From positions 1-64,000 of the forward strand of contig MLAK01001204.1 in the NCBI GenBank assembly GCA_001839685.1: a stretch of 64,000 nt of DNA. The letters run 5' to 3'. This document shows positions 1 to 64,000 of the stretch, piece by piece (the first letter of the stretch is position 1; each line of letters begins with the position of its first letter). A program made the translations under genes and the position numbers. The notes under the pieces were generated by a model. That model was given only the letters and a program-made list of their open reading frames with translations, was not told the DNA's origin and did no database searches. This DNA comes from Tritrichomonas foetus. Taxonomy: Eukaryota > Parabasalia > Tritrichomonadida > Tritrichomonadidae.

Positions 1-40
1 TTTCAATGAAGCTACGCTTCTCGGACGAAGTCCTTTATGA

Positions 41-166
41 TTTCGTTGGTTTTCTCATTCATGAAATTTTTAATGTGAATTTGTTGGGTTTAATGAAATT
101 TCATGTTTAAATTTGTTTTTTCGTTAGTTTTCTCATTCATGAAATTTTTAATGTGAATTTGTTGGG
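41..166. repeat. Two 48-bp direct repeats
   Basis: Positions 41-88 and 119-166 are almost the same sequence; the only difference I see is one G/A near the start. The two copies are about 78 bp apart from start to start. Immediately after the second copy, at about 168-190, lies an imperfect inverted repeat made of a T6 tract, a GC-rich middle and an A6 tract. Nothing here is coding. It looks like part of a dispersed or tandem intergenic repeat cut by the window edge. Confidence 0.75.
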
Positions 167-534
167 ATTTTTTGAGCGAAGCGCAAAAAATCACAACTTA
201 TAGGTCTACTTTTTTGTTATGGATGTGATAATGAATGTTTTCTTGGTTTTGCATCAGATTCTGTTGTATTTGTTATTTGCTATGTCAATATTTATCCACT
301 GCTCGAATACGATGATCCTATGGATGCCAACTTTTGAATAATAATAACTGAAAAAGTGATTCTGTGAATTCTGCTTCGATCAGGTTCTGAGTTTTTGACC
401 ATAAAAACAAAGAAAAAGTATTCACAACCTACATGATTTTTAACTTTTTCAAAGCTATCAGCCATTTATACTATTAAAGATAAAACATCAATTGAAAAGT
501 TTAGATCATCAAAATAAAAAACTGAGCAAAGAGA
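167..534. other. Intergenic, no gene seen
   Basis: AT-rich spacer between the edge repeat and the C2-domain gene. It contains the short inverted repeat at about 168-190 and otherwise nothing I can assign. Confidence 0.5.
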
Positions 535-2082
535 ATGTTTCGACTCTACATAGTAGAAGCTTCAAACCTACCGGCAGCAGATCTCAATGGCAAATCAGAT
601 CCTTTTGTGAAGATTTTTTTCAAAGAAAAAGACGAATTCATCAAAATCGGACAAACAAAATCGATCAAAAAAACACTCAACCCTGTTTGGGACAGAAATC
701 TTGAGCATCCCTTTAATGTGCCATTTTATTCCACAACAGAAAATCAATTGCTCTTCAAAATATACGATAAAGATAAGCTTTCAAAAGATGACTATCTCGG
801 CGAGTGCATGATACCGCCGAATAAGTTTGTTTTTGGTGCTCCAATAATTCTTGATGTGAAAACCATCAAAAGCAAGAAATCAACTTTATCAATATTTATG
901 CAATCTAATTTTGACAATTTAGCTGAAAGTCAATTTAAGTTGTCAGAAATCACAAGACTCTATTGTTATACAACTTATGATCCACCTCTCCAAAAGTTTG
1001 ATTCAGAATTATCTCTTTTTATGGGAAATTTTGATGAAAAAACTTTTTCGGATAATGTGGATGTGGTTAATCGTCCTGAAATCAAATTTAATCGAGATAA
1101 AATTGATGGATTGTTAACATCTTCTGGAAAATCTATTATTTACAATTTCGATTTAAACAATTCCCAAAATCCCTCAAAATTCGTATTTGTTCCTATTTTT
1201 GAGCCAAATGGTTATATTGGCCGAGTTTATGTCAATTTTGCTATTCTTTCTATTTCAAATAAAGAAATTAGTGAAAAATGTTGTGGAAAATTCAAAAATA
1301 AGCCATTTATTTTGTCTTCGCATATAATTGATGTTAGTTTTGGAATGAGAAACGAATTGGTTTCATTTCCAGTTGTTTTTTCTATAGATGACCAAACCAA
1401 AAATCCAATTTTCACAAATATTTCAACTTTGTCAACTTTTGGAATTTCTCACACTTCTTTTTTCCAAAAAATGAAACATATTATGGATCCAACAAAAGGC
1501 ACATCAGGAATATCACCTAATCAAGCTGTTTTCTTTCCAGATAAGCCATTTTCTCTTCAAAAGGCTACTCCAAACCCTTTAAAAGAAATAAATATTTCTA
1601 TTACAATGAATCGAGAAACAGATCATACAATTAGTGCTGCTGCTTTTTCGGAATCGTTTGAATTAATCGGAAGAGTTTCAGCAGTTGCTAATCATTCGGC
1701 AGTTGATGATTCTTTAATATATATTGAAGAAGGAAAAGGAAGCTTATTAATAAAACTTAACGAAATGAATGAGAAAAATGTAAAATATGTCATCATTGTT
1801 TTTACTTCACCAACAGCTGAGCCACTCAACAAAACTGGAATTACTGCATTAGTAAAGAATAATGGAGATGGGACTGAATTGACTTCATTTTCACCTGGAG
1901 ATTCTGATGCCAATCCTGCATGGATGCCTTTCATCCTTTCCAATCATTTAGGGAATGGACAGTTCGATTTACTACCAGTTTCAAAGTTCTTCAGATCACA
2001 GAAACCATTTGATGCTCAAACGAGAATGAAATCACTAATTGTTGAGGAAAACATTATTCAATCATTTTATCCAAGTTGTTAA
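535..2082 (+). CDS. C2 domain-containing protein
   Basis: 515 codons from an ATG at 535. Residues 1 to about 115 form a C2 domain: the opening strand carries ASNLPAADLNGKSDPFVKI with the first calcium-loop aspartates, and YDKDKLSKDDYLGE supplies the second loop. C2 domains of this type bind calcium and acidic phospholipids, so the protein probably moves to membranes when calcium rises. The other 400 residues have no transmembrane segment and match no family I recognise; they read as soluble beta-rich protein. No partner gene is adjacent. The C2 assignment is firm, the role of the C-terminal part is unknown. Confidence 0.85.
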   Translation: MFRLYIVEASNLPAADLNGKSDPFVKIFFKEKDEFIKIGQTKSIKKTLNPVWDRNLEHPFNVPFYSTTENQLLFKIYDKDKLSKDDYLGECMIPPNKFVFGAPIILDVKTIKSKKSTLSIFMQSNFDNLAESQFKLSEITRLYCYTTYDPPLQKFDSELSLFMGNFDEKTFSDNVDVVNRPEIKFNRDKIDGLLTSSGKSIIYNFDLNNSQNPSKFVFVPIFEPNGYIGRVYVNFAILSISNKEISEKCCGKFKNKPFILSSHIIDVSFGMRNELVSFPVVFSIDDQTKNPIFTNISTLSTFGISHTSFFQKMKHIMDPTKGTSGISPNQAVFFPDKPFSLQKATPNPLKEINISITMNRETDHTISAAAFSESFELIGRVSAVANHSAVDDSLIYIEEGKGSLLIKLNEMNEKNVKYVIIVFTSPTAEPLNKTGITALVKNNGDGTELTSFSPGDSDANPAWMPFILSNHLGNGQFDLLPVSKFFRSQKPFDAQTRMKSLIVEENIIQSFYPSC

Positions 2083-2303
2083 TTGACATTTTCTTATCAT
2101 TACAAACGACTTTTTGTAAACATTATCAAGAAAATTTTTTCATTGTATTTATTAATAAATAACTTCTGAATTAATCATGTTACTTCTAAAATACATAAAT
2201 TATATGAAAACTATAATGTAAATTCTTTTTTTATAAAAAATAAAAAGTTATGGATATATGAATGATTGAAAAATAATTCTTATTAGAAAAATTGTATTTA
2301 AGT

Positions 2304-2789
2304 TTAGTTAAGGTTGTTGTAATCTGGCTCATTTTTATACTCAGCTTGCTGGAATCCGGAATTTTCTTGTTGTAATATTGGGGAAATCTTTGGAATTGGT
2401 AAGAATTCGAAAATAATGAGCATTCCTCCAATAATCCAAAATATAATCCATGAAGCCAATCTTATACCCCAAGTTGCTGAAAATAGGCATCCTAAAACGA
2501 TAAACAAAATACCCTTTCCAACATATGAAATGATGAATGGAAAGAAGTGTAGTAGTGGGAATTTTCCAATAATTGACCATGCATCCAACACACAAATACA
2601 TATGATAACAAAACTTACTAAAATTGAATGTGCTGACTTGTCAAACATCAGAACAATTGCGACAACAACTCCATAAACATCAAATAGTATCAAGCATAAA
2701 TGGAATATGCTAATGGCTGAAAGTGCAAAAGGCATAATTTTGTGAAATGAAATGTATGATAGGACAAAATTGATAGTAAATCCGGTCAT
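2304..2789 (-). CDS. COPI-associated / TVP15-like four-TM membrane protein
   Basis: 161 codons from an ATG at 2789. The first 135 residues hold about four hydrophobic helices. The motif YVGKGILFIVLGCLF between helices 2 and 3 resembles the G(R/K)G-(I/L)F-(Y/F)-hydrophobic-LG signature of the COPI-associated (TVP15) family of small Golgi membrane proteins. The tail of about 30 residues is polar, with QQEN, KNEPDYNN and no retrieval signal that I can see. It is convergent with the upstream C2 gene. Family known: late-Golgi vesicle membrane proteins. Inference: Golgi/endosome membrane protein. Another small tetraspanning family is possible. Confidence 0.6.
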   Translation of the reverse strand: MTGFTINFVLSYISFHKIMPFALSAISIFHLCLILFDVYGVVVAIVLMFDKSAHSILVSFVIICICVLDAWSIIGKFPLLHFFPFIISYVGKGILFIVLGCLFSATWGIRLASWIIFWIIGGMLIIFEFLPIPKISPILQQENSGFQQAEYKNEPDYNNLN

Positions 2790-3530
2790 AAATACATAAA
2801 AGATTCAAAAAATATTCTCAAATTTTGTGACATTTTAAAGTATCATCACAGAAGATATTTCGAATTGGTCGTTGAATTGGTCAGATTTTTTTACGGCACC
2901 AAAAATCTAAAATACAATTAAATTAAATCCAAATTCATCGTCTGACTTATAGAATATCATCTTGAAGATTACATCTTCCAATTTGAATTTTTTTTATTAT
3001 CGCGCTGTCATTTTTTTAGTTAGCGTTTATTGTTTTCAAACATTGGGGATAAGTTTGCCGAAAAAAGAATAATATGAGACAGTTAAATTCAACAATGAGA
3101 CCTTTTTTATTAAGAATTTATTTTTATGTTCTTGAATAATATGCGAATGTTTTTGGTTGAACAACAATCAATGGATGTCATATGAATGTATACATAAATT
3201 CCATCATTAATGTTTTAGGAAACATTAAAAAGAAAGACAATTTCAACATCAATACATTAATTTGGAAGCAATAGCTCCACAGTTTCTACATTATTATATA
3301 CGCATGCAATATATAAAAATGTTTTTTTAGATTTATAAAAATATCTCTCAAATTTCGAATGTAAATTTACTTCGAATATTTTGTACTGTCACTCTGTAAT
3401 ATCACTTTTGCGATATTAATTGGCACAATAATAAACAATTGTGAAGCAATATAATAATACTGGTGAAGCCATAATAATAGGAAACATAATAACATTAAGA
3501 TTTGAAACTCCTTTGGAAACAACGACTTTT

Positions 3531-3563
3531 TGAACTATGATTGTTGAACTATGATTGTTGAAC
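3531..3563. repeat. 14-bp tandem repeat, about 2.4 copies
   Basis: The unit TGAACTATGATTGT occurs at 3531-3544 and 3545-3558, followed by a partial copy TGAAC. It is intergenic and short; probably replication slippage. Confidence 0.8.
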
Positions 3564-4370
3564 ATCATCTTTAAATCATATTGAAACATTTCAAAATTTA
3601 TCAGCAAAACATCATAAAATCATTATCGAAAAACAATAAAAAAGTAATGTTTTACTCTAAATTGTTTATACAAAATGAAAATTAAAGAAAAGAAATAAAG
3701 ACAAAAAGAAATAAAAAAGAAAGACAAAATAGGAATTTAGATGAAGAAAATATTCGAATGATTTCATCAACTATCTTAATTTAGTCACAATAAATTCATT
3801 GTGAATTATCTAATATTGCTTGTCTAATTTACAATATATATTATGAATGAATACTATTTCACTAAGATTCAATGTTGATATACATCATTTTAATTTCAAT
3901 TTACATAACAGTATTTTCCCTTATTTTTTTCATTTGAATTCATTCACTGATTATTCTCTTTCACTCATCAATATTGATCGGCCATGCAAATAAGGTATTC
4001 TTGAAACTCAAAATAAAGTTTCATTGAAAGATACTTAATCTCATGGGATCTTCTTGATTTATGATTATTCCCATGAAAACAATTTAATAAATAAATAATG
4101 GTTGACTTTGGTTCAATTCACTTTAGCGATTATGACACAATCAGCCAGACATAGTCTGAATTTTGATTTACAAGGATAGATAATAAACAATTCAAATACG
4201 ATTAATCGTGATTAATTAGCCATCTATGGGCAATTAATTGAGACGATATATCGCGAAAATTTGACCACTAATATTTTCAATTGTTGTAATTCATAATATG
4301 TTATTCAAATTTGAGAATACTCACAAAATGATTTATCAGTTTTTTTATGAAAAAGTCAATGTATTTTCTA

Positions 4371-4377
4371 TCATTTT
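4371..4377 (+). promoter_or_regulatory. Initiator-like TCATTTT before the PH/AGC kinase
   Basis: TCATTTT lies 34 bp upstream of the kinase ATG and fits the trichomonad initiator consensus TCA-pyrimidine-T/A. Short leaders starting at such an element are established for Trichomonas. Here it is seen only as sequence; the start site is not known. Confidence 0.4.
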
Positions 4378-4404
4378 ATCCATCCATATAAAAAAAAAAA
4401 AAAA

Positions 4405-5757
4405 ATGAGTTCAATGGAGCGCGTAATACTCAAAGAAGTTCTCCGAAAGAAGGGATCCAAGTTTGGCTTTTGGAGGAAACGTTTTGTTCATTTAACGACA
4501 ACACACTTAATCGTTTATAAAGGCGAAAACACAAGCGAAGTTGAAAGAAAAATCGAAATCGTTCCAACAGCTGTAGTCGAATGTTTGGATGGGGAGAAGC
4601 CACCAAGATTTGTTCTACATGTCGAAGGCCAACGCCCAATCACTTTGGGACACGACAATCCAGATATTATTATTAATTGGGTAAACGAAATCCGGAATAT
4701 CACTTTACAGACGCCAGACGTATCAATGGACAATTTCGACATCATTTCAGTTCTCGGTCGCGGATTTTACGGAAAGGTTATGCTTGTGAAGAAGAAAAAT
4801 ACCGATCAATATTTCGCAATTAAAACAGTCCATAAAAATCGACTCGTGAAAGCTAACAAAGTTCATACAATTTTTACTGAACGGAATGTTTTGATGAAGG
4901 CAAGACATCCTTTTATTGTCAATCTGCAATTCGCCTTCCAAACAGAAAGCAAGGTTTATCTTGGCCTTGAATACGCCTCGGGTGGTGAGCTTTTCTATCA
5001 CCTTCAAAATAGGCAAACAATTCCAATCGATGAGGTCAGATTGTACATCGCGGAATTATCTCTTGCTATTAATTATCTTCATGTCCTTAGAGTCATCTAC
5101 CGTGATCTTAAACCCGAAAATATCCTTTTGGATTCGCAGGGGCATGTCAAGCTCACTGATTTCGGACTTGCGAAAACATTAACAGATTTTTCTAACCAAA
5201 CTGGCACTTTTTGTGGGACATCTGAATATATTGCACCAGAAATCATTTCGAGGAAACCTTATGGACCAGAAATTGATTGGTGGGCGGTTGGAATATTAAC
5301 TTATGAATTGCTTTATGGACAAACCCCATTTTTCAACCAAAATAAGGCTAAAATGTTCCAGTCAATTCGAAGTGACCGACCAAGATTCCCAAGAAAAGTC
5401 GAACAATCAACAGTAGACTTCATTTCCATGCTCCTTGAAAAAGATCCAGCTAACCGTGCTACTTTTGAGAAGATAAAAGTTCATCCTTTCTTCAATGGTA
5501 TGGCTTTCGAAGATGTTTTAGCTAAAAAATATAAACCGGCGTTCGTTCCACCATCCAATGGTGTCGTTGGAAACTTTGATACAGAATTTACTATGGAAAA
5601 TCCACTTGATTCACTTGCAACACCAACTCCAACAGCTGCAAACGCATTTGATGGATTTTCTTATGTTGCAAGTCCAAATGAGATGAAGCCAGATGGTGAA
5701 TCTACAGATGAAGGTGATGAAGAGGAAATTTCTATCTTGAATCCAACTTCAATGTGA
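4405..5757 (+). CDS. PH-domain AGC serine/threonine kinase, Akt/PKB-like
   Basis: 450 codons; an A-tract runs directly into the ATG. Residues about 5-98 form a PH domain (GSKFGFWRKRFVHL, then a terminal helix with NWVNEI). The kinase domain spans about 111-363: glycine loop LGRGFYGKV, ATP lysine K140, catalytic YRDLKPEN with D234, DFG at 252-254, activation loop TGTFCGTSEYIAPE with T268 as likely PDK1-type site, and DWWAVG. The C-tail has TP turn-motif candidates (T407, T409) and a hydrophobic motif FDGFSY with S419. This is the order PH, kinase, AGC tail seen in Akt. Family role: phosphoinositide-recruited kinase controlling growth and traffic. All catalytic residues are present, so it should be active. 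Confidence 0.93.
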   Translation: MSSMERVILKEVLRKKGSKFGFWRKRFVHLTTTHLIVYKGENTSEVERKIEIVPTAVVECLDGEKPPRFVLHVEGQRPITLGHDNPDIIINWVNEIRNITLQTPDVSMDNFDIISVLGRGFYGKVMLVKKKNTDQYFAIKTVHKNRLVKANKVHTIFTERNVLMKARHPFIVNLQFAFQTESKVYLGLEYASGGELFYHLQNRQTIPIDEVRLYIAELSLAINYLHVLRVIYRDLKPENILLDSQGHVKLTDFGLAKTLTDFSNQTGTFCGTSEYIAPEIISRKPYGPEIDWWAVGILTYELLYGQTPFFNQNKAKMFQSIRSDRPRFPRKVEQSTVDFISMLLEKDPANRATFEKIKVHPFFNGMAFEDVLAKKYKPAFVPPSNGVVGNFDTEFTMENPLDSLATPTPTAANAFDGFSYVASPNEMKPDGESTDEGDEEEISILNPTSM

Positions 5758-6320
5758 GATATATTTTTTATATGTGTAATTCTTAATTAAACACTTTTTC
5801 ACATTTAAATTATTTTTTTTCTTCTTTACTTGACTATTATTAACTTCTTTTCTTTACTGTTGACTTTTTTCCTTTACTTCTTACTTCTTTATTTGTTCTT
5901 GATAATTCTTATTATTGTTACTTGTTGTGAATTTTTGAGAAATGATCCAATTCATTCAACGGAAATGATATTGAGATTTTTTTCTTTTAAGCACCAAATA
6001 TAATGTTAGAGGTAAATAATTTTTGAATAGACATTTACTAATAAATTGTTAAGAAGATTTTGCATAAGACTTCATTTCATATAACTTAATTAATGCCATA
6101 TCAAGAGTTAGAATAATAAATACATTTTTTAATTTTATGTTAATAATTAATTATTTAAGAGAGAAAATTAATTGCTTCACCAAAAATCACAATCATTTTT
6201 CGCCAGTGGCCCAATTAGTGCACACTCTCTAATCTGGGAGTTCATTTCATCGTCAAGAAATGATCAAAGAGAGTCTCTTTCATTTAAATAAAGGATTTAA
6301 CAATGCATATAGGAATGATT
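5758..6320. other. Intergenic, convergent gene ends
   Basis: Spacer between the ends of the kinase and FHIT genes, holding both 3' ends. Pyrimidine-rich on the plus strand at about 5815-5905. No gene seen. Confidence 0.5.
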
Positions 6321-6731
6321 TTATGTTGTCGCTTTTTTGAGTTCTTCTTCAAAAAATTGCCGATACTGATTGGCAGTTTCTTCACGGGTTTTATCATCAG
6401 GATATTTTCTTTCAAAATTAGCGGGAATATTATGTGGAACAATGTGGCAGTGAACATGGGGAACTGTTTGACCTGCTGCTGGACCATCTTGAATGGTCAA
6501 ATTTAATGCTTCTGTTTTTAAATGTTTTTTCATGGTGTTACCAGCCAAATAAGTAACTTTTAAAAAATCAATTTTTTCTTCTTGCGTTAAATTGTGAAAA
6601 TTAGGAACTTTTCGAATAGATGATACCAAAATATGACCTTCGCTTAAAGGCATAAGATTAACAAAAACATAAGTATATTGCGTTTTATAAATTACATTAT
6701 TCAAAGGGACAGTATGTGGACCGAATTCCAT
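6321..6731 (-). CDS. HIT-family dinucleoside polyphosphate hydrolase, FHIT-like
   Basis: 136 codons from an ATG at 6731, close to the length of FHIT. The HIT signature HVHCH is at residues 92-96, with H94 as expected nucleophile, inside QDGPAAGQTVPHVHCHIVP, which follows the FHIT subgroup (QDG-x-x-AGQ) more closely than the Hint subgroup. Residues 28-38, PLSEGHILVSS, form the conserved substrate-binding strand. The family cleaves Ap3A and related dinucleotides to AMP plus ADP in the cytosol. The protein looks complete, with a lysine-rich helical end. Confidence 0.9.
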   Translation of the reverse strand: MEFGPHTVPLNNVIYKTQYTYVFVNLMPLSEGHILVSSIRKVPNFHNLTQEEKIDFLKVTYLAGNTMKKHLKTEALNLTIQDGPAAGQTVPHVHCHIVPHNIPANFERKYPDDKTREETANQYRQFFEEELKKATT

Positions 6732-7015
6732 TCTTTCAACTTCACGTGGAAAACTACTTTAATTTACCATTATATTTGACCTTAACGCTTTTCTATAGGG
6801 ATTAAGAATGATTAAAACAATCTTTCCAAACAAGATTTTATTATGGGAAACAGTTTTATGTCATTATTACACAATCCTCATAAAATAATATTAATACTAA
6901 TACTAATAATTAAATTATACTTGATCAGAATAGTTTATGATAAAAACACATAATGAACATAAAGTGGCCACTTTATCTTTTTGATAAATCCTTTTTGTCA
7001 TAGGGTGCAAATTTT

Positions 7016-9070
7016 TCAAGATTTTACATCTATTTTAGCTTTTAGTTCTTGGTTTTCACATTTCAAAGAATCATTTTCAGAAAGCAACATCAAAAATGCT
7101 TCTTCATTTTTAATATCTTCATTTCTAGGAGCAGTTGCTATTTTTTGAACATAATTTCTCAAAATATTCACGTTTACATTCGGTAGGAAATACTCAGGAT
7201 CACGTAAAGATTTATAAAGTTGATCAAATGAGGGACGTCTGTTAGGATTATGGTCCCAGCAATCCATTATCAACGTTTTTAATTTTGGATTGAAATCAAA
7301 ATTAAATTTAGGTCTATATTTGGAATCTACTACCTTTGTTAATAAATAAAATGCTCCCCCTGGCCGATTTAAATTAAGTTCAGAATAGGGTTTTCTTGAA
7401 GTAAATAATTCATATAGTAAAATTCCAAAGCTATAAACATCGGCGGGTTTCCCATAAAGTTCTCCATGAAAAACTTCTGGTGCTTGATAAATAGGTGTTC
7501 CAATACCACTTTGACTTTGCAATTCTGGATTTTTTGGATCAATAAATTTGGCTGTTCCAAAATCACTAATTTTTGGATGATTATTATCATCTAGTAAAAC
7601 ATTACTAGGCTTCAAATCTCTGTGAATAATATTATGAAAATGTAGAAATTTCATTCCATAAGCAATACCAACAGCGATAGTTTGTCGATCAGTATTTGAA
7701 AGATTTTGATTAACATCCATATTTAACATCTTCGCGAGTGAACCATTCTTCATATATTCCATTAAAATTGTTAGTGAATTATTATCTTGAAAGTCTTTAA
7801 AGGAATAACCTTTTATTCTTATAAAAGAAGGGTGTTGAATTTGGCATAAAATGTTAATTTCACGTTGATTTATGAGAGATATATTCGAGATTTCTTGACT
7901 CACTTTTGCTGCAACTTTTTCTCGAGTTTCAATATTTTCACATAAGTAAACGTTTCCAAAGCTACCAGAATCAATTTTCTTTAGACAACTATATTTTGTT
8001 AAATCAGTTTTCAAGCTCACTGATTTAAATTCAATTCTTGTACTCATTATACTTCTTGAGAGAGCAGATTGTCGGCTTTTCTTTTTTTCATTCTCATATT
8101 TATTTTTCCATTCATTTCGTTCATCATAAATTTCCAAATGTTCAACATAACGTTCAAACTCTTCCGAATTTATATCAGAAAGCCTATATTCTTCATTTTT
8201 ACCTAGCAATTCATAAATTTCATCTAAACTCGGGCGATCACCTTTATTGATACATAAACAATCTAAAATCAAATTCCCAATTTTTTCATTTTGGAAGTCA
8301 TTCGGAGTTGATAGTTTAATTCTTCCTGATTTCAGACCATGGATAGAATTATTGAATGAAAAGTTTTTATATATGGTTTCACCAAAAATTATTTCATACA
8401 TCAACATTCCAAAGGTATAAGTGTCACTGTCTAAATCAATATCATCATCGAATATTTCAATTGGCAAATTAATTTTATCAATTTGTGAAGTAACAATATC
8501 ATTAAAAGATTTTCCTTCTTTATAAATAGGAGTATCATTAGCTTTGAAAATTGTTCGACAAAATCCATTCAACTCATCATTTTCATTATGTTTGAAAGTT
8601 AAGCTTGGCTCCATGAAGTTGTTTACTAATATTGATTTTAAATTTATGCCACTAAACAAAATCCCATTATTGTGAAATGTTTTTAATCCATGTGCAATTC
8701 CAGTCATTAAAATTTGTTTTTGAGTACCACTGAGTAAAATTTTATCATTGAATAATACTTTATATAAGTTTTCTTTAGGGTTATTTTCAAAAATAACTGA
8801 AACACACTGTTTGCCATTTTTATATCTAGTATGAGAGTATCCTTTTAATTTAACAATAGATGGCCCTTGCATTCTCCTTAAAAGTTGTACTTCTTGAATG
8901 ATTCGTATTGGATTTATATCATTTTTGTAAGAATGGAGATAATATTTTTTCTTTGGATTTCCCTTCTCTTGAACAATTTTTATATCACAATCTTCTTGGC
9001 TGTGAAAATTATTTTCAAGAATCTCAAATTGATTTAACTTCACTAAATAACTTGGTGAAGAACTGAACAT
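7016..9070 (-). CDS. Tandem pseudokinase-kinase, TKL-like
   Basis: 684 codons from an ATG at 9070. It carries two kinase folds. The first (about 10-290) is degenerate: where HRDLKPxN should be it has FSGINLKSILVNN and no DFG is visible, so it is a predicted pseudokinase. The second (about 358-630) is complete: glycine loop IDSGSFGNVYLCE, VAAK lysine, HRDLKPSNVLL, DFGTAK and a P+1 region GTPIYQAPE. A charged linker separates them and the last 40 residues look coiled-coil. Trichomonads encode many TKL kinases. Inference: the first domain regulates or scaffolds the second, as in JAK-type tandem kinases. Substrates unknown. Confidence 0.88.
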   Translation of the reverse strand: MFSSSPSYLVKLNQFEILENNFHSQEDCDIKIVQEKGNPKKKYYLHSYKNDINPIRIIQEVQLLRRMQGPSIVKLKGYSHTRYKNGKQCVSVIFENNPKENLYKVLFNDKILLSGTQKQILMTGIAHGLKTFHNNGILFSGINLKSILVNNFMEPSLTFKHNENDELNGFCRTIFKANDTPIYKEGKSFNDIVTSQIDKINLPIEIFDDDIDLDSDTYTFGMLMYEIIFGETIYKNFSFNNSIHGLKSGRIKLSTPNDFQNEKIGNLILDCLCINKGDRPSLDEIYELLGKNEEYRLSDINSEEFERYVEHLEIYDERNEWKNKYENEKKKSRQSALSRSIMSTRIEFKSVSLKTDLTKYSCLKKIDSGSFGNVYLCENIETREKVAAKVSQEISNISLINQREINILCQIQHPSFIRIKGYSFKDFQDNNSLTILMEYMKNGSLAKMLNMDVNQNLSNTDRQTIAVGIAYGMKFLHFHNIIHRDLKPSNVLLDDNNHPKISDFGTAKFIDPKNPELQSQSGIGTPIYQAPEVFHGELYGKPADVYSFGILLYELFTSRKPYSELNLNRPGGAFYLLTKVVDSKYRPKFNFDFNPKLKTLIMDCWDHNPNRRPSFDQLYKSLRDPEYFLPNVNVNILRNYVQKIATAPRNEDIKNEEAFLMLLSENDSLKCENQELKAKIDVKS

Positions 9071-9077
9071 TGATTTC

Positions 9078-9084
9078 AGAAAAT
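9078..9084 (-). promoter_or_regulatory. Initiator-like TCATTTT before the tandem kinase
   Basis: On the minus strand TCATTTT lies 7 bp upstream of the ATG at 9070, the spacing expected for the short leaders of trichomonad mRNAs. Sequence match only. Confidence 0.45.
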
Positions 9085-9604
9085 GACATTTATTATTGAA
9101 TAATTTTGAGAAATTTCAGAACTAATTCGCCGGTTTATTCATTTTTTTGAATATGAATCAAAATAAACTATTTAATTAATTTCTGAAGATGGTCAAAATC
9201 ATCTTTTTTTCAATAAGATTGTCTAAATGCCACAATGACAATATGATTCATTCATGATGTCTTGAATGAGGGTGAAATTATCAAATACCAACATAAGAAC
9301 ATATATTATCTACAAATAACTACCATGTGTAGCAAACATTCGTTGAGGAGAGTTCAAGTTTTTGGGAACGAAAAATACTGGTGAAGAATCATCACTGATA
9401 AAAATAACTAAAATATTACATACGATGATCTTTTTCAAAACAAAGCCGATCATTTCCTTAGAGAAACTTTTTCATTTAATAAAAAAAAATTGAATGAAAT
9501 GAAGTGTTCACATCACTTAAAAATGAATATGGTAAGTGTCTGGCTAAATAAATTAAATGTATAAGTAGTCATACAATTCAAATTTTGCGAATAGAATTTT
9601 TGGT

Positions 9605-9611
9605 TCATTTT
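9605..9611 (+). promoter_or_regulatory. Initiator-like TCATTTT before the HECT gene
   Basis: TCATTTT ends 5 bp before the ATG at 9617, giving a predicted leader of about 10 nt. A second TCATAT overlaps the start. Confidence 0.45.
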
Positions 9612-9616
9612 ATCAT

Positions 9617-12600
9617 ATGAAAAAATCGAATTTTCTTCTTCCTTCGACAACGATTTTTGAAGGAGCACAAGCAGTTGATTGTGTCCGCCAATCTTTAATT
9701 TCGTTAACAACAGGAAAAATCGAAAATAAAGATGTCGTTACTTATTTGAAAAATATCCTCGTCGAGCTCAATTCAGACTTAAATGACATGATTCTTGACG
9801 ATTTGTTATTAGTTATTCGCCAGTGTTTTGAACGAAATGATCCAGAAATTATTTCCTTGTTAAATTTATACATGGAAAAATCTTCAAATTCACGAGGAAA
9901 CCTTCTTGCTGCCATAGTTTCGTTAAACGCAGTACTCAAAGTGAATCCCGAATATAAAGTTGATGAGACAGCAGTTCAATTTTTGAATAAGATTGCTGAT
10001 GAGTTAGCCCCTCAGTTTCATTCATTCAAACCAAGAAAATCATATACACTTCTTGGCTTTTCATTAAATCAAAATGAAGCAATTTCAACCATGCTTTGCT
10101 TAATCAAGCTCACACCAATCAAAACCGAGGCTGTCCTTGAAGCAGCACTTTTCCTCTGGCATTCCGATGCTAAGCCAGAGGCAGCGACATCAATAAACTT
10201 TATGGAATTAATTGAAAAAGTGGACAGATCAATTTATCAAGCATTATTTAATTCAATTCCACGAGAGAGATTCCTTTTCTTATGTTCTGACCCACAAGCA
10301 CCATCCACAATCTGCCCATCAATTGCTGAAAAATTAGAAGATTTTAGTGATGTTCCATTTTTCTTAAAATCACTTCCGCTTCCTCAAATTCACCTTTCTG
10401 ATGAATCAATTGCATCAGCAATACAATCAATTAAAGATTGCCATATTTTAACACCACGCTTAAGGCATCCGCTTTTGCAGAAAACTGAAACATGGTTGAA
10501 TATTTTGTCAATCATTGATGATTCTTCAATTGAAAATTCTGCAAAATGCTTTGTTAGTAATATTGTTGATGTTGCTGATACAATCAGCCAAATATTACTA
10601 GCTTTACCTGAAATCACAACAAGTGCTTGTAAATTTGTCGATGAAGTGTTAAATCAAGACACTGAGGCTCGTTCACAACTTTCTCGTTCAGAAATGCTTG
10701 CTTTTGTTATTTCCAACTTCCAAAAACCACCACCAATTGAATTCTGGCAAATTATTTCTTCATCTGAGCCATTCAAACTTCTTGAGGGTATCGAAGAAGG
10801 AAAATATCCAGTTGCACTTCTTGGATTGGTTCATTATTTAATTTCATCAAATCGAATCTTTTCTGAACGATTCTTAAAGACAATTACTTTACCATCACTT
10901 AAGAATGAAACAGTTGTCGCTTTATATGATTACATTAAATCATTAGATGGAACACCAAAAACATTATTTGGAAACTTACCTAAAGACAATGATGTGATTT
11001 TATTAACAGCAATTGCAATTTATACAGCATTGAATATCAATGCTCCAAAGAAAGCAGAAATTGTTCATCATACAAAACATAATGTACTTCCTTTACTTAC
11101 TCTACAATTATATGCAATCAAAAGCATTGTCAAGAATTCACAATTCATTGAGGCATTTTTAATGAGTTGTCAAGAAACTTTTGATTCACTTCAAGAAGCA
11201 ATCAAAAATTTACATGATCCAATATCTGATCTCGATGAACTTTGCATTATTACTTTATATGATACACTAATGAAGTATCATCCATTCTACAACAATCCAG
11301 TAGTTGTATCCAATCTTATTTTGCTTACATCTTATGTTTGGGTTCATCAAACAGTGAAGATTTCTAAAGGAGTCAATACAAGATTCGCAAAATCACTTTA
11401 TTTATTAGATGAAGTTTTAATTAAAAAACCACATGGCAACAGAATTGCTTTGCAAGTTGCTACATTATTCACAAGACTTGGAAGAGATTTATTATATTAT
11501 CTTTCCAATAATTCTGATTATTTCTTCAATAAGAAACTATCTATTTATCATTTCTATAATACACCAGAAGAATGTGAAAAAGCATGTAGCGCATTCTTCT
11601 CAGAAAATTCAACAATTGAAACCATTCGATTCTTCCAAAGATGCTTTTCACAGCCACCTAGAATCGCAATTGATTCACCAGCGAAAATTGAATCAATATA
11701 TCGTGATGTTGTTTCTAAAGAACAATGGGAGGATGCGGCCTATTTGGCGGGCTTCTTATCAAATTCTGGAAAAATTGATATTATCCAACAAACCCCAGAA
11801 GAAGTTATCAATATTCTCGTTTTTAGTCGTGTTGCTTTTGATGATCCAGTTCCAGAATATTTGATGAATTTAATACAACACCAATTAAGTGATGATGACA
11901 CACAATTGAATGCAATGACATCTTACTTTACAAATATACCTGATTTAAGTTTGATTGAAATCACCCCACTTCTTCTCAATTTCTCTAAATTCTTTAGAGG
12001 AAAACAAGAATTAGTTCTTCATGCTCTTTCTTCAGTTTTTGCTCATGGTTTTGATCCATCATTCCCAATTATAAGGCGTCCTGAAACATTACCAATTCCC
12101 GGACCTTCAGAAAACGCCAAATTATTCATCAACAAACTCGTTGATGCAGTTATTGCAAATCCATCACAAAAAATGTTCATTTTCTTAAGAACAGTAATCA
12201 TTCCATATGCATTCTTACTCAAAAATATCACAGAAGAAAAATTTGCAGCTCTTCTAGAAACTTGCTTTAATGTGATTGATAGTTTTGAAACTCTCGATTT
12301 GAAGAATACTGATGCTGATCATTTCAATCAAATTCAATCAGCAATTTTACTTATTTCCATTCTTGTCGGTGAACCAGTATTTGCTGATTTCTTCTTCAGG
12401 TTCGTAATAGAAAATATTGGAAACTTCACAGCTGCAAGACTTTATATTACTGTCATTTTCATTAATACTTTATTTGTTAAATCAAGATTGTTGGCAGCTA
12501 TTGCCGCAGCTTATTGCATAAAGAATGATTTATTCAATTTACTTTCATCAAATATTCTTCGTACTCAAGAAAAAAGCAAATTAAGGGAATCACTCATTTC

Positions 12601-15268
12601 TGCATTCAATACATTAATCACTAATTCTCTTACATTCTTTTCTAACCTTGCAGAAATTGATGTTGTTGATATTGATGAAAGCATAAAAACTGAAAGACCA
12701 TTTACTTTCTTGGTTCAACCTGGCTTGATGAGATCAGCACTTTCATTAACACCAATTCAAGCTTTTGGACCATTTGAAATCGATGAAGAAAAGAATCATT
12801 TCACAGAAATGGCCAAAACAATTCTACCACCAACAACTGGACAAGAATTTAATGTTCGTGGATTCATTTCATCCTTAAGAAATGGAGAATCATTCAAACC
12901 AGCTGAAGTTGATAGTTACATTGGATTTATTCCAGATGGAATCAAAGAAGAACTCTTCCGTTCAATGAAGCCTACTGAACGTTCAGCTTGCCTTCGTGAA
13001 AACTTGCCACGACTTGGATTTATAACACCGCCAATGATGCGAGTTTTACTCAGACAACCATCTTGGGTTAAAGTTTGTATTTTACAAAACATTAATTGTC
13101 TCTTATTGCCAGAGCATTATATTGTTTTAATGCAAGTTATCCAAGAAATGAAGAATGTAAATGATTCCACAGACCTTAACCAATTAAGAAAATCATACAT
13201 AGAGAAAATCTTTTGCCAAGAGGAATTCTTCAAAGTTGTTTTAGCTGTTCTTTCTCAAAAGAACATCAAGAAAGAAATCTTGGTTGATTCATTAGATAAT
13301 TTATCAAGAATGCTTTCATTTGGTCCAGCATTGTGCAAGTGCTTAGAATTTATTGTACCAATTCTTCGAAATTCAGTTGCTGCAGATGACCTAATGCTTG
13401 TTTATACAATACTAATGGTTATGGCAAAGACTGGAGCTTCATGCGAAAAAATTTACTCACTTCTTGGCGATGATTTCTTTGTCTTCTTCCTTCAACCAAA
13501 ATGGCGTAATGATAGAGAGAAGCTTGAATATATCAGTGCTTTAGTTTCCACGTTCATTGATAAAGTATATCATAAAGGATTTGTTTTACCAATGAGAATT
13601 TTGCAATTCATTTGTTTCCTCTACATGAATGGTCTTTATCGTTCAGCTAACCAAATATCTCTGTATCTTACTGATGCACAAAAGAAACTCATTTCACCAT
13701 TCATTCACAGTGTCTTCGATCATCTAAAGAGTTTGGATTCAGACAAATATCAAATTGATTTAATGAATCTTTGTAGAGCCTATCCATATCTCAACTTTGA
13801 TAAAAGAAGAATTCTTCGCACATTTGATCTTCTTTTGTCTTCTTCTGACTCACCAAACTTGGAAGTTCTTGGCTCACTGATCAATGTTTTGTTACCAGAT
13901 GAATTCATGGAAATCAATGAAGAAGAAGAAAAGAAGCATGAAGGAGAATTACCAAATATAAACTTCCAGCTTCCTGTTTCTGTTTATAATAAATATCCTG
14001 AATTTTGGCGTGTTGTTTCAAAACATCGTGTCATGTTAACAAAAATTACACATTCACTTCGCTTCTCACAAAACGCAACATCACCATTCAAGTTCTTATT
14101 CATGTTTCCAGTCATCATTGATCATCAATTAAAAGCTGACTATTTCAACTACAGGAACAAGAAAGAATTGGAAACATCAACACCAGAATCAACATCAAAT
14201 TCATCTGATAACAAAGATACAAATACTACAAATAATACAACCACAACATTTGAAGTTCAAGATGATGAGCATATTTTGGATAATTCCATTAATTTGTTCA
14301 AGCAAAAGTCATTCGAAGAATGGCGTCAAACATTCACACCAACCATTCTTGGTTCCGATAAAGATTGGTATAATGAAATTGCAAAAGCTCTTTTCACAAG
14401 TGATTTATTCACACTTACACCAAATAATAGGTGTGTTCAAATCAATCCACGATGCAATAATGCTGATCTTGAAAAGAACTTGGAAATGTATAAATTCTCT
14501 GGGTTCTTTGTTGGTCTTTGCTTACTTCATAACAAGAAAATCAATGCACATCTTGCACCACACATTTTCAAGCGCATTTTGGGACTTCCAACAACATTAA
14601 GAGATGTTGAAATTGTTGATGTTGCTCTTGCACGTTCATACAGACATATTCTTGAACAACCCGCCACAAATCTCGGATTGTTCTTCAATGCCACAACACA
14701 AGATCAAGATGGTAAGAATGTTGAAGTTGAGCTCATTCCAGGAGGCTCTAAAATCCCTGTAAATGAAGAAAACAAAGCACAATTTGTTCAATTAATGCTT
14801 AACTTCAGATTCCATAAAGAATGCGTACAACAATTAAATGCATTTGTTGAAGGATTTTCAATATTGATAAGTAGAAAGAGTGTTCAAATGTTTACTGCAC
14901 AAGAACTTGAAATGCTTGTTTGTGGTGTTCCAAAGATAGATGTTGAAGAAATGATGAAGAATGTTATTATTCTTTCACCTTATAGTCTTGAACATCCACT
15001 CATTAAAATGTTCACAGCAATGTTGAAGAAATGGGATCAAGCTACACTTGCTAAGCTTCTTTGGTTCGTAACAGGATCTTCCGAACTTCCTGTTGGCGGA
15101 TTTGCAGAATTGAAGAAGAAAGGAATCACAATCAACATTGAAAGAGGGGCAGAAATATCATTCACACCTTCTGCACACACATGTTTCCACACTCTTATTA
15201 TTCCAGAATATCCAACACTTGATCTTATGGAAAGAATGTTCTTTATTGCGCTTGATGAAAATGTTTAA
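9617..15268 (+). CDS. Giant HECT-type E3 ubiquitin ligase
   Basis: 1883 codons, the largest gene here. The last 320 or so residues form a HECT domain: an N-lobe with LEMYKFSGFFVGLCLLH, a C-lobe with LWFVTGSSELPVGGF, and the terminal PSAHTCFHTLIIPEY, in which C1856 is the predicted ubiquitin-thioester cysteine. The 1500 residues before it are mostly alpha-helical repeat of armadillo/HEAT style, as in the UPL1/TOM1/HUWE1 class, and should bind substrates. A short Ser/Thr/Asn-rich linker (about 1512-1542) precedes HECT. The catalytic core looks intact. Codon use is biased to A/T-ending codons like its neighbours. Substrates cannot be told from sequence. Confidence 0.95.
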   Translation: MKKSNFLLPSTTIFEGAQAVDCVRQSLISLTTGKIENKDVVTYLKNILVELNSDLNDMILDDLLLVIRQCFERNDPEIISLLNLYMEKSSNSRGNLLAAIVSLNAVLKVNPEYKVDETAVQFLNKIADELAPQFHSFKPRKSYTLLGFSLNQNEAISTMLCLIKLTPIKTEAVLEAALFLWHSDAKPEAATSINFMELIEKVDRSIYQALFNSIPRERFLFLCSDPQAPSTICPSIAEKLEDFSDVPFFLKSLPLPQIHLSDESIASAIQSIKDCHILTPRLRHPLLQKTETWLNILSIIDDSSIENSAKCFVSNIVDVADTISQILLALPEITTSACKFVDEVLNQDTEARSQLSRSEMLAFVISNFQKPPPIEFWQIISSSEPFKLLEGIEEGKYPVALLGLVHYLISSNRIFSERFLKTITLPSLKNETVVALYDYIKSLDGTPKTLFGNLPKDNDVILLTAIAIYTALNINAPKKAEIVHHTKHNVLPLLTLQLYAIKSIVKNSQFIEAFLMSCQETFDSLQEAIKNLHDPISDLDELCIITLYDTLMKYHPFYNNPVVVSNLILLTSYVWVHQTVKISKGVNTRFAKSLYLLDEVLIKKPHGNRIALQVATLFTRLGRDLLYYLSNNSDYFFNKKLSIYHFYNTPEECEKACSAFFSENSTIETIRFFQRCFSQPPRIAIDSPAKIESIYRDVVSKEQWEDAAYLAGFLSNSGKIDIIQQTPEEVINILVFSRVAFDDPVPEYLMNLIQHQLSDDDTQLNAMTSYFTNIPDLSLIEITPLLLNFSKFFRGKQELVLHALSSVFAHGFDPSFPIIRRPETLPIPGPSENAKLFINKLVDAVIANPSQKMFIFLRTVIIPYAFLLKNITEEKFAALLETCFNVIDSFETLDLKNTDADHFNQIQSAILLISILVGEPVFADFFFRFVIENIGNFTAARLYITVIFINTLFVKSRLLAAIAAAYCIKNDLFNLLSSNILRTQEKSKLRESLISAFNTLITNSLTFFSNLAEIDVVDIDESIKTERPFTFLVQPGLMRSALSLTPIQAFGPFEIDEEKNHFTEMAKTILPPTTGQEFNVRGFISSLRNGESFKPAEVDSYIGFIPDGIKEELFRSMKPTERSACLRENLPRLGFITPPMMRVLLRQPSWVKVCILQNINCLLLPEHYIVLMQVIQEMKNVNDSTDLNQLRKSYIEKIFCQEEFFKVVLAVLSQKNIKKEILVDSLDNLSRMLSFGPALCKCLEFIVPILRNSVAADDLMLVYTILMVMAKTGASCEKIYSLLGDDFFVFFLQPKWRNDREKLEYISALVSTFIDKVYHKGFVLPMRILQFICFLYMNGLYRSANQISLYLTDAQKKLISPFIHSVFDHLKSLDSDKYQIDLMNLCRAYPYLNFDKRRILRTFDLLLSSSDSPNLEVLGSLINVLLPDEFMEINEEEEKKHEGELPNINFQLPVSVYNKYPEFWRVVSKHRVMLTKITHSLRFSQNATSPFKFLFMFPVIIDHQLKADYFNYRNKKELETSTPESTSNSSDNKDTNTTNNTTTTFEVQDDEHILDNSINLFKQKSFEEWRQTFTPTILGSDKDWYNEIAKALFTSDLFTLTPNNRCVQINPRCNNADLEKNLEMYKFSGFFVGLCLLHNKKINAHLAPHIFKRILGLPTTLRDVEIVDVALARSYRHILEQPATNLGLFFNATTQDQDGKNVEVELIPGGSKIPVNEENKAQFVQLMLNFRFHKECVQQLNAFVEGFSILISRKSVQMFTAQELEMLVCGVPKIDVEEMMKNVIILSPYSLEHPLIKMFTAMLKKWDQATLAKLLWFVTGSSELPVGGFAELKKKGITINIERGAEISFTPSAHTCFHTLIIPEYPTLDLMERMFFIALDENV

Positions 15269-15567
15269 ATTTAAAAAATCCTGTTAAATTCTTTTAGATT
15301 AAAATAAAATTAATTGCCAAATATTCTTTTCTTCTATATTTGATTTAACTTTATTTTCTAATTTTTTATTGATTTGATTGAATTTGTTCAAGGAACTATG
15401 ATGAATTCATTTGAAACGAGAAATTTCCCCAAAAGCATTTCAAAACATCAAGTTTTCAAATGATCATTCTGATTGTGTATGTAAATAGTCAATGTGATTC
15501 AATTTTATTGAATTGTTTATCCAAAAAATGAATCAATAAACGGCTCCTAAATATAACGTACACAGAC

Positions 15568-16221
15568 ATGGCAGATCTTCCCTTCACCCGTCCTGCTCGT
15601 CCAATAAGAGATTGTGGACCACCAACCGCACGAGCTCCACTAGGTGATCTTATTTTCCATACTCCTCTCAACACTCAAGTCAGCACATCGAGATCCATTC
15701 AAACCGGTACCTTCCGCGGCCCAGAAGTGAAATCAAACATGCGCCGAGTTGACGCAAGACTCGACCAAGTAGAAAGAAACAGAGAAAATTTGTTTTTCGA
15801 CTCATCATTAAAAGACCTTCCACAAACTTCACAATCCGCTCGACGTTCATTTTCTCCGCCAACCGCCAAACGTCTAACAACAAGACACGACCACACGCCA
15901 TACGACTACAGCACAAGATGGATATCCCATCCAGATGATAATACTTCCCTTTACGGAGCGCCCAGTGAAACGTTTAGAACATCATACATGGCAACTCCTT
16001 GCTCCGATAGTGACAAAATTAATCGTGAAAAGTCGATCAATCAAAAATATGCGGCACTCAGACGTAATCAGGAGCACTTTTTGGGAATGGTCAATTCAAT
16101 TGACCAAAAGAAGAAGAGCATCAATGAGATGAATACAAGAAACATAAGGAGGCAAAGGGCTGATTTCCTAAGTACTTTGAGCATTCGGCAGGAAAAGGAA
16201 TTTTCGAAAATTTTCCAATGA
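15568..16221 (+). CDS. Small basic protein of unknown function
   Basis: 217 codons from an ATG at 15568. I do not recognise a domain. The protein is rich in Arg, Ser, Thr and Pro, with no hydrophobic segment. The middle (about 85-125) looks disordered and the last 60 residues (REKSINQKYAALRRNQEHF onward) are a charged helix that could form a coiled coil. Its C-rich codon choice (CTC, ACC, CGC) resembles strongly expressed genes in the window such as Rab and the START gene. A cytoskeletal or axonemal role would fit the composition, but that is a guess. Confidence 0.75.
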   Translation: MADLPFTRPARPIRDCGPPTARAPLGDLIFHTPLNTQVSTSRSIQTGTFRGPEVKSNMRRVDARLDQVERNRENLFFDSSLKDLPQTSQSARRSFSPPTAKRLTTRHDHTPYDYSTRWISHPDDNTSLYGAPSETFRTSYMATPCSDSDKINREKSINQKYAALRRNQEHFLGMVNSIDQKKKSINEMNTRNIRRQRADFLSTLSIRQEKEFSKIFQ

Positions 16222-16993
16222 GATTTTTTTATTGATCATTCTTTCATTATTTTTAGTCATATCATATCATGTCATTCTTTTTTCACTTTGAAATGTGATT
16301 TTAAGAATGATTTGTGTTGTTTAGTAAAGTTTTAATTTTTGGAAATTTTTCATTTTCTGACTTTGGTATTTATTCATTTACCGAATAATAATAAACCGTT
16401 TTTATATTGACTCATGTGCTAACATCTTCACATATTAAAGCAACTTTTCTTTATTATCATCATTCCATCTGGAAAATTAATGCTGGTCATGATTACTGGA
16501 ATTAATTGCAACATAATAATTTAAAACAGTATAAATAACATTAAACCAGTATTTTTGCCGATAAAGAAAATTTGTGCAAATGAACTTTTTTGATAAATAT
16601 GGAAGAAATGAGATATAAATTATATAGTATTGTAGTTTCATGTGATTAATCACATACATTCAATTTTTGTTTTGAATCCATCAAATTTAGATTTAAAAAT
16701 AAGAAAGTTTTTAGGTTTATTTTTTGAAAGTGGAAACAAAAGCAAAAATTTCATAAATGTGCCAATAATTATACAGTATTAACAATCTATATGACACGAT
16801 TGTACTCAACATTTAGCTACCTCATTCCTATTCGGTTACTGCTTTTTCTGAGTTTATCTGGTTATCACCAACACAATAAGACCATATAGTTAATGAAAAA
16901 GTTTGTCAATTCAAAAATTGAATATTTATGCAATTCAAAACGGTTATATATCGCCTTGAGATAATCAAGGAATAAATTTTAAAGGAGGAAAGG
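16222..16993. other. Intergenic, no gene seen
   Basis: AT-rich spacer between two genes on the same strand. It contains short ATATC/CATATCAT-type runs near 16256-16275. No coding frame of substance. Confidence 0.5.
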
Positions 16994-18130
16994 ATGAAAA
17001 CATCACTTTTTCATCGTTTTCGAAACAACGAACGGAAGCACTCACCGCAGATGACCAAACCACCAGTAATTCCAACGTCGAGACCATCAAGTATACAAAT
17101 TTCATCAGATAAAACATCACAGCGACGCGAAGCACAATTCCAAGATGTCCTTTCGGCTCCAGTGATCGATCTCGAAAAGATAAAAAGCATCTCATGGGCA
17201 GGAGTCCCGGATAAATATCGTGCCACAGTATGGAGACTTTTCCTCGATTATGAGCCAGTAAACTCTGCCATTCGTGCGAGCACATTAAATCATAAACGGT
17301 GCGATTATTTTGATTGCGTGGAGCGCGTTTTTAGCGAATCACAAAGACATCTTTGGACGAATGCTCAAAAGCAGACACAATCCCAAATTATGAGGGATCT
17401 ACCACGAACACATAGCGTTTTACTTCGATCTGAAAGAGTGCAGCAACTTTTTGAGAGGGCACTTTTTGTGTGGGCTGTTCGGCATCCTGCTTCTGGTTAT
17501 GTCCAAGGCATGAATGACCTTATGCAGCCATTTTTCTTTGTATTTTTAGCTGCTACTCATGATGGCAAAATCGAAGAAGTTGAAAATCTCCAAAATTTGG
17601 ATGGTTTTACAGAAGACCAATTGAAAGAAATCGAAGCTGATTGCTTTTGGTGCTTCTCAAAACTTCTCGATGGATTACAAGACCTTTATACAAAAGATCA
17701 ACCAGGACTATATAAAATGCTTGATTCTTTATCTAATGTCATTGACAGAGTTGATCCTTGTCTTGCTAAGCATATCATTGACCAAGAAATACAATATCAA
17801 GAATTCGCTTTCAGATGGATGAATTGCCTTCTTGTTCGTGAATTCTCAATGAGTATCGTTTTCCGCCTTTGGGATTCTTATTTGTGCAGGCATCAGCGAA
17901 TTTCAACTGGGCATGTTTTCATTTGTGCTGCAATGCTGACAATACTTTCTGGGAGACTGATAAATCTCAATCATACTGATTTCATTATCGAGATACAATC
18001 AATTGACCCAAAAAGTTGGACAGTAAATGATATGGAAATGATTATTGCGCAAGCTTACGTTTACGAAAAGATGTTTTCTAACTCGCCATCACATTTACGA
18101 TCTGCATCAATGCCAAACTTCAACGTGTGA
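16994..18130 (+). CDS. TBC-domain Rab GTPase-activating protein, TBC1D22-like
   Basis: 378 codons. After a Ser/Pro-rich N-terminus of about 55 residues, the TBC domain runs from SWAGVPDKYRATVWRLFL (about 67-85) to about residue 350. The arginine finger is in IMRDLPRTH (R138) and the glutamine finger in HPASGYVQGMNDL (Q171), so both catalytic residues are present. The segment EADCFWCFSKLLDGLQDLYT, followed by FAFRWMNCLLVREF and RLWDSY, follows the TBC1D22 group closely. The family speeds GTP hydrolysis by Rab proteins, and TBC1D22 members act at the Golgi. A Rab gene sits elsewhere in the window (46.7 kb), but there is no evidence that it is the partner. Confidence 0.93.
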   Translation: MKTSLFHRFRNNERKHSPQMTKPPVIPTSRPSSIQISSDKTSQRREAQFQDVLSAPVIDLEKIKSISWAGVPDKYRATVWRLFLDYEPVNSAIRASTLNHKRCDYFDCVERVFSESQRHLWTNAQKQTQSQIMRDLPRTHSVLLRSERVQQLFERALFVWAVRHPASGYVQGMNDLMQPFFFVFLAATHDGKIEEVENLQNLDGFTEDQLKEIEADCFWCFSKLLDGLQDLYTKDQPGLYKMLDSLSNVIDRVDPCLAKHIIDQEIQYQEFAFRWMNCLLVREFSMSIVFRLWDSYLCRHQRISTGHVFICAAMLTILSGRLINLNHTDFIIEIQSIDPKSWTVNDMEMIIAQAYVYEKMFSNSPSHLRSASMPNFNV

Positions 18131-18805
18131 TTTGGATTTTGGATTTAGTTTTAACTATATTGTTTTGGTCGAGTATATCGATCATGTGTGTTGAAATGGT
18201 TTTTTAGTCATAATATAATATGGTTATATTATTTGGCTATCATAAACTTTGTTTTTCATCACTTTTTCGCAGCTTTTTAGTTTGTTTGAATTTTTTTACA
18301 TATACCGTTAGAATCTATTTCATGTTATATTGGTGAAAGCACAGACTAATGTAAGATCAGAAACGTTATCTTTTCAATTTTATGAATCGAAGCGAATTTT
18401 ATTCACTGTTTTGACAGTATGAAATACCAAATGCACTCTCTTAAAAGTTGATAAAATCTATGTGAAAGTTCATTAATTTACTGGATTTTATCTCGATAAA
18501 TATTTGATCATTCAATGAGAAATAACATTTTTTTTTATTTTATTTTGTTTTCTTAGGATTTATCACTTTGTAATGAAATACTTCATATTAAGGGATTTCT
18601 CCAAATAGCCGGGAGTATTTCATTTCTTCTGATTGAGATTCGTAATGAACTTTTTGATAGCTTTTTGACGCACTAAATAGAAAGAAATGGTGGTTAATGG
18701 TCAAATATATTGAGATACATGATGAAATATTTCATCATACTCTCAATTACAAAGAACTTGGATATTCAAAATTTGAATTCAAAATCCAAAATAACGATTT
18801 TTTGA
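18131..18805. other. Intergenic, no gene supported
   Basis: Spacer upstream of the phosphodiesterase. A short ATG-initiated frame at 18697 overlaps the real gene out of frame and looks fortuitous. Confidence 0.5.
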
Positions 18806-21800
18806 ATGTCGAGTGCTGCAGCGGTGCCAAACGCTTCCCAGCATCCGACTCTTCCCGACGGAACATTTCAACAAGCCTACAAACTCGGCCCACTCGCAAA
18901 TTTGAATATTCCCGGACTCGCCGATGCGCGTGTGATGAAATCTCGAACGCTTGAGTCACTTTTTGATGAAATCATGGACTCAGTTCAATGCCTACCAGTT
19001 AGCCAAGCTATTGAAAATTCTTTACAGCCGGTTTTTGAAGCCACAAATATTTATTTATGGATTATCGACGACGAAAAGAACATTTTGTTTGCGCCGACAT
19101 TATCAAAGATTATACAGAATGAGGGGAGCGCCCTTTTGACAGCCGCTGCCCGCAATCAAGTCATTACAACCGACGATCAATCAAAATATCTCAATTTTAA
19201 TGAAAGCATTGACGCTGAAATAATCGATTCGAGAGCAGCGCTTTTATATATTCCAGTTAATGCAAAAGACGGATCAATTCGTGCCATAATTCAAATCGCC
19301 CGCGCGCACGATTTTCCATTTTTCGATCAGGATCGAGCAATCGCCGATTATTTAGTTCAGAAATTCCAAAAATATTCAAGCTATATATTTAATGATAAAA
19401 ACTTCTACACAGATGCCCTGCAATTGATTACACCTGACCCGCTTCCCGAAACAATGAAAAAAGTGTCAACTCAACTTTGTGAATATTTCAAAGCCAAAAA
19501 AATTGAATTTTGGCAGAAAAAATCAAACAACGTTTATATTGTTTTCACTGAAGATAAATGTGATCCAATTCCGGTAAATGAAAATAAAATAGGTGCTGTT
19601 TATTCTTGTTTAAACGACTTTTATGTCATAAATGAAAGACAGATCAAAAATAACCGGTTATATACAGAATCAGTTGATGGACCTCCTGACGATCCAGCCT
19701 TGTTTATTCCATATAATGGTGAAAATGGTATTGTTTGGGCAATTGCACTACGTGGAAGACATAATCCACCATACTATACAAAATCTGACGAATCCTCCCT
19801 TTTGGCATTTGCACCATTTGCTTTGAAATCAATTGAAGCAAATCTTTTTTCATTTGGTTCAACACAATATCACTCACTTGAAGAGAGATTAACAACATTA
19901 CTTGATGTTGCTGAAACATTAACTGGTGTTTTAGATATTGATAATTTAATTCCGACTATTATGGAAAGGGCTTGTATTCTTTTAAACGCCTCGCGTTGTT
20001 CTTTATTTATTGTTGATAAAACAAAACAACAACTTGTGACTTTTTTCCACGGTGGTTTGAAAGAAGCACTTCACATTCCACTTTCTAGAGGTATCGTTGG
20101 ATATACAGCTAATACTGGAAAAATCGTAAATATTAAAGATGCATATTCAGACCAACGATTTGATCGAACAATTGATAAAACTACTGGATTTAAAACTACT
20201 TCTTTATTAACTGTACCAATTTTTAATAATCGTGGTGAAATCACAGGTGTAACAGAAATGATGAATAAAATTGATGGAAAAGCTTTCGATGAAGATGATG
20301 TTCGAATGTTGATGGCATTTAATGTTTTTTGTGGAACTTCATTAGATAATGCAAAGTTATATAAAGCTTCACTTGATTTAACCAGGCAATTAAGAACATT
20401 TATGGAAATGTCATCTGCTTTAAACACAGCATCTGGCTTGAATGATGTTTTAAAAGGAATTCTTGAAAATGCCCGTTCAATTGTTTCCGCATCAAATGCA
20501 ATTTTATATTCATATGATACAAATGATAACTCAATTTCGAAACTTGTTACTGTTGGTGAAGAATCCCCAACAGATTATACATATGCACAAGAATGTATCA
20601 ATGCAAGAGAACCAAAACTTTTTACTAAAGAATCAATGAATAAGATGAAATCAAACACAGATTTATCATCTGCAATAGAAAACATCTTAGCTTCTTCAGA
20701 CACTCACAATACAATGCATAGTAATAGCGGTTATGAAAATCAGAGAGGAAATAAATTGTCAAATAAAAAATCGAAATCAGGAAATGCAGCTCGAGCTTCA
20801 ACTGTTTTAACAAGTGATTCAAATATTAACATTTCAAGTAATTCTTCAGTCTCTGAAGCTTTGAAAGAATCATTTAATATCACAATTTGTTGTATTCCTT
20901 TAATGAATTCTGAACAAACAATTTTAGGTGTGATGGAATTATCATGTCGATGGAAAATTGTAACAGAGGATTTAAGGTTACTTGATTGTTTTGCTGTTTT
21001 TGCTGCAGTTTCACTTGAGAGAAATTTACTCAAAGAAATTGCAGTTAAAGGCAAAACTGAAATCGATCTTGAACAATGGATTCTACCACAAGAAAGAGAT
21101 ACAAGTGATAAAATGCCAATGAAATTTGTTTTACCGAAATCACAATTGAAAAAGTTATGGACGATTTATTTTGATGCTCCTGCTTGGGATGGAATTGGTC
21201 ATATACGAGTAATTTTTAATATATTTTATAAATTCAAATTATTACAAGAATTTAATGTATCAAATGAGAAATTTTTCCGATTTCTAAGTGAAATTAGAGA
21301 TACTTATAAAAAAGTACCTTATCATAATTGGAGACATGCTGTTGATGTTACACAATTTGTCACATATCAAATTCTAGTTTCAAATTTTGATAAAGAATTA
21401 ACAAAATTTGAGCTGTATGGAATTCTGGTTTCTGCTGTCTGTCATGATGCAAATCATGATGGTTTTACAAATGTTTATAATGTAAAAGCAGAAACCCCAC
21501 TAGGTATTTTATTTAAGAACCAATCAGTTATGGAAACACATCATTGCTCAATTTCAATTGATGTAATTTCGAAAGAAGAATGTAACATTTTTGAGTATTT
21601 CACTGGTGATGATTATAGGAAAATGTGGTCTTTAGTTATAAATCTTATTTTGGCAACTGATATGGCCAGACATTTTGATTTATTGAAGCAATTTAATGCA
21701 CTAAAAGATGAAGATACTTTTTCGATGGAAAATCCTGAACATAGATTATTAATTATGCAGCTTGTGCTAAAATGTGGTGATGTTTCAAATGTTTCAAGAC

Positions 21801-22084
21801 CTTTTGAGCTTGCTGATAAATGGTGTGATGTTCTTTGTGAAGAATTTTTCAGACAAGGTGATCTTGAAATGGCAAATGGAATGGAGTATACTTCACCACT
21901 TAATGATAGAGCTCATCTTGATAAACCGAAATCACAAATCGGATTTTATACTTTTGTTTGTCTTCCACTTTATCAAACTACAGCCAGAGGAATTCCTGAA
22001 CTTAAATGTAATGTTGAACAGGTTCAATCAAATCTTGAAAAATGGAAAGCAGCAACAGCAGCAGCAGAAGCGGAGCAGAAATGA
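18806..22084 (+). CDS. GAF-domain cyclic nucleotide phosphodiesterase (class I HD)
   Basis: 1092 codons. The N-terminal 750 residues hold GAF-type regulatory domains; the clearest is at about 355-525 (ACILLNASRCSLFIVDKTK, GIVGYTANTGK, SLLTVPIFNNRGE), with related but weaker ones before and after. The catalytic domain (about 785-1080) has YHNWRHAVDV (H840, N841, H844), SAVCHDANHDGFTN (H880, D881, H884) and the substrate-binding region SQIGFYTFVCLPLY with the invariant Gln. The family hydrolyses cAMP and/or cGMP, and GAF domains bind cyclic nucleotides for feedback. It ends in an Ala/Glu/Gln-rich tail. The adenylyl cyclase at the window end would make its substrate. Confidence 0.94.
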   Translation: MSSAAAVPNASQHPTLPDGTFQQAYKLGPLANLNIPGLADARVMKSRTLESLFDEIMDSVQCLPVSQAIENSLQPVFEATNIYLWIIDDEKNILFAPTLSKIIQNEGSALLTAAARNQVITTDDQSKYLNFNESIDAEIIDSRAALLYIPVNAKDGSIRAIIQIARAHDFPFFDQDRAIADYLVQKFQKYSSYIFNDKNFYTDALQLITPDPLPETMKKVSTQLCEYFKAKKIEFWQKKSNNVYIVFTEDKCDPIPVNENKIGAVYSCLNDFYVINERQIKNNRLYTESVDGPPDDPALFIPYNGENGIVWAIALRGRHNPPYYTKSDESSLLAFAPFALKSIEANLFSFGSTQYHSLEERLTTLLDVAETLTGVLDIDNLIPTIMERACILLNASRCSLFIVDKTKQQLVTFFHGGLKEALHIPLSRGIVGYTANTGKIVNIKDAYSDQRFDRTIDKTTGFKTTSLLTVPIFNNRGEITGVTEMMNKIDGKAFDEDDVRMLMAFNVFCGTSLDNAKLYKASLDLTRQLRTFMEMSSALNTASGLNDVLKGILENARSIVSASNAILYSYDTNDNSISKLVTVGEESPTDYTYAQECINAREPKLFTKESMNKMKSNTDLSSAIENILASSDTHNTMHSNSGYENQRGNKLSNKKSKSGNAARASTVLTSDSNINISSNSSVSEALKESFNITICCIPLMNSEQTILGVMELSCRWKIVTEDLRLLDCFAVFAAVSLERNLLKEIAVKGKTEIDLEQWILPQERDTSDKMPMKFVLPKSQLKKLWTIYFDAPAWDGIGHIRVIFNIFYKFKLLQEFNVSNEKFFRFLSEIRDTYKKVPYHNWRHAVDVTQFVTYQILVSNFDKELTKFELYGILVSAVCHDANHDGFTNVYNVKAETPLGILFKNQSVMETHHCSISIDVISKEECNIFEYFTGDDYRKMWSLVINLILATDMARHFDLLKQFNALKDEDTFSMENPEHRLLIMQLVLKCGDVSNVSRPFELADKWCDVLCEEFFRQGDLEMANGMEYTSPLNDRAHLDKPKSQIGFYTFVCLPLYQTTARGIPELKCNVEQVQSNLEKWKAATAAAEAEQK

Positions 22085-22431
22085 AAGATTTTTCTCTCAA
22101 ATAATTATGTGAAATTATATAAATGTAAATATTTGTTAACAACTTTGGGCTCTTTTATTATTTGTATTATTCTAATATTATTTGTATTATTCTAATATTA
22201 TTTGTATTATTCTAATATTATTATAGAATATAAAGCTTTCTACTAATCATTTCTTTAGCATACAGAATAATCAACTAGATATACACATAAAAACGTATTT
22301 TACAGCAATAGAAAAATAGATGATGGAGAAAGACTTTAGATGATTTGTAATTAATAAATTTATTATAAATAACGTTTAAAATAAAATATCATTTTCAATT
22401 ATTAAAATTTATAAATCAAAATCAAAATAAA
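22085..22431. other. Intergenic between convergent genes
   Basis: Holds the 3' ends of the phosphodiesterase and CFAP57-like genes and the 20-bp tandem repeat listed separately. No gene. Confidence 0.55.
22161..22220. repeat. 20-bp tandem repeat, three exact copies
   Basis: The unit TTTGTATTATTCTAATATTA is repeated without change at 22161-22180, 22181-22200 and 22201-22220, just after the phosphodiesterase stop codon. The lack of divergence points to a recent expansion. Confidence 0.95.
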
Positions 22432-25400
22432 TTATTCTTTTGGTGGTTCAGGCGACGTGACATTCATTGGTGGTAATCTTGCATGTGACACTGGGTTCTT
22501 TCGTGTTACGTTACCTCTAAGCTGTAACTGTTTAAGTTGATCTGTGAGTTGGGCAATTCTTCCCTTTTGCATTTCAATGATCTTATTCAACTCTTCAGCT
22601 GAATAAGTAGATTTACTGGATTCTTCTATCACTCTTCTGTTCTTTGCTAATTTTCCATTTTGTCTTCGTATTTCACTGATTTGAGTCATGAGCATGACAT
22701 TTTCTTCCATCATTCTTGAGTGTTGTCTTGAATGTTCTTCATTTCCTCTGTTGATTCTTCTAGCAATAGCAGTAATGTTTCTTTCGAGTGCATCTCTTTC
22801 TCTGTTCCTTTCGACTTGGATATCTGCCAATTTAGATTTCTTTTGTGAGCTTGATGAACTTGCTTCATCACCAACATATTTTCTATAAAGTGCGGCAAGT
22901 GCAGGCGCAAACATTTTGCGTCTTTTTACTTCTTTTACTTCATCTTCCAACATTTTTTGATAAACTCCATGAACTTCTAATTTGAATTGTTTTGTCATTT
23001 GCTTTACTTCTTCTAATTCTTTAGTGCGAGTGTCAATTTCAGCTTTCTTTGCATCAATTTTGAGATGAAGTTCATTTAATTCCAGTCTAAGTTGTTCATC
23101 ATTCTTTTGATATCTTTGCATTTCTTGTTTCATTCTTTCATGAGTGATTGAAACATCTTGTTGTTTGGCTTGCATTGGTTCCAGTTGTTTCTTCCATTCA
23201 CTAATTCTATCTCTGATTAATTGTCTGTGCTTGTCCAAGTTTTGGTTTTGATTTGTTAAATCTTCAATATGAATCTGATTTTCATCAATTGATTTCTTAC
23301 GTTCTGCAATATCTCTAATTAATGTTTCTTTTTGCTGTTTTGCCTTTCTAATTCTATCTTTAATGTCATCAACAGCTTGCATTTGTTTCTTTAAACTATC
23401 CATTCCGGTTTCAACTGCTTGTTTACTTTTCATTAAATCTGCTTCAGTTTGTTTTGATTTTTCTTTGAGAATTTGTGTTTGTTCTTTTTCAACTGCACGT
23501 TTTTGTTGTGATTCAAATTCTCTTTTTCCAATTTCGAAAGCAAGTTCTCTTTCCATTTTAACTTCCCATTCATTAAATTCTTCTTTAAGTTGTTGTTTTT
23601 CTTTTTTAATCTGTTTTTCTTGTGATTCTAAATCAGCCAAGTTATTTTGGAAGTCAATTTCGATTTGTTCAGCATTTTGCTTATTCTTTTCTTGGAGTTC
23701 TTTTAATGCTTGTTCACCACGAACATTTGTTTCTTCGATTTCTTTCTTCAACATTTCTTGTTGCTCTTTTTCATTCTGAATATTCATTTCGAATTTTGTC
23801 TTCTTCGATTGAAGGGCTTCTTGGAAAGTCATTTCAAGGTTTTGTCGTTGAGCTTTTGCTTCTTCATTTACTGCTTCGATTTCCTTTTCAAGCTCTGCGA
23901 TGTTTGCGAGATCAGCTTTTTCTTCATCCGCGTATTTTTCTTTTCTTGCAATTCTTTGTTGTTTAAATCTTGATGTAGTATTTGCAAGTTGTTGTTGCTG
24001 CTGCTTTTCAAGGTCTGCAACATCTTGTTGAGCTCTTTTTAGCGCACAAAGTTGTTCAACAAGTTCTGAACGAGTAATCATGACATCTTCAGAGTATCGA
24101 ATTTGTGTATCAGATCGGACATTTTGAGTTTCTCCTCCAGATATCTTCATTATATAGACACAACCATCTTCACCGGATGTAAATAAGTAATTATTATCAG
24201 AAGACATACACATGGATGTAATTGGAGCATGATGTGCAATTATTTCAACTGCACTATCAGCTGATGGGAAATTAACACCATTTGCATTTGAGCCAGGGAA
24301 CTTATAAATTTTTACTGTACCATCTTTAGTTGAGACAAATAAACATTTATTATTAGGTCCCATAACTAATTGCATTGGCGTAGCCATGACATCAAGTTGA
24401 TTTTTCGTTGCCATATCTTCAGTTTCTCTCAAAAAGTTATCTGGTTCAGTGACACCGAAACATTTGGTACCAACAGAATCTGCGCAAACCATAGAAATGT
24501 AATGGAATGGTTGTTGATTACTTGTAGCTTTTTGTTTACCACCACGAATTTGATGAAGAGTGATTGTTCCATTATTATCACAAGAAACAAGAACATTATC
24601 ATCAGTAGACCATGCAATAGCACGGATTCTTTGACCAGGACTTCTTAAATTAACCAAATTCTTAAATGTGTATGATGAATAAATTTGAACATTATTACCA
24701 TTAACCGCAGCAAAATATTGACCACCATGTGAAAACTTGACTTCTCGGCAGCCACGGATTGGAAATTCTCTGTGAGTGACAATATCATTGATAGTAATTG
24801 CTAAAAATCTTAACTTTTCTTGGAACCCCGCCACCAGAACGCATCCATTTGGATGGAAAGATACACAAAGTGGTTGATCTGAAAAGAACTTAAATATTTC
24901 ACATTGCATTTTATCATAATTCCAAACACGAATAGAATGATCTTCACCACATGTTACAATAAGTTGCTTACGGAAAGCTACATCAATACTTGTAATTGTT
25001 CCAATGTGATATTGTGGAAGAAGTGTAATTGGTCCTTCAGAAGTTTGTTGTTGATCTTGACCTGGTGTGAGTGGATAAGAAATAAGGCGTGAATCTGAAA
25101 GCAATACAACAACTCTATCATCTGCTTGAGCAATAGAAACTGAACAAATAGTTTCTTTTTCATCAACTCGAATATTGGTAATTTCCAAGTAGCCTCTTTC
25201 TGCTTGTCTTTCAAGAAAGTGAAGTTTATTTCCACCTGAAACACAAATGAAGCCTTTTGGTGTTGCAGTTAAATTAGTCACAGGTGAAGCTGATGTATTG
25301 GCAATAGAGATTGGGTGGTTCACACTTGCGTTTTCAATGTATGAAATTTGTCCATCACTTGTGGCAACAACAATTCTACCATCAGGCAACCAAATATGAC

Positions 25401-26046
25401 TCTTAAAATCAATATTATCACGATTGGTCATTGAACCTTGTTTGACTGTGAATCCTTTATCGCTTCTTGTCATTTGTCTGAAAATTCCTTTTCCTGTGCA
25501 GCAAATTTGAGAAGGTTCGTTCGGATGAAAAGAAATACAATTGACGATACTATTTAAAGCTTGTGAACTGTTTGTATTATTTGAAACTTTGTGTGTTCCT
25601 AGTAAGTTGCCATTTGTTGCATCGAAATAAAACAAAAATGAATCGCTTGTGTTTCCTTGTGCGATAAGATATTTTCCGTTAGACGAAAAAGCAAGCGCTG
25701 AAAAAACTGTCGGTGAGAAACCGTTTGGTAATGCAATTTGCTTCTTTTTGGCCCAGTTTGCAATATCCACAATGTGGATAATGCTGGCATCGAGTTTCAA
25801 TGAATAGGCCATCATCGTACAATTCGCTGTAACAGCGACACATTCGATGTCTCCGCTGTTTTTGTTTGTGTATGGAAGAAAACGCTGATCTCTCGACTCG
25901 GCATCAAAAGAATGTTTTACAATATTTTTTCCAGCGAAATAAACTACTGTGTTATCGGGTAGCATGTATATGCCTGTATTTGAATTGCGGTCAATGCCCA
26001 AAACATGCGAAGGCTTTAAGTCGATTTCGTTACCGCGATTCGCCAT
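22432..26046 (-). CDS. WD40 and coiled-coil axonemal protein, CFAP57/WDR65-like
   Basis: 1204 codons from an ATG at 26046. The first 640 or so residues are WD40 repeats (for example GTITSIDVAFRKQLIVTCGEDHSIRVWNYD and ITSMCMSSDNNYLFTSGEDGCVYIMK regions), enough for two propellers. Residues about 660-1175 are one long coiled coil rich in Glu, Lys and Gln, with a Q5 run. Double propeller followed by long coiled coil, at this length, is the plan of CFAP57 (WDR65), part of the axonemal regulatory machinery for inner dynein arms. Together with the Tctex light chain it supports a flagellated organism. Orthology is inferred from architecture, so another WD40/coiled-coil CFAP is possible. Confidence 0.85.
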   Translation of the reverse strand: MANRGNEIDLKPSHVLGIDRNSNTGIYMLPDNTVVYFAGKNIVKHSFDAESRDQRFLPYTNKNSGDIECVAVTANCTMMAYSLKLDASIIHIVDIANWAKKKQIALPNGFSPTVFSALAFSSNGKYLIAQGNTSDSFLFYFDATNGNLLGTHKVSNNTNSSQALNSIVNCISFHPNEPSQICCTGKGIFRQMTRSDKGFTVKQGSMTNRDNIDFKSHIWLPDGRIVVATSDGQISYIENASVNHPISIANTSASPVTNLTATPKGFICVSGGNKLHFLERQAERGYLEITNIRVDEKETICSVSIAQADDRVVVLLSDSRLISYPLTPGQDQQQTSEGPITLLPQYHIGTITSIDVAFRKQLIVTCGEDHSIRVWNYDKMQCEIFKFFSDQPLCVSFHPNGCVLVAGFQEKLRFLAITINDIVTHREFPIRGCREVKFSHGGQYFAAVNGNNVQIYSSYTFKNLVNLRSPGQRIRAIAWSTDDNVLVSCDNNGTITLHQIRGGKQKATSNQQPFHYISMVCADSVGTKCFGVTEPDNFLRETEDMATKNQLDVMATPMQLVMGPNNKCLFVSTKDGTVKIYKFPGSNANGVNFPSADSAVEIIAHHAPITSMCMSSDNNYLFTSGEDGCVYIMKISGGETQNVRSDTQIRYSEDVMITRSELVEQLCALKRAQQDVADLEKQQQQQLANTTSRFKQQRIARKEKYADEEKADLANIAELEKEIEAVNEEAKAQRQNLEMTFQEALQSKKTKFEMNIQNEKEQQEMLKKEIEETNVRGEQALKELQEKNKQNAEQIEIDFQNNLADLESQEKQIKKEKQQLKEEFNEWEVKMERELAFEIGKREFESQQKRAVEKEQTQILKEKSKQTEADLMKSKQAVETGMDSLKKQMQAVDDIKDRIRKAKQQKETLIRDIAERKKSIDENQIHIEDLTNQNQNLDKHRQLIRDRISEWKKQLEPMQAKQQDVSITHERMKQEMQRYQKNDEQLRLELNELHLKIDAKKAEIDTRTKELEEVKQMTKQFKLEVHGVYQKMLEDEVKEVKRRKMFAPALAALYRKYVGDEASSSSSQKKSKLADIQVERNRERDALERNITAIARRINRGNEEHSRQHSRMMEENVMLMTQISEIRRQNGKLAKNRRVIEESSKSTYSAEELNKIIEMQKGRIAQLTDQLKQLQLRGNVTRKNPVSHARLPPMNVTSPEPPKE

Positions 26047-26554
26047 TTGAACAAATTAACGGATAAAACGTAATTTCTCAAAAAGTGCCAATATTAAACG
26101 GACACCTCAAAATTCCCACAATAATGTGGTTACAATTTGATGATGAAACAATCCTGTAAAGAACAAAATCTTTCATTTTTAATGGAAGCAGTTTGACGAA
26201 CACATTTAAGAACTCAAAACTATTATATATTAGAGTAAGTACATAAAATTTAATTTATCATTGTGAATATTTTTTATTATTCTATTGTTCATGATGGCAT
26301 AATATTTAATTATATCATATCATATCATATTCTATCATACGTAAACTCACACTGGTTGTATAGCTGATCAATAAATTTGTAATTCACTTTCCAATCCTTC
26401 CATTTAATCATCGGTTATAAAGTTAATTTTAAAGGTTAATTGAATCAATTGTATCGTGACCATCAATTCTAGAAAAATGACAGAAACGATAGAAGCTCCA
26501 TGGCAGAAGTTTTTTGTGTTGAAATGACAAAAAAAATCCTTGCTTGATTTGGAA
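26047..26554. other. Intergenic promoter region between divergent genes
   Basis: Bidirectional spacer between the CFAP57-like and CUE/Smr genes. It contains a run of CATAT/ATCAT repeats near 26315-26340. No gene seen. Confidence 0.5.
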
Positions 26555-29392
26555 ATGAACGCAAATAAAAATGATAAGCTCGACCAAGATTTTCCTTCAC
26601 TAAATCCAAAACCCAAACCCAAGCCTAAGCCTAAAATTCAAAAACCCACCTTGGTACCAGTCGGTGAACCTTCAATTAATTCTTCGCCTGAAAAGACCGC
26701 CAACCAACATAATCAAACCAATGAGGCCAATCAAACTGATTCCAAAATAAATAATGACGCTAAAACCGACACTCAGCCCGCCGATAATCAAAGCGAAAAT
26801 ATTTCCAGTCCATCTCAAAGCAATAAAAGGGGTTTCAAGCCAGCAATTTCAAAAGATGCACAACAGAATAATCCTTCACCAAATAAATTCCGCAACTTCA
26901 AAAGAAGCAACAACCAGGATATCTCAAGTATCAAAAATAAGCCCAAAAAAGGATTTTCTCCTCAAAAAAATGCAGCAAGCCCATTCCAGAGAATAAAATC
27001 TTCAAAAGAATTAGGCTGCTCCTCACCTGAAGCCATCCAAAAAAGGAAAGCACGTGAATATGATATTAAACGGCTCCTTGAAATTTCCCAGCGTGATGAG
27101 GAAGAAGTGGCAAAGGCCTATGATGAATCAAAGGGTGATTTTGACCATGCTTTGGAGTTGCTTTTGTTAGAAAACTCAAAAGAGGAAAAGAAGGCGGCAC
27201 TAAATCAATTATTCTTCTTAAAAAGTTTGCAAATGAGGTTTCCAGATGTTCCTTCTGATGTTTTAGATGAAGCGATTCAAATGAAAGGATATAATGATAT
27301 TAATGAAATTATCCAATACATTGAATCATTCTCTGACATGGATGAAAGTTACGTAAAACATAAAAACGAAGAAATGGAAGAACGGGTCCGAAGCAGGGAA
27401 AGAAGGAAGAGGGAAAAAGAAGCGGAAAGAGAAAAAGTTCGTCAAGAAAGAGAAAGAAAAGAAAGAGAAAGGAAAGAAAACGCCAAAAAAGAAATAAATT
27501 TTGTATCTCCAGACGAAGCCCAGAGGAAAAAATACGCGCCTGATGTCGATCAATTTAAGTTGAATTTAGATAGTTTGAAATTTAGATTCCCTGATGTACC
27601 TGAAGATTCACTTCTTGAGGCGCTTAAGCGCAAGGATAATAATGTGGAAGCCGTCATAGAGGAAATCGAGTCTTTTCCAGAAATCGATGATGATTATATT
27701 CAAAAGGTGAAAGAAGAAAAAGAAAAAGAGAAAAAACGAAGGGAAATTCGAAGAAATACCCAAAGACTCCAAGAAAAGAAAGCAGCCAAACAACTGAATC
27801 CACATCGAAAGCCTTACACACCGAAAAATACTTTCCGTACTAGGCATAGAAAGCCAAACGAAGACAACCACAGTTTCGATAATAATGATGATAATAATGG
27901 TTCTGATGAGTTTCAAGTGAATTTACCAGATCAAAAAGTTTCGTTTACAAGGCGTGATGATGACATTCAAAAATTAAAAGGTACTTATCCAGATATTCCA
28001 GCCGATATTATAACCGATGTTTATGATAGTGTATTTCCGCCATCAGTTAGTTATGTCGCCGAACTTCTCTCTACACATCCAGTCGAGTATTTCGGACCAG
28101 GAAGTACAAGGAGCAACTTAATTAAATTATTTGCTGGTATTCCAGCTCAAATGATCGATGATACCCTTTCCCATATAACTAACGAAACAGCAGCAGCAGA
28201 TTTTATCAGAAATCAAATTGATTTACTGAGAACAAGACCAGAAAATATCTCATTTACAACATATATTGAACTCGATATGCATGGTGAAGATCCAAATATC
28301 AACAAAGCCTTGGATTGGGTACCCGTAATCCGTGATGCGTTAAATAGTGCATTGGCTCAGCATGTCGATATTGTTAGATTCATCACCGGTCAAGGAAGGC
28401 ATTCAAGTGGTGATCCAATCCTTAGACCACTTGTCATGCTCACTTGCACCAGACTTGACTTCATCTGTGAAGTCGACGTTGATAACCCTGGACGACTCTC
28501 ATGTAGAATCTCTTCACATGGTTATGCCAATCAAGCAGATCTCCGTAAGAGTACCCGAAAAGAAGAAAATATTGCTAAAAATATGCAATTAATCTCAGAA
28601 AAATTCCCAGATATACCGAAAAATTGTGTCAGAATTATTGCTTCTCTAGCTTCAAAGCGATCAAATATAGATCCAGTTAAATATACAGAAAGCTTTGAAG
28701 AAAAACTTGCTTATGCTGAAACAGTTGCAATTAATGAAGAAAGGCGTGCCAAAGCCGCAAAAAGAGTCCGAGTGATTTATTCTTTACAGAAAGAATTTCC
28801 ACAAATCCCCAAAGAAGTAATAGAAAAAGTTGTGCGTGAAAAGAAGTCTAAAAGCAAAGCTACAACGCTTCTTAATTTAATAATGAAAGAGGTTCCAATT
28901 GAACATATTCCTAATTTCGCTGATCTTGCATACAGAATTCAGTTCACACCAACAGAAAATATTATTGATGAATTGAAACTCAATAATTTTGACTTTGAAG
29001 AAACTTCTCATAAATTATTGACTGTTTCAATGGCTGGCGTCCAAGGTGCATTACAAGTAATGCAAGTTGATCTAGTATTGAACTCAACTAGAGCAGATGG
29101 ATCACCAAAATTCATACCATCAATTGAAATTGATCTCACAAATTGTGGAGTTGAAAAAGCCCAAAGAAGTATTGCAAGAATCATTGGTGGATTAAGCGAG
29201 AAGATGTTTTCAGAAATTATAATGTTGTTTGCACCTTTTAATTATGGAAGATGTGCAATTCCAGACATTCTTCCTTTTGTGACTGAATTGGCAGAAAAAA
29301 GTGAAAATGAATTCATGATTAATCATGATTCAACAAAGAAGCTCATTCATATGGCTATGCTCAAGAATTTCACAGATACAATGATACTGTAA
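26555..29392 (+). CDS. Multi-CUE and Smr domain protein, Cue2/N4BP2-like
   Basis: 945 codons. I chose the ATG at 26555; the frame is open slightly further upstream but has no ATG. The N-terminus (about 1-150) is disordered with a KPKPKPKPKPK stretch. A UBA-like segment (about 180-210) is followed by repeated CUE-like modules with the core (F/Y)P(D/Q)(V/I)P, seen five times (MRFPDVPSD, FRFPDVPED, GTYPDIPAD, EKFPDIPKN, KEFPQIPKE), with very charged Lys/Glu helices between. An Smr domain lies at about 567-650: ELDMHGEDPN supplies the D-x-H motif and ITGQGRHSSG the glycine-rich loop. CUE plus Smr is the plan of yeast Cue2, worm NONU-1 and human N4BP2, which bind ubiquitinated ribosomes and cut stalled mRNA. 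The role here is inferred. Confidence 0.85.
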   Translation: MNANKNDKLDQDFPSLNPKPKPKPKPKIQKPTLVPVGEPSINSSPEKTANQHNQTNEANQTDSKINNDAKTDTQPADNQSENISSPSQSNKRGFKPAISKDAQQNNPSPNKFRNFKRSNNQDISSIKNKPKKGFSPQKNAASPFQRIKSSKELGCSSPEAIQKRKAREYDIKRLLEISQRDEEEVAKAYDESKGDFDHALELLLLENSKEEKKAALNQLFFLKSLQMRFPDVPSDVLDEAIQMKGYNDINEIIQYIESFSDMDESYVKHKNEEMEERVRSRERRKREKEAEREKVRQERERKERERKENAKKEINFVSPDEAQRKKYAPDVDQFKLNLDSLKFRFPDVPEDSLLEALKRKDNNVEAVIEEIESFPEIDDDYIQKVKEEKEKEKKRREIRRNTQRLQEKKAAKQLNPHRKPYTPKNTFRTRHRKPNEDNHSFDNNDDNNGSDEFQVNLPDQKVSFTRRDDDIQKLKGTYPDIPADIITDVYDSVFPPSVSYVAELLSTHPVEYFGPGSTRSNLIKLFAGIPAQMIDDTLSHITNETAAADFIRNQIDLLRTRPENISFTTYIELDMHGEDPNINKALDWVPVIRDALNSALAQHVDIVRFITGQGRHSSGDPILRPLVMLTCTRLDFICEVDVDNPGRLSCRISSHGYANQADLRKSTRKEENIAKNMQLISEKFPDIPKNCVRIIASLASKRSNIDPVKYTESFEEKLAYAETVAINEERRAKAAKRVRVIYSLQKEFPQIPKEVIEKVVREKKSKSKATTLLNLIMKEVPIEHIPNFADLAYRIQFTPTENIIDELKLNNFDFEETSHKLLTVSMAGVQGALQVMQVDLVLNSTRADGSPKFIPSIEIDLTNCGVEKAQRSIARIIGGLSEKMFSEIIMLFAPFNYGRCAIPDILPFVTELAEKSENEFMINHDSTKKLIHMAMLKNFTDTMIL

Positions 29393-29631
29393 AATTATTA
29401 CCATCATGTTATATAAACATTATATACGCATTTCTAACAATTTTTTTTTATTGAACTTTCCAGCTGATAATATCATATTTAACTGTTTCATTGGAAATAA
29501 TTACTTCTGATGTGAAACAAGAATGGATTTATATAGTATGCATATCTACTGAGAGACGAACTGATTTTAGAATTAAGTTGATATATGAATGAAGAAAAGA
29601 TGAAGATAAGAAAGGATAATTTTATGATTAT

Positions 29632-31434
29632 TTAAATAACAGTGTTTTCTGTGATGACTCTACCCTCAAGTTCATAACTCAAGTCTTCAATTTCATCGCC
29701 AGCATAAGTTTTTTCAGGTCTGAATTCCACTTCAGCATCATTTTCAATTGTCGCGCCAGCCTTCACTGCCCACTTCTTATGTAAATCCAATAAAAGCTTC
29801 TTTGCCGTGTCAGGTGAATCAACAGGAGCTCCAGGTGCATTCTTCACTGGTGCGAACTCATCTTCACGTTGCACTTTATAAAGTACAACATTATTACAAA
29901 GTTCAAGTGCGTCAAAAATGAATCGTTCAAACTTATGAACAGTTTCAGTCACTTTTTCACCATTTTCATTTACCACCTTCTCATTTTTAACTGCAACATG
30001 GTAAGGAAGTTGTGCGTTTGCTGCTTTTTCAATAATTTCGGTTGTAAAAAGATGCATTCCAGTATTTCCTACAATAAACTCATCACTTTTTCCTTCAGGA
30101 AGCTCAGAATACTCAACAACAACGGTTTTCCCGTTCTTTTTACATAAAGTTCCAATTTTTTCACCGCCGCCAACTTTTCTCACAACTTTTAAGGCTGCAT
30201 CACCTTCATCGTAGATCAGAGCACCAACGAAAGCAGGATCAGCTGGTCTAGCAAGCGCATTATCTATTGGATGAATGTCGACGTATTTGACGCCAAGTTT
30301 CTTCATTTCTTCGAGAGCTCCAGAATCCTTCAAACAAGCGAAAATTGCTCCATTTCCATTTGGTGCTGCAAGAACTTTCCATTTCTCACTTAACACAAAC
30401 TTTCCATTTGGATACTTTGCCGGCAGTGTTCTTTGCTTGATTAATTTCACACTTTTAACTCCGAAGCTTTGTGTGCGGATCAAATATGCAGCAATGGCAG
30501 AGTGCGTAGCGTCACTTGTCAGAATATAAGTTGGAATATTTTTGGAGCCGCCACTGCAGTACTTATTTTCCAGATATTTGATTCTCCTTAATTGGAGCTC
30601 CAAAAGTGTGGATTTTGATGGTATGTCAAGTTCCATCATGGCTTTTGGAACTGGTGCTGCTAAACGGCTTCCCTGCCCGCCTGCCATAATCACAACGGCC
30701 ACTTCACCATCTGATATGGCTTGAGTACCATTGTCCATTAAATCTGAGTGCTCTTCATCAGGTGTATCGCCAGGTAGCTCCACTGGTGAAATGTCAGATG
30801 TCGATGAATTCACGTCGATCGTTTTTTGGTCGTTGAAGTTCAGCATTCGGATTTGAGAGGCAAGCGAGCTCTTTTCTATTGAATTCAAGCTGTCGTAGAA
30901 AGTGAGAAGCTCGCTCGGGCACTTTTCTGGAAGCGATTTAACGAAAAAGTGGAAAGGAACTAAAGCCGTGATAACTGACTCGTAGACAAGGTCAAATCGT
31001 TTGATGTTCTCATTGGTGGAATAGCCAACGAGCCCCGTGGGGTGGGGGACCAGCTCACCAAGAGATTTATTTCCGTTAATGAGTTTCGAGGCAATGTGAT
31101 GTGGAATTATGAATTTTGTTGAGACACCAAATCCAAATTTGTTCTTTGTTCCATCTGAAATTGCGCATAAAGTGAACTCGTATAAATTATCAAATTCTCG
31201 ATCGCATCCCGATTCAACACTAATGAAATAGTCGGCATCTTTACATTCACAGTTGAAGATTCGGTTAATTGCTCCTCGTTTAGTTTCTTCAAGCGACATC
31301 GGCTGATCAGAGACATCAGATTTTGATGCAAAACCGTCAACTGTGAATTTAATCGTGTCTTTCAGGATCTTTTTTAATGCAAATTCAACAGCTGATACTT
31401 TGACCGAATTCCTTGAAGTGACAATAAATTTCAT
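29632..31434 (-). CDS. Fusion of DUF84/YjjX-like NTPase and UDP-GlcNAc pyrophosphorylase
   Basis: 600 codons from an ATG at 31434. Residues 1 to about 165 match the DUF84/YjjX non-canonical purine NTPase fold: TSRNSVKVSAVE, then SDQPMSLEETKRGAINR (about 42-58) and ISVESGCD. Residues about 166-600 are a UDP-N-acetylhexosamine pyrophosphorylase: a helical lead-in (SEKSSLASQI-like region near 185-195), nucleotide loop MAGGQGSRL (250-258) with VPK, AAPNGNGAIF (357-365), and HPIDNALARPADPAFVG (388-404). The first domain would hydrolyse ITP/XTP; the second makes UDP-GlcNAc from UTP and GlcNAc-1-P for glycans and GPI anchors. Both sets of motifs look intact in one continuous frame. I know of no described fusion of this kind. 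Confidence 0.9.
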   Translation of the reverse strand: MKFIVTSRNSVKVSAVEFALKKILKDTIKFTVDGFASKSDVSDQPMSLEETKRGAINRIFNCECKDADYFISVESGCDREFDNLYEFTLCAISDGTKNKFGFGVSTKFIIPHHIASKLINGNKSLGELVPHPTGLVGYSTNENIKRFDLVYESVITALVPFHFFVKSLPEKCPSELLTFYDSLNSIEKSSLASQIRMLNFNDQKTIDVNSSTSDISPVELPGDTPDEEHSDLMDNGTQAISDGEVAVVIMAGGQGSRLAAPVPKAMMELDIPSKSTLLELQLRRIKYLENKYCSGGSKNIPTYILTSDATHSAIAAYLIRTQSFGVKSVKLIKQRTLPAKYPNGKFVLSEKWKVLAAPNGNGAIFACLKDSGALEEMKKLGVKYVDIHPIDNALARPADPAFVGALIYDEGDAALKVVRKVGGGEKIGTLCKKNGKTVVVEYSELPEGKSDEFIVGNTGMHLFTTEIIEKAANAQLPYHVAVKNEKVVNENGEKVTETVHKFERFIFDALELCNNVVLYKVQREDEFAPVKNAPGAPVDSPDTAKKLLLDLHKKWAVKAGATIENDAEVEFRPEKTYAGDEIEDLSYELEGRVITENTVI

Positions 31435-31540
31435 ATATTTCTGAACGAATCAGAGTCTATTTGGCCGATTGATTCTATCGTTTATGAAAAACCATCTATG
31501 AAGCCAAATATCACACGAAAAATATTAAAGGAGAATAGTT

Positions 31541-31625
31541 TTCTGGACAACAGGGGCAGGACCTCATAGTTCCCTGTGAGTAGAGAATAACGAATAGGCT
31601 TGATGGGAATTCTGAACGGGCGAGA
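31541..31625. other. GC-richer intergenic block with a short stem
   Basis: Between the dynein light chain and the fusion gene, about 85 bp are clearly richer in G and C than the surrounding spacer. ACAGGG at 31550-31555 can pair with CCCTGT at 31572-31577 around a 16-nt loop, and an A-tract follows on the plus strand. It may be a promoter element of the fusion gene, part of the light-chain 3' UTR, or a small structured RNA. I cannot match it to a known RNA. Confidence 0.3.
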
Positions 31626-31692
31626 AAAAAAAAATGTCAAATATAAAAATAATTAAAAATCGAGTTAGGAAATTAGGATTGCTTTAGGAAGC

Positions 31693-32028
31693 TTAATACT
31701 TAAGACCCCAAACTGTTGTGATGCATTGCATTGTGTCATTGGACCATTGTTTTGTGACGCTACCATCGTTTTGTGGATCCCAAAGTGACATTGTAACAGT
31801 ATGGACGCCATTGCTCCTCTTTGAAAGAACAAGGCAGTTAGCGAGGTACTTGAATGGTTGGTATTTGTCATCGCTAAGTTCCTTTAAGATATCGCGGATA
31901 ATTTCTTCGCACCAGCCCTTAACTTCGTCGGCTTTGTATGTTTTGTCTTGGAGCTTCGAGCTAACGACTGAGTTGATGAGTTCTTGAATATCCTCTTTGA
32001 AATTTGGGAAGGAGTTGTTGTCAGCCAT
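31693..32028 (-). CDS. Tctex1-type dynein light chain (DYNLT family)
   Basis: 111 codons from an ATG at 32028, the usual length for the family (about 113). The helical first half (IQELINSVVSSKLQ, WCEEIIRDILKEL) leads to the conserved beta-strand half (YQPFKYLANCLVLSKRSNGVHTVTMSLWD, ending TTVWGLKY), which follows DYNLT1/3. These subunits bind dynein intermediate chains and cargo and work in both cytoplasmic and axonemal dynein. It lies on the same strand as the NTPase-UAP gene but 258 bp apart, so no shared transcript is implied. Confidence 0.95.
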   Translation of the reverse strand: MADNNSFPNFKEDIQELINSVVSSKLQDKTYKADEVKGWCEEIIRDILKELSDDKYQPFKYLANCLVLSKRSNGVHTVTMSLWDPQNDGSVTKQWSNDTMQCITTVWGLKY

Positions 32029-32996
32029 TGTTTAGATAACTATAAAAAAAAAGTGAGAAATTAAAACCGTTAAGCTGCCCTCAATTTTCAATGTTCATTT
32101 TTTGATCTCTAATCCCTTGAATCATGATTACTACTAGCTTTCATTCCTATTTGCGTCGATATTTTTTGCCCGGGATTCTCACCAAATTAGGACATGCCAT
32201 ATGAAAACATAGCATAACTTTTCCAAAAAATTAAATATGGAAACAACTTTTTCAAAAAAAATGATCAGTTATTGATATGTACGTTTTGTTCATTTATTAT
32301 TTCATATTTTATTTTTCTTAGAAATTTGTTTGAATAAACTATTTATTTCGAGTTTTTATTAGGTTTTTCAGCTGTCATTAATTTAGCCGACTTTCATGTG
32401 TCCTGCTTTTTTTAACGCCAATTGTACACGTGGCTTCAACTAAGGAAGCAATGTGAAACTATTAAGATCATATTTCTATCGTTTTTCCCTATTTCCATAT
32501 CATATATTTAAAAAATGTTGCCAATTTCCATCATATAATCTAAAAACATGTCAACCAATTACGAGTATTTCGGTTTCTTCTGCTAGTATCCTGAGAGTTA
32601 AAGAATTATTCTCATTTTTCAATTATATGAAATTCATTCAAAATGGGCCAGAATTGAAAAAAACTTAATGTAATTATTTTCTATTTTTTCCATTATCTGA
32701 GGTGCCATTAAATAAATATGTATTAATGTTTTTTTATTGGTGAATCAACAAATTAAATTATTTCTCATTGATTTCATTTTAAAAGCTTTATATATCAAAA
32801 TATGATAAATTAGTCAATTGTAAATTTGTTTACCATGTATTTTATCATTATCTTTTATCGTGCCCTTATCAAAATGATTCTTGATGCAATATGACAATTC
32901 ATTTGACGTAGAATTTGACAGTGAATTTGACGATTCATTTGACCATTGAAAAAGAAAGAAAATTGAGAAGGTTAAGCTGTTTTACAATCAGAAAAA
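32029..32996. other. 970-bp intergenic promoter region
   Basis: Spacer between the divergent light-chain and gamma-COP genes. A TCACTTT initiator-like element serves the light chain. A small frame at 32453 has no coding character. Nothing else recognised. Confidence 0.5.
32050..32056 (-). promoter_or_regulatory. Initiator-like TCACTTT before the dynein light chain
   Basis: On the minus strand TCACTTT starts 28 bp upstream of the ATG at 32028 and is followed by a T-tract. It fits TCA-pyrimidine-T/A. Sequence match only. Confidence 0.4.
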
Positions 32997-35387
32997 ATGA
33001 GCAAAATCGAAAATTCCTCTATCTTAAAAATCGAAAGAAAAGATGTCATGACATCTTCGGTTGTCCAAAAGTGCCGAGTTTTTCGTGATGTTCCACTCAA
33101 TTTACCAAAATGTCGAACAGCAATGATTTCTATTTTGCAAGCTTTTTCGCAAGACGCCCACTTCACTGAAAAAGATCGAACTGAGCTCTTTTTCTCACTC
33201 ACGCAATTATTTACTTCCCGCGATCATTACATCCACAGATTACTTTTGCTTCTCCTTAAGGAGATCCCAGTCAACAAGCACGACACTTTAATTCTCACCC
33301 ACTCGCTTTCGAAAGACATTTCTGCCTCTCAAACTTCACCTCAAGGCCAAGCAATCAGATGCTTCTGCGCCATTATCGATCCGACTAATGTTTTACTTCA
33401 CGAGCGTTTTCTCAAATTATCGATTGTATCGCCAACGCCTTACACTGCGTCAGCCGCCCTCTGTGGAGCCCTCCATCTGATCGAAGGCGGACGGAAAGAG
33501 GCGGTTATGCGCTGGGCTCCAGAAATTCGACAAGCATCAAAATCATCACAACGGTCAGTTCGTTTTCACGCCCTTCTTTTGCTCTATGCTCTCAAATCTG
33601 ATGACGGTTATGCAGCTGCCCAATTAGCCAACTCGCTTGAAGAGGGAAAGTCACAGCTTGAACAGTGCGTTTCCCTGGCTATCGTAGCGCAATCCATGAA
33701 GATCAAGCCATCGGACAATGCTTTACAATATTTCAATAAATGCATTATGTCAAACTCGCCAATTGTTCGTCTTGAAGCGATCCGTTTAGCACCACCTGAA
33801 CTTTCACTTCCTACATGTGATGCTTTATCATCTTTCCTCAGCGGCTCAACACTAAAGATGTTTGCGGCAGTTCGAACAATAGCAAATTCACCTAACATTC
33901 AACAATATGCACCACTTTTACCACGAATTCTTCATTTAATGAAGCATCAAAATTCATCACTTGCTGCAACAGCTGCAGTTTGTGTTTTAAAGCTTGGAAA
34001 TGAATCACATGTTGAAGTTGCCACCAAACGAATACTAAGAAATTGTAAACGATGGGCCGCACCACTTTTAAGAGCAGTTGCTGAAGAGAGCTGTAAATTT
34101 GCAGGAAAGTATCGAAATGAAAAATTAACAGATGTTGCAGTGTTCCTTTTAAGAATATCACGTGATCAATCTTGTAAGTTTGCAATTTTACGAGCACTTT
34201 TAACTACTGAAGGAATTCCACGTTCACAATTATTGCCAAGATTATCAGAATATCTTGAAGATTGGGATTCTGTTAGTGTTGCTAGAATTATTTGTGACTT
34301 TATCACAAATGAAGTTTCTCATTTAGAAGATCCATCTTCAGTCATTCCAGTTTTATTCAATCGTGTGAATTTAGATGTTCCAACTGTTCGAATGGCTGCT
34401 GTAAATACACTTGCTGCAATTGCGACGATTTCGGATGAAATGAAAAGCCGAATTCTACCGCTTTTACAGCTTTTCACATCTGATGAAGATGATTCTGTTC
34501 GTGAAGAGGTGATTCTATTCATAAATGCGTTGAAAACAGGACAAGATATGTCAAAAATATTCACTCCATTCTCTATTGAAGATCTTGAACGAAGTAAGAA
34601 TAAAGAAAACTTTGATGAAAATGATGATCATTCACAAGAAGGAGAAATTGTTGATGTAAATGGTGGTTTCGTTCCTGCTTCAATGAGACATGAATTTGAG
34701 CAATATGGTGAACTTGAATTCAAGACTGAACCAGTTGATTTGACTGATGCTGATGCGGAATTTGTTGTTTCTTATTTTGTTAATGTTTATAAGGAACATC
34801 TTGTTGTTGAATTCCTTCTAACAAACACAGTTGAGGGGTTAGATCTTGAAAATGTTACTGTATCACTTGAAGATGCCGATGTTGAAGAAACTATTCCAGT
34901 TGAATTAATTAAATACCAGCAAACTGTCTCACTTTGTACAGTTTTAAAGAGAGATAGACCAATGATCTTCAACAGGTATCGTGCGTCTCTTCTTTACAGC
35001 CAAGATGGAAACGATGAAGACTGGGAGCTCGGTGATGTTGAACTTGGAGTATCAACATGGGTTCACAGAGCCAAAATTAATTCAGTGGCTGATATTTGGG
35101 AACCAATGAAACCATCTGAAGTTGCAGCAGTGATGAAAGTACAAAATGTAAAAGGAACTACAGCTGGTATTCATAAAATAGAAAATGCACTGAAGTTATA
35201 TAAAGTTACAGAAGAGAAAGATAACAAAAAGACAACAATTGTATTCTATGGAAAAGATATATTGGATAATGATGTTATCATAATGACGCAGCTTGGTATT
35301 TCTCGAGGTGAAGTTGTGTGCAGGATAATTGTAAGATCATCAAGCAAAGAATTAAGTGAAGAAATAATGCAATCAATCGAATTTTAG
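32997..35387 (+). CDS. Coatomer subunit gamma (gamma-COP)
   Basis: 796 codons from an ATG at 32997, slightly shorter than the usual 870. The N-terminal 530 residues are the HEAT-like adaptin trunk (VVQKCRVFRDVPLNLPKCR at the start is typical of gamma-COP; RLEAIRLAPPEL and TVRMAAVNTLAAIA are repeat units). An acidic linker (about 535-560) leads to the appendage: a beta-sandwich from about 585 and the terminal platform subdomain (VADIWEPMKPSEVAAVMK onward) ending IIVRSSSKELSEEIMQSIEF. Gamma-COP is part of the COPI coat that returns vesicles from Golgi to ER and binds ArfGAP and cargo tails. The gene looks complete. The COPI-associated protein at 2.3 kb would work in the same route. Confidence 0.95.
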   Translation: MSKIENSSILKIERKDVMTSSVVQKCRVFRDVPLNLPKCRTAMISILQAFSQDAHFTEKDRTELFFSLTQLFTSRDHYIHRLLLLLLKEIPVNKHDTLILTHSLSKDISASQTSPQGQAIRCFCAIIDPTNVLLHERFLKLSIVSPTPYTASAALCGALHLIEGGRKEAVMRWAPEIRQASKSSQRSVRFHALLLLYALKSDDGYAAAQLANSLEEGKSQLEQCVSLAIVAQSMKIKPSDNALQYFNKCIMSNSPIVRLEAIRLAPPELSLPTCDALSSFLSGSTLKMFAAVRTIANSPNIQQYAPLLPRILHLMKHQNSSLAATAAVCVLKLGNESHVEVATKRILRNCKRWAAPLLRAVAEESCKFAGKYRNEKLTDVAVFLLRISRDQSCKFAILRALLTTEGIPRSQLLPRLSEYLEDWDSVSVARIICDFITNEVSHLEDPSSVIPVLFNRVNLDVPTVRMAAVNTLAAIATISDEMKSRILPLLQLFTSDEDDSVREEVILFINALKTGQDMSKIFTPFSIEDLERSKNKENFDENDDHSQEGEIVDVNGGFVPASMRHEFEQYGELEFKTEPVDLTDADAEFVVSYFVNVYKEHLVVEFLLTNTVEGLDLENVTVSLEDADVEETIPVELIKYQQTVSLCTVLKRDRPMIFNRYRASLLYSQDGNDEDWELGDVELGVSTWVHRAKINSVADIWEPMKPSEVAAVMKVQNVKGTTAGIHKIENALKLYKVTEEKDNKKTTIVFYGKDILDNDVIIMTQLGISRGEVVCRIIVRSSSKELSEEIMQSIEF

Positions 35388-36075
35388 ACTTTGAAGAGTC
35401 AGAAATTTGTGTTTATTTGTTGTTTTTTCTATCCAAATCAAAAAATTGAATAAAAATTGAAAAAGGAAAAATAGAAATATATAGAAAGTAGCGATTGTTT
35501 ATTAAGGTTGGATTATCTAAGTTACATTATTTTATTATTAAATTTTATCACTATATATAAATAGCTATATGATGTTGAATTTTTTGTATTTATTAGATAT
35601 CTTCAAATATTTTTAGTTAAACTGAAATGATAGTATGAAAATTGCTACACTCTTTTGTGAATCTGATCAGATTCAAAATTAACCTTTTTGTAGGTGAATT
35701 GATTCATTAAAAAAAAATCGTTTTTCTCTTGGTTTCAAAAATTCTTCCTCTTCTCCATTTTTCGCCTGAACATGTATGATATTAACGTAATTGAATAGAT
35801 TTATTTGATTGATATCTACACTATACTGGCGACATAATAGAGTTTTTATTGAGTTTAGTCAAAAAATTTAATTTCAATTAAATCTATAAATAACAGCAAA
35901 TTTTTTTTCCTCTTCTTTATTCCTTAGTCTCTATTCATTTTTCATTTGTCTTTATTCATTTTTCATTTGTCTCTATTCATTTTTCATTTGTCTCTATTCA
36001 TTTTTCATTTGTCTCTATTCATTTTTCATTTGCCTTCATTCATTTTTCATTTGCCTTCATTCCTTTGTCTTTTTT
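35388..36075. other. Intergenic with minisatellite
   Basis: AT-rich spacer between convergent genes, with the 21-bp minisatellite at 35928-36053 (listed separately). No gene. Confidence 0.55.
35928..36060. repeat. 21-bp minisatellite, six copies plus a partial
   Basis: Units of 21 bp start at 35928, 35949, 35970, 35991, 36012 and 36033, with a partial at 36054. Each has the core TTCATTTTTCATTTG behind a variable CTCTA/CTTTA/CTTCA. Because 21 is a multiple of 3, the plus strand reads as a repeating SLFIFHL heptad, but there is no wider gene around it. It lies directly beyond the stop codon of the minus-strand fragment at 36076. Confidence 0.95.
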
Positions 36076-36492
36076 CTAAGGAGTATTTTCGGATTTTCTT
36101 GCAACATTTGAGGAATATAATGCTATGTAAGGAATTCCAAGAGCATTTGAAAGCTCTGTAATGGTAAATGCGTTTGTCGTTTTGATTGCTAACATATCTC
36201 CGTGTAAAAACCCGATGATATCTGCAAGGACATTATCTTTGTCTTCTACATTTATTTTCATATAGCCTAAATGTTTGCAGGTTTCATAACCAGTAAATTT
36301 TAATTTTGCTGATTCGACAGCAGGAGTTGGATCGCAGTCGTAAACAGTATCGCCATTGTAAATTTGAAATGTTGGCTCTATTTTACCATTGCTCAGATCA
36401 CTGACTTGAGGATCCAATATGTACAACTCGATATAATCCATTAGGATATGGTCAAATATTCCACCTAATCCAAATAGGTATTGTCTGACCAC
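36076..36492 (-). CDS. Unknown fragment without an ATG start
   Basis: 138 codons are open, bounded upstream by a stop directly before a GTG at 36492. The first in-frame ATG is about 18 codons in (MDYIELYILDPQ), giving a protein of about 121 residues. The sequence reads like real protein, with a balanced mixed alpha/beta composition (SAKLKFTGYETCKHLGYMK, IIGFLHGDMLAIKTTNAF), but I do not recognise the family. It may be a short gene starting at the internal ATG or the surviving 3' part of a larger one. The minisatellite abuts its 3' end. Confidence 0.5.
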   Translation of the reverse strand: MVRQYLFGLGGIFDHILMDYIELYILDPQVSDLSNGKIEPTFQIYNGDTVYDCDPTPAVESAKLKFTGYETCKHLGYMKINVEDKDNVLADIIGFLHGDMLAIKTTNAFTITELSNALGIPYIALYSSNVARKSENTP

Positions 36493-36863
36493 TTATGAAT
36501 CCAAAAAGTTGAAATAATCAATTCTCACGAATTTTTTAATTTTTAAAATAATATTTTATAATATACATTGTTAGATCTAGATGATCTTTCAATTGTATAA
36601 ATGAAAGAAAATCACATGTAGTAAAAACCACACTATTAAATTAAGCTATTTTTAGTTTGGCTTGTCAATATTAAAAATCTTATTATTATGAGCGATATTT
36701 ATTTATTCCCAATATAAATCTTATGATATATTGATATATTTTAGCACCTTTTTGACCCAAATTCATGTAAATCGTAATCACTTTTTATTACTTTTCTCAA
36801 GATAGATGCATTTTTTCAATTGATTATCCAAAAGTGAAATGTCAGAATTTAAATTTCAATCTG
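36493..36863. other. Intergenic between divergent genes
   Basis: Very AT-rich spacer upstream of the PCI-domain gene. No gene or repeat recognised. Confidence 0.5.
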
Positions 36864-38021
36864 ATGGAAAACTTTAACTTTCCTTCAGGTTTTAATCAGG
36901 ATTCTGATTCTGATTCACTCGACGCACACTATTCCAAAAATTCGCTCTTTAATAATTCACCAAGTTTGGGCGCCGCTGCCCCATTTAATTTTACGCGTAG
37001 TTACACCGAACCAGACGTTGTTCTAAACATCAAAGAAGTAAAAGAATTAAAACACCTTTTAAAGCTAGGCGCCTACACGAAAAGAGCTCGAAAGGAAATC
37101 GATTCCTCATCATCCGCAGCCGCTTCGTTCAATCAGACATTTTTAGACAGTCTTGAAAAGCACCAAATTGCCGCGATTTGTCTGTTGGTGCCTGTCCAGC
37201 TTGCTCCACATCAAATGTACGATACAATTTTTTCTATATTATCTGATATGCCGACTTTCCCCCGAAAAGTGCAAACAGGCATCTACATGAGGATGGTGAA
37301 GGCGGCCACACTTTCAGGAAAAGGCCAGGAATTATATGATTTGAAGATCTTACAAAATGCTTTTAATGAAGACAAAGAACTTTTTGCTGCACCACTTTTA
37401 TTTTTAACTGCTTCTTTAAATTATCCTATAACAATAGAATATGAGTATTCTGGTATTGTGCGTGTCAATGCAGAGACGATTTATTATTTAGCACTCAACA
37501 AGCTTCTTTTGAAAGATTTTGAGGGAGCAGAGAGAGATTTATTGCGAGCACTGATTTTATCTAAAAAAGTGAAAGATATGAAAACATCTATATTTGAAAA
37601 ATTAGCTCTTGCATCATTTTTGAATAAAACGCCATATGAAGTGTATTTTAAGAGAATTCCAATCAATAAAAGACCTACTGGGTTTATCGCAGACATGTGG
37701 AATTTGGATAAAAAATTGAAATTAGAGTTTATTCCATCATTTTTCACAAGATTCAAAACAGAAATAGTGAAAGAAAAATGTCGAAGAGTCTTAATTGATA
37801 TTGCTTCATCAACTTTGGAAATAAATTATTCTAAACTTTGTGAAATCTGTAATTGTACATACGTCGATGAAATAATTAACGAGCTTCAAGAGTCAAATTT
37901 GCTTTTCTATGAGAGAAATGAAGATAATGTGATTAAATTTGATAATCCATCACGTGCTGAATTAATCGAGAAGGAACTTGTCAATATTGATGAAGTTATG
38001 GGTGTTTTAAAGGCGATATAA
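36864..38021 (+). CDS. PCI-domain protein, possibly COP9 signalosome subunit 3
   Basis: 386 codons, counting from the ATG at 36864; the frame is open 10 codons further but starts there with GTG. The N-terminus (1-90) is polar with a DSDSDS run. The middle is helical repeat (INAETIYYLALNKLL-like region, KDFEGAERDLLRALIL, a TPR-like pair at about 205-235). The last 100 residues form a winged-helix PCI-type end (FTRFKTEIVKEKCRRVLIDIASSTLEINYSKLCEICN, then EIINELQESNLLFYE). This plan fits CSN3, eIF3 or proteasome-lid subunits; the repeat spacing looks most like CSN3. PCI membership is fairly clear, the subunit identity is tentative. Confidence 0.65.
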   Translation: MENFNFPSGFNQDSDSDSLDAHYSKNSLFNNSPSLGAAAPFNFTRSYTEPDVVLNIKEVKELKHLLKLGAYTKRARKEIDSSSSAAASFNQTFLDSLEKHQIAAICLLVPVQLAPHQMYDTIFSILSDMPTFPRKVQTGIYMRMVKAATLSGKGQELYDLKILQNAFNEDKELFAAPLLFLTASLNYPITIEYEYSGIVRVNAETIYYLALNKLLLKDFEGAERDLLRALILSKKVKDMKTSIFEKLALASFLNKTPYEVYFKRIPINKRPTGFIADMWNLDKKLKLEFIPSFFTRFKTEIVKEKCRRVLIDIASSTLEINYSKLCEICNCTYVDEIINELQESNLLFYERNEDNVIKFDNPSRAELIEKELVNIDEVMGVLKAI

Positions 38022-38396
38022 AAATATTTTTATTTTTCTTCTTATTTACATAAGTAATTTGAAAATTATACTCTTGTTTTGGTTTCTTATGGACAAATGT
38101 ACTTTTCTTGATGGCTTCTTTTCCTTTCAGCGCAATCTCACAGCAATTAAAGTGCTTCTCTGTGTTACCCTGTGCAATTATAAAACTATAAAATAAATAA
38201 ATGCTATTTTTGAGAAATGTGAATAATATTTTTAAAAAATAACATATTTTTATAAAATAACATAATATATAAATGTATAACAATTAATCTTTGTTCATAG
38301 AATTGGCAACTAGTTCAAAGTCATCCATAAAAATAATGGCGGAGTTAACCAAAGAATTTAATTAAGAATGTCTATGAATCAAAATCTATTACATTA
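38022..38396. other. Intergenic, convergent gene ends
   Basis: Spacer between the PCI and glycosyltransferase stop codons. A minus-strand open frame at 37996-38283 overlaps the PCI gene end; about 35 of its codons read like protein but the rest is low complexity, so I do not call a gene. Confidence 0.45.
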
Positions 38397-39704
38397 TTAA
38401 TCTGGGATATCGTCAGGATATAAATCTTTTCTTGTAAGATTTTTGTCGATATTTTCGCATAATCGCTCAAATGAATATCTAACTTCAGAATATGCTTCAA
38501 GATGTAAATTCGATTCTTTGGGACAAAACATAATTGAATTCTGTATATTTTCACATGTTCGATCAAATTGATGAAGAACTGCTAATTTTGTTCCATAAAT
38601 TGAAATAGTGTGTGTATCTTCATCAATATCAGTAATAGAATCACAAGCTGTCAGCGATTGATAGATTCCACCAATTGGTGACAAAATCACATTAATGCCT
38701 TTAAGTAAATCAAAATAATACATATAATTAACAATTGCTTGATCATTAAAGCCGCGTGAATAATTAACGAATTGTGGAAGATCAAGAATAATCGAATAGA
38801 ATTTAAGAACAGGATAAATTCCACCAATTAAGAATCCATTATTAATAACATATCTGTCATCGAAATCAGATAAATATTCTAATTCATTTGTAAGCTTTAA
38901 AATTTTCGCTAGCCATTTTTCATTAATGGTACCACTTAAGAAAACTTGGTTTTCTAGAGTTAATATTAATGAATCAGAATAAACATCATCGGTGAAAGGG
39001 TCCATTTGAAAATAAGTATCTGTCATATCAACAATCATAACTCGATTTACTTTTGTTTGGACTTTTTTAAGAAAACCATAAAATAAAACCATTCGCATAG
39101 AATTTATTGATGTGATATATTTTTCACCAATTTCACCAAGATTTATCCAATTCACTCCACAATTTTGAAAAATGTTTTTCATGTACTCATTTAACTTGTT
39201 TTGACATTTATCATCAGTGAAAATCACAATTGTTGCTTTACAATTTGCACTTCTAAGAGTTCGTACAAAATTAAGACTTGATACAATTATTCCAAAAAGA
39301 CATGTTAAAACTAAGTCATGTTCATTACTTCTATATTTGTTTGTTTTTTGATGTGTCACACACAGTTGGCAATCATATATATTAACACTTTTCTCAAATA
39401 TGTCACTATAATTATTATTCAGCCATTGAACACTTCCAATATAATCGGCATAGTCTGAGATTGGAATTAGCACTATGGGCAAACGGGGAATGCCCAAAAA
39501 TGTCAAAGTGATGTCATGCTGACCAAAAAAATAAAGAAATAAGCGAAAAATTACAGTTAAGAATATTATTATATAAACTGGAAGATTTGAGTATTCTATT
39601 TGAGTTGATCTGATGGCCTTTCGAAGTTTTCGGGTAAATCTTTTATATTTTCGCTGATAAAGGAAATAAAAGCGCCGATTCCTTCGTTTTCGATATTTCC
39701 TCAT
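38397..39704 (-). CDS. Type II membrane glycosyltransferase-like protein
   Basis: 435 codons from an ATG at 39704. A very basic cytoplasmic tail of about 45 residues (RKYRKRRNRRF onward) is followed by one membrane helix (VYIIIFLTVIFRLFLYFF, about 44-62), the plan of Golgi type II enzymes. The lumenal domain has alternating strands and helices (ATIVIFTDDK), then RVMIVDMTDTYFQMDPF, resembling the D-x-D region of GT-A glycosyltransferases that read xxDxRDxxFQxDPF, and YVINNGFLIGGIYPVLKFY with FNDQAIVNYMYY, the usual acceptor-side motifs. Inference: sugar transfer in the Golgi for surface glycans. The sugar and linkage are unknown. Confidence 0.7.
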   Translation of the reverse strand: MRKYRKRRNRRFYFLYQRKYKRFTRKLRKAIRSTQIEYSNLPVYIIIFLTVIFRLFLYFFGQHDITLTFLGIPRLPIVLIPISDYADYIGSVQWLNNNYSDIFEKSVNIYDCQLCVTHQKTNKYRSNEHDLVLTCLFGIIVSSLNFVRTLRSANCKATIVIFTDDKCQNKLNEYMKNIFQNCGVNWINLGEIGEKYITSINSMRMVLFYGFLKKVQTKVNRVMIVDMTDTYFQMDPFTDDVYSDSLILTLENQVFLSGTINEKWLAKILKLTNELEYLSDFDDRYVINNGFLIGGIYPVLKFYSIILDLPQFVNYSRGFNDQAIVNYMYYFDLLKGINVILSPIGGIYQSLTACDSITDIDEDTHTISIYGTKLAVLHQFDRTCENIQNSIMFCPKESNLHLEAYSEVRYSFERLCENIDKNLTRKDLYPDDIPD

Positions 39705-39760
39705 TTGTTTCTATTTTTATTTGGCTGTTCATTCTCTATTTTTCATTATTTATTTGGTCT

Positions 39761-40000
39761 TCAATCTAGCCAAAAGTATGATTGATGAAACTTTTTCAAT
39801 GATTTGGACATTTTTTTTTGAATGATCCCATATTTTTTCTGATTTGGGAGATTCAATTTTGTAAGAATGAATTCAAGGAAATCAATTGATCGTTTTGACT
39901 CAACTTTGCAAATTATCATTTGGGCAGTTTCTGCAAGAAAATGATCATGTAGTACATGAAATTCTTTCTCTTCTAAATTCTTCTCTAATGTGTTCAACAT
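39761..40000 (-). CDS. Doubtful small protein or gene remnant
   Basis: 79 codons from an ATG at 40000, lying 56 bp upstream of the glycosyltransferase on the same strand. The middle (VLHDHFLAETAQMIICKVE, SIDFLEFILTKL) reads as amphipathic helix with protein-like composition, somewhat like the N-terminal helices of trichomonad ankyrin proteins. No family assigned. It could be a remnant of such a gene, or chance. Confidence 0.25.
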   Translation of the reverse strand: MLNTLEKNLEEKEFHVLHDHFLAETAQMIICKVESKRSIDFLEFILTKLNLPNQKKYGIIQKKMSKSLKKFHQSYFWLD

Positions 40001-40274
40001 ATAGTTGTGGACAACAATCGAATAGCAACTTAATTCAAAAATCAGATGTTTTGATTTAGTGAAATTAATTTTTTTTTACTTGATTATCTTTATTTAACAT
40101 ATCTAAATATTCCGAACTATTTCTTCTTGATAAATAAAGGACAAAGGCAAAAACTTTGATCAGGAGTTTATTTTGAATAAAATTTCTGAAAAAGTCGATA
40201 AAAATAAAAACAAGTCAAAAAGTTTTTATATTTTATATCGGGATAGAAAAAGTTACACCTAAGAATCAAAAAAT

Positions 40275-40281
40275 TCAATTC
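40275..40281 (+). promoter_or_regulatory. Initiator-like TCAATTC before the MFS gene
   Basis: TCAATTC ends directly at the ATG at 40282. It departs from the pyrimidine rule at position 4, so it is a weaker match than the others. Confidence 0.25.
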
Positions 40282-41757
40282 ATGGAACCAACAAAGGAAA
40301 ATCTCGAGATTCCACAAAATGGAACAAAATTCAAAATTCACAGAATGTTTATCATGATTTTCTCATTGTCATTGTATACAATGGTGTTTTTCCACAGAAA
40401 TTCACCTGCTGCCATGACAAATGATTTATTAGATTATTTTCATGTAACTAAATCTGACTTATCATTGATATCATCAATGTTTCTATGGTCATCTGCACTT
40501 GTTCAAATTATAGTTGCACCATTTACAGATATTTTTGAACCCTACTTACTTTATTCATTTTTTACGTCGGTTTCCATTGCTGGATGCTTGATGTGTGGTT
40601 TTGCTAAATCTTTTAAGTTATTTGTTGCTGGTAGATTTTTTATTGGCATTGGAATAGGTCCATCATATTTGGCAATCAGTAAATTCACACTTGGATGGTT
40701 TGATACTAATAAATATTTAGCTATATTAACAGGTATTACTCTTGGTGTTGGAGGTGTTGGAACATTTTTATGTTCTTTTCCATTAGTTTATTTAGAACAG
40801 CGAATTGGCTGGCGTTGGATTCATTATATTGCTGCTATTTTCAGTGGTGTAATTATTACCATTTTATTTTTCATCGGACGAGCGGATCCAACAAAGTATG
40901 GGTATTATCCAGTTTATGGCTCAAAAGTCTCAAAAGTTGATCCAAATACGACAATCTTGCATGTCTTAAAAACGGCAGGTAAAAATTTTTTGGAAGTAAT
41001 TAAAGTCGGCCAATTTTGGATAAATGTTTTCATAAACGTAACTTTGCCTGGTCTAATTATGTCTTTTCAGAGCTATTGGGCTGGATCTTGGCTTATGGAC
41101 GTAAAAGGCTATTCCACAACCAAAATGAGTAATGTTTGTATTGCTTTTACTGTTGGACAAATTATTCCACCAATTGTTGCTCCTTTCATATCCTCTAAGA
41201 TTGGACATAAGCGAATGGTGATGTCTATGATTGTTGTTTATTTACTTATGTGTATTGTTTTTGCAGCATTTAATGAGAAATTGCCACTGGGTGCTTTAGT
41301 TTTTCTATTATTTGTAAATACTACATCAATGTTTTCAATGTCCCCATCATTAACAACAATCGTGATTAATCTTGTAGATAATAGCGTTACAGCCACAGGA
41401 CTAGGAATTATTAATACTTTTGCGTTTGTTGGGTCAGCATTAGCTCAAATGCTGTCTGCAGAAATATTGAAACATGAGCCACAAGTTGTTGAAAACGTTT
41501 ATTCATGGCAATCTTATAATAATGCAATTTGGTATCCTTCTATTGCTTTCATGGTTATTTCTTTGATTGTTTATTCCTTTGCAATTGATCCAACAAAGCG
41601 GCCTAAGAAAGCTGATACAATTGTGATTGATGGAGAAGAACATCATGATGATAAAGTGATTCATGAGCATCATCACACTGAATTGAAATCTGAAGATGAC
41701 ACTGATAAAAGTTTATCTGATCAGACTGATGATGAAGCCCATATTAATGAAATATAG
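40282..41757 (+). CDS. Major facilitator superfamily transporter
   Basis: 491 codons from an ATG at 40282. About twelve hydrophobic helices lie between residues 22 and 435. The loop after helix 2 (DIFEPYLLYSFF) is a degenerate MFS motif A; helix 4 carries GRFFIGIGIGPSYLAISK and helix 5 GITLGVGGVGTFLC. The second half repeats the pattern (SSKIGHKRMVMS between helices 8 and 9). The pattern resembles sugar-phosphate/anion-cation type MFS carriers (glycerol-3-phosphate, hexuronate). The last 60 residues are cytoplasmic, acidic and His-rich (EEHHDDKVIHEHHH). Substrate cannot be told. The fold is certain; location is plasma membrane or an internal membrane. Confidence 0.9.
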   Translation: MEPTKENLEIPQNGTKFKIHRMFIMIFSLSLYTMVFFHRNSPAAMTNDLLDYFHVTKSDLSLISSMFLWSSALVQIIVAPFTDIFEPYLLYSFFTSVSIAGCLMCGFAKSFKLFVAGRFFIGIGIGPSYLAISKFTLGWFDTNKYLAILTGITLGVGGVGTFLCSFPLVYLEQRIGWRWIHYIAAIFSGVIITILFFIGRADPTKYGYYPVYGSKVSKVDPNTTILHVLKTAGKNFLEVIKVGQFWINVFINVTLPGLIMSFQSYWAGSWLMDVKGYSTTKMSNVCIAFTVGQIIPPIVAPFISSKIGHKRMVMSMIVVYLLMCIVFAAFNEKLPLGALVFLLFVNTTSMFSMSPSLTTIVINLVDNSVTATGLGIINTFAFVGSALAQMLSAEILKHEPQVVENVYSWQSYNNAIWYPSIAFMVISLIVYSFAIDPTKRPKKADTIVIDGEEHHDDKVIHEHHHTELKSEDDTDKSLSDQTDDEAHINEI

Positions 41758-41971
41758 TTCATTAAAATCAAATGTAAATTATAAGTATTCATGTTTTAAT
41801 CTGAACACAATAAAAATAAAATAATCGAAAACTTATACAATTTCGTTGAAGAATAAATCGAATTTAAAAAGAAATTTTAAGTTTATTAAGAAAACCTTAT
41901 CTATAAAGAAATGAAGATCTTAAAAAATATCTCTGAATAATAAATAAAACAAAATAAGATAAATTAGTTTT

Positions 41972-43369
41972 TTACGCATTCCATTTTGCTGAAATAATGG
42001 ATCCAGCTGGGAAAGTGAATTGGTATTTTCTTGATCCATCATCGACGACAAATTGAATATCATTTCCATTATCATTTTCTCCAACAAGAGCGAATGATCC
42101 ATCAGGATTTCGAAACACTGCTGTGTAAACATTTGATGGGCTTCCTTGTGTATTCCTTAATCTTTTAGCGCCAGGCTTAATAACTTTAGCAAGGTGGCCA
42201 ATAATATAATAATGGCTATTATATGCTAATTCTCTCCTGTTATTTTTATTGACATTAACTGCTCCAAAACAATTAGTACAACCACCAGGGCGATACGGTC
42301 CATGTTCATTATCAAGAAGGAAATTAAAAAGAATTACTGCTTTTGAATTTCTGTTGATTGTACTTAATGCAACTTCTCGCATACACCACATTAAATCTCC
42401 CCAAAAGCTATATCCCCAGTCACCAATAGACATTTCGGTGAAATAAATTCCTTTATCACTTCGACTATTGTGGATATGATCAAGAATGCTGGGATCACCT
42501 CCATATGCATGCCAAGCTGAACCATCAATATATTGAGATGCATCTCCATCATTATAGATGTTGAGTGGGAAATCTTTTTCTTCACTCTTATCATCAAAGT
42601 TGTAATTATGATCATATACAATTATTTTGGTATCAATACCATACTCTCTAAACCTTGGTCCTAGTTGTTGTTTGATAAAGTCACGCATTTCTCCCCAGCT
42701 CCAATACATTGAAGCACAATTTTGACCATTTAATGGTTCATTTTGAACAGATAGATAATCAACATGAAGTCCTTCATCTCTCATTTGTTCACAATATTTC
42801 ACTAAATACATTGCATAATTATAATAATGATTTGGATTTAATCTTCCACCATCATATCTAGGATGAGGGATCATACACCATGGATCATCAACTTTCATCC
42901 ATTTTGGTGCTGTCCATGGAGCTGCCATTATTTTCACATTAGGATTGATTGATTTAATTTGTTTAAGAATAGGAAGTAAAGCTGCACGATCGATTGGATG
43001 AATTCCGAAGTTTCCTAATCCTTCAACATCGCAATATGTATAAAAGTCAACAGAAAAATCTGAGCATCCAATTGAAACTCGAACAAAACTGCATCCCATT
43101 CCACTATTTGGATTGAAAGCTTTATTTAATAATTCGCTTCGTGCATCTTCTGGCATTTGAAGTAAGTTGTAGGCAGTTGATCCAGTAATAGCAAAACCAA
43201 AGCCTTCCATTGTTTGGTACTGTGTGTTTCTATCAATTGTCACAGTTGCTCCATTGCTTGTTCCATCATTGACTGAACTTTCCCTAAAAAGCTGTGATTG
43301 ATCACCTTTTGTAACATATATTTTCATTTCATTGCATACAATAAACGAGATAAAACAAAATAGCATCAT
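41972..43369 (-). CDS. Secreted GH30 glucosylceramidase-like glycosidase
   Basis: 465 codons from an ATG at 43369. Residues 1-13 form a short hydrophobic signal peptide (MMLFCFISFIVCN). The chain is a GH30 (beta/alpha)8 barrel plus side beta-domain: YQTMEGFGFAITGSTA near the start, MAAPWTAPKWMK (148-159), acid/base E211 in SVQNEPLNG and nucleophile E312 in YFTEMSIGDWGY. The last 90 residues complete the beta-sandwich. The family, which includes lysosomal glucocerebrosidase and bacterial GH30, cleaves beta-glucosides such as glucosylceramide. With a signal peptide and no anchor it should be secreted or lysosomal, able to attack host or bacterial glycolipids. It looks complete. Confidence 0.93.
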   Translation of the reverse strand: MMLFCFISFIVCNEMKIYVTKGDQSQLFRESSVNDGTSNGATVTIDRNTQYQTMEGFGFAITGSTAYNLLQMPEDARSELLNKAFNPNSGMGCSFVRVSIGCSDFSVDFYTYCDVEGLGNFGIHPIDRAALLPILKQIKSINPNVKIMAAPWTAPKWMKVDDPWCMIPHPRYDGGRLNPNHYYNYAMYLVKYCEQMRDEGLHVDYLSVQNEPLNGQNCASMYWSWGEMRDFIKQQLGPRFREYGIDTKIIVYDHNYNFDDKSEEKDFPLNIYNDGDASQYIDGSAWHAYGGDPSILDHIHNSRSDKGIYFTEMSIGDWGYSFWGDLMWCMREVALSTINRNSKAVILFNFLLDNEHGPYRPGGCTNCFGAVNVNKNNRRELAYNSHYYIIGHLAKVIKPGAKRLRNTQGSPSNVYTAVFRNPDGSFALVGENDNGNDIQFVVDDGSRKYQFTFPAGSIISAKWNA

Positions 43370-43974
43370 TAATATTAATGAAATGAATCATCATGATTTC
43401 ATTTGCCATCCAAATTGACGCATGAAGATGTTCATTTCACGTTAATTGAATCATTTTGACAGCAGAATGACAACTTACATATTCAAATAATTTAATCAAT
43501 ACTTACTTTGAAAAAGTTAATACATTTCATCATTGTATGGATTTCGCAATAATTACTAAAATTGAATACTACTCCATACAAATGGGAACGTATCTAACAA
43601 CTGTAATTAGGAAAATAAATGAATATCATCAGAAACAACACAAGGAATTACAAAACTGGTAAATAATGCAAAATATAGTGTTTGAAGAGCAACGGGCCCC
43701 ATTCTACACATTCTAATTAGATTTTTATATATATTTCTTTAAATCTGAATATCACTTTCGTGAATGACTTCTCGATAATGTTCAAATTTAAGTTGATAAT
43801 CATCATCGAGAAACAATGATTATTATATTAGGTTTCACTCAATATTTGTTCGACCATTTAAATTCAGTAATTTTTTGATAATTCAAAACGATCCTCATTC
43901 TTCGGGTTTTTTATCGGATCGATTTCCACTTTTTAAGGGGCATCTCATTATCTTGCAATCAAAAAGTTGTCATA
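43370..43974. other. Intergenic promoter region between divergent genes
   Basis: Bidirectional spacer. TCATTTC (43380-43386, minus strand) serves GH30. No gene seen. Confidence 0.5.
43380..43386 (-). promoter_or_regulatory. Initiator-like TCATTTC before the GH30 gene
   Basis: On the minus strand TCATTTC starts 17 bp upstream of the ATG at 43369, within the usual distance of trichomonad initiators. Confidence 0.45.
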
Positions 43975-46251
43975 ATGGAAGGGGTTGAATGGGTGAAATC
44001 ACAGTTCAGTGTGATTATTCCAACAAACCGAACCCTTCCTGAGCCACTCTCACTTGATGAAATATGGAGAAACATTTTTCCACCTCTGTTGATTTTAAAA
44101 AATATTGAATCAGAAAAAAAGAAATATTATCAAGCTCTGCATCGATCAATATTGGAAATGTTTCCAACAAAGAAATTGAATTCATCAGCAAAAAATTTTA
44201 AAGAGTTGATGAATAACGTTTTTATTGTGCGGGACGATTTTCGCCCAAAAGATCCTGATTTAATCATTAAATTTCTTGACTCATTAAGGCCCACACATAA
44301 TCCAAGACTTACAAGCGATTTTACTTTTATAATGTGGGATTTTCCATCACATCTCTCAAACACAACAATGAGAATAAATAAAAGCTGTAGACGTCATAGG
44401 CATAGAAAAAGTAAACGTAGAAGTCATGAAATGAATTCAACAATGAACAATAATCAAGAACACATCAAATCCCATAAAATTAATAGTGAAGTGAAAAAGG
44501 ATCAAAATGAAAGCACAAAAGTGGCAAATTTATCAGATCATTTAGAAAAGTCATCACAAGAAAGAAAATCGCTTTTAGTAATTTCTTTGTCATTAAAAGG
44601 TGGAATTCGCCCAATAATTAGAGAAAACACTGTCAGTACTATTAAAAATCATACAAATTCCAAAGAAGATGCAATTTTAAGTGTAACTCAGGATAATTCT
44701 ATTGCTTGTGATAAAACGTTACTAAATAATCCTGTTAATACACAAACTAGCAACCAACAGAAAGATAATAATTCTCAGCAACATCCTAATGAAAATAATC
44801 AAGTAGATAATCAACTAAATAACCAATCAAATACTTCTAAAACCAAAGAGATAAATCCTTTTACTTTTTTTACTGAAACAGTTGATTATAATTTGTTTTT
44901 AAATATCCTTTATAAACTCAATTTAACAAACCATGAAATTTGGAAATCTATAATGCAAACTAATGGAAATGTTGATCGATTTCTAGACGTTTATCTTCCA
45001 TTTTTATCATCTAAATGGAATTTCCATTTAGAAAGTGAAAGCTTTTTCATTCTTTATGAAATCATCACTGATTTGATTATTCAATATTATTCAATCATCA
45101 GCAGATTAAATACTGCGCTTGATGCAATCAGAAATATATCGATTCACATTATGGGAAATAAGCACAGTATTTCCTTGAAATTACACGTTTTTCGAAACTA
45201 TGGAAGATTTCTAAATTTTCTGAAAAACAATGTTTCCGCAGCTTATTTTTCTTCGGTTTTTGATGCTTTTGTTACTGAATGCCAAAAAAATAGGCCATTA
45301 AGATTGCTAACTCTGAAGTTCATTTATAATACATTCAAACCACATGGAATTTCTTATCTAATCAAACATTTTCGAAATCTTTTAGCTTCTACTCGCCACC
45401 ACATTGATCACAACCTTTTTTTCTATATTTTTCAAGTGTTTATCGAACAAACACAAATGCATCAAAGTGATCAATTTGGAGATAAATTGAAGAAGGATAT
45501 AAAACATCATAATAACAATAAAGGTCATTTAAATCAAAAAGAGCCTTTAATAAATTTCATTAAGCTATGTTTATCGACAGCCGTTAAAGATAAGATTCTA
45601 ACCCAAACAATTTGTATAATTGTTTCAGTTTTATTGGAAAAAGTACAAATTTATAATTCAGATTTATCATTTATCACAAATTTCTCAAAAAAAGTAACTT
45701 ATTTTATCTTTCGTTGCTTATTTAGAAGAAAATACAGGAGAAAAATTGTTTCATTATTGGATCTTTTGTCTGCTATATATCCAAAATTGCCAGAATCGGT
45801 CCAAATCAACATTTCCAATGATGCTGCCATTCTTTATAATACTCAAATCCTTCCTTTTACAGCTGTTTCTGCACTCAGGCCTTCTGTAAAGTGTGACTCT
45901 AATGTTTTTAGTGAATTTAGAAGAAAAGATGAGCGAGAACCTTTTTCCAAATACATTTTATATAATAACAACATTTTTTCTCCACAATCAGCTTCATTTA
46001 TAAATGCTGATATTCAAATTAATATTAATATTAGTAAAAAATATAACATTGGGAATCATTTCAGACAAACTATTTATACATCTCAGAAAAGTCGAAATCT
46101 ATCAGTCAAAAAAGTTGTCAGAAATGGGTCGAGATCGCCAAGAACTATAATTGGGCAAGAAACCCCTAAAAAACCTATTACACCGCTTATCAACTCAAGA
46201 CAGCATCGTTTAAAAACAGCAATAAACTCAAGAAGACACCAGTACAGATAA
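43975..46251 (+). CDS. Unknown protein with Asn-rich central linker
   Basis: 758 codons from an ATG at 43975. I do not recognise a domain. Residues 1-130 look globular and helical. About 135-160 is a very basic patch (RRHRHRKSKRRSH) that could bind nucleic acid or act as a nuclear signal. About 165-300 is low complexity rich in Asn, Gln, Ser and Lys. Residues 300-610 are long helices, possibly HEAT/ARM-like repeat (LFLNILYKLNL, LKFIYNTFKPHGISYLIKHF). The tail is basic and Ser/Arg-rich with two near-identical SRQHRLKTAINS / SRRHQYR ends. Neighbours give no clue. Confidence 0.75.
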   Translation: MEGVEWVKSQFSVIIPTNRTLPEPLSLDEIWRNIFPPLLILKNIESEKKKYYQALHRSILEMFPTKKLNSSAKNFKELMNNVFIVRDDFRPKDPDLIIKFLDSLRPTHNPRLTSDFTFIMWDFPSHLSNTTMRINKSCRRHRHRKSKRRSHEMNSTMNNNQEHIKSHKINSEVKKDQNESTKVANLSDHLEKSSQERKSLLVISLSLKGGIRPIIRENTVSTIKNHTNSKEDAILSVTQDNSIACDKTLLNNPVNTQTSNQQKDNNSQQHPNENNQVDNQLNNQSNTSKTKEINPFTFFTETVDYNLFLNILYKLNLTNHEIWKSIMQTNGNVDRFLDVYLPFLSSKWNFHLESESFFILYEIITDLIIQYYSIISRLNTALDAIRNISIHIMGNKHSISLKLHVFRNYGRFLNFLKNNVSAAYFSSVFDAFVTECQKNRPLRLLTLKFIYNTFKPHGISYLIKHFRNLLASTRHHIDHNLFFYIFQVFIEQTQMHQSDQFGDKLKKDIKHHNNNKGHLNQKEPLINFIKLCLSTAVKDKILTQTICIIVSVLLEKVQIYNSDLSFITNFSKKVTYFIFRCLFRRKYRRKIVSLLDLLSAIYPKLPESVQINISNDAAILYNTQILPFTAVSALRPSVKCDSNVFSEFRRKDEREPFSKYILYNNNIFSPQSASFINADIQININISKKYNIGNHFRQTIYTSQKSRNLSVKKVVRNGSRSPRTIIGQETPKKPITPLINSRQHRLKTAINSRRHQYR

Positions 46252-46695
46252 ATCAAGTGATAATCATAGAAAGAAAAAATGCATTTTTTGAGCACATACA
46301 GGTGTATTTTTTTCAGGTGCTCCATATTTTTTATTTTGTTTTTGTTAGTTTATGAATAAAAATAGATATTTATAAAATTATATCTTTTACTATTCATCTT
46401 TCACTTTATTTTAGTTCACAACCACAATGAAATTAGAATGATTTGCTTCATATTATTCCTATGTAATGGGGAAAATAATTTGATTTAGTTTTTTTCGATT
46501 ATGGGTATTTCTGGTGAATGAATTATGTTAAAATGTTACATAATATTAATCTAGTTTGTTAAATTCCTTGATTGATGAACATTCAACTGGCCATTTATTG
46601 TATCAAAAAGTTTACTAAATCAATTATGTCGACCGTTTATTCATCGATCAATCAACATTGAAAAAAGCACCAACCAAAAAGAATCTTAAAGAAAG
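46252..46695. other. Intergenic, no gene seen
   Basis: AT-rich spacer between two plus-strand genes; it should hold the Rab promoter. Nothing else recognised. Confidence 0.5.
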
Positions 46696-47274
46696 ATGAA
46701 TGATCGTCATGCCCAAAGACCAGCAAAGGTGATAATGCTCGGAGACAGTTCGGTTGGCAAGACCAGTATTGTCCTCCAGTTTTACAAATCAGAATTCGAA
46801 TCGACTAGCGAACCAACTGTCGGCGCCGCCTATGTGACCAAAGTGATGAAGACTTCAAATGGTGAATTACCTCTCCACATTTGGGACACAGCTGGCCAAG
46901 AACGCTTCAAAAGTGTCATTCCAATGTATATGCGCGGATGCTCAGCCATCGTTCTCGTAAGTAGCACCGATTCAATAGACTCGATTAAAGCGCTCAACGA
47001 CTGGATGAAAATCGTCAGAGATACAGTTGAAGATATCGAGAATATTTATCTCGTTCTTAACAAAATCGATAAAGAGCCAACATACGACATTTCCATTGCA
47101 GAAGCCTGGGCCAAAGAAAGGAACTACAAATTCTTTCAAACATCAGCCAAAGAGAAACAAAATATTGACGAGCTTTTCCAAACAATTGCCGAAGATATTT
47201 CTAGTTCACAGCTTATCGTTGCAACACCGGTTACAGAGCCTGAACTCAGCAAGGAAAAGAAAGCATGCTGCTGA
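46696..47274 (+). CDS. Rab-family small GTPase
   Basis: 192 codons from an ATG at 46696. G1 is GDSSVGKTS (17-25), switch I threonine T41 in EPTVGAAY, G3 WDTAGQERF (63-71), G4 NKID (122-125), G5 TSAK (149-152), and the end KKACC gives the two cysteines for geranylgeranylation. All Rab motifs and the catalytic Gln (Q68) are present. Switch and P-loop regions are closest in feel to the Rab5/21/22 group, though the subgroup is uncertain. Role: membrane-bound switch in endocytic or secretory traffic. Codons are C-rich compared with most neighbours, which suggests high expression. Confidence 0.95.
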   Translation: MNDRHAQRPAKVIMLGDSSVGKTSIVLQFYKSEFESTSEPTVGAAYVTKVMKTSNGELPLHIWDTAGQERFKSVIPMYMRGCSAIVLVSSTDSIDSIKALNDWMKIVRDTVEDIENIYLVLNKIDKEPTYDISIAEAWAKERNYKFFQTSAKEKQNIDELFQTIAEDISSSQLIVATPVTEPELSKEKKACC

Positions 47275-48961
47275 AAATTCACTTTTTTTGACATTTCTGG
47301 ATTGTTTTTTTGTTTCTCTTTCAGAAAATAAATAAAAAAAAGTCAATTTTTTCAGGAGGCAGCTGCATATCATATTTTATTGTAATATTTATATTTGATG
47401 AATAAAAAAAAATTAAATTTATTAAACCTGCTTAATGTATGCCATATCTATGAGATCTAGAAAACATTTATGTGTATCCACTTTCAGCAGCCGTTTGAGA
47501 AAATGTGGAAAAGCATCTTTTTATCTGGGTGTAGCAGAAATAAGCAAATGGCATATTTGCTCTTACAGTTTTAGCCTCTGTTATATCCACAAATGTTAAA
47601 ATATCTCCATTTTTAATGTATTTGATCAAAATATTATGTTGGGAATCATTTGTAATGGAAACATGCTGAAAAATGTTTTTGTGGGACTGTCATGGAGAAA
47701 TCTGCAAGTTTTTTGGATTCGCATCTTCTTTTACTCTTTTGCAATTTTTGTGCTCTTGATATAATAATTCTGTATATTTTCTCGTCCATTAACAAGCATA
47801 ATTTTCGACTTAGAAAGTAGGATATTATATTTACTTAGCTTCACTAGTTTTATATGTTTCATCGTCATAAAGTTGAAATAGTCCTTGCAATCCAAGGCCT
47901 TTAATGCTGTCTATATCTGATGATATTTTGAAATATTAGAGATCCATCCCCATATCGCAAACATTCACTTTATTTCACCAATTCTTCAGAACTCGAATCA
48001 GAAGTTGGAATAAGGTTTTCTTTTTTTTTTTTTTTGATTTTCAACAATTTTAGGAATATCCTACATAATAAATTTTCAGGAATATCTAGATTTATTTAGA
48101 TATCGATAATTGGGGAAATCGGAGAGCTTCGGTCAGATTTTTTGAAATTTTATCCTGGTATAAGTTTTTTTCCCTCTCTTAACTATATATTTTATGTTTA
48201 TTTATTTTACATCATATTTTACGCGAACGACAATGAGACCCATTTCAATTTTTTTATAATATGGTGTTGAAAAAACTAAAAATAATCATTCTTAATAAAA
48301 TACGTATTATTGACATTATTACAATTGATTTTGTCTTTTATACTTTTTTAGCAAGCATCAGATGCGCTTTCTCAATCAAGATAATTTTTAGAAATAAAAT
48401 CAAGAAATTATTGAGTCCCTAAATCGACGAATTTGTCTATCATGTAAATTATTTGGTCATCATCATTTCAAATACATCTAAAGTTCAGGGGAAATATTTC
48501 ATTTCAACGAATGTAATATCTCACTTTTTTGAATGCGTAATTGAAAAAAATTCAAAGATAAGATTTTAATTTATTTCTAAATTATCTTCATAAGTATTAT
48601 ATATTTGTAGGATATTCATGTATAAATATTGTTATATTTCCTGTTTAACAGTTATTTATATATTAAAATAAGAGAAACACTTTTCAAACGAAGAAAAAGT
48701 TTATTTTTAGATTTTATGATTTTTCTATTCAAATATTTCAAAAGATAAATAATGCTTCAAAGTGATTGAATTATTTGTAAACTCTAAAATCTTAACCAAC
48801 ACAAAAATTCCTACATCTCAAATTTCACAAATAAAAGAAAATATAAATATTTCAATTAGAAAAATTTTCCACTAGCTATAAAAAGTTTTTTCTTCACAAT
48901 ATTGTGAAGTGATTATTAATCTATTCAAAATGAATTCATAAATCTAGTTTGAAAATCTTTC
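47275..48961. other. 1.7-kb intergenic with gene relic
   Basis: After the Rab gene there is no intact gene until 48962. The first third holds a decayed minus-strand gene (47468-48010, listed separately). A T-tract of about 17 lies near 48018-48035. The remainder is AT-rich with nothing recognised. Confidence 0.55.
47468..48010 (-). pseudogene. Frameshifted relic of an unknown gene
   Basis: The composition here is less AT-rich than spacer. On the minus strand, successive protein-like blocks occur in different frames: SLIFQNII then SIKGLGLQGLFQLYDDETY (about 47840-47930), LLSKSKIMLVNGRENI, CESKKLADFSMTVPQKHF, and a last block of about 70 codons (SITNDSQHNILIKYIKNGD, ANMPFAYFCYTQIKRCF) ending in TAA at 47468. 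At least three frame changes and stops separate them, and there is no ATG start. This is what an old coding region looks like after indels. I do not recognise the family. Confidence 0.5.
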
Positions 48962-49657
48962 ATGGCACAGCGAAGTCTAACTCAAATGACATTGCCCAAA
49001 GTTCAAATGGCGCACGTAGGAACATACGAAGGATACACCCCACGCTTTTCACCAAACAAATTTTCCAAATTGCAAAAATTAATTCATAAAAAAAAATTAC
49101 ACTTCTACAAACCGCCGCCACTGCCAAAAAATGGCCAAAAAACGCTTGTACTTGACATGGATGAAACCTTGGTTCATGCTTCTCTATTTCCTCCGCATCC
49201 CTCGGTAAATTATTTCACGCTTGATGATGGAACAATTGTTTACACTCGTCCAGGCCTCGATGAATTTATTAATTTTGCAGTTAATCATTTCGAAGTATTT
49301 ATATATACTTATGCGGAGAGATGCTATGCTGAGCCAGTTTTGGATATTATTGCCCCAATGATTGATGAAGACCACCGACTTTACAGAGACTCGTGTATCG
49401 TTAAAAAAGATATTGTTATCAAGGATTTGACGATGCTCAATCGAAATTTAAATAAATTAATTTTTGTTGACGACAACGATATGTATCTCAAAACTAATAA
49501 AGAAAACACCATTGTCATTCCAATGTGGAAGGGAATTCCAAACGATAAGGCTCTCACTGAGTGGCTCATTCCGATTTTGCAAACTTGTATTAATTCGTCA
49601 GATGTGAGGGATGTAATTAAAAGTGTGGAAAACAGGGTAAGAAGATACACCCTCTAA
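48962..49657 (+). CDS. SCP/FCP1-like CTD phosphatase (HAD family)
   Basis: 231 codons; a CTTTC sequence runs straight into the ATG at 48962. The catalytic DxDx(T/V) motif is LVLDMDETLVHAS (D64 nucleophile, D66 acid/base). It is followed by YTRPGLDEFINFAVNHFEVFIYTYAERCYAEPVLD, the standard motif II region, in which Thr replaces Ser in the usual W/YTAS, and by KLIFVDDNDMYLKTNKENTIVIPMW, where SCPs have VDNSP: here it is VDDND, an unusual variant. The family removes phosphates from Ser in the RNA polymerase II CTD and related proteins. The short basic N-terminus lacks a membrane helix, so a soluble enzyme is expected. Confidence 0.9.
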   Translation: MAQRSLTQMTLPKVQMAHVGTYEGYTPRFSPNKFSKLQKLIHKKKLHFYKPPPLPKNGQKTLVLDMDETLVHASLFPPHPSVNYFTLDDGTIVYTRPGLDEFINFAVNHFEVFIYTYAERCYAEPVLDIIAPMIDEDHRLYRDSCIVKKDIVIKDLTMLNRNLNKLIFVDDNDMYLKTNKENTIVIPMWKGIPNDKALTEWLIPILQTCINSSDVRDVIKSVENRVRRYTL

Positions 49658-49874
49658 ATTGTTTAGATTCATTTTTATTAGAGCTTAGTTTTGATCTGTT
49701 ATTAAAGATATATTATGAATTTTTTTAAGCCTTTTTTATATGTTTTTACATTAAATTCAAGGATTTCTCCTAAACTTCTTTTAAAATTTAGACATTCCGA
49801 TATAAATCGAAAAAATTGTCAATCAAGGTATTTTATTTTTTGAATGAGAGGGCAAATTTTTGTTCATTGAAAAT

Positions 49875-50267
49875 TCATATTGAATTGTAAAACATCAGAA
49901 AAAGTTTAACTTTTTGAATATGGTTAGTAATACATTTTGCAAAACATGATACATCTAACATTAATGAAAGTAAAGCTAACCTATTGAAAAATTGACCTCG
50001 CGATAAGATTTGTTGGCAGATGGTAAGAGATTTGCTGGTAGTAATATACACATATCTTCTCCTTCTAAAAACTGTCCCGACAAAACCTACAGAAAACGTG
50101 CTTGTATAGGCAATAACTGCATTGACTTCATCTGTTATGGAGTTTGGAAGTAATTCTGTGGAATATGAAATGGCATAGGAGCTCGTGCTCAATCTCCTGT
50201 GTTGTTCTTGCACAGGACGAGTAGCTGACTGAACTGAGAAAGTAATTCGGAGAATGTCTTGAGGCAA
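49875..50267 (-). pseudogene. Open fragment without ATG, probable gene remnant
   Basis: About 130 codons are open but no ATG occurs before residue 106. Composition is protein-like: polar Ser/Gln/Arg stretch (SVQSATRPVQEQHRRLS), then VNAVIAYTSTFSVGFVGTVF, which could be a membrane helix, followed by RRRRYVYI, the pattern of a TM segment with a basic stop-transfer. A second hydrophobic run near the end is followed by KVKLFLMFYNSI. This suggests the tail of a single-pass membrane protein whose front part has been lost. Family unknown. Confidence 0.35.
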
Positions 50268-50713
50268 TGATTGTTACTTATAGATGGCTGATTAAAATAA
50301 AAATAATTGACCAAGTGAACTTCACTATGAATCTTTGAAATCAAAGAATCATGAATATCCGACCACTTATAGTGTCACTTTTCTGATGTTATATTTGCTA
50401 TAATTTCACCATTTAGTGAGATTCGATTCACATGTGAGATGTTTTTTTATCAGACCAATGACTATTCAAATCATTACACAATTAATGATCGCGATAAATG
50501 AATAGTTGCCGTTTTTTGATTGACGATTTGAATTGATTCAATAGGATCGGATGTTCACATTTGATTCAATTTGTGTGCGACTTTTTCTTTTATTAACTTT
50601 TTGAATATGTTATCGAATTTTTCTTCGTATCATCCACGAACTTTTTCTGACCGCGCTAAAACTTTTTAAAAAGAATTCGATCCCATCGATCAAAAATAAT
50701 AATTCATATCACT

Positions 50714-50720
50714 TCATTTA
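50714..50720 (+). promoter_or_regulatory. Initiator-like TCATTTA before the START gene
   Basis: TCATTTA ends 1 bp before the ATG at 50722. The intact initiator suggests the promoter side of this otherwise interrupted gene is preserved. Confidence 0.4.
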
Positions 50721-50721
50721 T

Positions 50722-51399
50722 ATGACAACCGAACCAAAACTCACCCCAGAAGAAATTGCAGAATATGAATCACTCAGCAAAGAGTGCCTCAACACTGTTT
50801 TATCGGTCATCGACGAGAAAGACTGGAAAGAAATCAAAAAAGTAGAAGATTGCATTTTCTACTCACGAAGCGTCAAGGGAAGCTCCTTTTCAATGGTCAA
50901 AAGTGAAACCACAATTCCACTTCCATTCGATACAGTTGCCGAGAGCCTCTACACCTGCCCAGATATCACATCAGATATGACAGCCGAAGAGCGTGATGGA
51001 GTCATCGAAAGAACACTCTACAGAGTTTGTGGAGATTAAAAGTACGATGAAGGTATCCTTTACTTGGCCTTGGAATCAGGTTCAAAGCTTGTTTCTCCAC
51101 GCGATTTCGTCATGTTCAGAAAACACTACGAACAGAACGGAACACATTATTTCACACAATGCTCAGTTCCAAACGAGACAATCAGACCAGAAGTTAAGAA
51201 ATTTGTCCGTGGAAAAATCATCGTTCAGGCATTCATCGTTGACAAAGATCCAAATAATGCAGATTCTGTCCGTGTTAGGTTTGTCGTCCACGCCGATCCA
51301 AGGGGATCAATTCCAGCCATGATCTACAATACTGTTGCTTCCAACCAAGGGTATGCTGTTAAAAAGCTCAAGGATAGTCTCCTTAACCCAAAGAAATAA
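50722..51399 (+). pseudogene. START-like lipid-binding protein gene with in-frame TAA
   Basis: One reading frame of 225 codons plus stop, broken only by a TAA at 51037-51039 after codon 105. Before it: a helical lead (LTPEEIAEYESLSKECLNTVL), then SVKGSSFSMVKSETTIPLPFD. After it, in the same frame, the frame continues directly with KYDEGILYLALESGSKLVSPRDFVMF, a hallmark of START domains, and on to VHADPRGSIPAMIYNTVASNQGY. The START fold carries lipids or sterols in a hydrophobic pocket; the two halves make one fold, so neither alone should work. Codons are C-rich and not decayed, which points to a very recent nonsense mutation, a sequence error or read-through. Confidence 0.8.
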
Positions 51400-51886
51400 A
51401 GTAAAAAAACCTTTACCCAAAATTTGATAATTATATAGAAGAAATAATCATTTTATTTGTGATAACACTTAATGATTTTGATAAATATTTGTTCAAAGAT
51501 TTTCGTGAAATTGTCAAACTTTTTTGCACAATGAATGGTATTCGACGAACATTTTTGATTTTCAAAGTAACGAAAATTTGTAAGAAGTGATTTTGTAGTG
51601 CTGATGAGTCACACAATTTTCTCTAAGCTTTCTTTTACATTCGTTCTTTGCATGGGTTTTATTTATTTTTCATACAGAAATCACCTCTGACAAATTCTAA
51701 CTTCGTCTCACTAGATTAACTCAAATATTTCATGATATCAAAGCACACATTGAACTAGACCATTGTTACAGGGATTAATCATACGAATGCTTTATTCGTC
51801 ATTCTTCTTCATAAATTCTTGCACTATTCTGGAAAAATAAGAAAAAGAAGATTAATAAAAAGTTAAATAGTCAAATAAATGGTATT
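51400..51886. other. Intergenic, convergent gene ends
   Basis: AT-rich spacer between the START and WD40 gene ends. No gene supported. Confidence 0.5.
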
Positions 51887-52195
51887 TTATGATTTGCAAT
51901 TGGATTGGTAGCCTTGTTCAATTGCGTTTTTTAAGCTGGAAAACTCGCCTATTTTTATTTTTTGTTTTGAATCTGATATCGTTTGTTTGTCTTCAATGAA
52001 CATCATAAAAATGTGCAAAAATGAGAAGTAGCTTGATTTCTCACTAATTTCCATATTTTCATTTTCTTTAAAGAGTTTTTTCAAAATATAATACAATGCC
52101 GCATGGAAATCTCCGATTGAGACCAATATTAATATGCCATGCTTAATTTCTTCATTATTTAAGTAATGAATTGCGGTGTTAAGGATCAATTTATC
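51887..52195 (-). pseudogene. In-frame continuation of the WD40 gene past a TGA
   Basis: The 102 codons after the TGA at 52196-52198 stay open in the same frame as the WD40 gene and end with TAA at 51887. They start DKLILNTAIHYLNNEE and go on with helical-repeat sequence (LVSIGDFHAALYYILKKLF, SYFSFLHIFMMFIED) that matches the helical tail just before the stop. No ATG begins this piece. It is best read as the former C-terminus of the WD40 protein, cut off by one nonsense codon. Confidence 0.7.
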
Positions 52196-54844
52196 TCATC
52201 CTTCTGATTTTTCGAGACTTCTAAGAATTTCTAATGATAAATTCCATCGATCTTTTGATTGAAGAACTGCTGCTGAGCTATAATTACAACTAATTAATTC
52301 CATTAGAATCAATGCTTCTAAAATTTTCCCAGAGTCAAATGATTCCATAGCTGTTTGTTCAATAAATGGAATTGCATTCTCTGATATTTTTGAGTCAATT
52401 AATGCAGCGGCCAACAATCCATACAGATTAGATGAAGCAGATAAAATAGCGCATCTTTTTTTCTCTATATTATTACATCGAATTGCTATTAATAACTGAT
52501 ATAAAGAAGATTCATAATTCATTGCTGTTGACTGAATCAAAGAACATCGGAAATTATTTAAACTTTTGTTTTCTTCAGTACCTGAATAATCAACATATTT
52601 TAGAGGCAAAAGTTTGCCTTCCAAATATCTCGCAGTTACTTTCCAAATCATGGATTCAAAAGGGCAACCATATCTTGCATAAATATCACTAATCTGAGAA
52701 GAAGTCATCTTATCTATATCAATATCTTCATTTGCAAATTGTATTCTCGTGGTTTTATTGGGTAATAATTTAGATTCATTTTTGATCGATTGCTTTATAG
52801 GCAATAATGTATCATCTGATATAAATTTTAATAGATTTCCTGCAGACTGAACTAAAATCAATGATTTCCCACAGAAAATATACTGTGATACAAAATGATG
52901 ACATATTAGAGGATTATCACAATCATATATTGCTAGTTTATTATCAGTCGATAACAGAGCAAATTTATTCGCATGTTTTTGAAAAGATAAATTTTTGATT
53001 CTATCAAAAGGAATCGAATTTATCAGTCTTGAATTTGATAATTTGAGGTTTACCAAACAAACAGATCCATCACAATCAGATAATAAAATTAAATTTTTAG
53101 TATATGAAATCGATGATATTTTCTTCATTTCTTTTGGACATTGCAATTTTCTCAAAAATTTATCAATTAAAATATCATAGATAACAATACTCTGATTTGG
53201 TGTTGTAATAAATGCAAGTTTACCTCCACTAAGCTCATCACTATACTGTTCATCACTATCATCACTTAAATCACTTCCAGTTCCATTTATAATCGAATTA
53301 ACTTCATCTGGATCATCAAAATTATTCACTTTACTGGTAAAGCTAAACTTTGCTCTATTCATAGCTGAAACAGATCGATGCCTTTCAATTATTGATACTT
53401 CTGGAAATCTATTAAAATCTCCGATTGAGGAGGATGAGCTGGATGTAACTACCGACTCACTATCAATTTGCATAGCAAGCATAGCTATTTCTGTTTGAAG
53501 AAACAGTTTTCTAACATTCCTACTTCTATATTTTTTATGAACTATTTCTAAATATGCACTTTCATGTTGTATAATTCCATATGATTTGTTTGCAAAGATA
53601 TCAGATACACTATAGTATTTGGTTAATTTTCTTTCCGGGATGGTAAATCTATATGCATGATTACATGGTTCCACAAGCCATAAAAATGATTCTTCACCAA
53701 GAAATTTGATCTTCTTTATTTTTTCTTTTCCAAAATTGAAATGGGCTTCAACTACTGCCTGAAACACATCAACAATATATATATCATCATTTTCTGTTCC
53801 ATATATAACCCAATTTTTAATGAAATCGAATGATGCTATTGAATGAGGAGTGCCTTGATTTACAGCAACAAAATATGGTTTTCCATTCAAAATTTTAACT
53901 GTAGCTAAGCCCACAGATTTTGAATAGTATAAATAAAGGTTCTCCAATAATGGATGGCATAAAAAAGAGCAATTTTCTTTTTTCATTTTTGGTTGGAGTT
54001 TCATTGCACATTTCTTCCTTAATTGCACAATATCATTTGTTTCATAAATGATAAAAGTTGAGTCTGAACAAATTACAAATAATATGTTATGTGAGTGGAG
54101 GGATAAAATCAATTTTTCGAACTTCATTAAACTATTTTCCTCATGTAAAATCACAAAAGATGATCGTGTTAGTATTTCAAAAGATAAAATACTCGAATTA
54201 TTGGTGAGAAAAAATAAAAGATCAGGAATTTGTGGATGAAACTGGACATCCAATATTGTTTGCAAAATTTGATGTGCTAAAACAAAGCGAGGAACTATTT
54301 TATTATTTTCAGACTGATAAATAGTTGTATAATTATTTGAAAATGCTGCAATTCGACAACTACTAAATGGATCGACAGAAATTCCATTATATTCTCCTTT
54401 CAATTCAATTTGCCATTCAATTTTTGGACGCTCTAGTTCGAATTTTTGTTTTGTTACTTGAAATTCATCATCATTCAACTTTTTTGTTTCACTTTCATTG
54501 TTTTTTTGAGTATCATCTCGGTTTCGATTATATAAATCATATGAACTAATGTTATTATTTATTCCATTTCTATCATTGGAATCATTCAAAAAATTGATTC
54601 CATATATTATATTTGGATGCGAAAAACCAATTAAGATATCTCTACACCATTCAATTTGGGTTAAATTACCAATATCGTTAATACCACATTTTGTTTTTCC
54701 ACTTTCACAGTCCCAAACTAAAATTCCAGAATCTCTAGAAATTGCTAATAATGGTTTTTCATGATGAAACTTCACAGCATATATTTCACATGTAGAAAAT
54801 TCTATTTGAATGAAAAAGGAATTACTGGAAAAGGTGAAGTCATT
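52196..54844 (-). pseudogene. WD40/helical-repeat protein gene, truncated at both ends
   Basis: About 880 open codons on the minus strand, from a stop at 54845-54847 to a TGA at 52196. WD40-type repeats run through the first 600 residues (YAVKFHHEKPLLAISRDSGI, LVWDCESGK; SISYTKNLILLSDCDGSVCLVNL). A Ser-rich acidic insert (SDLSDDSDEQ) is followed by a helical tail (EALILMELISCNYSSAAVLQ), the plan of WDR11 or coat/IFT-type trafficking proteins; WDR11 is a guess. There is no in-frame ATG at all before the first repeat: the frame passes into the subtilisin gene on the other strand and stops. A GTG at 54775 is the best start-like codon, unlikely in a eukaryote. With the in-frame TGA, the gene looks dead. 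Confidence 0.75.
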
Positions 54845-55932
54845 TCAATAATTGATTCTTCAATTGATTATCATCATGCGATGTTTTATGATGATGAAAA
54901 TAATTTTGGATTAGATAAAGAATTACCAAACCATCGAAAATTTACATATTATTATTTTGAAGGAACGCAAGATGATTTAGATCAATCCATTCTGTCAGAA
55001 GCTCATGGAACTCATACCGCTGGAATTCTTGCAGGAAATAACAAATGCAGTCATGACTTTCAGAACAATTTCACTATTTTTGATGGTATTGCTCCTGAAG
55101 CCAAACTCTTTTATGCTGGAAATCATTCATCTGGAAGATACGTTCAAAAGCCAATTAAAGAATATGCGGACAAAGTCAGGGAACCTGGATCTCATATTGC
55201 AATGAATTCATGGGGTTCTCAAGATGGATTTGATTCTGTTTTTAATAATATTTTTACCGAAGCTGCTCAAGAACATCCAGACATTTTGTTTTTATTTGCT
55301 GCTGGTAATGAAAGAGATTCTATTGGTTATTATTCAGTTTGTGATCCTGCAGGAAGTTCAAATGTACTTGCAATTGGATCATCTGATGAAATTTATGATA
55401 CACAATCTTTAGAAATGAGTTTTATTTTATTTAATGCAAAATATGAAATGGAAGCAACTTTATTAGAAGATTGGACAATTAATAATCCGGGATTGTTTCT
55501 TTATTTAAGAAGTTTCCATGATATTGGTGCTGCAGACTTTCTAATTATTGATCCAAATGATTATGTTTCTAATGAAGAGTTTTGTGAAGTAGCCAATACT
55601 ACACAATATTCAATTATTGTTGATAATAATCCAGAAAATTATTCATGTTCAAATTTGTCAGGGATTGCAGCAATGTTAGTTTCTAAAGAAGACATTGATA
55701 ATTATACAAAATTTGATGAAGATATGATTATTACAATGAGAATGAGAAGGAAAACATCTAGCCTAAAATCATTTTCACAAATAAGAAGTGCTCCATTTTC
55801 TTCAATTGGCCCAGCAAATCGTGGCCTTAAGAAGCCAGATTTAATTGCTCCAGGAACTAACATCTTTTCTGCGTATACAAACGAAATTAATACTCAATAT
55901 TCTTGTAGCTATGAGGACAGCTTAGCTGGATA
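54761..55932 (+). pseudogene. Subtilisin-family (S8) protease gene, 5' part, truncated and interrupted
   Basis: 390 open codons encode the front of an S8 serine protease: YLNEKGITGKGEVISIIDSS (catalytic Asp in IID), SEAHGTHTAGILAGN (catalytic His), NSWGSQDG, and FAAGNERDSIG with the oxyanion Asn, then KKPDLIAPGTNI. The normal lead before NEKGITGKG is missing; the ATG at 54761 is followed by 14 residues that are antisense to the WD40 gene, so it is not the original start. The chain stops at the transposon at 55933. The Ser part lies beyond the transposon, at 58761. This family in trichomonads is a set of surface or secreted proteases. Confidence 0.85.
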
Positions 55933-55972
55933 TACAGTCAAACTTCCTTATTTTCACCTCGTTTGTCAGATT
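55933..55972 (+). repeat. Left terminal inverted repeat
   Basis: 40 bp, starting TACAGTCAAACTTCC; pairs with the right repeat with one mismatch (T here, A there at position 13). Confidence 0.95.
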
Positions 55973-56055
55973 CGTATATGTCAAATCTGACATTATTAAA
56001 GGTCAAATTTTGCCCATCATTGAAAATTTATGGTCATAAAAAATTTCTATCATAA

Positions 56056-57312
56056 ATGAGTTTTCTTAGTCGACTTTTCTCATTCACCGAATTAGTTCAA
56101 CCAGAAAAAAATAATATCATACCATACTTTAACCCACAATGTCCATCCAAACCTCGACGAAAACGCATCAATAATTTTCGTAAATTATTATCAAACCCAA
56201 CGAATGATGTTGCTTGCCAAACTGTTGCATCACAATTTACTAAGGCTAATACGCGACAAGCCAAACTAATACTTCCAGAAGTAAGAAATATCACAGATAA
56301 TTTTGACAATTCTGTTGACAATTCTGCTGACAACTCTGTTGACAACTCTATTAATAAATCTAACCACGAATCTATTGACAAACATATTAATAATTTTAAT
56401 GACGTATCGATTAATAATTCTAATGAAAATATTAATTTGAATATAAACCTAATCAGTGAAGTAAAGAAGCCAATTAATAGAATTGCCGTATTAAACATTC
56501 CATTTAATGTCAAAAATAAACCAAAAAAATATACACTAAACCTAAAAAAAAATAATTTTATCAAATCAACACTAAATTTTAACTTTTTGGAAGGCAAAAA
56601 GATTTTGCAAAAACTTTCGTCTAAAGAAAAATTGGAGTATGGGGAACTTCAAAAGATTAGTAATGAAACTCTCATTAACATTAATACATTAAAATCATGG
56701 CGCTACCAAATTTTGTCGAAGAAAAAAACGATAGCCAGTTTTTTGATTAATAAAAAGGGAGGAAGACATCGAATATTTTCAAATGCAGATGAACAACAGA
56801 TCTTCAAAAGTATTGTGGAAAAAATGGATTGTTGTTTAGATATCGACGATATCAAAGACATAGCAATGACCCACTTTTTAAAAACAGAAAGAGATCGATT
56901 GTATCTTGAGAAAATTAAATCATTGAATTTGACAACAGAAGAAGAAAAAAAGCAATTAAAAGATTTGATAGATTCAATGAGTGATCAGGAAGTTGATTCA
57001 CTCATTGAAATCCGATTTCATGGTTCTTATAAATGGATTCATAGCTTTTTACAAAGATACAATTTCTGTTTCACCAAGACTAAAACAAGTAAAGAAGGAA
57101 TTATTGATGAAATTTATTCGCAGAACTATGTTATTAGTTTAGTTGAAGCTTTCCATCAATTTCCAACCAATAAAATTATCAATATAGATGAAACTTGTGT
57201 AAACTATGTTAATGAACCATTTCGTATGCTTTCAATTAAAGGAAAATCACATTCTGTCAATATTCCAACACAAAAACAAAGTTTCACAAGCATAGGGATT
57301 ATTGATTCAGAA
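56056..57312 (+). CDS. Pogo/Tc1-type DDE transposase, C-terminal part in assembly gap
   Basis: Starts with the ATG at 56056, 84 bp inside the left repeat; 419 codons are readable before the gap at 57313. The N-terminus is low complexity, with a DNSVDNSADNSVDNS run near 83-97. Residues about 185-350 carry helix-turn-helix type DNA-binding sequence (ISNETLININTLKSWRYQIL, then KGGRHRIFSNADEQQIF and SYKWIHSFLQRYNFCFTK, like the CENP-B/HTH of pogo). The first catalytic aspartate is D378 in IINIDETCVNYVNEP, the usual DET motif. The second and third acidic residues must lie in the gap. The frame after the gap (57973 on) reads as lysines and no transposase motif. Confidence 0.85.
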
Positions 57313-57972
57313 NNNNNNNNNNNNNNNNNNNNNNNNNNNNNNNNNNNNNNNNNNNNNNNNNNNNNNNNNNNNNNNNNNNNNNNNNNNNNNNNNNNNNNNN
57401 NNNNNNNNNNNNNNNNNNNNNNNNNNNNNNNNNNNNNNNNNNNNNNNNNNNNNNNNNNNNNNNNNNNNNNNNNNNNNNNNNNNNNNNNNNNNNNNNNNNN
57501 NNNNNNNNNNNNNNNNNNNNNNNNNNNNNNNNNNNNNNNNNNNNNNNNNNNNNNNNNNNNNNNNNNNNNNNNNNNNNNNNNNNNNNNNNNNNNNNNNNNN
57601 NNNNNNNNNNNNNNNNNNNNNNNNNNNNNNNNNNNNNNNNNNNNNNNNNNNNNNNNNNNNNNNNNNNNNNNNNNNNNNNNNNNNNNNNNNNNNNNNNNNN
57701 NNNNNNNNNNNNNNNNNNNNNNNNNNNNNNNNNNNNNNNNNNNNNNNNNNNNNNNNNNNNNNNNNNNNNNNNNNNNNNNNNNNNNNNNNNNNNNNNNNNN
57801 NNNNNNNNNNNNNNNNNNNNNNNNNNNNNNNNNNNNNNNNNNNNNNNNNNNNNNNNNNNNNNNNNNNNNNNNNNNNNNNNNNNNNNNNNNNNNNNNNNNN
57901 NNNNNNNNNNNNNNNNNNNNNNNNNNNNNNNNNNNNNNNNNNNNNNNNNNNNNNNNNNNNNNNNNNNNNNNN
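57313..57972. other. Assembly gap of 660 N
   Basis: Unsequenced bases inside the transposon, ending against a run of 17 A. It removes the end of the transposase gene, so whether that gene is intact cannot be judged. Confidence 1.
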
Positions 57973-58718
57973 AAAAAAAAAAAAAAAAATCAAAAGACTC
58001 CAACTTTTAAAATAAAATTGAATACAGTCAAAATCTTATTTGAATAGAAATTGCATTCAAAAAGTTTATTGACTAAAAATATCTAATTAATTTCTTTCAA
58101 TTTTGTGGATAATGATGAACGTTTAATAATTTGTATTCAAGAGTCATATTTACGTTTTTTCCTATCTGATGAGATTTATAATAAATCAACAATAAATTAA
58201 TATTTAGTATCATGAATTGTTATTATAATATAAAAATTGAAGTCTTTTTTGAAATTTTCAAAATCACATAAAATTTCGAAAATTATTTTTTTGATTTTTT
58301 TTATGTCTTGAAAAACTTCAAACGGTATTCAATAAATTTTGCTTATTTTCATACTCGAATAAGCAAGGCGAGAAAAGTTGTAATGAATTAAGAAATGACA
58401 TTTTCAGGTTAAAACATCACATTTGTGAATTTCATATTAATATTTATTTGCTCAGCATGATGGTTGTTATGATGTTAAAGTCGATGTTAATTATTTTCAA
58501 TCATTGATTGGGAAACCCCTCATTAAATAATGATGTAATTTTTCCAAAAATTAATTATTGTTTTATTGGTTGTCATAAAGATTCAATTCGATAAACAAAT
58601 GTAAATTTTTACTTTATAATATTTCTTGAAGACTCTATGAGTCTAAAAGCACAAATTTTGAATGAAAAAAAGTTAGAAAAAGTTTTAATAAACGTTTTTC
58701 TCACAAAAATTTGAATGA
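57973..58718. other. Transposon 3' noncoding region
   Basis: AT-rich sequence between the gap and the right inverted repeat. No open frame of note; it may include the last few transposase codons if the gap length is not exact. Confidence 0.5.
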
Positions 58719-58758
58719 AATCTGACAAACGAGGTGAAAATAAGGTAGTTTGACTGTA
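58719..58758 (-). repeat. Right terminal inverted repeat
   Basis: 40 bp, the reverse complement of the left repeat apart from one base; TA follows at 58759-58760. Confidence 0.95.
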
Positions 58759-58760
58759 TA

Positions 58761-60044
58761 TTACAGAATGGAACAAGCATGTCAACACCCAATGTTGCAG
58801 GTGCAGCAGCATTAGTTAGACAATTTTTCAGAGAAGGGTTATGGTCAAATGGAAACTCATCTGATAATCAAACAATTGATTTAACTGCAACTCAAATGAG
58901 AGCACTTTTAATTGCATCAGCAAAAAGACCAGATAACAGTAGAACACCAGATTCAATCATTGGACATGGACTTGTTGATCTTTCAACAATTCTCAGCTTC
59001 GATAATCGATTTGGTGTAAGAATAACTCCTTCAGATAATCCACAAATTCACCCAAAAAGTCATATAGTTTCAAAACTCACTGTAAACAAAGAAAAATACG
59101 CCAATTCTCATTCATTATCTGTTACTTTGGCATATCTTGATAAGCCTATTGATATTGATAGTGCCTATCCACTTTTTGCTGACATTGATCTTGTTGTTAT
59201 CAGTCCAAAAGGTAATAAATTCTTTGGGAATGATTTACCAAACAAAGATGGTGAACATTTATCAACAAACGAAAAAGTAATCATTGATGGTGATGATTTA
59301 ATTGATGGTGAATATGAAATCCATTTAATAACAGACAGTCAAACATCAGCAGATTATTCAGTTGTTGCAGTTGGTCCATTCTCCAACGGCTTCTTAGAAT
59401 TCTATGACATTCAGCAAGATGATAAAAACCAAACTTGTGGCTGCAATGAATGCGAAAATGGATTTTGTAAATGTGATAAATTACATACAGGTTCATTTTG
59501 CCAAGTGGATGTTATTCAAGTGAACAACTTTGATTTATTCCAAGTTCATGTTTTAGGAAGCTCCTTTGCTTATTTATATGTTCCATTGAAAGGTAATGTC
59601 ATATTTAATATTTCACGACCAGATTCACCTCATGGAAATCTATCATATGTTTTTTACTCTCCTGAAAAGAAACTTTCGATTTCAAACTTTTTATATTCAA
59701 GAAGTCTTGATGAAATTGAAACACAAATGAAAATTGAGGAAGTTACTGATGATGGATTCTATATGGCTTTATTTAATAATCATCCAATGCCGCGCGATTT
59801 CAACTTATTTTTTCGGGGATTCGATAAAGAAGAAATGTCAGACGCAGAATTGTATGGAATTATAGGTGGATCAATTGCTGGTGCAATAGTCGGTGTATTT
59901 TTGTGTATTGTTTCTTGTTGTAAGAAAGTTAGGAACTTCTTTGTCCAAAAATGCTGCTGCTGCTGCTTGAAGAAAGATCATGATCACATCCAAATTTCAA
60001 GCGATAATGGCATCAAAAATGAATTAATGATGGATGAAGAATAA
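58761..60044 (+). pseudogene. Subtilisin-family protease gene, 3' part with catalytic Ser and TM anchor
   Basis: Open frame picking up directly after the transposon with QNGTSMSTPNVAGAAALV; GTSMSTP holds the catalytic Ser of S8 proteases. It continues through a beta-rich P-domain-like region, an EGF-like Cys cluster (CGCNECENGFCKCDKLH, about 58760+680), a membrane helix (LYGIIGGSIAGAIVGVFLC) and a cytoplasmic tail with CCCCC. An ATG at 58779 lies inside the Ser motif and is not a true start. With the 5' part (54761-55932) it formed one type I membrane protease. The helix and tail show the C-terminus is not damaged. Confidence 0.85.
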
Positions 60045-60334
60045 TATTAAAAAACATTTTCGAAATCGATCTTTATTTATGTGGTTTTCTTGATATATAT
60101 ATGCATATATGACATTGTTAAGAATTAGTTTGTCAAAAAGTAAATTTGCTTATTTATATAAAAGCCAGAGTCTGAAATCACCATTATAAGGATTCGTTGC
60201 CTCAATTCACATTTTGATCATAATTTTTCAAAAAAGAAAGAATGAGAGAAAACCCTAATTAACTATATAAATTTTGGTTGAAACAATTTTATTTAATATA
60301 ATACATACAAAAAAACAAATGTAGAAAATGAAAT

Positions 60335-62959
60335 TCAAGAGATATTCGCATTTTGATTTCTCGGAGCTTTTCGTCTTGCAGAATTTCGATCTTCATCAGG
60401 CGGCTTTATTGCTTTTGATTTCCTTCCATCATTTTCATTTGATGGTCGCTTTTTGCTTTTCAGCGAAACACTGTCATTTCTTTGTTTATTTTGAGAATTT
60501 TGGTTGGGCCTTGCAAGATAATAGTTAGTTAGTCTTTCTTTTGTTTGCTGAATCACTTGATTTAAATTATTATTATTATTATTCATCACAATATTGCTAT
60601 TGTTATTGAAAGAAGAATTATTGTTGTTGATGCAATGATTTACATTTCCTTGATAGTTATTATTTTGCTGATGGAAATATATGTTTTGCAAAGGAACAGT
60701 CTCTGTAATATTTACATCTTTTTGATTGTTATTATTATTTTCTTTATTTATAATATCACCAAAATCAGATCCTTTTACATGAATAATTGGTGCAATATTT
60801 AAGTTGCTTTGTAAAGGTGCAGCATAAAGTCCTGGTGATCTTTTTTCCAGCATTTTAACATCATTATAATTCGGGAAAGAGTTGACAATATCTCTAAATA
60901 GATGATTTTGCAATAGTGATGATAAACATTGAATAACATTAAAAAGCTTATGATTCTCATTTTGCTGGAAATATAATCCTTTAAGCTGAAGAAGTTCATC
61001 AACAACAATGGGAACATCAATTCTATGAATTAAATTTTCCATACAGCAATACAATCTCGGAGCCGGGAAACTTTCGGAGTTATTAGCAATAATATGTATA
61101 TCTTTTGGCATTTCTTCGCGCAAAAACAATTCAAGTGATAAGGATGCTTTATTTGGCCTATGAGCCCTGGTTTCTAAAATAAAAACTTCTTCTTTAGGTG
61201 TAGAAATATGAACTCCTGTGATTAAGTCAGCTGATTTAGAATGACAATTTTTAAAAGATGGAACTTTAATGCGTGAGAATCCATGGATTGTTGTTCGGTG
61301 AAAGTTTTCAATGAAATCCAATAATTTTCGAGAAGCAGGTGCAAATCTTGTACATGTTACAACCCATCTAAGAAGCCTTGTTGTTGGCTTTTCTATATTT
61401 AATATTTTTGGATCTTCAAAGAAACATTTATCACGATTTAATTGATTAATACTGCTTTGATGAGCATTAGTTTTTGGTGGTGCAGGCCTTTTATGTGAAA
61501 CTAAAGGTCTTGAAACTGGTTGAAGGATTCCTGGATTTGGAAATCTTGAAGCGGGATCAATTATATCAATCGAAACAGTTGTTCCTTGATAACTACTATC
61601 ATTTGAAGACGATAAAAGGCGTGAATTAATATGTCTTTCTGGGAAGAGGTAGAAGTGACAATATCCATGCGTTGGTGTTTCTTTTATTGCTATTGGCTTA
61701 ATAGGTGACACATATGTTGGTTGCAACATCTTTGAAGGAGAAAATATTTGAGGGGAATCCACCATGGAATTGTTATTTATATTGTTCTCATGCTCTGGAC
61801 TATTTGTTATTCTTCTTGGATTGTAAGGTTTTGTTCCAGAAATAAATAGATTGGAATTATTATTCTTGTTATTATTTTTAGAAAGTGATTGTGATTTAAG
61901 AGGAGAAGTATATTGAACAACAGGCTTTTTTTCTTCAGCTTCTATTCTTTTTAATGTATTTAAAACAGTTTTATCATAATGTTTATGACGATGCCTTCTT
62001 TTCTTTTTCTCTTTTTCATCTTTTTCATTATTTTTACTTTTGCTATTATCGTTTTTATTGTTATTTTTAAGATCATCACTATTTTTTTGACTTTTCAATA
62101 TATTTTCTTCAGAAATCGTTCGAACAATTTTTTTACTTTCTTCATTAATACTCTCTTCTTCATCACTTTCTTCTTCTTCACTATCATTTAAAGGAACAAA
62201 AAGTCCAGATCCAATAAAAGTTTCTGGAATTTCATCATCATGATCATGAACTTTGAAAACAATACTTTTATCAGTTCTTGGTGCGATTAGAATGGCTGCA
62301 TCAATGCTAATTGAATTGGTATTTCTATCATAACGAGGACAAAGAAAATATGATTCAGAACCAATTTGGCATTCAAAATAAATTGGTGAATTGTTATTCG
62401 TGAATGATGACTTGTTTCCAAAGTTATAGTTAGAAACACTATTATGATCATCATTATATGTGTTAACATGATTTATTCCTAAATTATCTATTTTGTTTAT
62501 ATATATGATTGTTGGAGCAAACTTTTTAATGTGTGGAAGAGCTAATAATTCTTCATCAATTTGAATGGAAAATGTTAAATATTCAAATAATTGCATATCA
62601 ACAGTTATTGATGCTTCTCTCCGATCAGGAATAAAAAGAACTCCAGCATCAAGGAAAATTGATTCTTTTGTAAATTTGTCAGTTTTTTTATCATTATTTT
62701 TTGAATACTTTACGATATGCAAAAAAGAATTTCGGATGGCACAATCTACAAAAAAGTCATCAACACATGCATCAATTGTCGTTTCATGATATCCAACTCG
62801 TTTGTTTACTGGAATTAATAACGGTCTCTGACTTAATGGAAATGATTTCGGTAAAAATACTTTTAGAAGTCCTTTGGGATCAAACTCTTTGGCTACTTTC
62901 CATTCGAACTTGTAAGTAAAATAGACGAAATGCTCGTAAACTGTTGATTGACTCGTCAT
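60335..62959 (-). CDS. Large Asn-rich protein of unknown function
   Basis: 874 codons from the first ATG at 62959; the frame is open 18 codons further without an ATG. No known domain recognised. Residues 1-230 look globular and beta-rich (VYEHFVYFTYKFEWKVAKEF, ITVDMQLFEYLTFSIQID). About 255-420 is acidic then lysine-rich low complexity (DSEEEESDEEES, KKKRRHRHKH). A second folded part follows from about 440, with GYCHFYLFPERH and RLLRWVVTCTRFAPASRKLL, then VFILETRAH and LYCCMENLIHRIDVP. The tail has several poly-Asn runs (NNNNNN) and a basic end. It could be a flagellar or signalling protein, but I cannot say. Confidence 0.8.
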   Translation of the reverse strand: MTSQSTVYEHFVYFTYKFEWKVAKEFDPKGLLKVFLPKSFPLSQRPLLIPVNKRVGYHETTIDACVDDFFVDCAIRNSFLHIVKYSKNNDKKTDKFTKESIFLDAGVLFIPDRREASITVDMQLFEYLTFSIQIDEELLALPHIKKFAPTIIYINKIDNLGINHVNTYNDDHNSVSNYNFGNKSSFTNNNSPIYFECQIGSESYFLCPRYDRNTNSISIDAAILIAPRTDKSIVFKVHDHDDEIPETFIGSGLFVPLNDSEEEESDEEESINEESKKIVRTISEENILKSQKNSDDLKNNNKNDNSKSKNNEKDEKEKKKRRHRHKHYDKTVLNTLKRIEAEEKKPVVQYTSPLKSQSLSKNNNKNNNSNLFISGTKPYNPRRITNSPEHENNINNNSMVDSPQIFSPSKMLQPTYVSPIKPIAIKETPTHGYCHFYLFPERHINSRLLSSSNDSSYQGTTVSIDIIDPASRFPNPGILQPVSRPLVSHKRPAPPKTNAHQSSINQLNRDKCFFEDPKILNIEKPTTRLLRWVVTCTRFAPASRKLLDFIENFHRTTIHGFSRIKVPSFKNCHSKSADLITGVHISTPKEEVFILETRAHRPNKASLSLELFLREEMPKDIHIIANNSESFPAPRLYCCMENLIHRIDVPIVVDELLQLKGLYFQQNENHKLFNVIQCLSSLLQNHLFRDIVNSFPNYNDVKMLEKRSPGLYAAPLQSNLNIAPIIHVKGSDFGDIINKENNNNNQKDVNITETVPLQNIYFHQQNNNYQGNVNHCINNNNSSFNNNSNIVMNNNNNNLNQVIQQTKERLTNYYLARPNQNSQNKQRNDSVSLKSKKRPSNENDGRKSKAIKPPDEDRNSARRKAPRNQNANIS

Positions 62960-63231
62960 TTTTGTAAATTTGCTATGATTTTTACTGTGTACGTTTATTT
63001 TTCCAATTAACAAATTTCACCATTAAACATTTAAATGTGAATAAATTGTGAAATATATTGACCATATAACCTCTGAAATCTGATTTGGAAAATTGATGAT
63101 TATTTAATGGTCATTGAATATACGTGAGAAATTAATTGAAACGATATAATGAAGAAAATACAAATATTTTGTGAAATCTATTTTAATATAACATCTATAT
63201 AACCCCAAATAGAAACGAGAAAAAAAAATAT

Positions 63232-64000
63232 TTATGCATTTGTTTCTGTTTCAGGAAATGTTGAAACAAAGAATGAACTATGTTCATTCAATCTTACAAT
63301 ATAAGCCATTCTTTTTCCTTTTCCTTTCAAGAAAATCAAACCACGTTCCTCAATTGAAAAATTGAGATTATTAATTGCATTATAAGTATCTTCAGAAATC
63401 TGAACTGTTCCGGGAATACATGTACTTTGGAGACGAGAAGCAACATTGATTGTATCACCAATAATATCGAAAACAGGCTTGTCACTTCCAAGAACACCTG
63501 CAATTAAAGGGCCTCCAGTATTTACTCCAATTCTTACCTGCAAATTCGAACTTAGTTGTGAATTTACCTCATCTAAAACAGTTAAAACATCAAGTCCAAA
63601 TTGGACACATTGGCATGCATGTTTGGTCACTGTTTCATTTGGTGTGAACAAGTTTGCAGCTGCCATATAGACATCACCAATGAGTTTTATTTTGATCATT
63701 AACTGATATTTGGCAATGGCATCATCAAAACATGCAAAGACTTTGGATAAGTTTTCCATAATTTGTGCTGGAGTTAAAGTTGATGAATAGTCACTAAACT
63801 TAACAATATCAATAAACATAACTGAAGCAGAAGGAACTGAAAATGAAATATCAGTTTCACCATGATTTAATCGAGTAACAATATCACGTGGTAAAATTTG
63901 GAAAAGTAATTGTTCTGATTGTGCTTTTGCTTCTTCGGCAATTTTTTGTTGATTAATTAATCCACTTTCATCATTCATAATAACAACATAACTTTTTGCA
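63232..64000 (-). CDS. Class III adenylyl cyclase catalytic domain, 5' end outside window
   Basis: About 255 codons, open to the window edge at 64000, so this is the C-terminal part of a larger protein. An ATG at 63978 is internal. A helical lead with LLFQILPRDIVTRLNHGE precedes the cyclase domain: metal Asp in MFIDIVKFSDYSS, second Asp in KIKLIGDVYMAA, and transition-state Asn/Arg in GDTINVASRLQ. The base-reading positions are Lys (IKLIGD) and Asp (FDIIGD), which fits ATP rather than GTP as substrate. Trichomonads have many large multi-membrane cyclases with this C-terminal domain. It makes cAMP for the phosphodiesterase at 18.8 kb to remove. Confidence 0.92.
   Translation of the reverse strand, partial: AKSYVVIMNDESGLINQQKIAEEAKAQSEQLLFQILPRDIVTRLNHGETDISFSVPSASVMFIDIVKFSDYSSTLTPAQIMENLSKVFACFDDAIAKYQLMIKIKLIGDVYMAAANLFTPNETVTKHACQCVQFGLDVLTVLDEVNSQLSSNLQVRIGVNTGGPLIAGVLGSDKPVFDIIGDTINVASRLQSTCIPGTVQISEDTYNAINNLNFSIEERGLIFLKGKGKRMAYIVRLNEHSSFFVSTFPETETNA

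What the first reader, a model, noticed from the sequence alone, without database searches (positions are those of the whole stretch)
29632..31434. NTP house-cleaning enzyme fused to UDP-GlcNAc pyrophosphorylase
One uninterrupted frame joins a DUF84/YjjX-like non-canonical purine NTPase (1-165) to a full UAP (166-600). Motifs of both are intact. The sanitising enzyme could keep ITP/XTP or side products away from a uridylyltransferase that uses UTP, or the NTPase domain may have gained a new substrate. I know of no described fusion of these two families.
Basis: partly seen in the sequence, partly recalled or inferred. Interest (0 to 1): 0.78.

Follow-up and report, generated by a model that had tools for sequence, protein, structure and literature searches.

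The report
Trichomonad NTPase–sugar-nucleotide enzyme fusion
A cattle parasite and a relative make the enzyme that produces the sugar building block UDP-GlcNAc as one protein with a prokaryote-like nucleotide-cleaning domain, and in some copies one of the two active sites looks erased while the rest of the protein is kept.

Summary
The fusion is real. Minus-strand 29632-31434 is one 600-codon frame: DUF84 (YjjX-like NTPase; residues 7-161, E 2e-32) plus a full UDP-GlcNAc pyrophosphorylase (UAP; 166-600). The genome (Tritrichomonas foetus by sequence match) has three fused paralogues; the searches found no separate DUF84, separate UAP or GlmU there. Histomonas has two; other homologues are mostly unnamed. 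UAP and DUF84 trees each put the fused proteins on one side of a branch (100/100, 100/99): one old fusion is the simplest reading.

One group on the UAP tree (14 proteins plus C39) has lost most DUF84 core residues; its 14 keep UAP and a folded-looking DUF84, C39 lost both. Four others keep DUF84 and have a degraded UAP. In 33 of 34 fused rows a nine-residue stretch typical of standalone DUF84 is missing, and T. foetus also has a HAM1-type ITPase, so ITP/XTP guarding of UAP is not established.

Best reading: a rigid bifunctional enzyme whose NTPase body became structurally needed, with later loss of one activity in some paralogues. Activities are untested and the NTP substrate is unknown.

The parts
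29632..31434 (-). Gene for the 600-aa DUF84-UAP fusion protein (A type, both sets of core residues intact)
   Evidence: Single open frame ATG...TAA; paralogues and homologues with the same architecture
30940..31434 (-). Residues 1-165: DUF84 / YjjX-like NTPase domain
29635..30939 (-). Residues 166-600: complete UDP-GlcNAc pyrophosphorylase (UAP) domain including its own N-terminal part
31399..31419 (-). DUF84 motif T-S-R-N-S-V-K, residues 6-12 (N9, K12)
   Evidence: K12 in 13 of 13 A, 0 of 14 B, 118 of 118 standalone; N9 in 11 of 13, 3 of 14, 118 of 118
31261..31320 (-). DUF84 motif S-D-V-S-D-Q-P...E-E-T-K-R-G-A-I-N-R, residues 39-58
   Evidence: S39, P45, E50, G54 in 13 of 13 A; S39, E50, G54 in 0 of 14 B, P45 in 1 of 14
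31207..31221 (-). DUF84 motif S-V-E-S-G, residues 72-76 (E74, putative catalytic or metal-binding acid; role inferred)
   Evidence: E74 in 13 of 13 A, 1 of 14 B, 118 of 118 standalone
31036..31056 (-). Site of the missing nine-residue DUF84 stretch (residues 127-133)
   Evidence: Gap in 33 of 34 fused rows against D...N of standalone DUF84 proteins, with the following K-Q replaced (P130, H131 here); the exception P0123 is a 223-aa fragment
30997..30999 (-). DUF84 Arg146
   Evidence: 13 of 13 A, 0 of 14 B, 118 of 118 standalone
30643..30681 (-). UAP nucleotide-binding motif GGQGSRLAAPVPK, residues 252-264
   Evidence: G252, G253, R257, K264 in 85 of 85 standalone UAPs, 13 of 13 A and 14 of 14 B; G259 replaced by A here
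30349..30357 (-). UAP GNG loop, residues 360-362
   Evidence: 13 of 13 A and 14 of 14 B
30262..30264 (-). UAP Asp391 of the IDN motif
   Evidence: 13 of 13 A, 13 of 14 B (E in P0019)
30112..30114 (-). UAP Glu441 of the EYSE motif
   Evidence: 13 of 13 A, 14 of 14 B
29914..29922 (-). UAP F505-I-F507, aligned to human AGX1 F381/F383
   Evidence: alignment, conservation; the roles in AGX1 are recalled
29842..29844 (-). UAP Lys531, aligned to AGX1 K407
   Evidence: alignment, conservation; the role in AGX1 is recalled

Best explanation
A single old event joined a prokaryotic-type DUF84 (YjjX-like) NTPase in front of a complete eukaryotic UAP in an ancestor of Tritrichomonas and Histomonas. The window gene encodes the bifunctional form. 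Its UAP half makes UDP-GlcNAc from UTP and GlcNAc-1-P; it and its paralogue C173 are the only genes found in this genome with an intact-looking UAP. Its DUF84 half is an NTPase whose core site is kept by selection, probably with an altered base preference because a conserved stretch is gone. The DUF84 body packs rigidly against UAP and became part of its structure. After duplication, one paralogue lineage (B: C173 and relatives) lost the NTPase site but kept the domain as scaffold; a few other proteins kept the NTPase and lost UAP. Shown here: the architecture, a tree pattern that fits one origin, and which conserved residues each protein keeps. Inferred: the activities, the substrate shift, the rigid packing and the scaffold role.
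For: Both domains above cut-off in one frame. Three fused paralogues; PF01931 matched only those three, PF01704 those plus two with far higher PF01704 scores (507 and 458 bits against 137-82) that I take for UDP-glucose pyrophosphorylases. No GlmU over its cut-off. UAP tree: 29 fused rows one side of a branch 100/100 (against 30 of 85 standalone UAPs), the 15 rows with the DUF84 site lost one side of a branch 100/98, though the tree used no DUF84 letters. DUF84 tree: 18 fused rows one side 100/99 (against 40 of 118 standalone). Core DUF84 columns: A-A identity 0.98 against 0.49 elsewhere (78 pairs); B-B 0.25 against 0.41 (91 pairs, C39 left out). Columns conserved in A and shared with standalone DUF84 are kept in B in 5.4 of 14 on average (22 columns), fused-clade-specific ones in 9.6 of 14 (18 columns), Mann-Whitney p 0.009. 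DUF84/UAP difference ratio 1.11 in A, 1.69 in B. AlphaFold2 pLDDT 94.0, pTM 0.93 for the window protein; 92.1, 0.92 for a B protein.
Against: No activity, expression or structure was measured. Groups A and B were defined by the motif table and the 12 core columns were picked after seeing it, so their core-column contrast is partly built in; the independent support is the grouping of B on the UAP tree. The p value treats columns as independent and rows are related. The UAP tree carries a long-branch warning for the stem that separates fused rows from standalone ones (P0092), and C39 (0.92) and P0009 (0.95) are long; its root is a midpoint. No PAE or coordinates were available, so the interface was not inspected; the B model's alignment contained A proteins, and its VIA list did not reach the DUF84 part. 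UAP columns G259, G265, M305, F332 and G363 are replaced in the window protein, so kinetics or sugar preference may differ. Only T. foetus and Histomonas are named among the fused proteins; the rest are unnamed database proteins whose gene models I could not check, including three of the four UAP-degraded ones (418-488 aa). P0016 in B keeps E74 and N9; P0019 in B has UAP D391E.
Confidence: 0.57

Rival explanations
1. Guard model: DUF84 hydrolyses ITP/XTP or damaged NTPs next to UAP so that UAP or its product pool is not fouled.
For: Core DUF84 residues kept in the 13 A proteins (A was defined by this). NCBIfam has a model of DUF84 joined to another PPi-releasing nucleotidyltransferase (NF002250, PPAT/NTP phosphatase).
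Against: A separate HAM1-type ITPase gene exists. 33 of 34 fused rows lack a stretch conserved in standalone relatives, and the window protein is below the inosine/xanthosine triphosphatase cut-off. B proteins keep UAP residues without the NTPase ones. UAP takes UTP, which a purine NTP would not obviously displace (general knowledge).
Confidence: 0.15
2. Regulatory model: A, B and UAP-dead subunits assemble into heteromers; DUF84 senses or turns over a nucleotide and thereby sets UAP activity, as the non-catalytic GMPPA does for GMPPB.
For: Retention of a DUF84 domain without its core residues across the B group, clade-specific residues kept in A and B alike, an open 603-codon C39 frame with both sites eroded. 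GMPPA precedent: start of the abstract of PMC11228364 in the search listing.
Against: No evidence of oligomers. C39 could be a decaying gene although its frame is open. Co-occurrence of A and B in one species is shown only for T. foetus and Histomonas.
Confidence: 0.2
3. Neutral bundling: the two activities are unrelated and were joined by chance; DUF84 remains a general house-cleaning enzyme carried on UAP.
For: PF01931 matched only the three fused genes in this genome, so DUF84 activity would have to come from them. Some proteins keep only one set of core residues, and P0033, P0034 and P0052 (488, 483, 418 aa) have shortened, degraded UAP halves.
Against: In T. foetus and Histomonas no separate DUF84 or UAP protein was found; the DUF84 body without its core residues is kept through the B group, with fused-specific residues conserved.
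Confidence: 0.22
4. Assembly or annotation artefact joining two neighbouring genes.
For: None found. The public T. foetus protein for C173 (P0028) starts inside DUF84 at a TTG, so that annotation alone would hide the fusion.
Against: Three separate loci in the genome, two Histomonas proteins and 24 further database homologues of similar length.
Confidence: 0.01

Closest known systems
YjjX / VC0702 (DUF84, PF01931; E. coli YjjX is described as an ITPase/XTPase)
   Different: Fused to UAP; lacks a nine-residue stretch; S at 72 and 75 where standalone relatives have G (98%, 97%); below the TIGR00258 cut-off (87.7 of 117.1 bits)
Eukaryotic UDP-GlcNAc pyrophosphorylase (human AGX1, insect and fungal UAP)
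   Same: Whole domain from residue 166; 13 of 13 positions examined
   Different: N-terminal DUF84; G259A, G265A, M305L, F332I, G363A
PPAT-DUF84 fusion (NCBIfam NF002250 / PRK01170)
   Same: DUF84 in one chain with a PPi-releasing nucleotidyltransferase (model description)
   Different: Other partner family; DUF84 at the C-terminal side (profile 151-313 of 322). Only the profile match was seen here
GMPPA/GMPPB GDP-mannose pyrophosphorylase pair
   Same: A sugar-nucleotide pyrophosphorylase with a non-catalytic paralogue (start of the abstract of PMC11228364 in a listing)
   Different: No NTPase domain (recalled); here the eroded site in B is the NTPase's, not the pyrophosphorylase's
Bacterial GlmU
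   Same: Bifunctional protein that makes UDP-GlcNAc (recalled)
   Different: Partner is an acetyltransferase (recalled); none over cut-off in this genome

Membership tests
DUF84 / NTPase_I-T (PF01931) | Profile score over the curated cut-off | tested here: met
   112.7 bits, cut-off 25
DUF84 / NTPase_I-T (PF01931) | Core residues conserved in standalone members | tested here: met
   12 of 12 core columns chosen by me; 28 of 39 of the broader conserved set
DUF84 / NTPase_I-T (PF01931) | YjjX fold | tested here: met
Inosine/xanthosine triphosphatase equivalog (TIGR00258) | Score over the equivalog cut-off | tested here: not met
   87.7 bits, cut-off 117.1; so not filed as an ITPase/XTPase
Inosine/xanthosine triphosphatase equivalog (TIGR00258) | Stretch with D...N and K-Q conserved in 118 standalone DUF84 proteins | tested here: not met
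   D and N fall in a nine-residue gap, K and Q are P and H
Inosine/xanthosine triphosphatase equivalog (TIGR00258) | Hydrolysis of ITP/XTP | not testable with these tools
   No assay
UDP-GlcNAc pyrophosphorylase (UAP) | UDPGP profile, and UAPs as the nearest solved relatives | tested here: met
UDP-GlcNAc pyrophosphorylase (UAP) | Substrate-contact residues | tested here: met
   13 of 13 positions examined; the choice of positions rests on conservation and recalled AGX1 contacts
UDP-GlcNAc pyrophosphorylase (UAP) | Formation of UDP-GlcNAc | not testable with these tools
   No assay

The most novel reading that the evidence does not exclude
A family of sugar-nucleotide enzymes in which an NTPase domain and a pyrophosphorylase domain are obligately built as one body, and paralogues with complementary dead sites (NTPase-dead, UAP-dead, doubly dead) assemble into heteromers where NTP turnover gates UDP-GlcNAc output, for instance on entry into the HexNAc-walled cyst.
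Probability: 0.15. Interest if true: 0.8.

Novelty: new variant of a known kind. Interest (0 to 1): 0.57.

Why it matters
UDP-GlcNAc is the donor for N-glycans and GlcNAc polymers (general knowledge). T. foetus was recently reported to form true cysts with a wall rich in N-acetylated hexosamines (PMC13332039, passages read); [quoted passage not shown] If the only UAPs of this parasite carry an NTPase body that known UAP structures lack, the enzyme differs from the host's in architecture. The family also offers a natural experiment on what a fusion is for: one active site erased, the domain kept.

Tried and rejected
Assembly join: rejected by three loci plus other proteins. PPi removal as the reason for the fusion, for want of another PPase: weakened, seven soluble pyrophosphatase matches in the genome. 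DUF84 as the only ITP cleaner: weakened, one HAM1-type gene present. Bacterial GlmU as an alternative: no match over the cut-off; the 16 weak ones (best 46 bits) were not followed. hhalign of standalone DUF84 with the genome's HAM1, to place the missing stretch relative to the ITPase base pocket: no useful alignment, so its role in base recognition stays recalled inference. The single 164-aa DUF84 query found only P0121; the 12-row profile listed mostly proteins of standalone length, the named ones nearly all bacterial inosine/xanthosine triphosphatases, and a pattern scan gave 38 prokaryote loci, not used further. No donor lineage could be named: the fused rows sit on a long stem (0.87), and the direction of transfer was not tested. 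Whether Trichomonas vaginalis has the fusion is not settled: no protein so named is among the 120 listed of 930. VIA-align of the B model did not list YjjX in its 50 rows: inconclusive. Nine paper searches listed no paper that I recognised as describing the fusion; I saw listings, and passages by term in PMC3899018, PMC12393044, PMC4319933, PMC9237125, PMC7865087, PMC13332039 and PMC4053834. The single hit was a prefix match (DUF849).

Rows dropped or not used: P0121 and P0123 from the standalone DUF84 set (118 of the 120 listed of 393 used); P0052 from the standalone UAP set (85 of P0035-P0120, of 120 listed of 930); P0033, P0034, P0052, P0121 and P0123 from the UAP tree; B rows and C39 from the DUF84 tree; C39 and the UAP-degraded rows from the A/B identity and retention counts. 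P0028-P0032 (UAP-only or truncated) were in the first motif table but in no count.

Full report
What is there. The minus-strand frame 29632-31434 is exactly as described: ATG to TAA, 600 codons. Pfam places PF01931 (DUF84, now NTPase_I-T) at 7-161 and PF01704 (UDPGP) at 242-566, both far above cut-off. Comparison with solved structures puts the second part closest to UDP-GlcNAc pyrophosphorylases (8yp3, human AGX1/AGX2) and the first to VC0702 and YjjX. A 600-codon open frame is not expected by chance at this stop frequency (about 1e-16).

Whose genome. The window is part of contig C811 of a 63.7 Mb, 1064-contig genome. Its contig C173 has 105,549 bases, the same as the contig of a public protein named Tritrichomonas foetus (P0028), and that protein is identical to residues 107-593 of the C173 frame except for the first residue, where its TTG start is read as M. 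So the genome is T. foetus or all but identical to it.

The fusion is old and general in what could be seen. The own genome has three matches to the whole protein: the window, C173 (55%, 1-589) and C39 (42%, 1-586), each without stops. PF01931 matches these three only; PF01704 matches them and two more that score 507 and 458 bits against 137-82 for the fused ones, which I take to be UDP-glucose pyrophosphorylases. No GlmU exceeds its cut-off. In the protein database P0002-P0027 are relatives of 573-633 aa, 23 of 26 with both Pfam domains, two of them from Histomonas meleagridis (P0005, P0021) (120 of 930 hits listed). On a tree of UAP parts the 29 fused rows lie on one side of a branch (100/100) opposite 30 standalone UAPs; the program warns of long branches meeting there. 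On a tree of DUF84 parts 18 fused rows lie opposite 40 standalone ones (100/99, stem 0.87). One fusion event is the simplest reading.

Complementary loss. I took columns conserved in 118 standalone DUF84 proteins and in 85 standalone UAPs and scored every fused protein. Thirteen (A: window, P0002-P0008, P0010, P0012, P0014, P0020, P0026) keep 23-29 of 39 DUF84 and 43-47 of 50 UAP columns. Fourteen (B: C173, P0011, P0013, P0015-P0019, P0021-P0025, P0027) keep 43-44 of 50 UAP columns but 7-14 of 39 DUF84 columns. P0009, P0033, P0034 and P0052 keep 24-26 of 39 DUF84 and 13-23 of 50 UAP columns. C39 has 13 of 39 and 31 of 50, with changes at R257, E441 and F507. B with C39 is one side of a branch (100/98) on a tree that used no DUF84 letters, so loss of the NTPase site in one ancestor is the simplest account; C39's own place is unsure, its branch being long (0.92).

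How strong is the contrast. At 12 core DUF84 columns, A proteins are 98% identical to each other against 49% elsewhere in the domain; B proteins 25% against 41%. K12, S39, V41, E50, G54 and R146 are in 13 of 13 A and 0 of 14 B; E74 in 13 and 1 (P0016, which has lost K12, E50, G54 and R146); N9 in 11 and 3. The groups were defined by this motif region and the 12 columns were chosen afterwards, so the contrast is partly built in; what is not built in is that B holds together on the UAP tree and that its UAP residues are kept (D391E in P0019 is the one change at the 13 positions). The DUF84 domain was kept in B: columns conserved in A but rare in standalone DUF84 (18) are retained in B in 9.6 of 14 on average, the shared ones (22) in 5.4 (p 0.009, columns treated as independent). 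R79, F81, D82, Y85, F102, S105 and F163 are conserved in A and B alike and rare in standalone proteins: candidates for contacts with UAP. Pfam still finds PF01931 in C173 (37 bits), C39 (51.5) and P0021 (31.7), not in P0027.

A changed NTPase. In 33 of 34 fused rows, A types included, a nine-residue stretch that in 118 standalone relatives carries a D (98%) and an N (97%) is missing, and the K (98%) and Q (93%) that follow are replaced (P130 and H131 in the window protein); the exception, P0123, is a 223-aa fragment. By recalled analogy with ITPA-fold enzymes this region lies near the base; an attempt to show it by profile alignment failed. The protein also falls short of the inosine/xanthosine triphosphatase cut-off. 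I therefore do not file it as an ITPase/XTPase. Maf proteins, of similar fold, act on modified UTP and CTP (PMC3899018: start of the abstract in a listing, and passages), which makes a pyrimidine or modified UTP a reasonable candidate.

How it most likely works. The UAP half makes UDP-GlcNAc. The DUF84 half of A proteins hydrolyses some NTP. The DUF84 body is structurally part of the protein, so paralogues could drop its chemistry but not the domain. A guard against ITP/XTP is possible but not favoured: a HAM1-type gene is present and B proteins do without. PPi removal is not needed, with seven soluble PPase matches. Neutral bundling is not excluded: P0033, P0034 and P0052 have shortened, degraded UAP halves, so the pair can come apart. 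A heteromeric regulatory enzyme, for which GMPPA/GMPPB is a precedent (start of an abstract in a listing), is the boldest reading not excluded.

Context. T. foetus forms cysts with a wall rich in glucosamine and galactosamine (PMC13332039, passages), which would need a supply of UDP-HexNAc. No expression data for these genes were seen. Neighbours in the window (a CUE-domain protein, a Tctex-1 family protein and a coatomer gamma-like protein) give no functional hint.

Noticed in passing
L002:1501-3279 (G000:C173): The public T. foetus protein P0028 (487 aa) starts at a TTG inside the DUF84 domain, although the frame is open with an ATG 106 codons upstream; that annotation hides the fusion.
   Followed up: yes
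L003:1471-3279 (G000:C39): Third paralogue with both active sites eroded but a 603-codon open frame and a long branch (0.92): a possible double pseudoenzyme or a decaying gene.
   Followed up: partly
window 30643-30681: UAP G259 and G265 are near-invariant in standalone UAPs. In 14 of 14 B proteins they are R or K, and A; among the 13 A proteins P0010 and P0020 keep both, P0012 and P0014 keep G259, P0005-P0008 keep G265, the rest neither.
   Followed up: partly
window 56001-58000: Very AT-rich stretch (GC 0.191, AT skew 0.17) that coincides with a 663-aa frame at 56056-58047; perhaps a low-complexity protein.
   Followed up: no
window 26540-29392, 31693-32028, 32997-35387: Neighbouring genes by Pfam: CUE-domain protein, Tctex-1 family protein, coatomer gamma-like protein.
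   Followed up: partly
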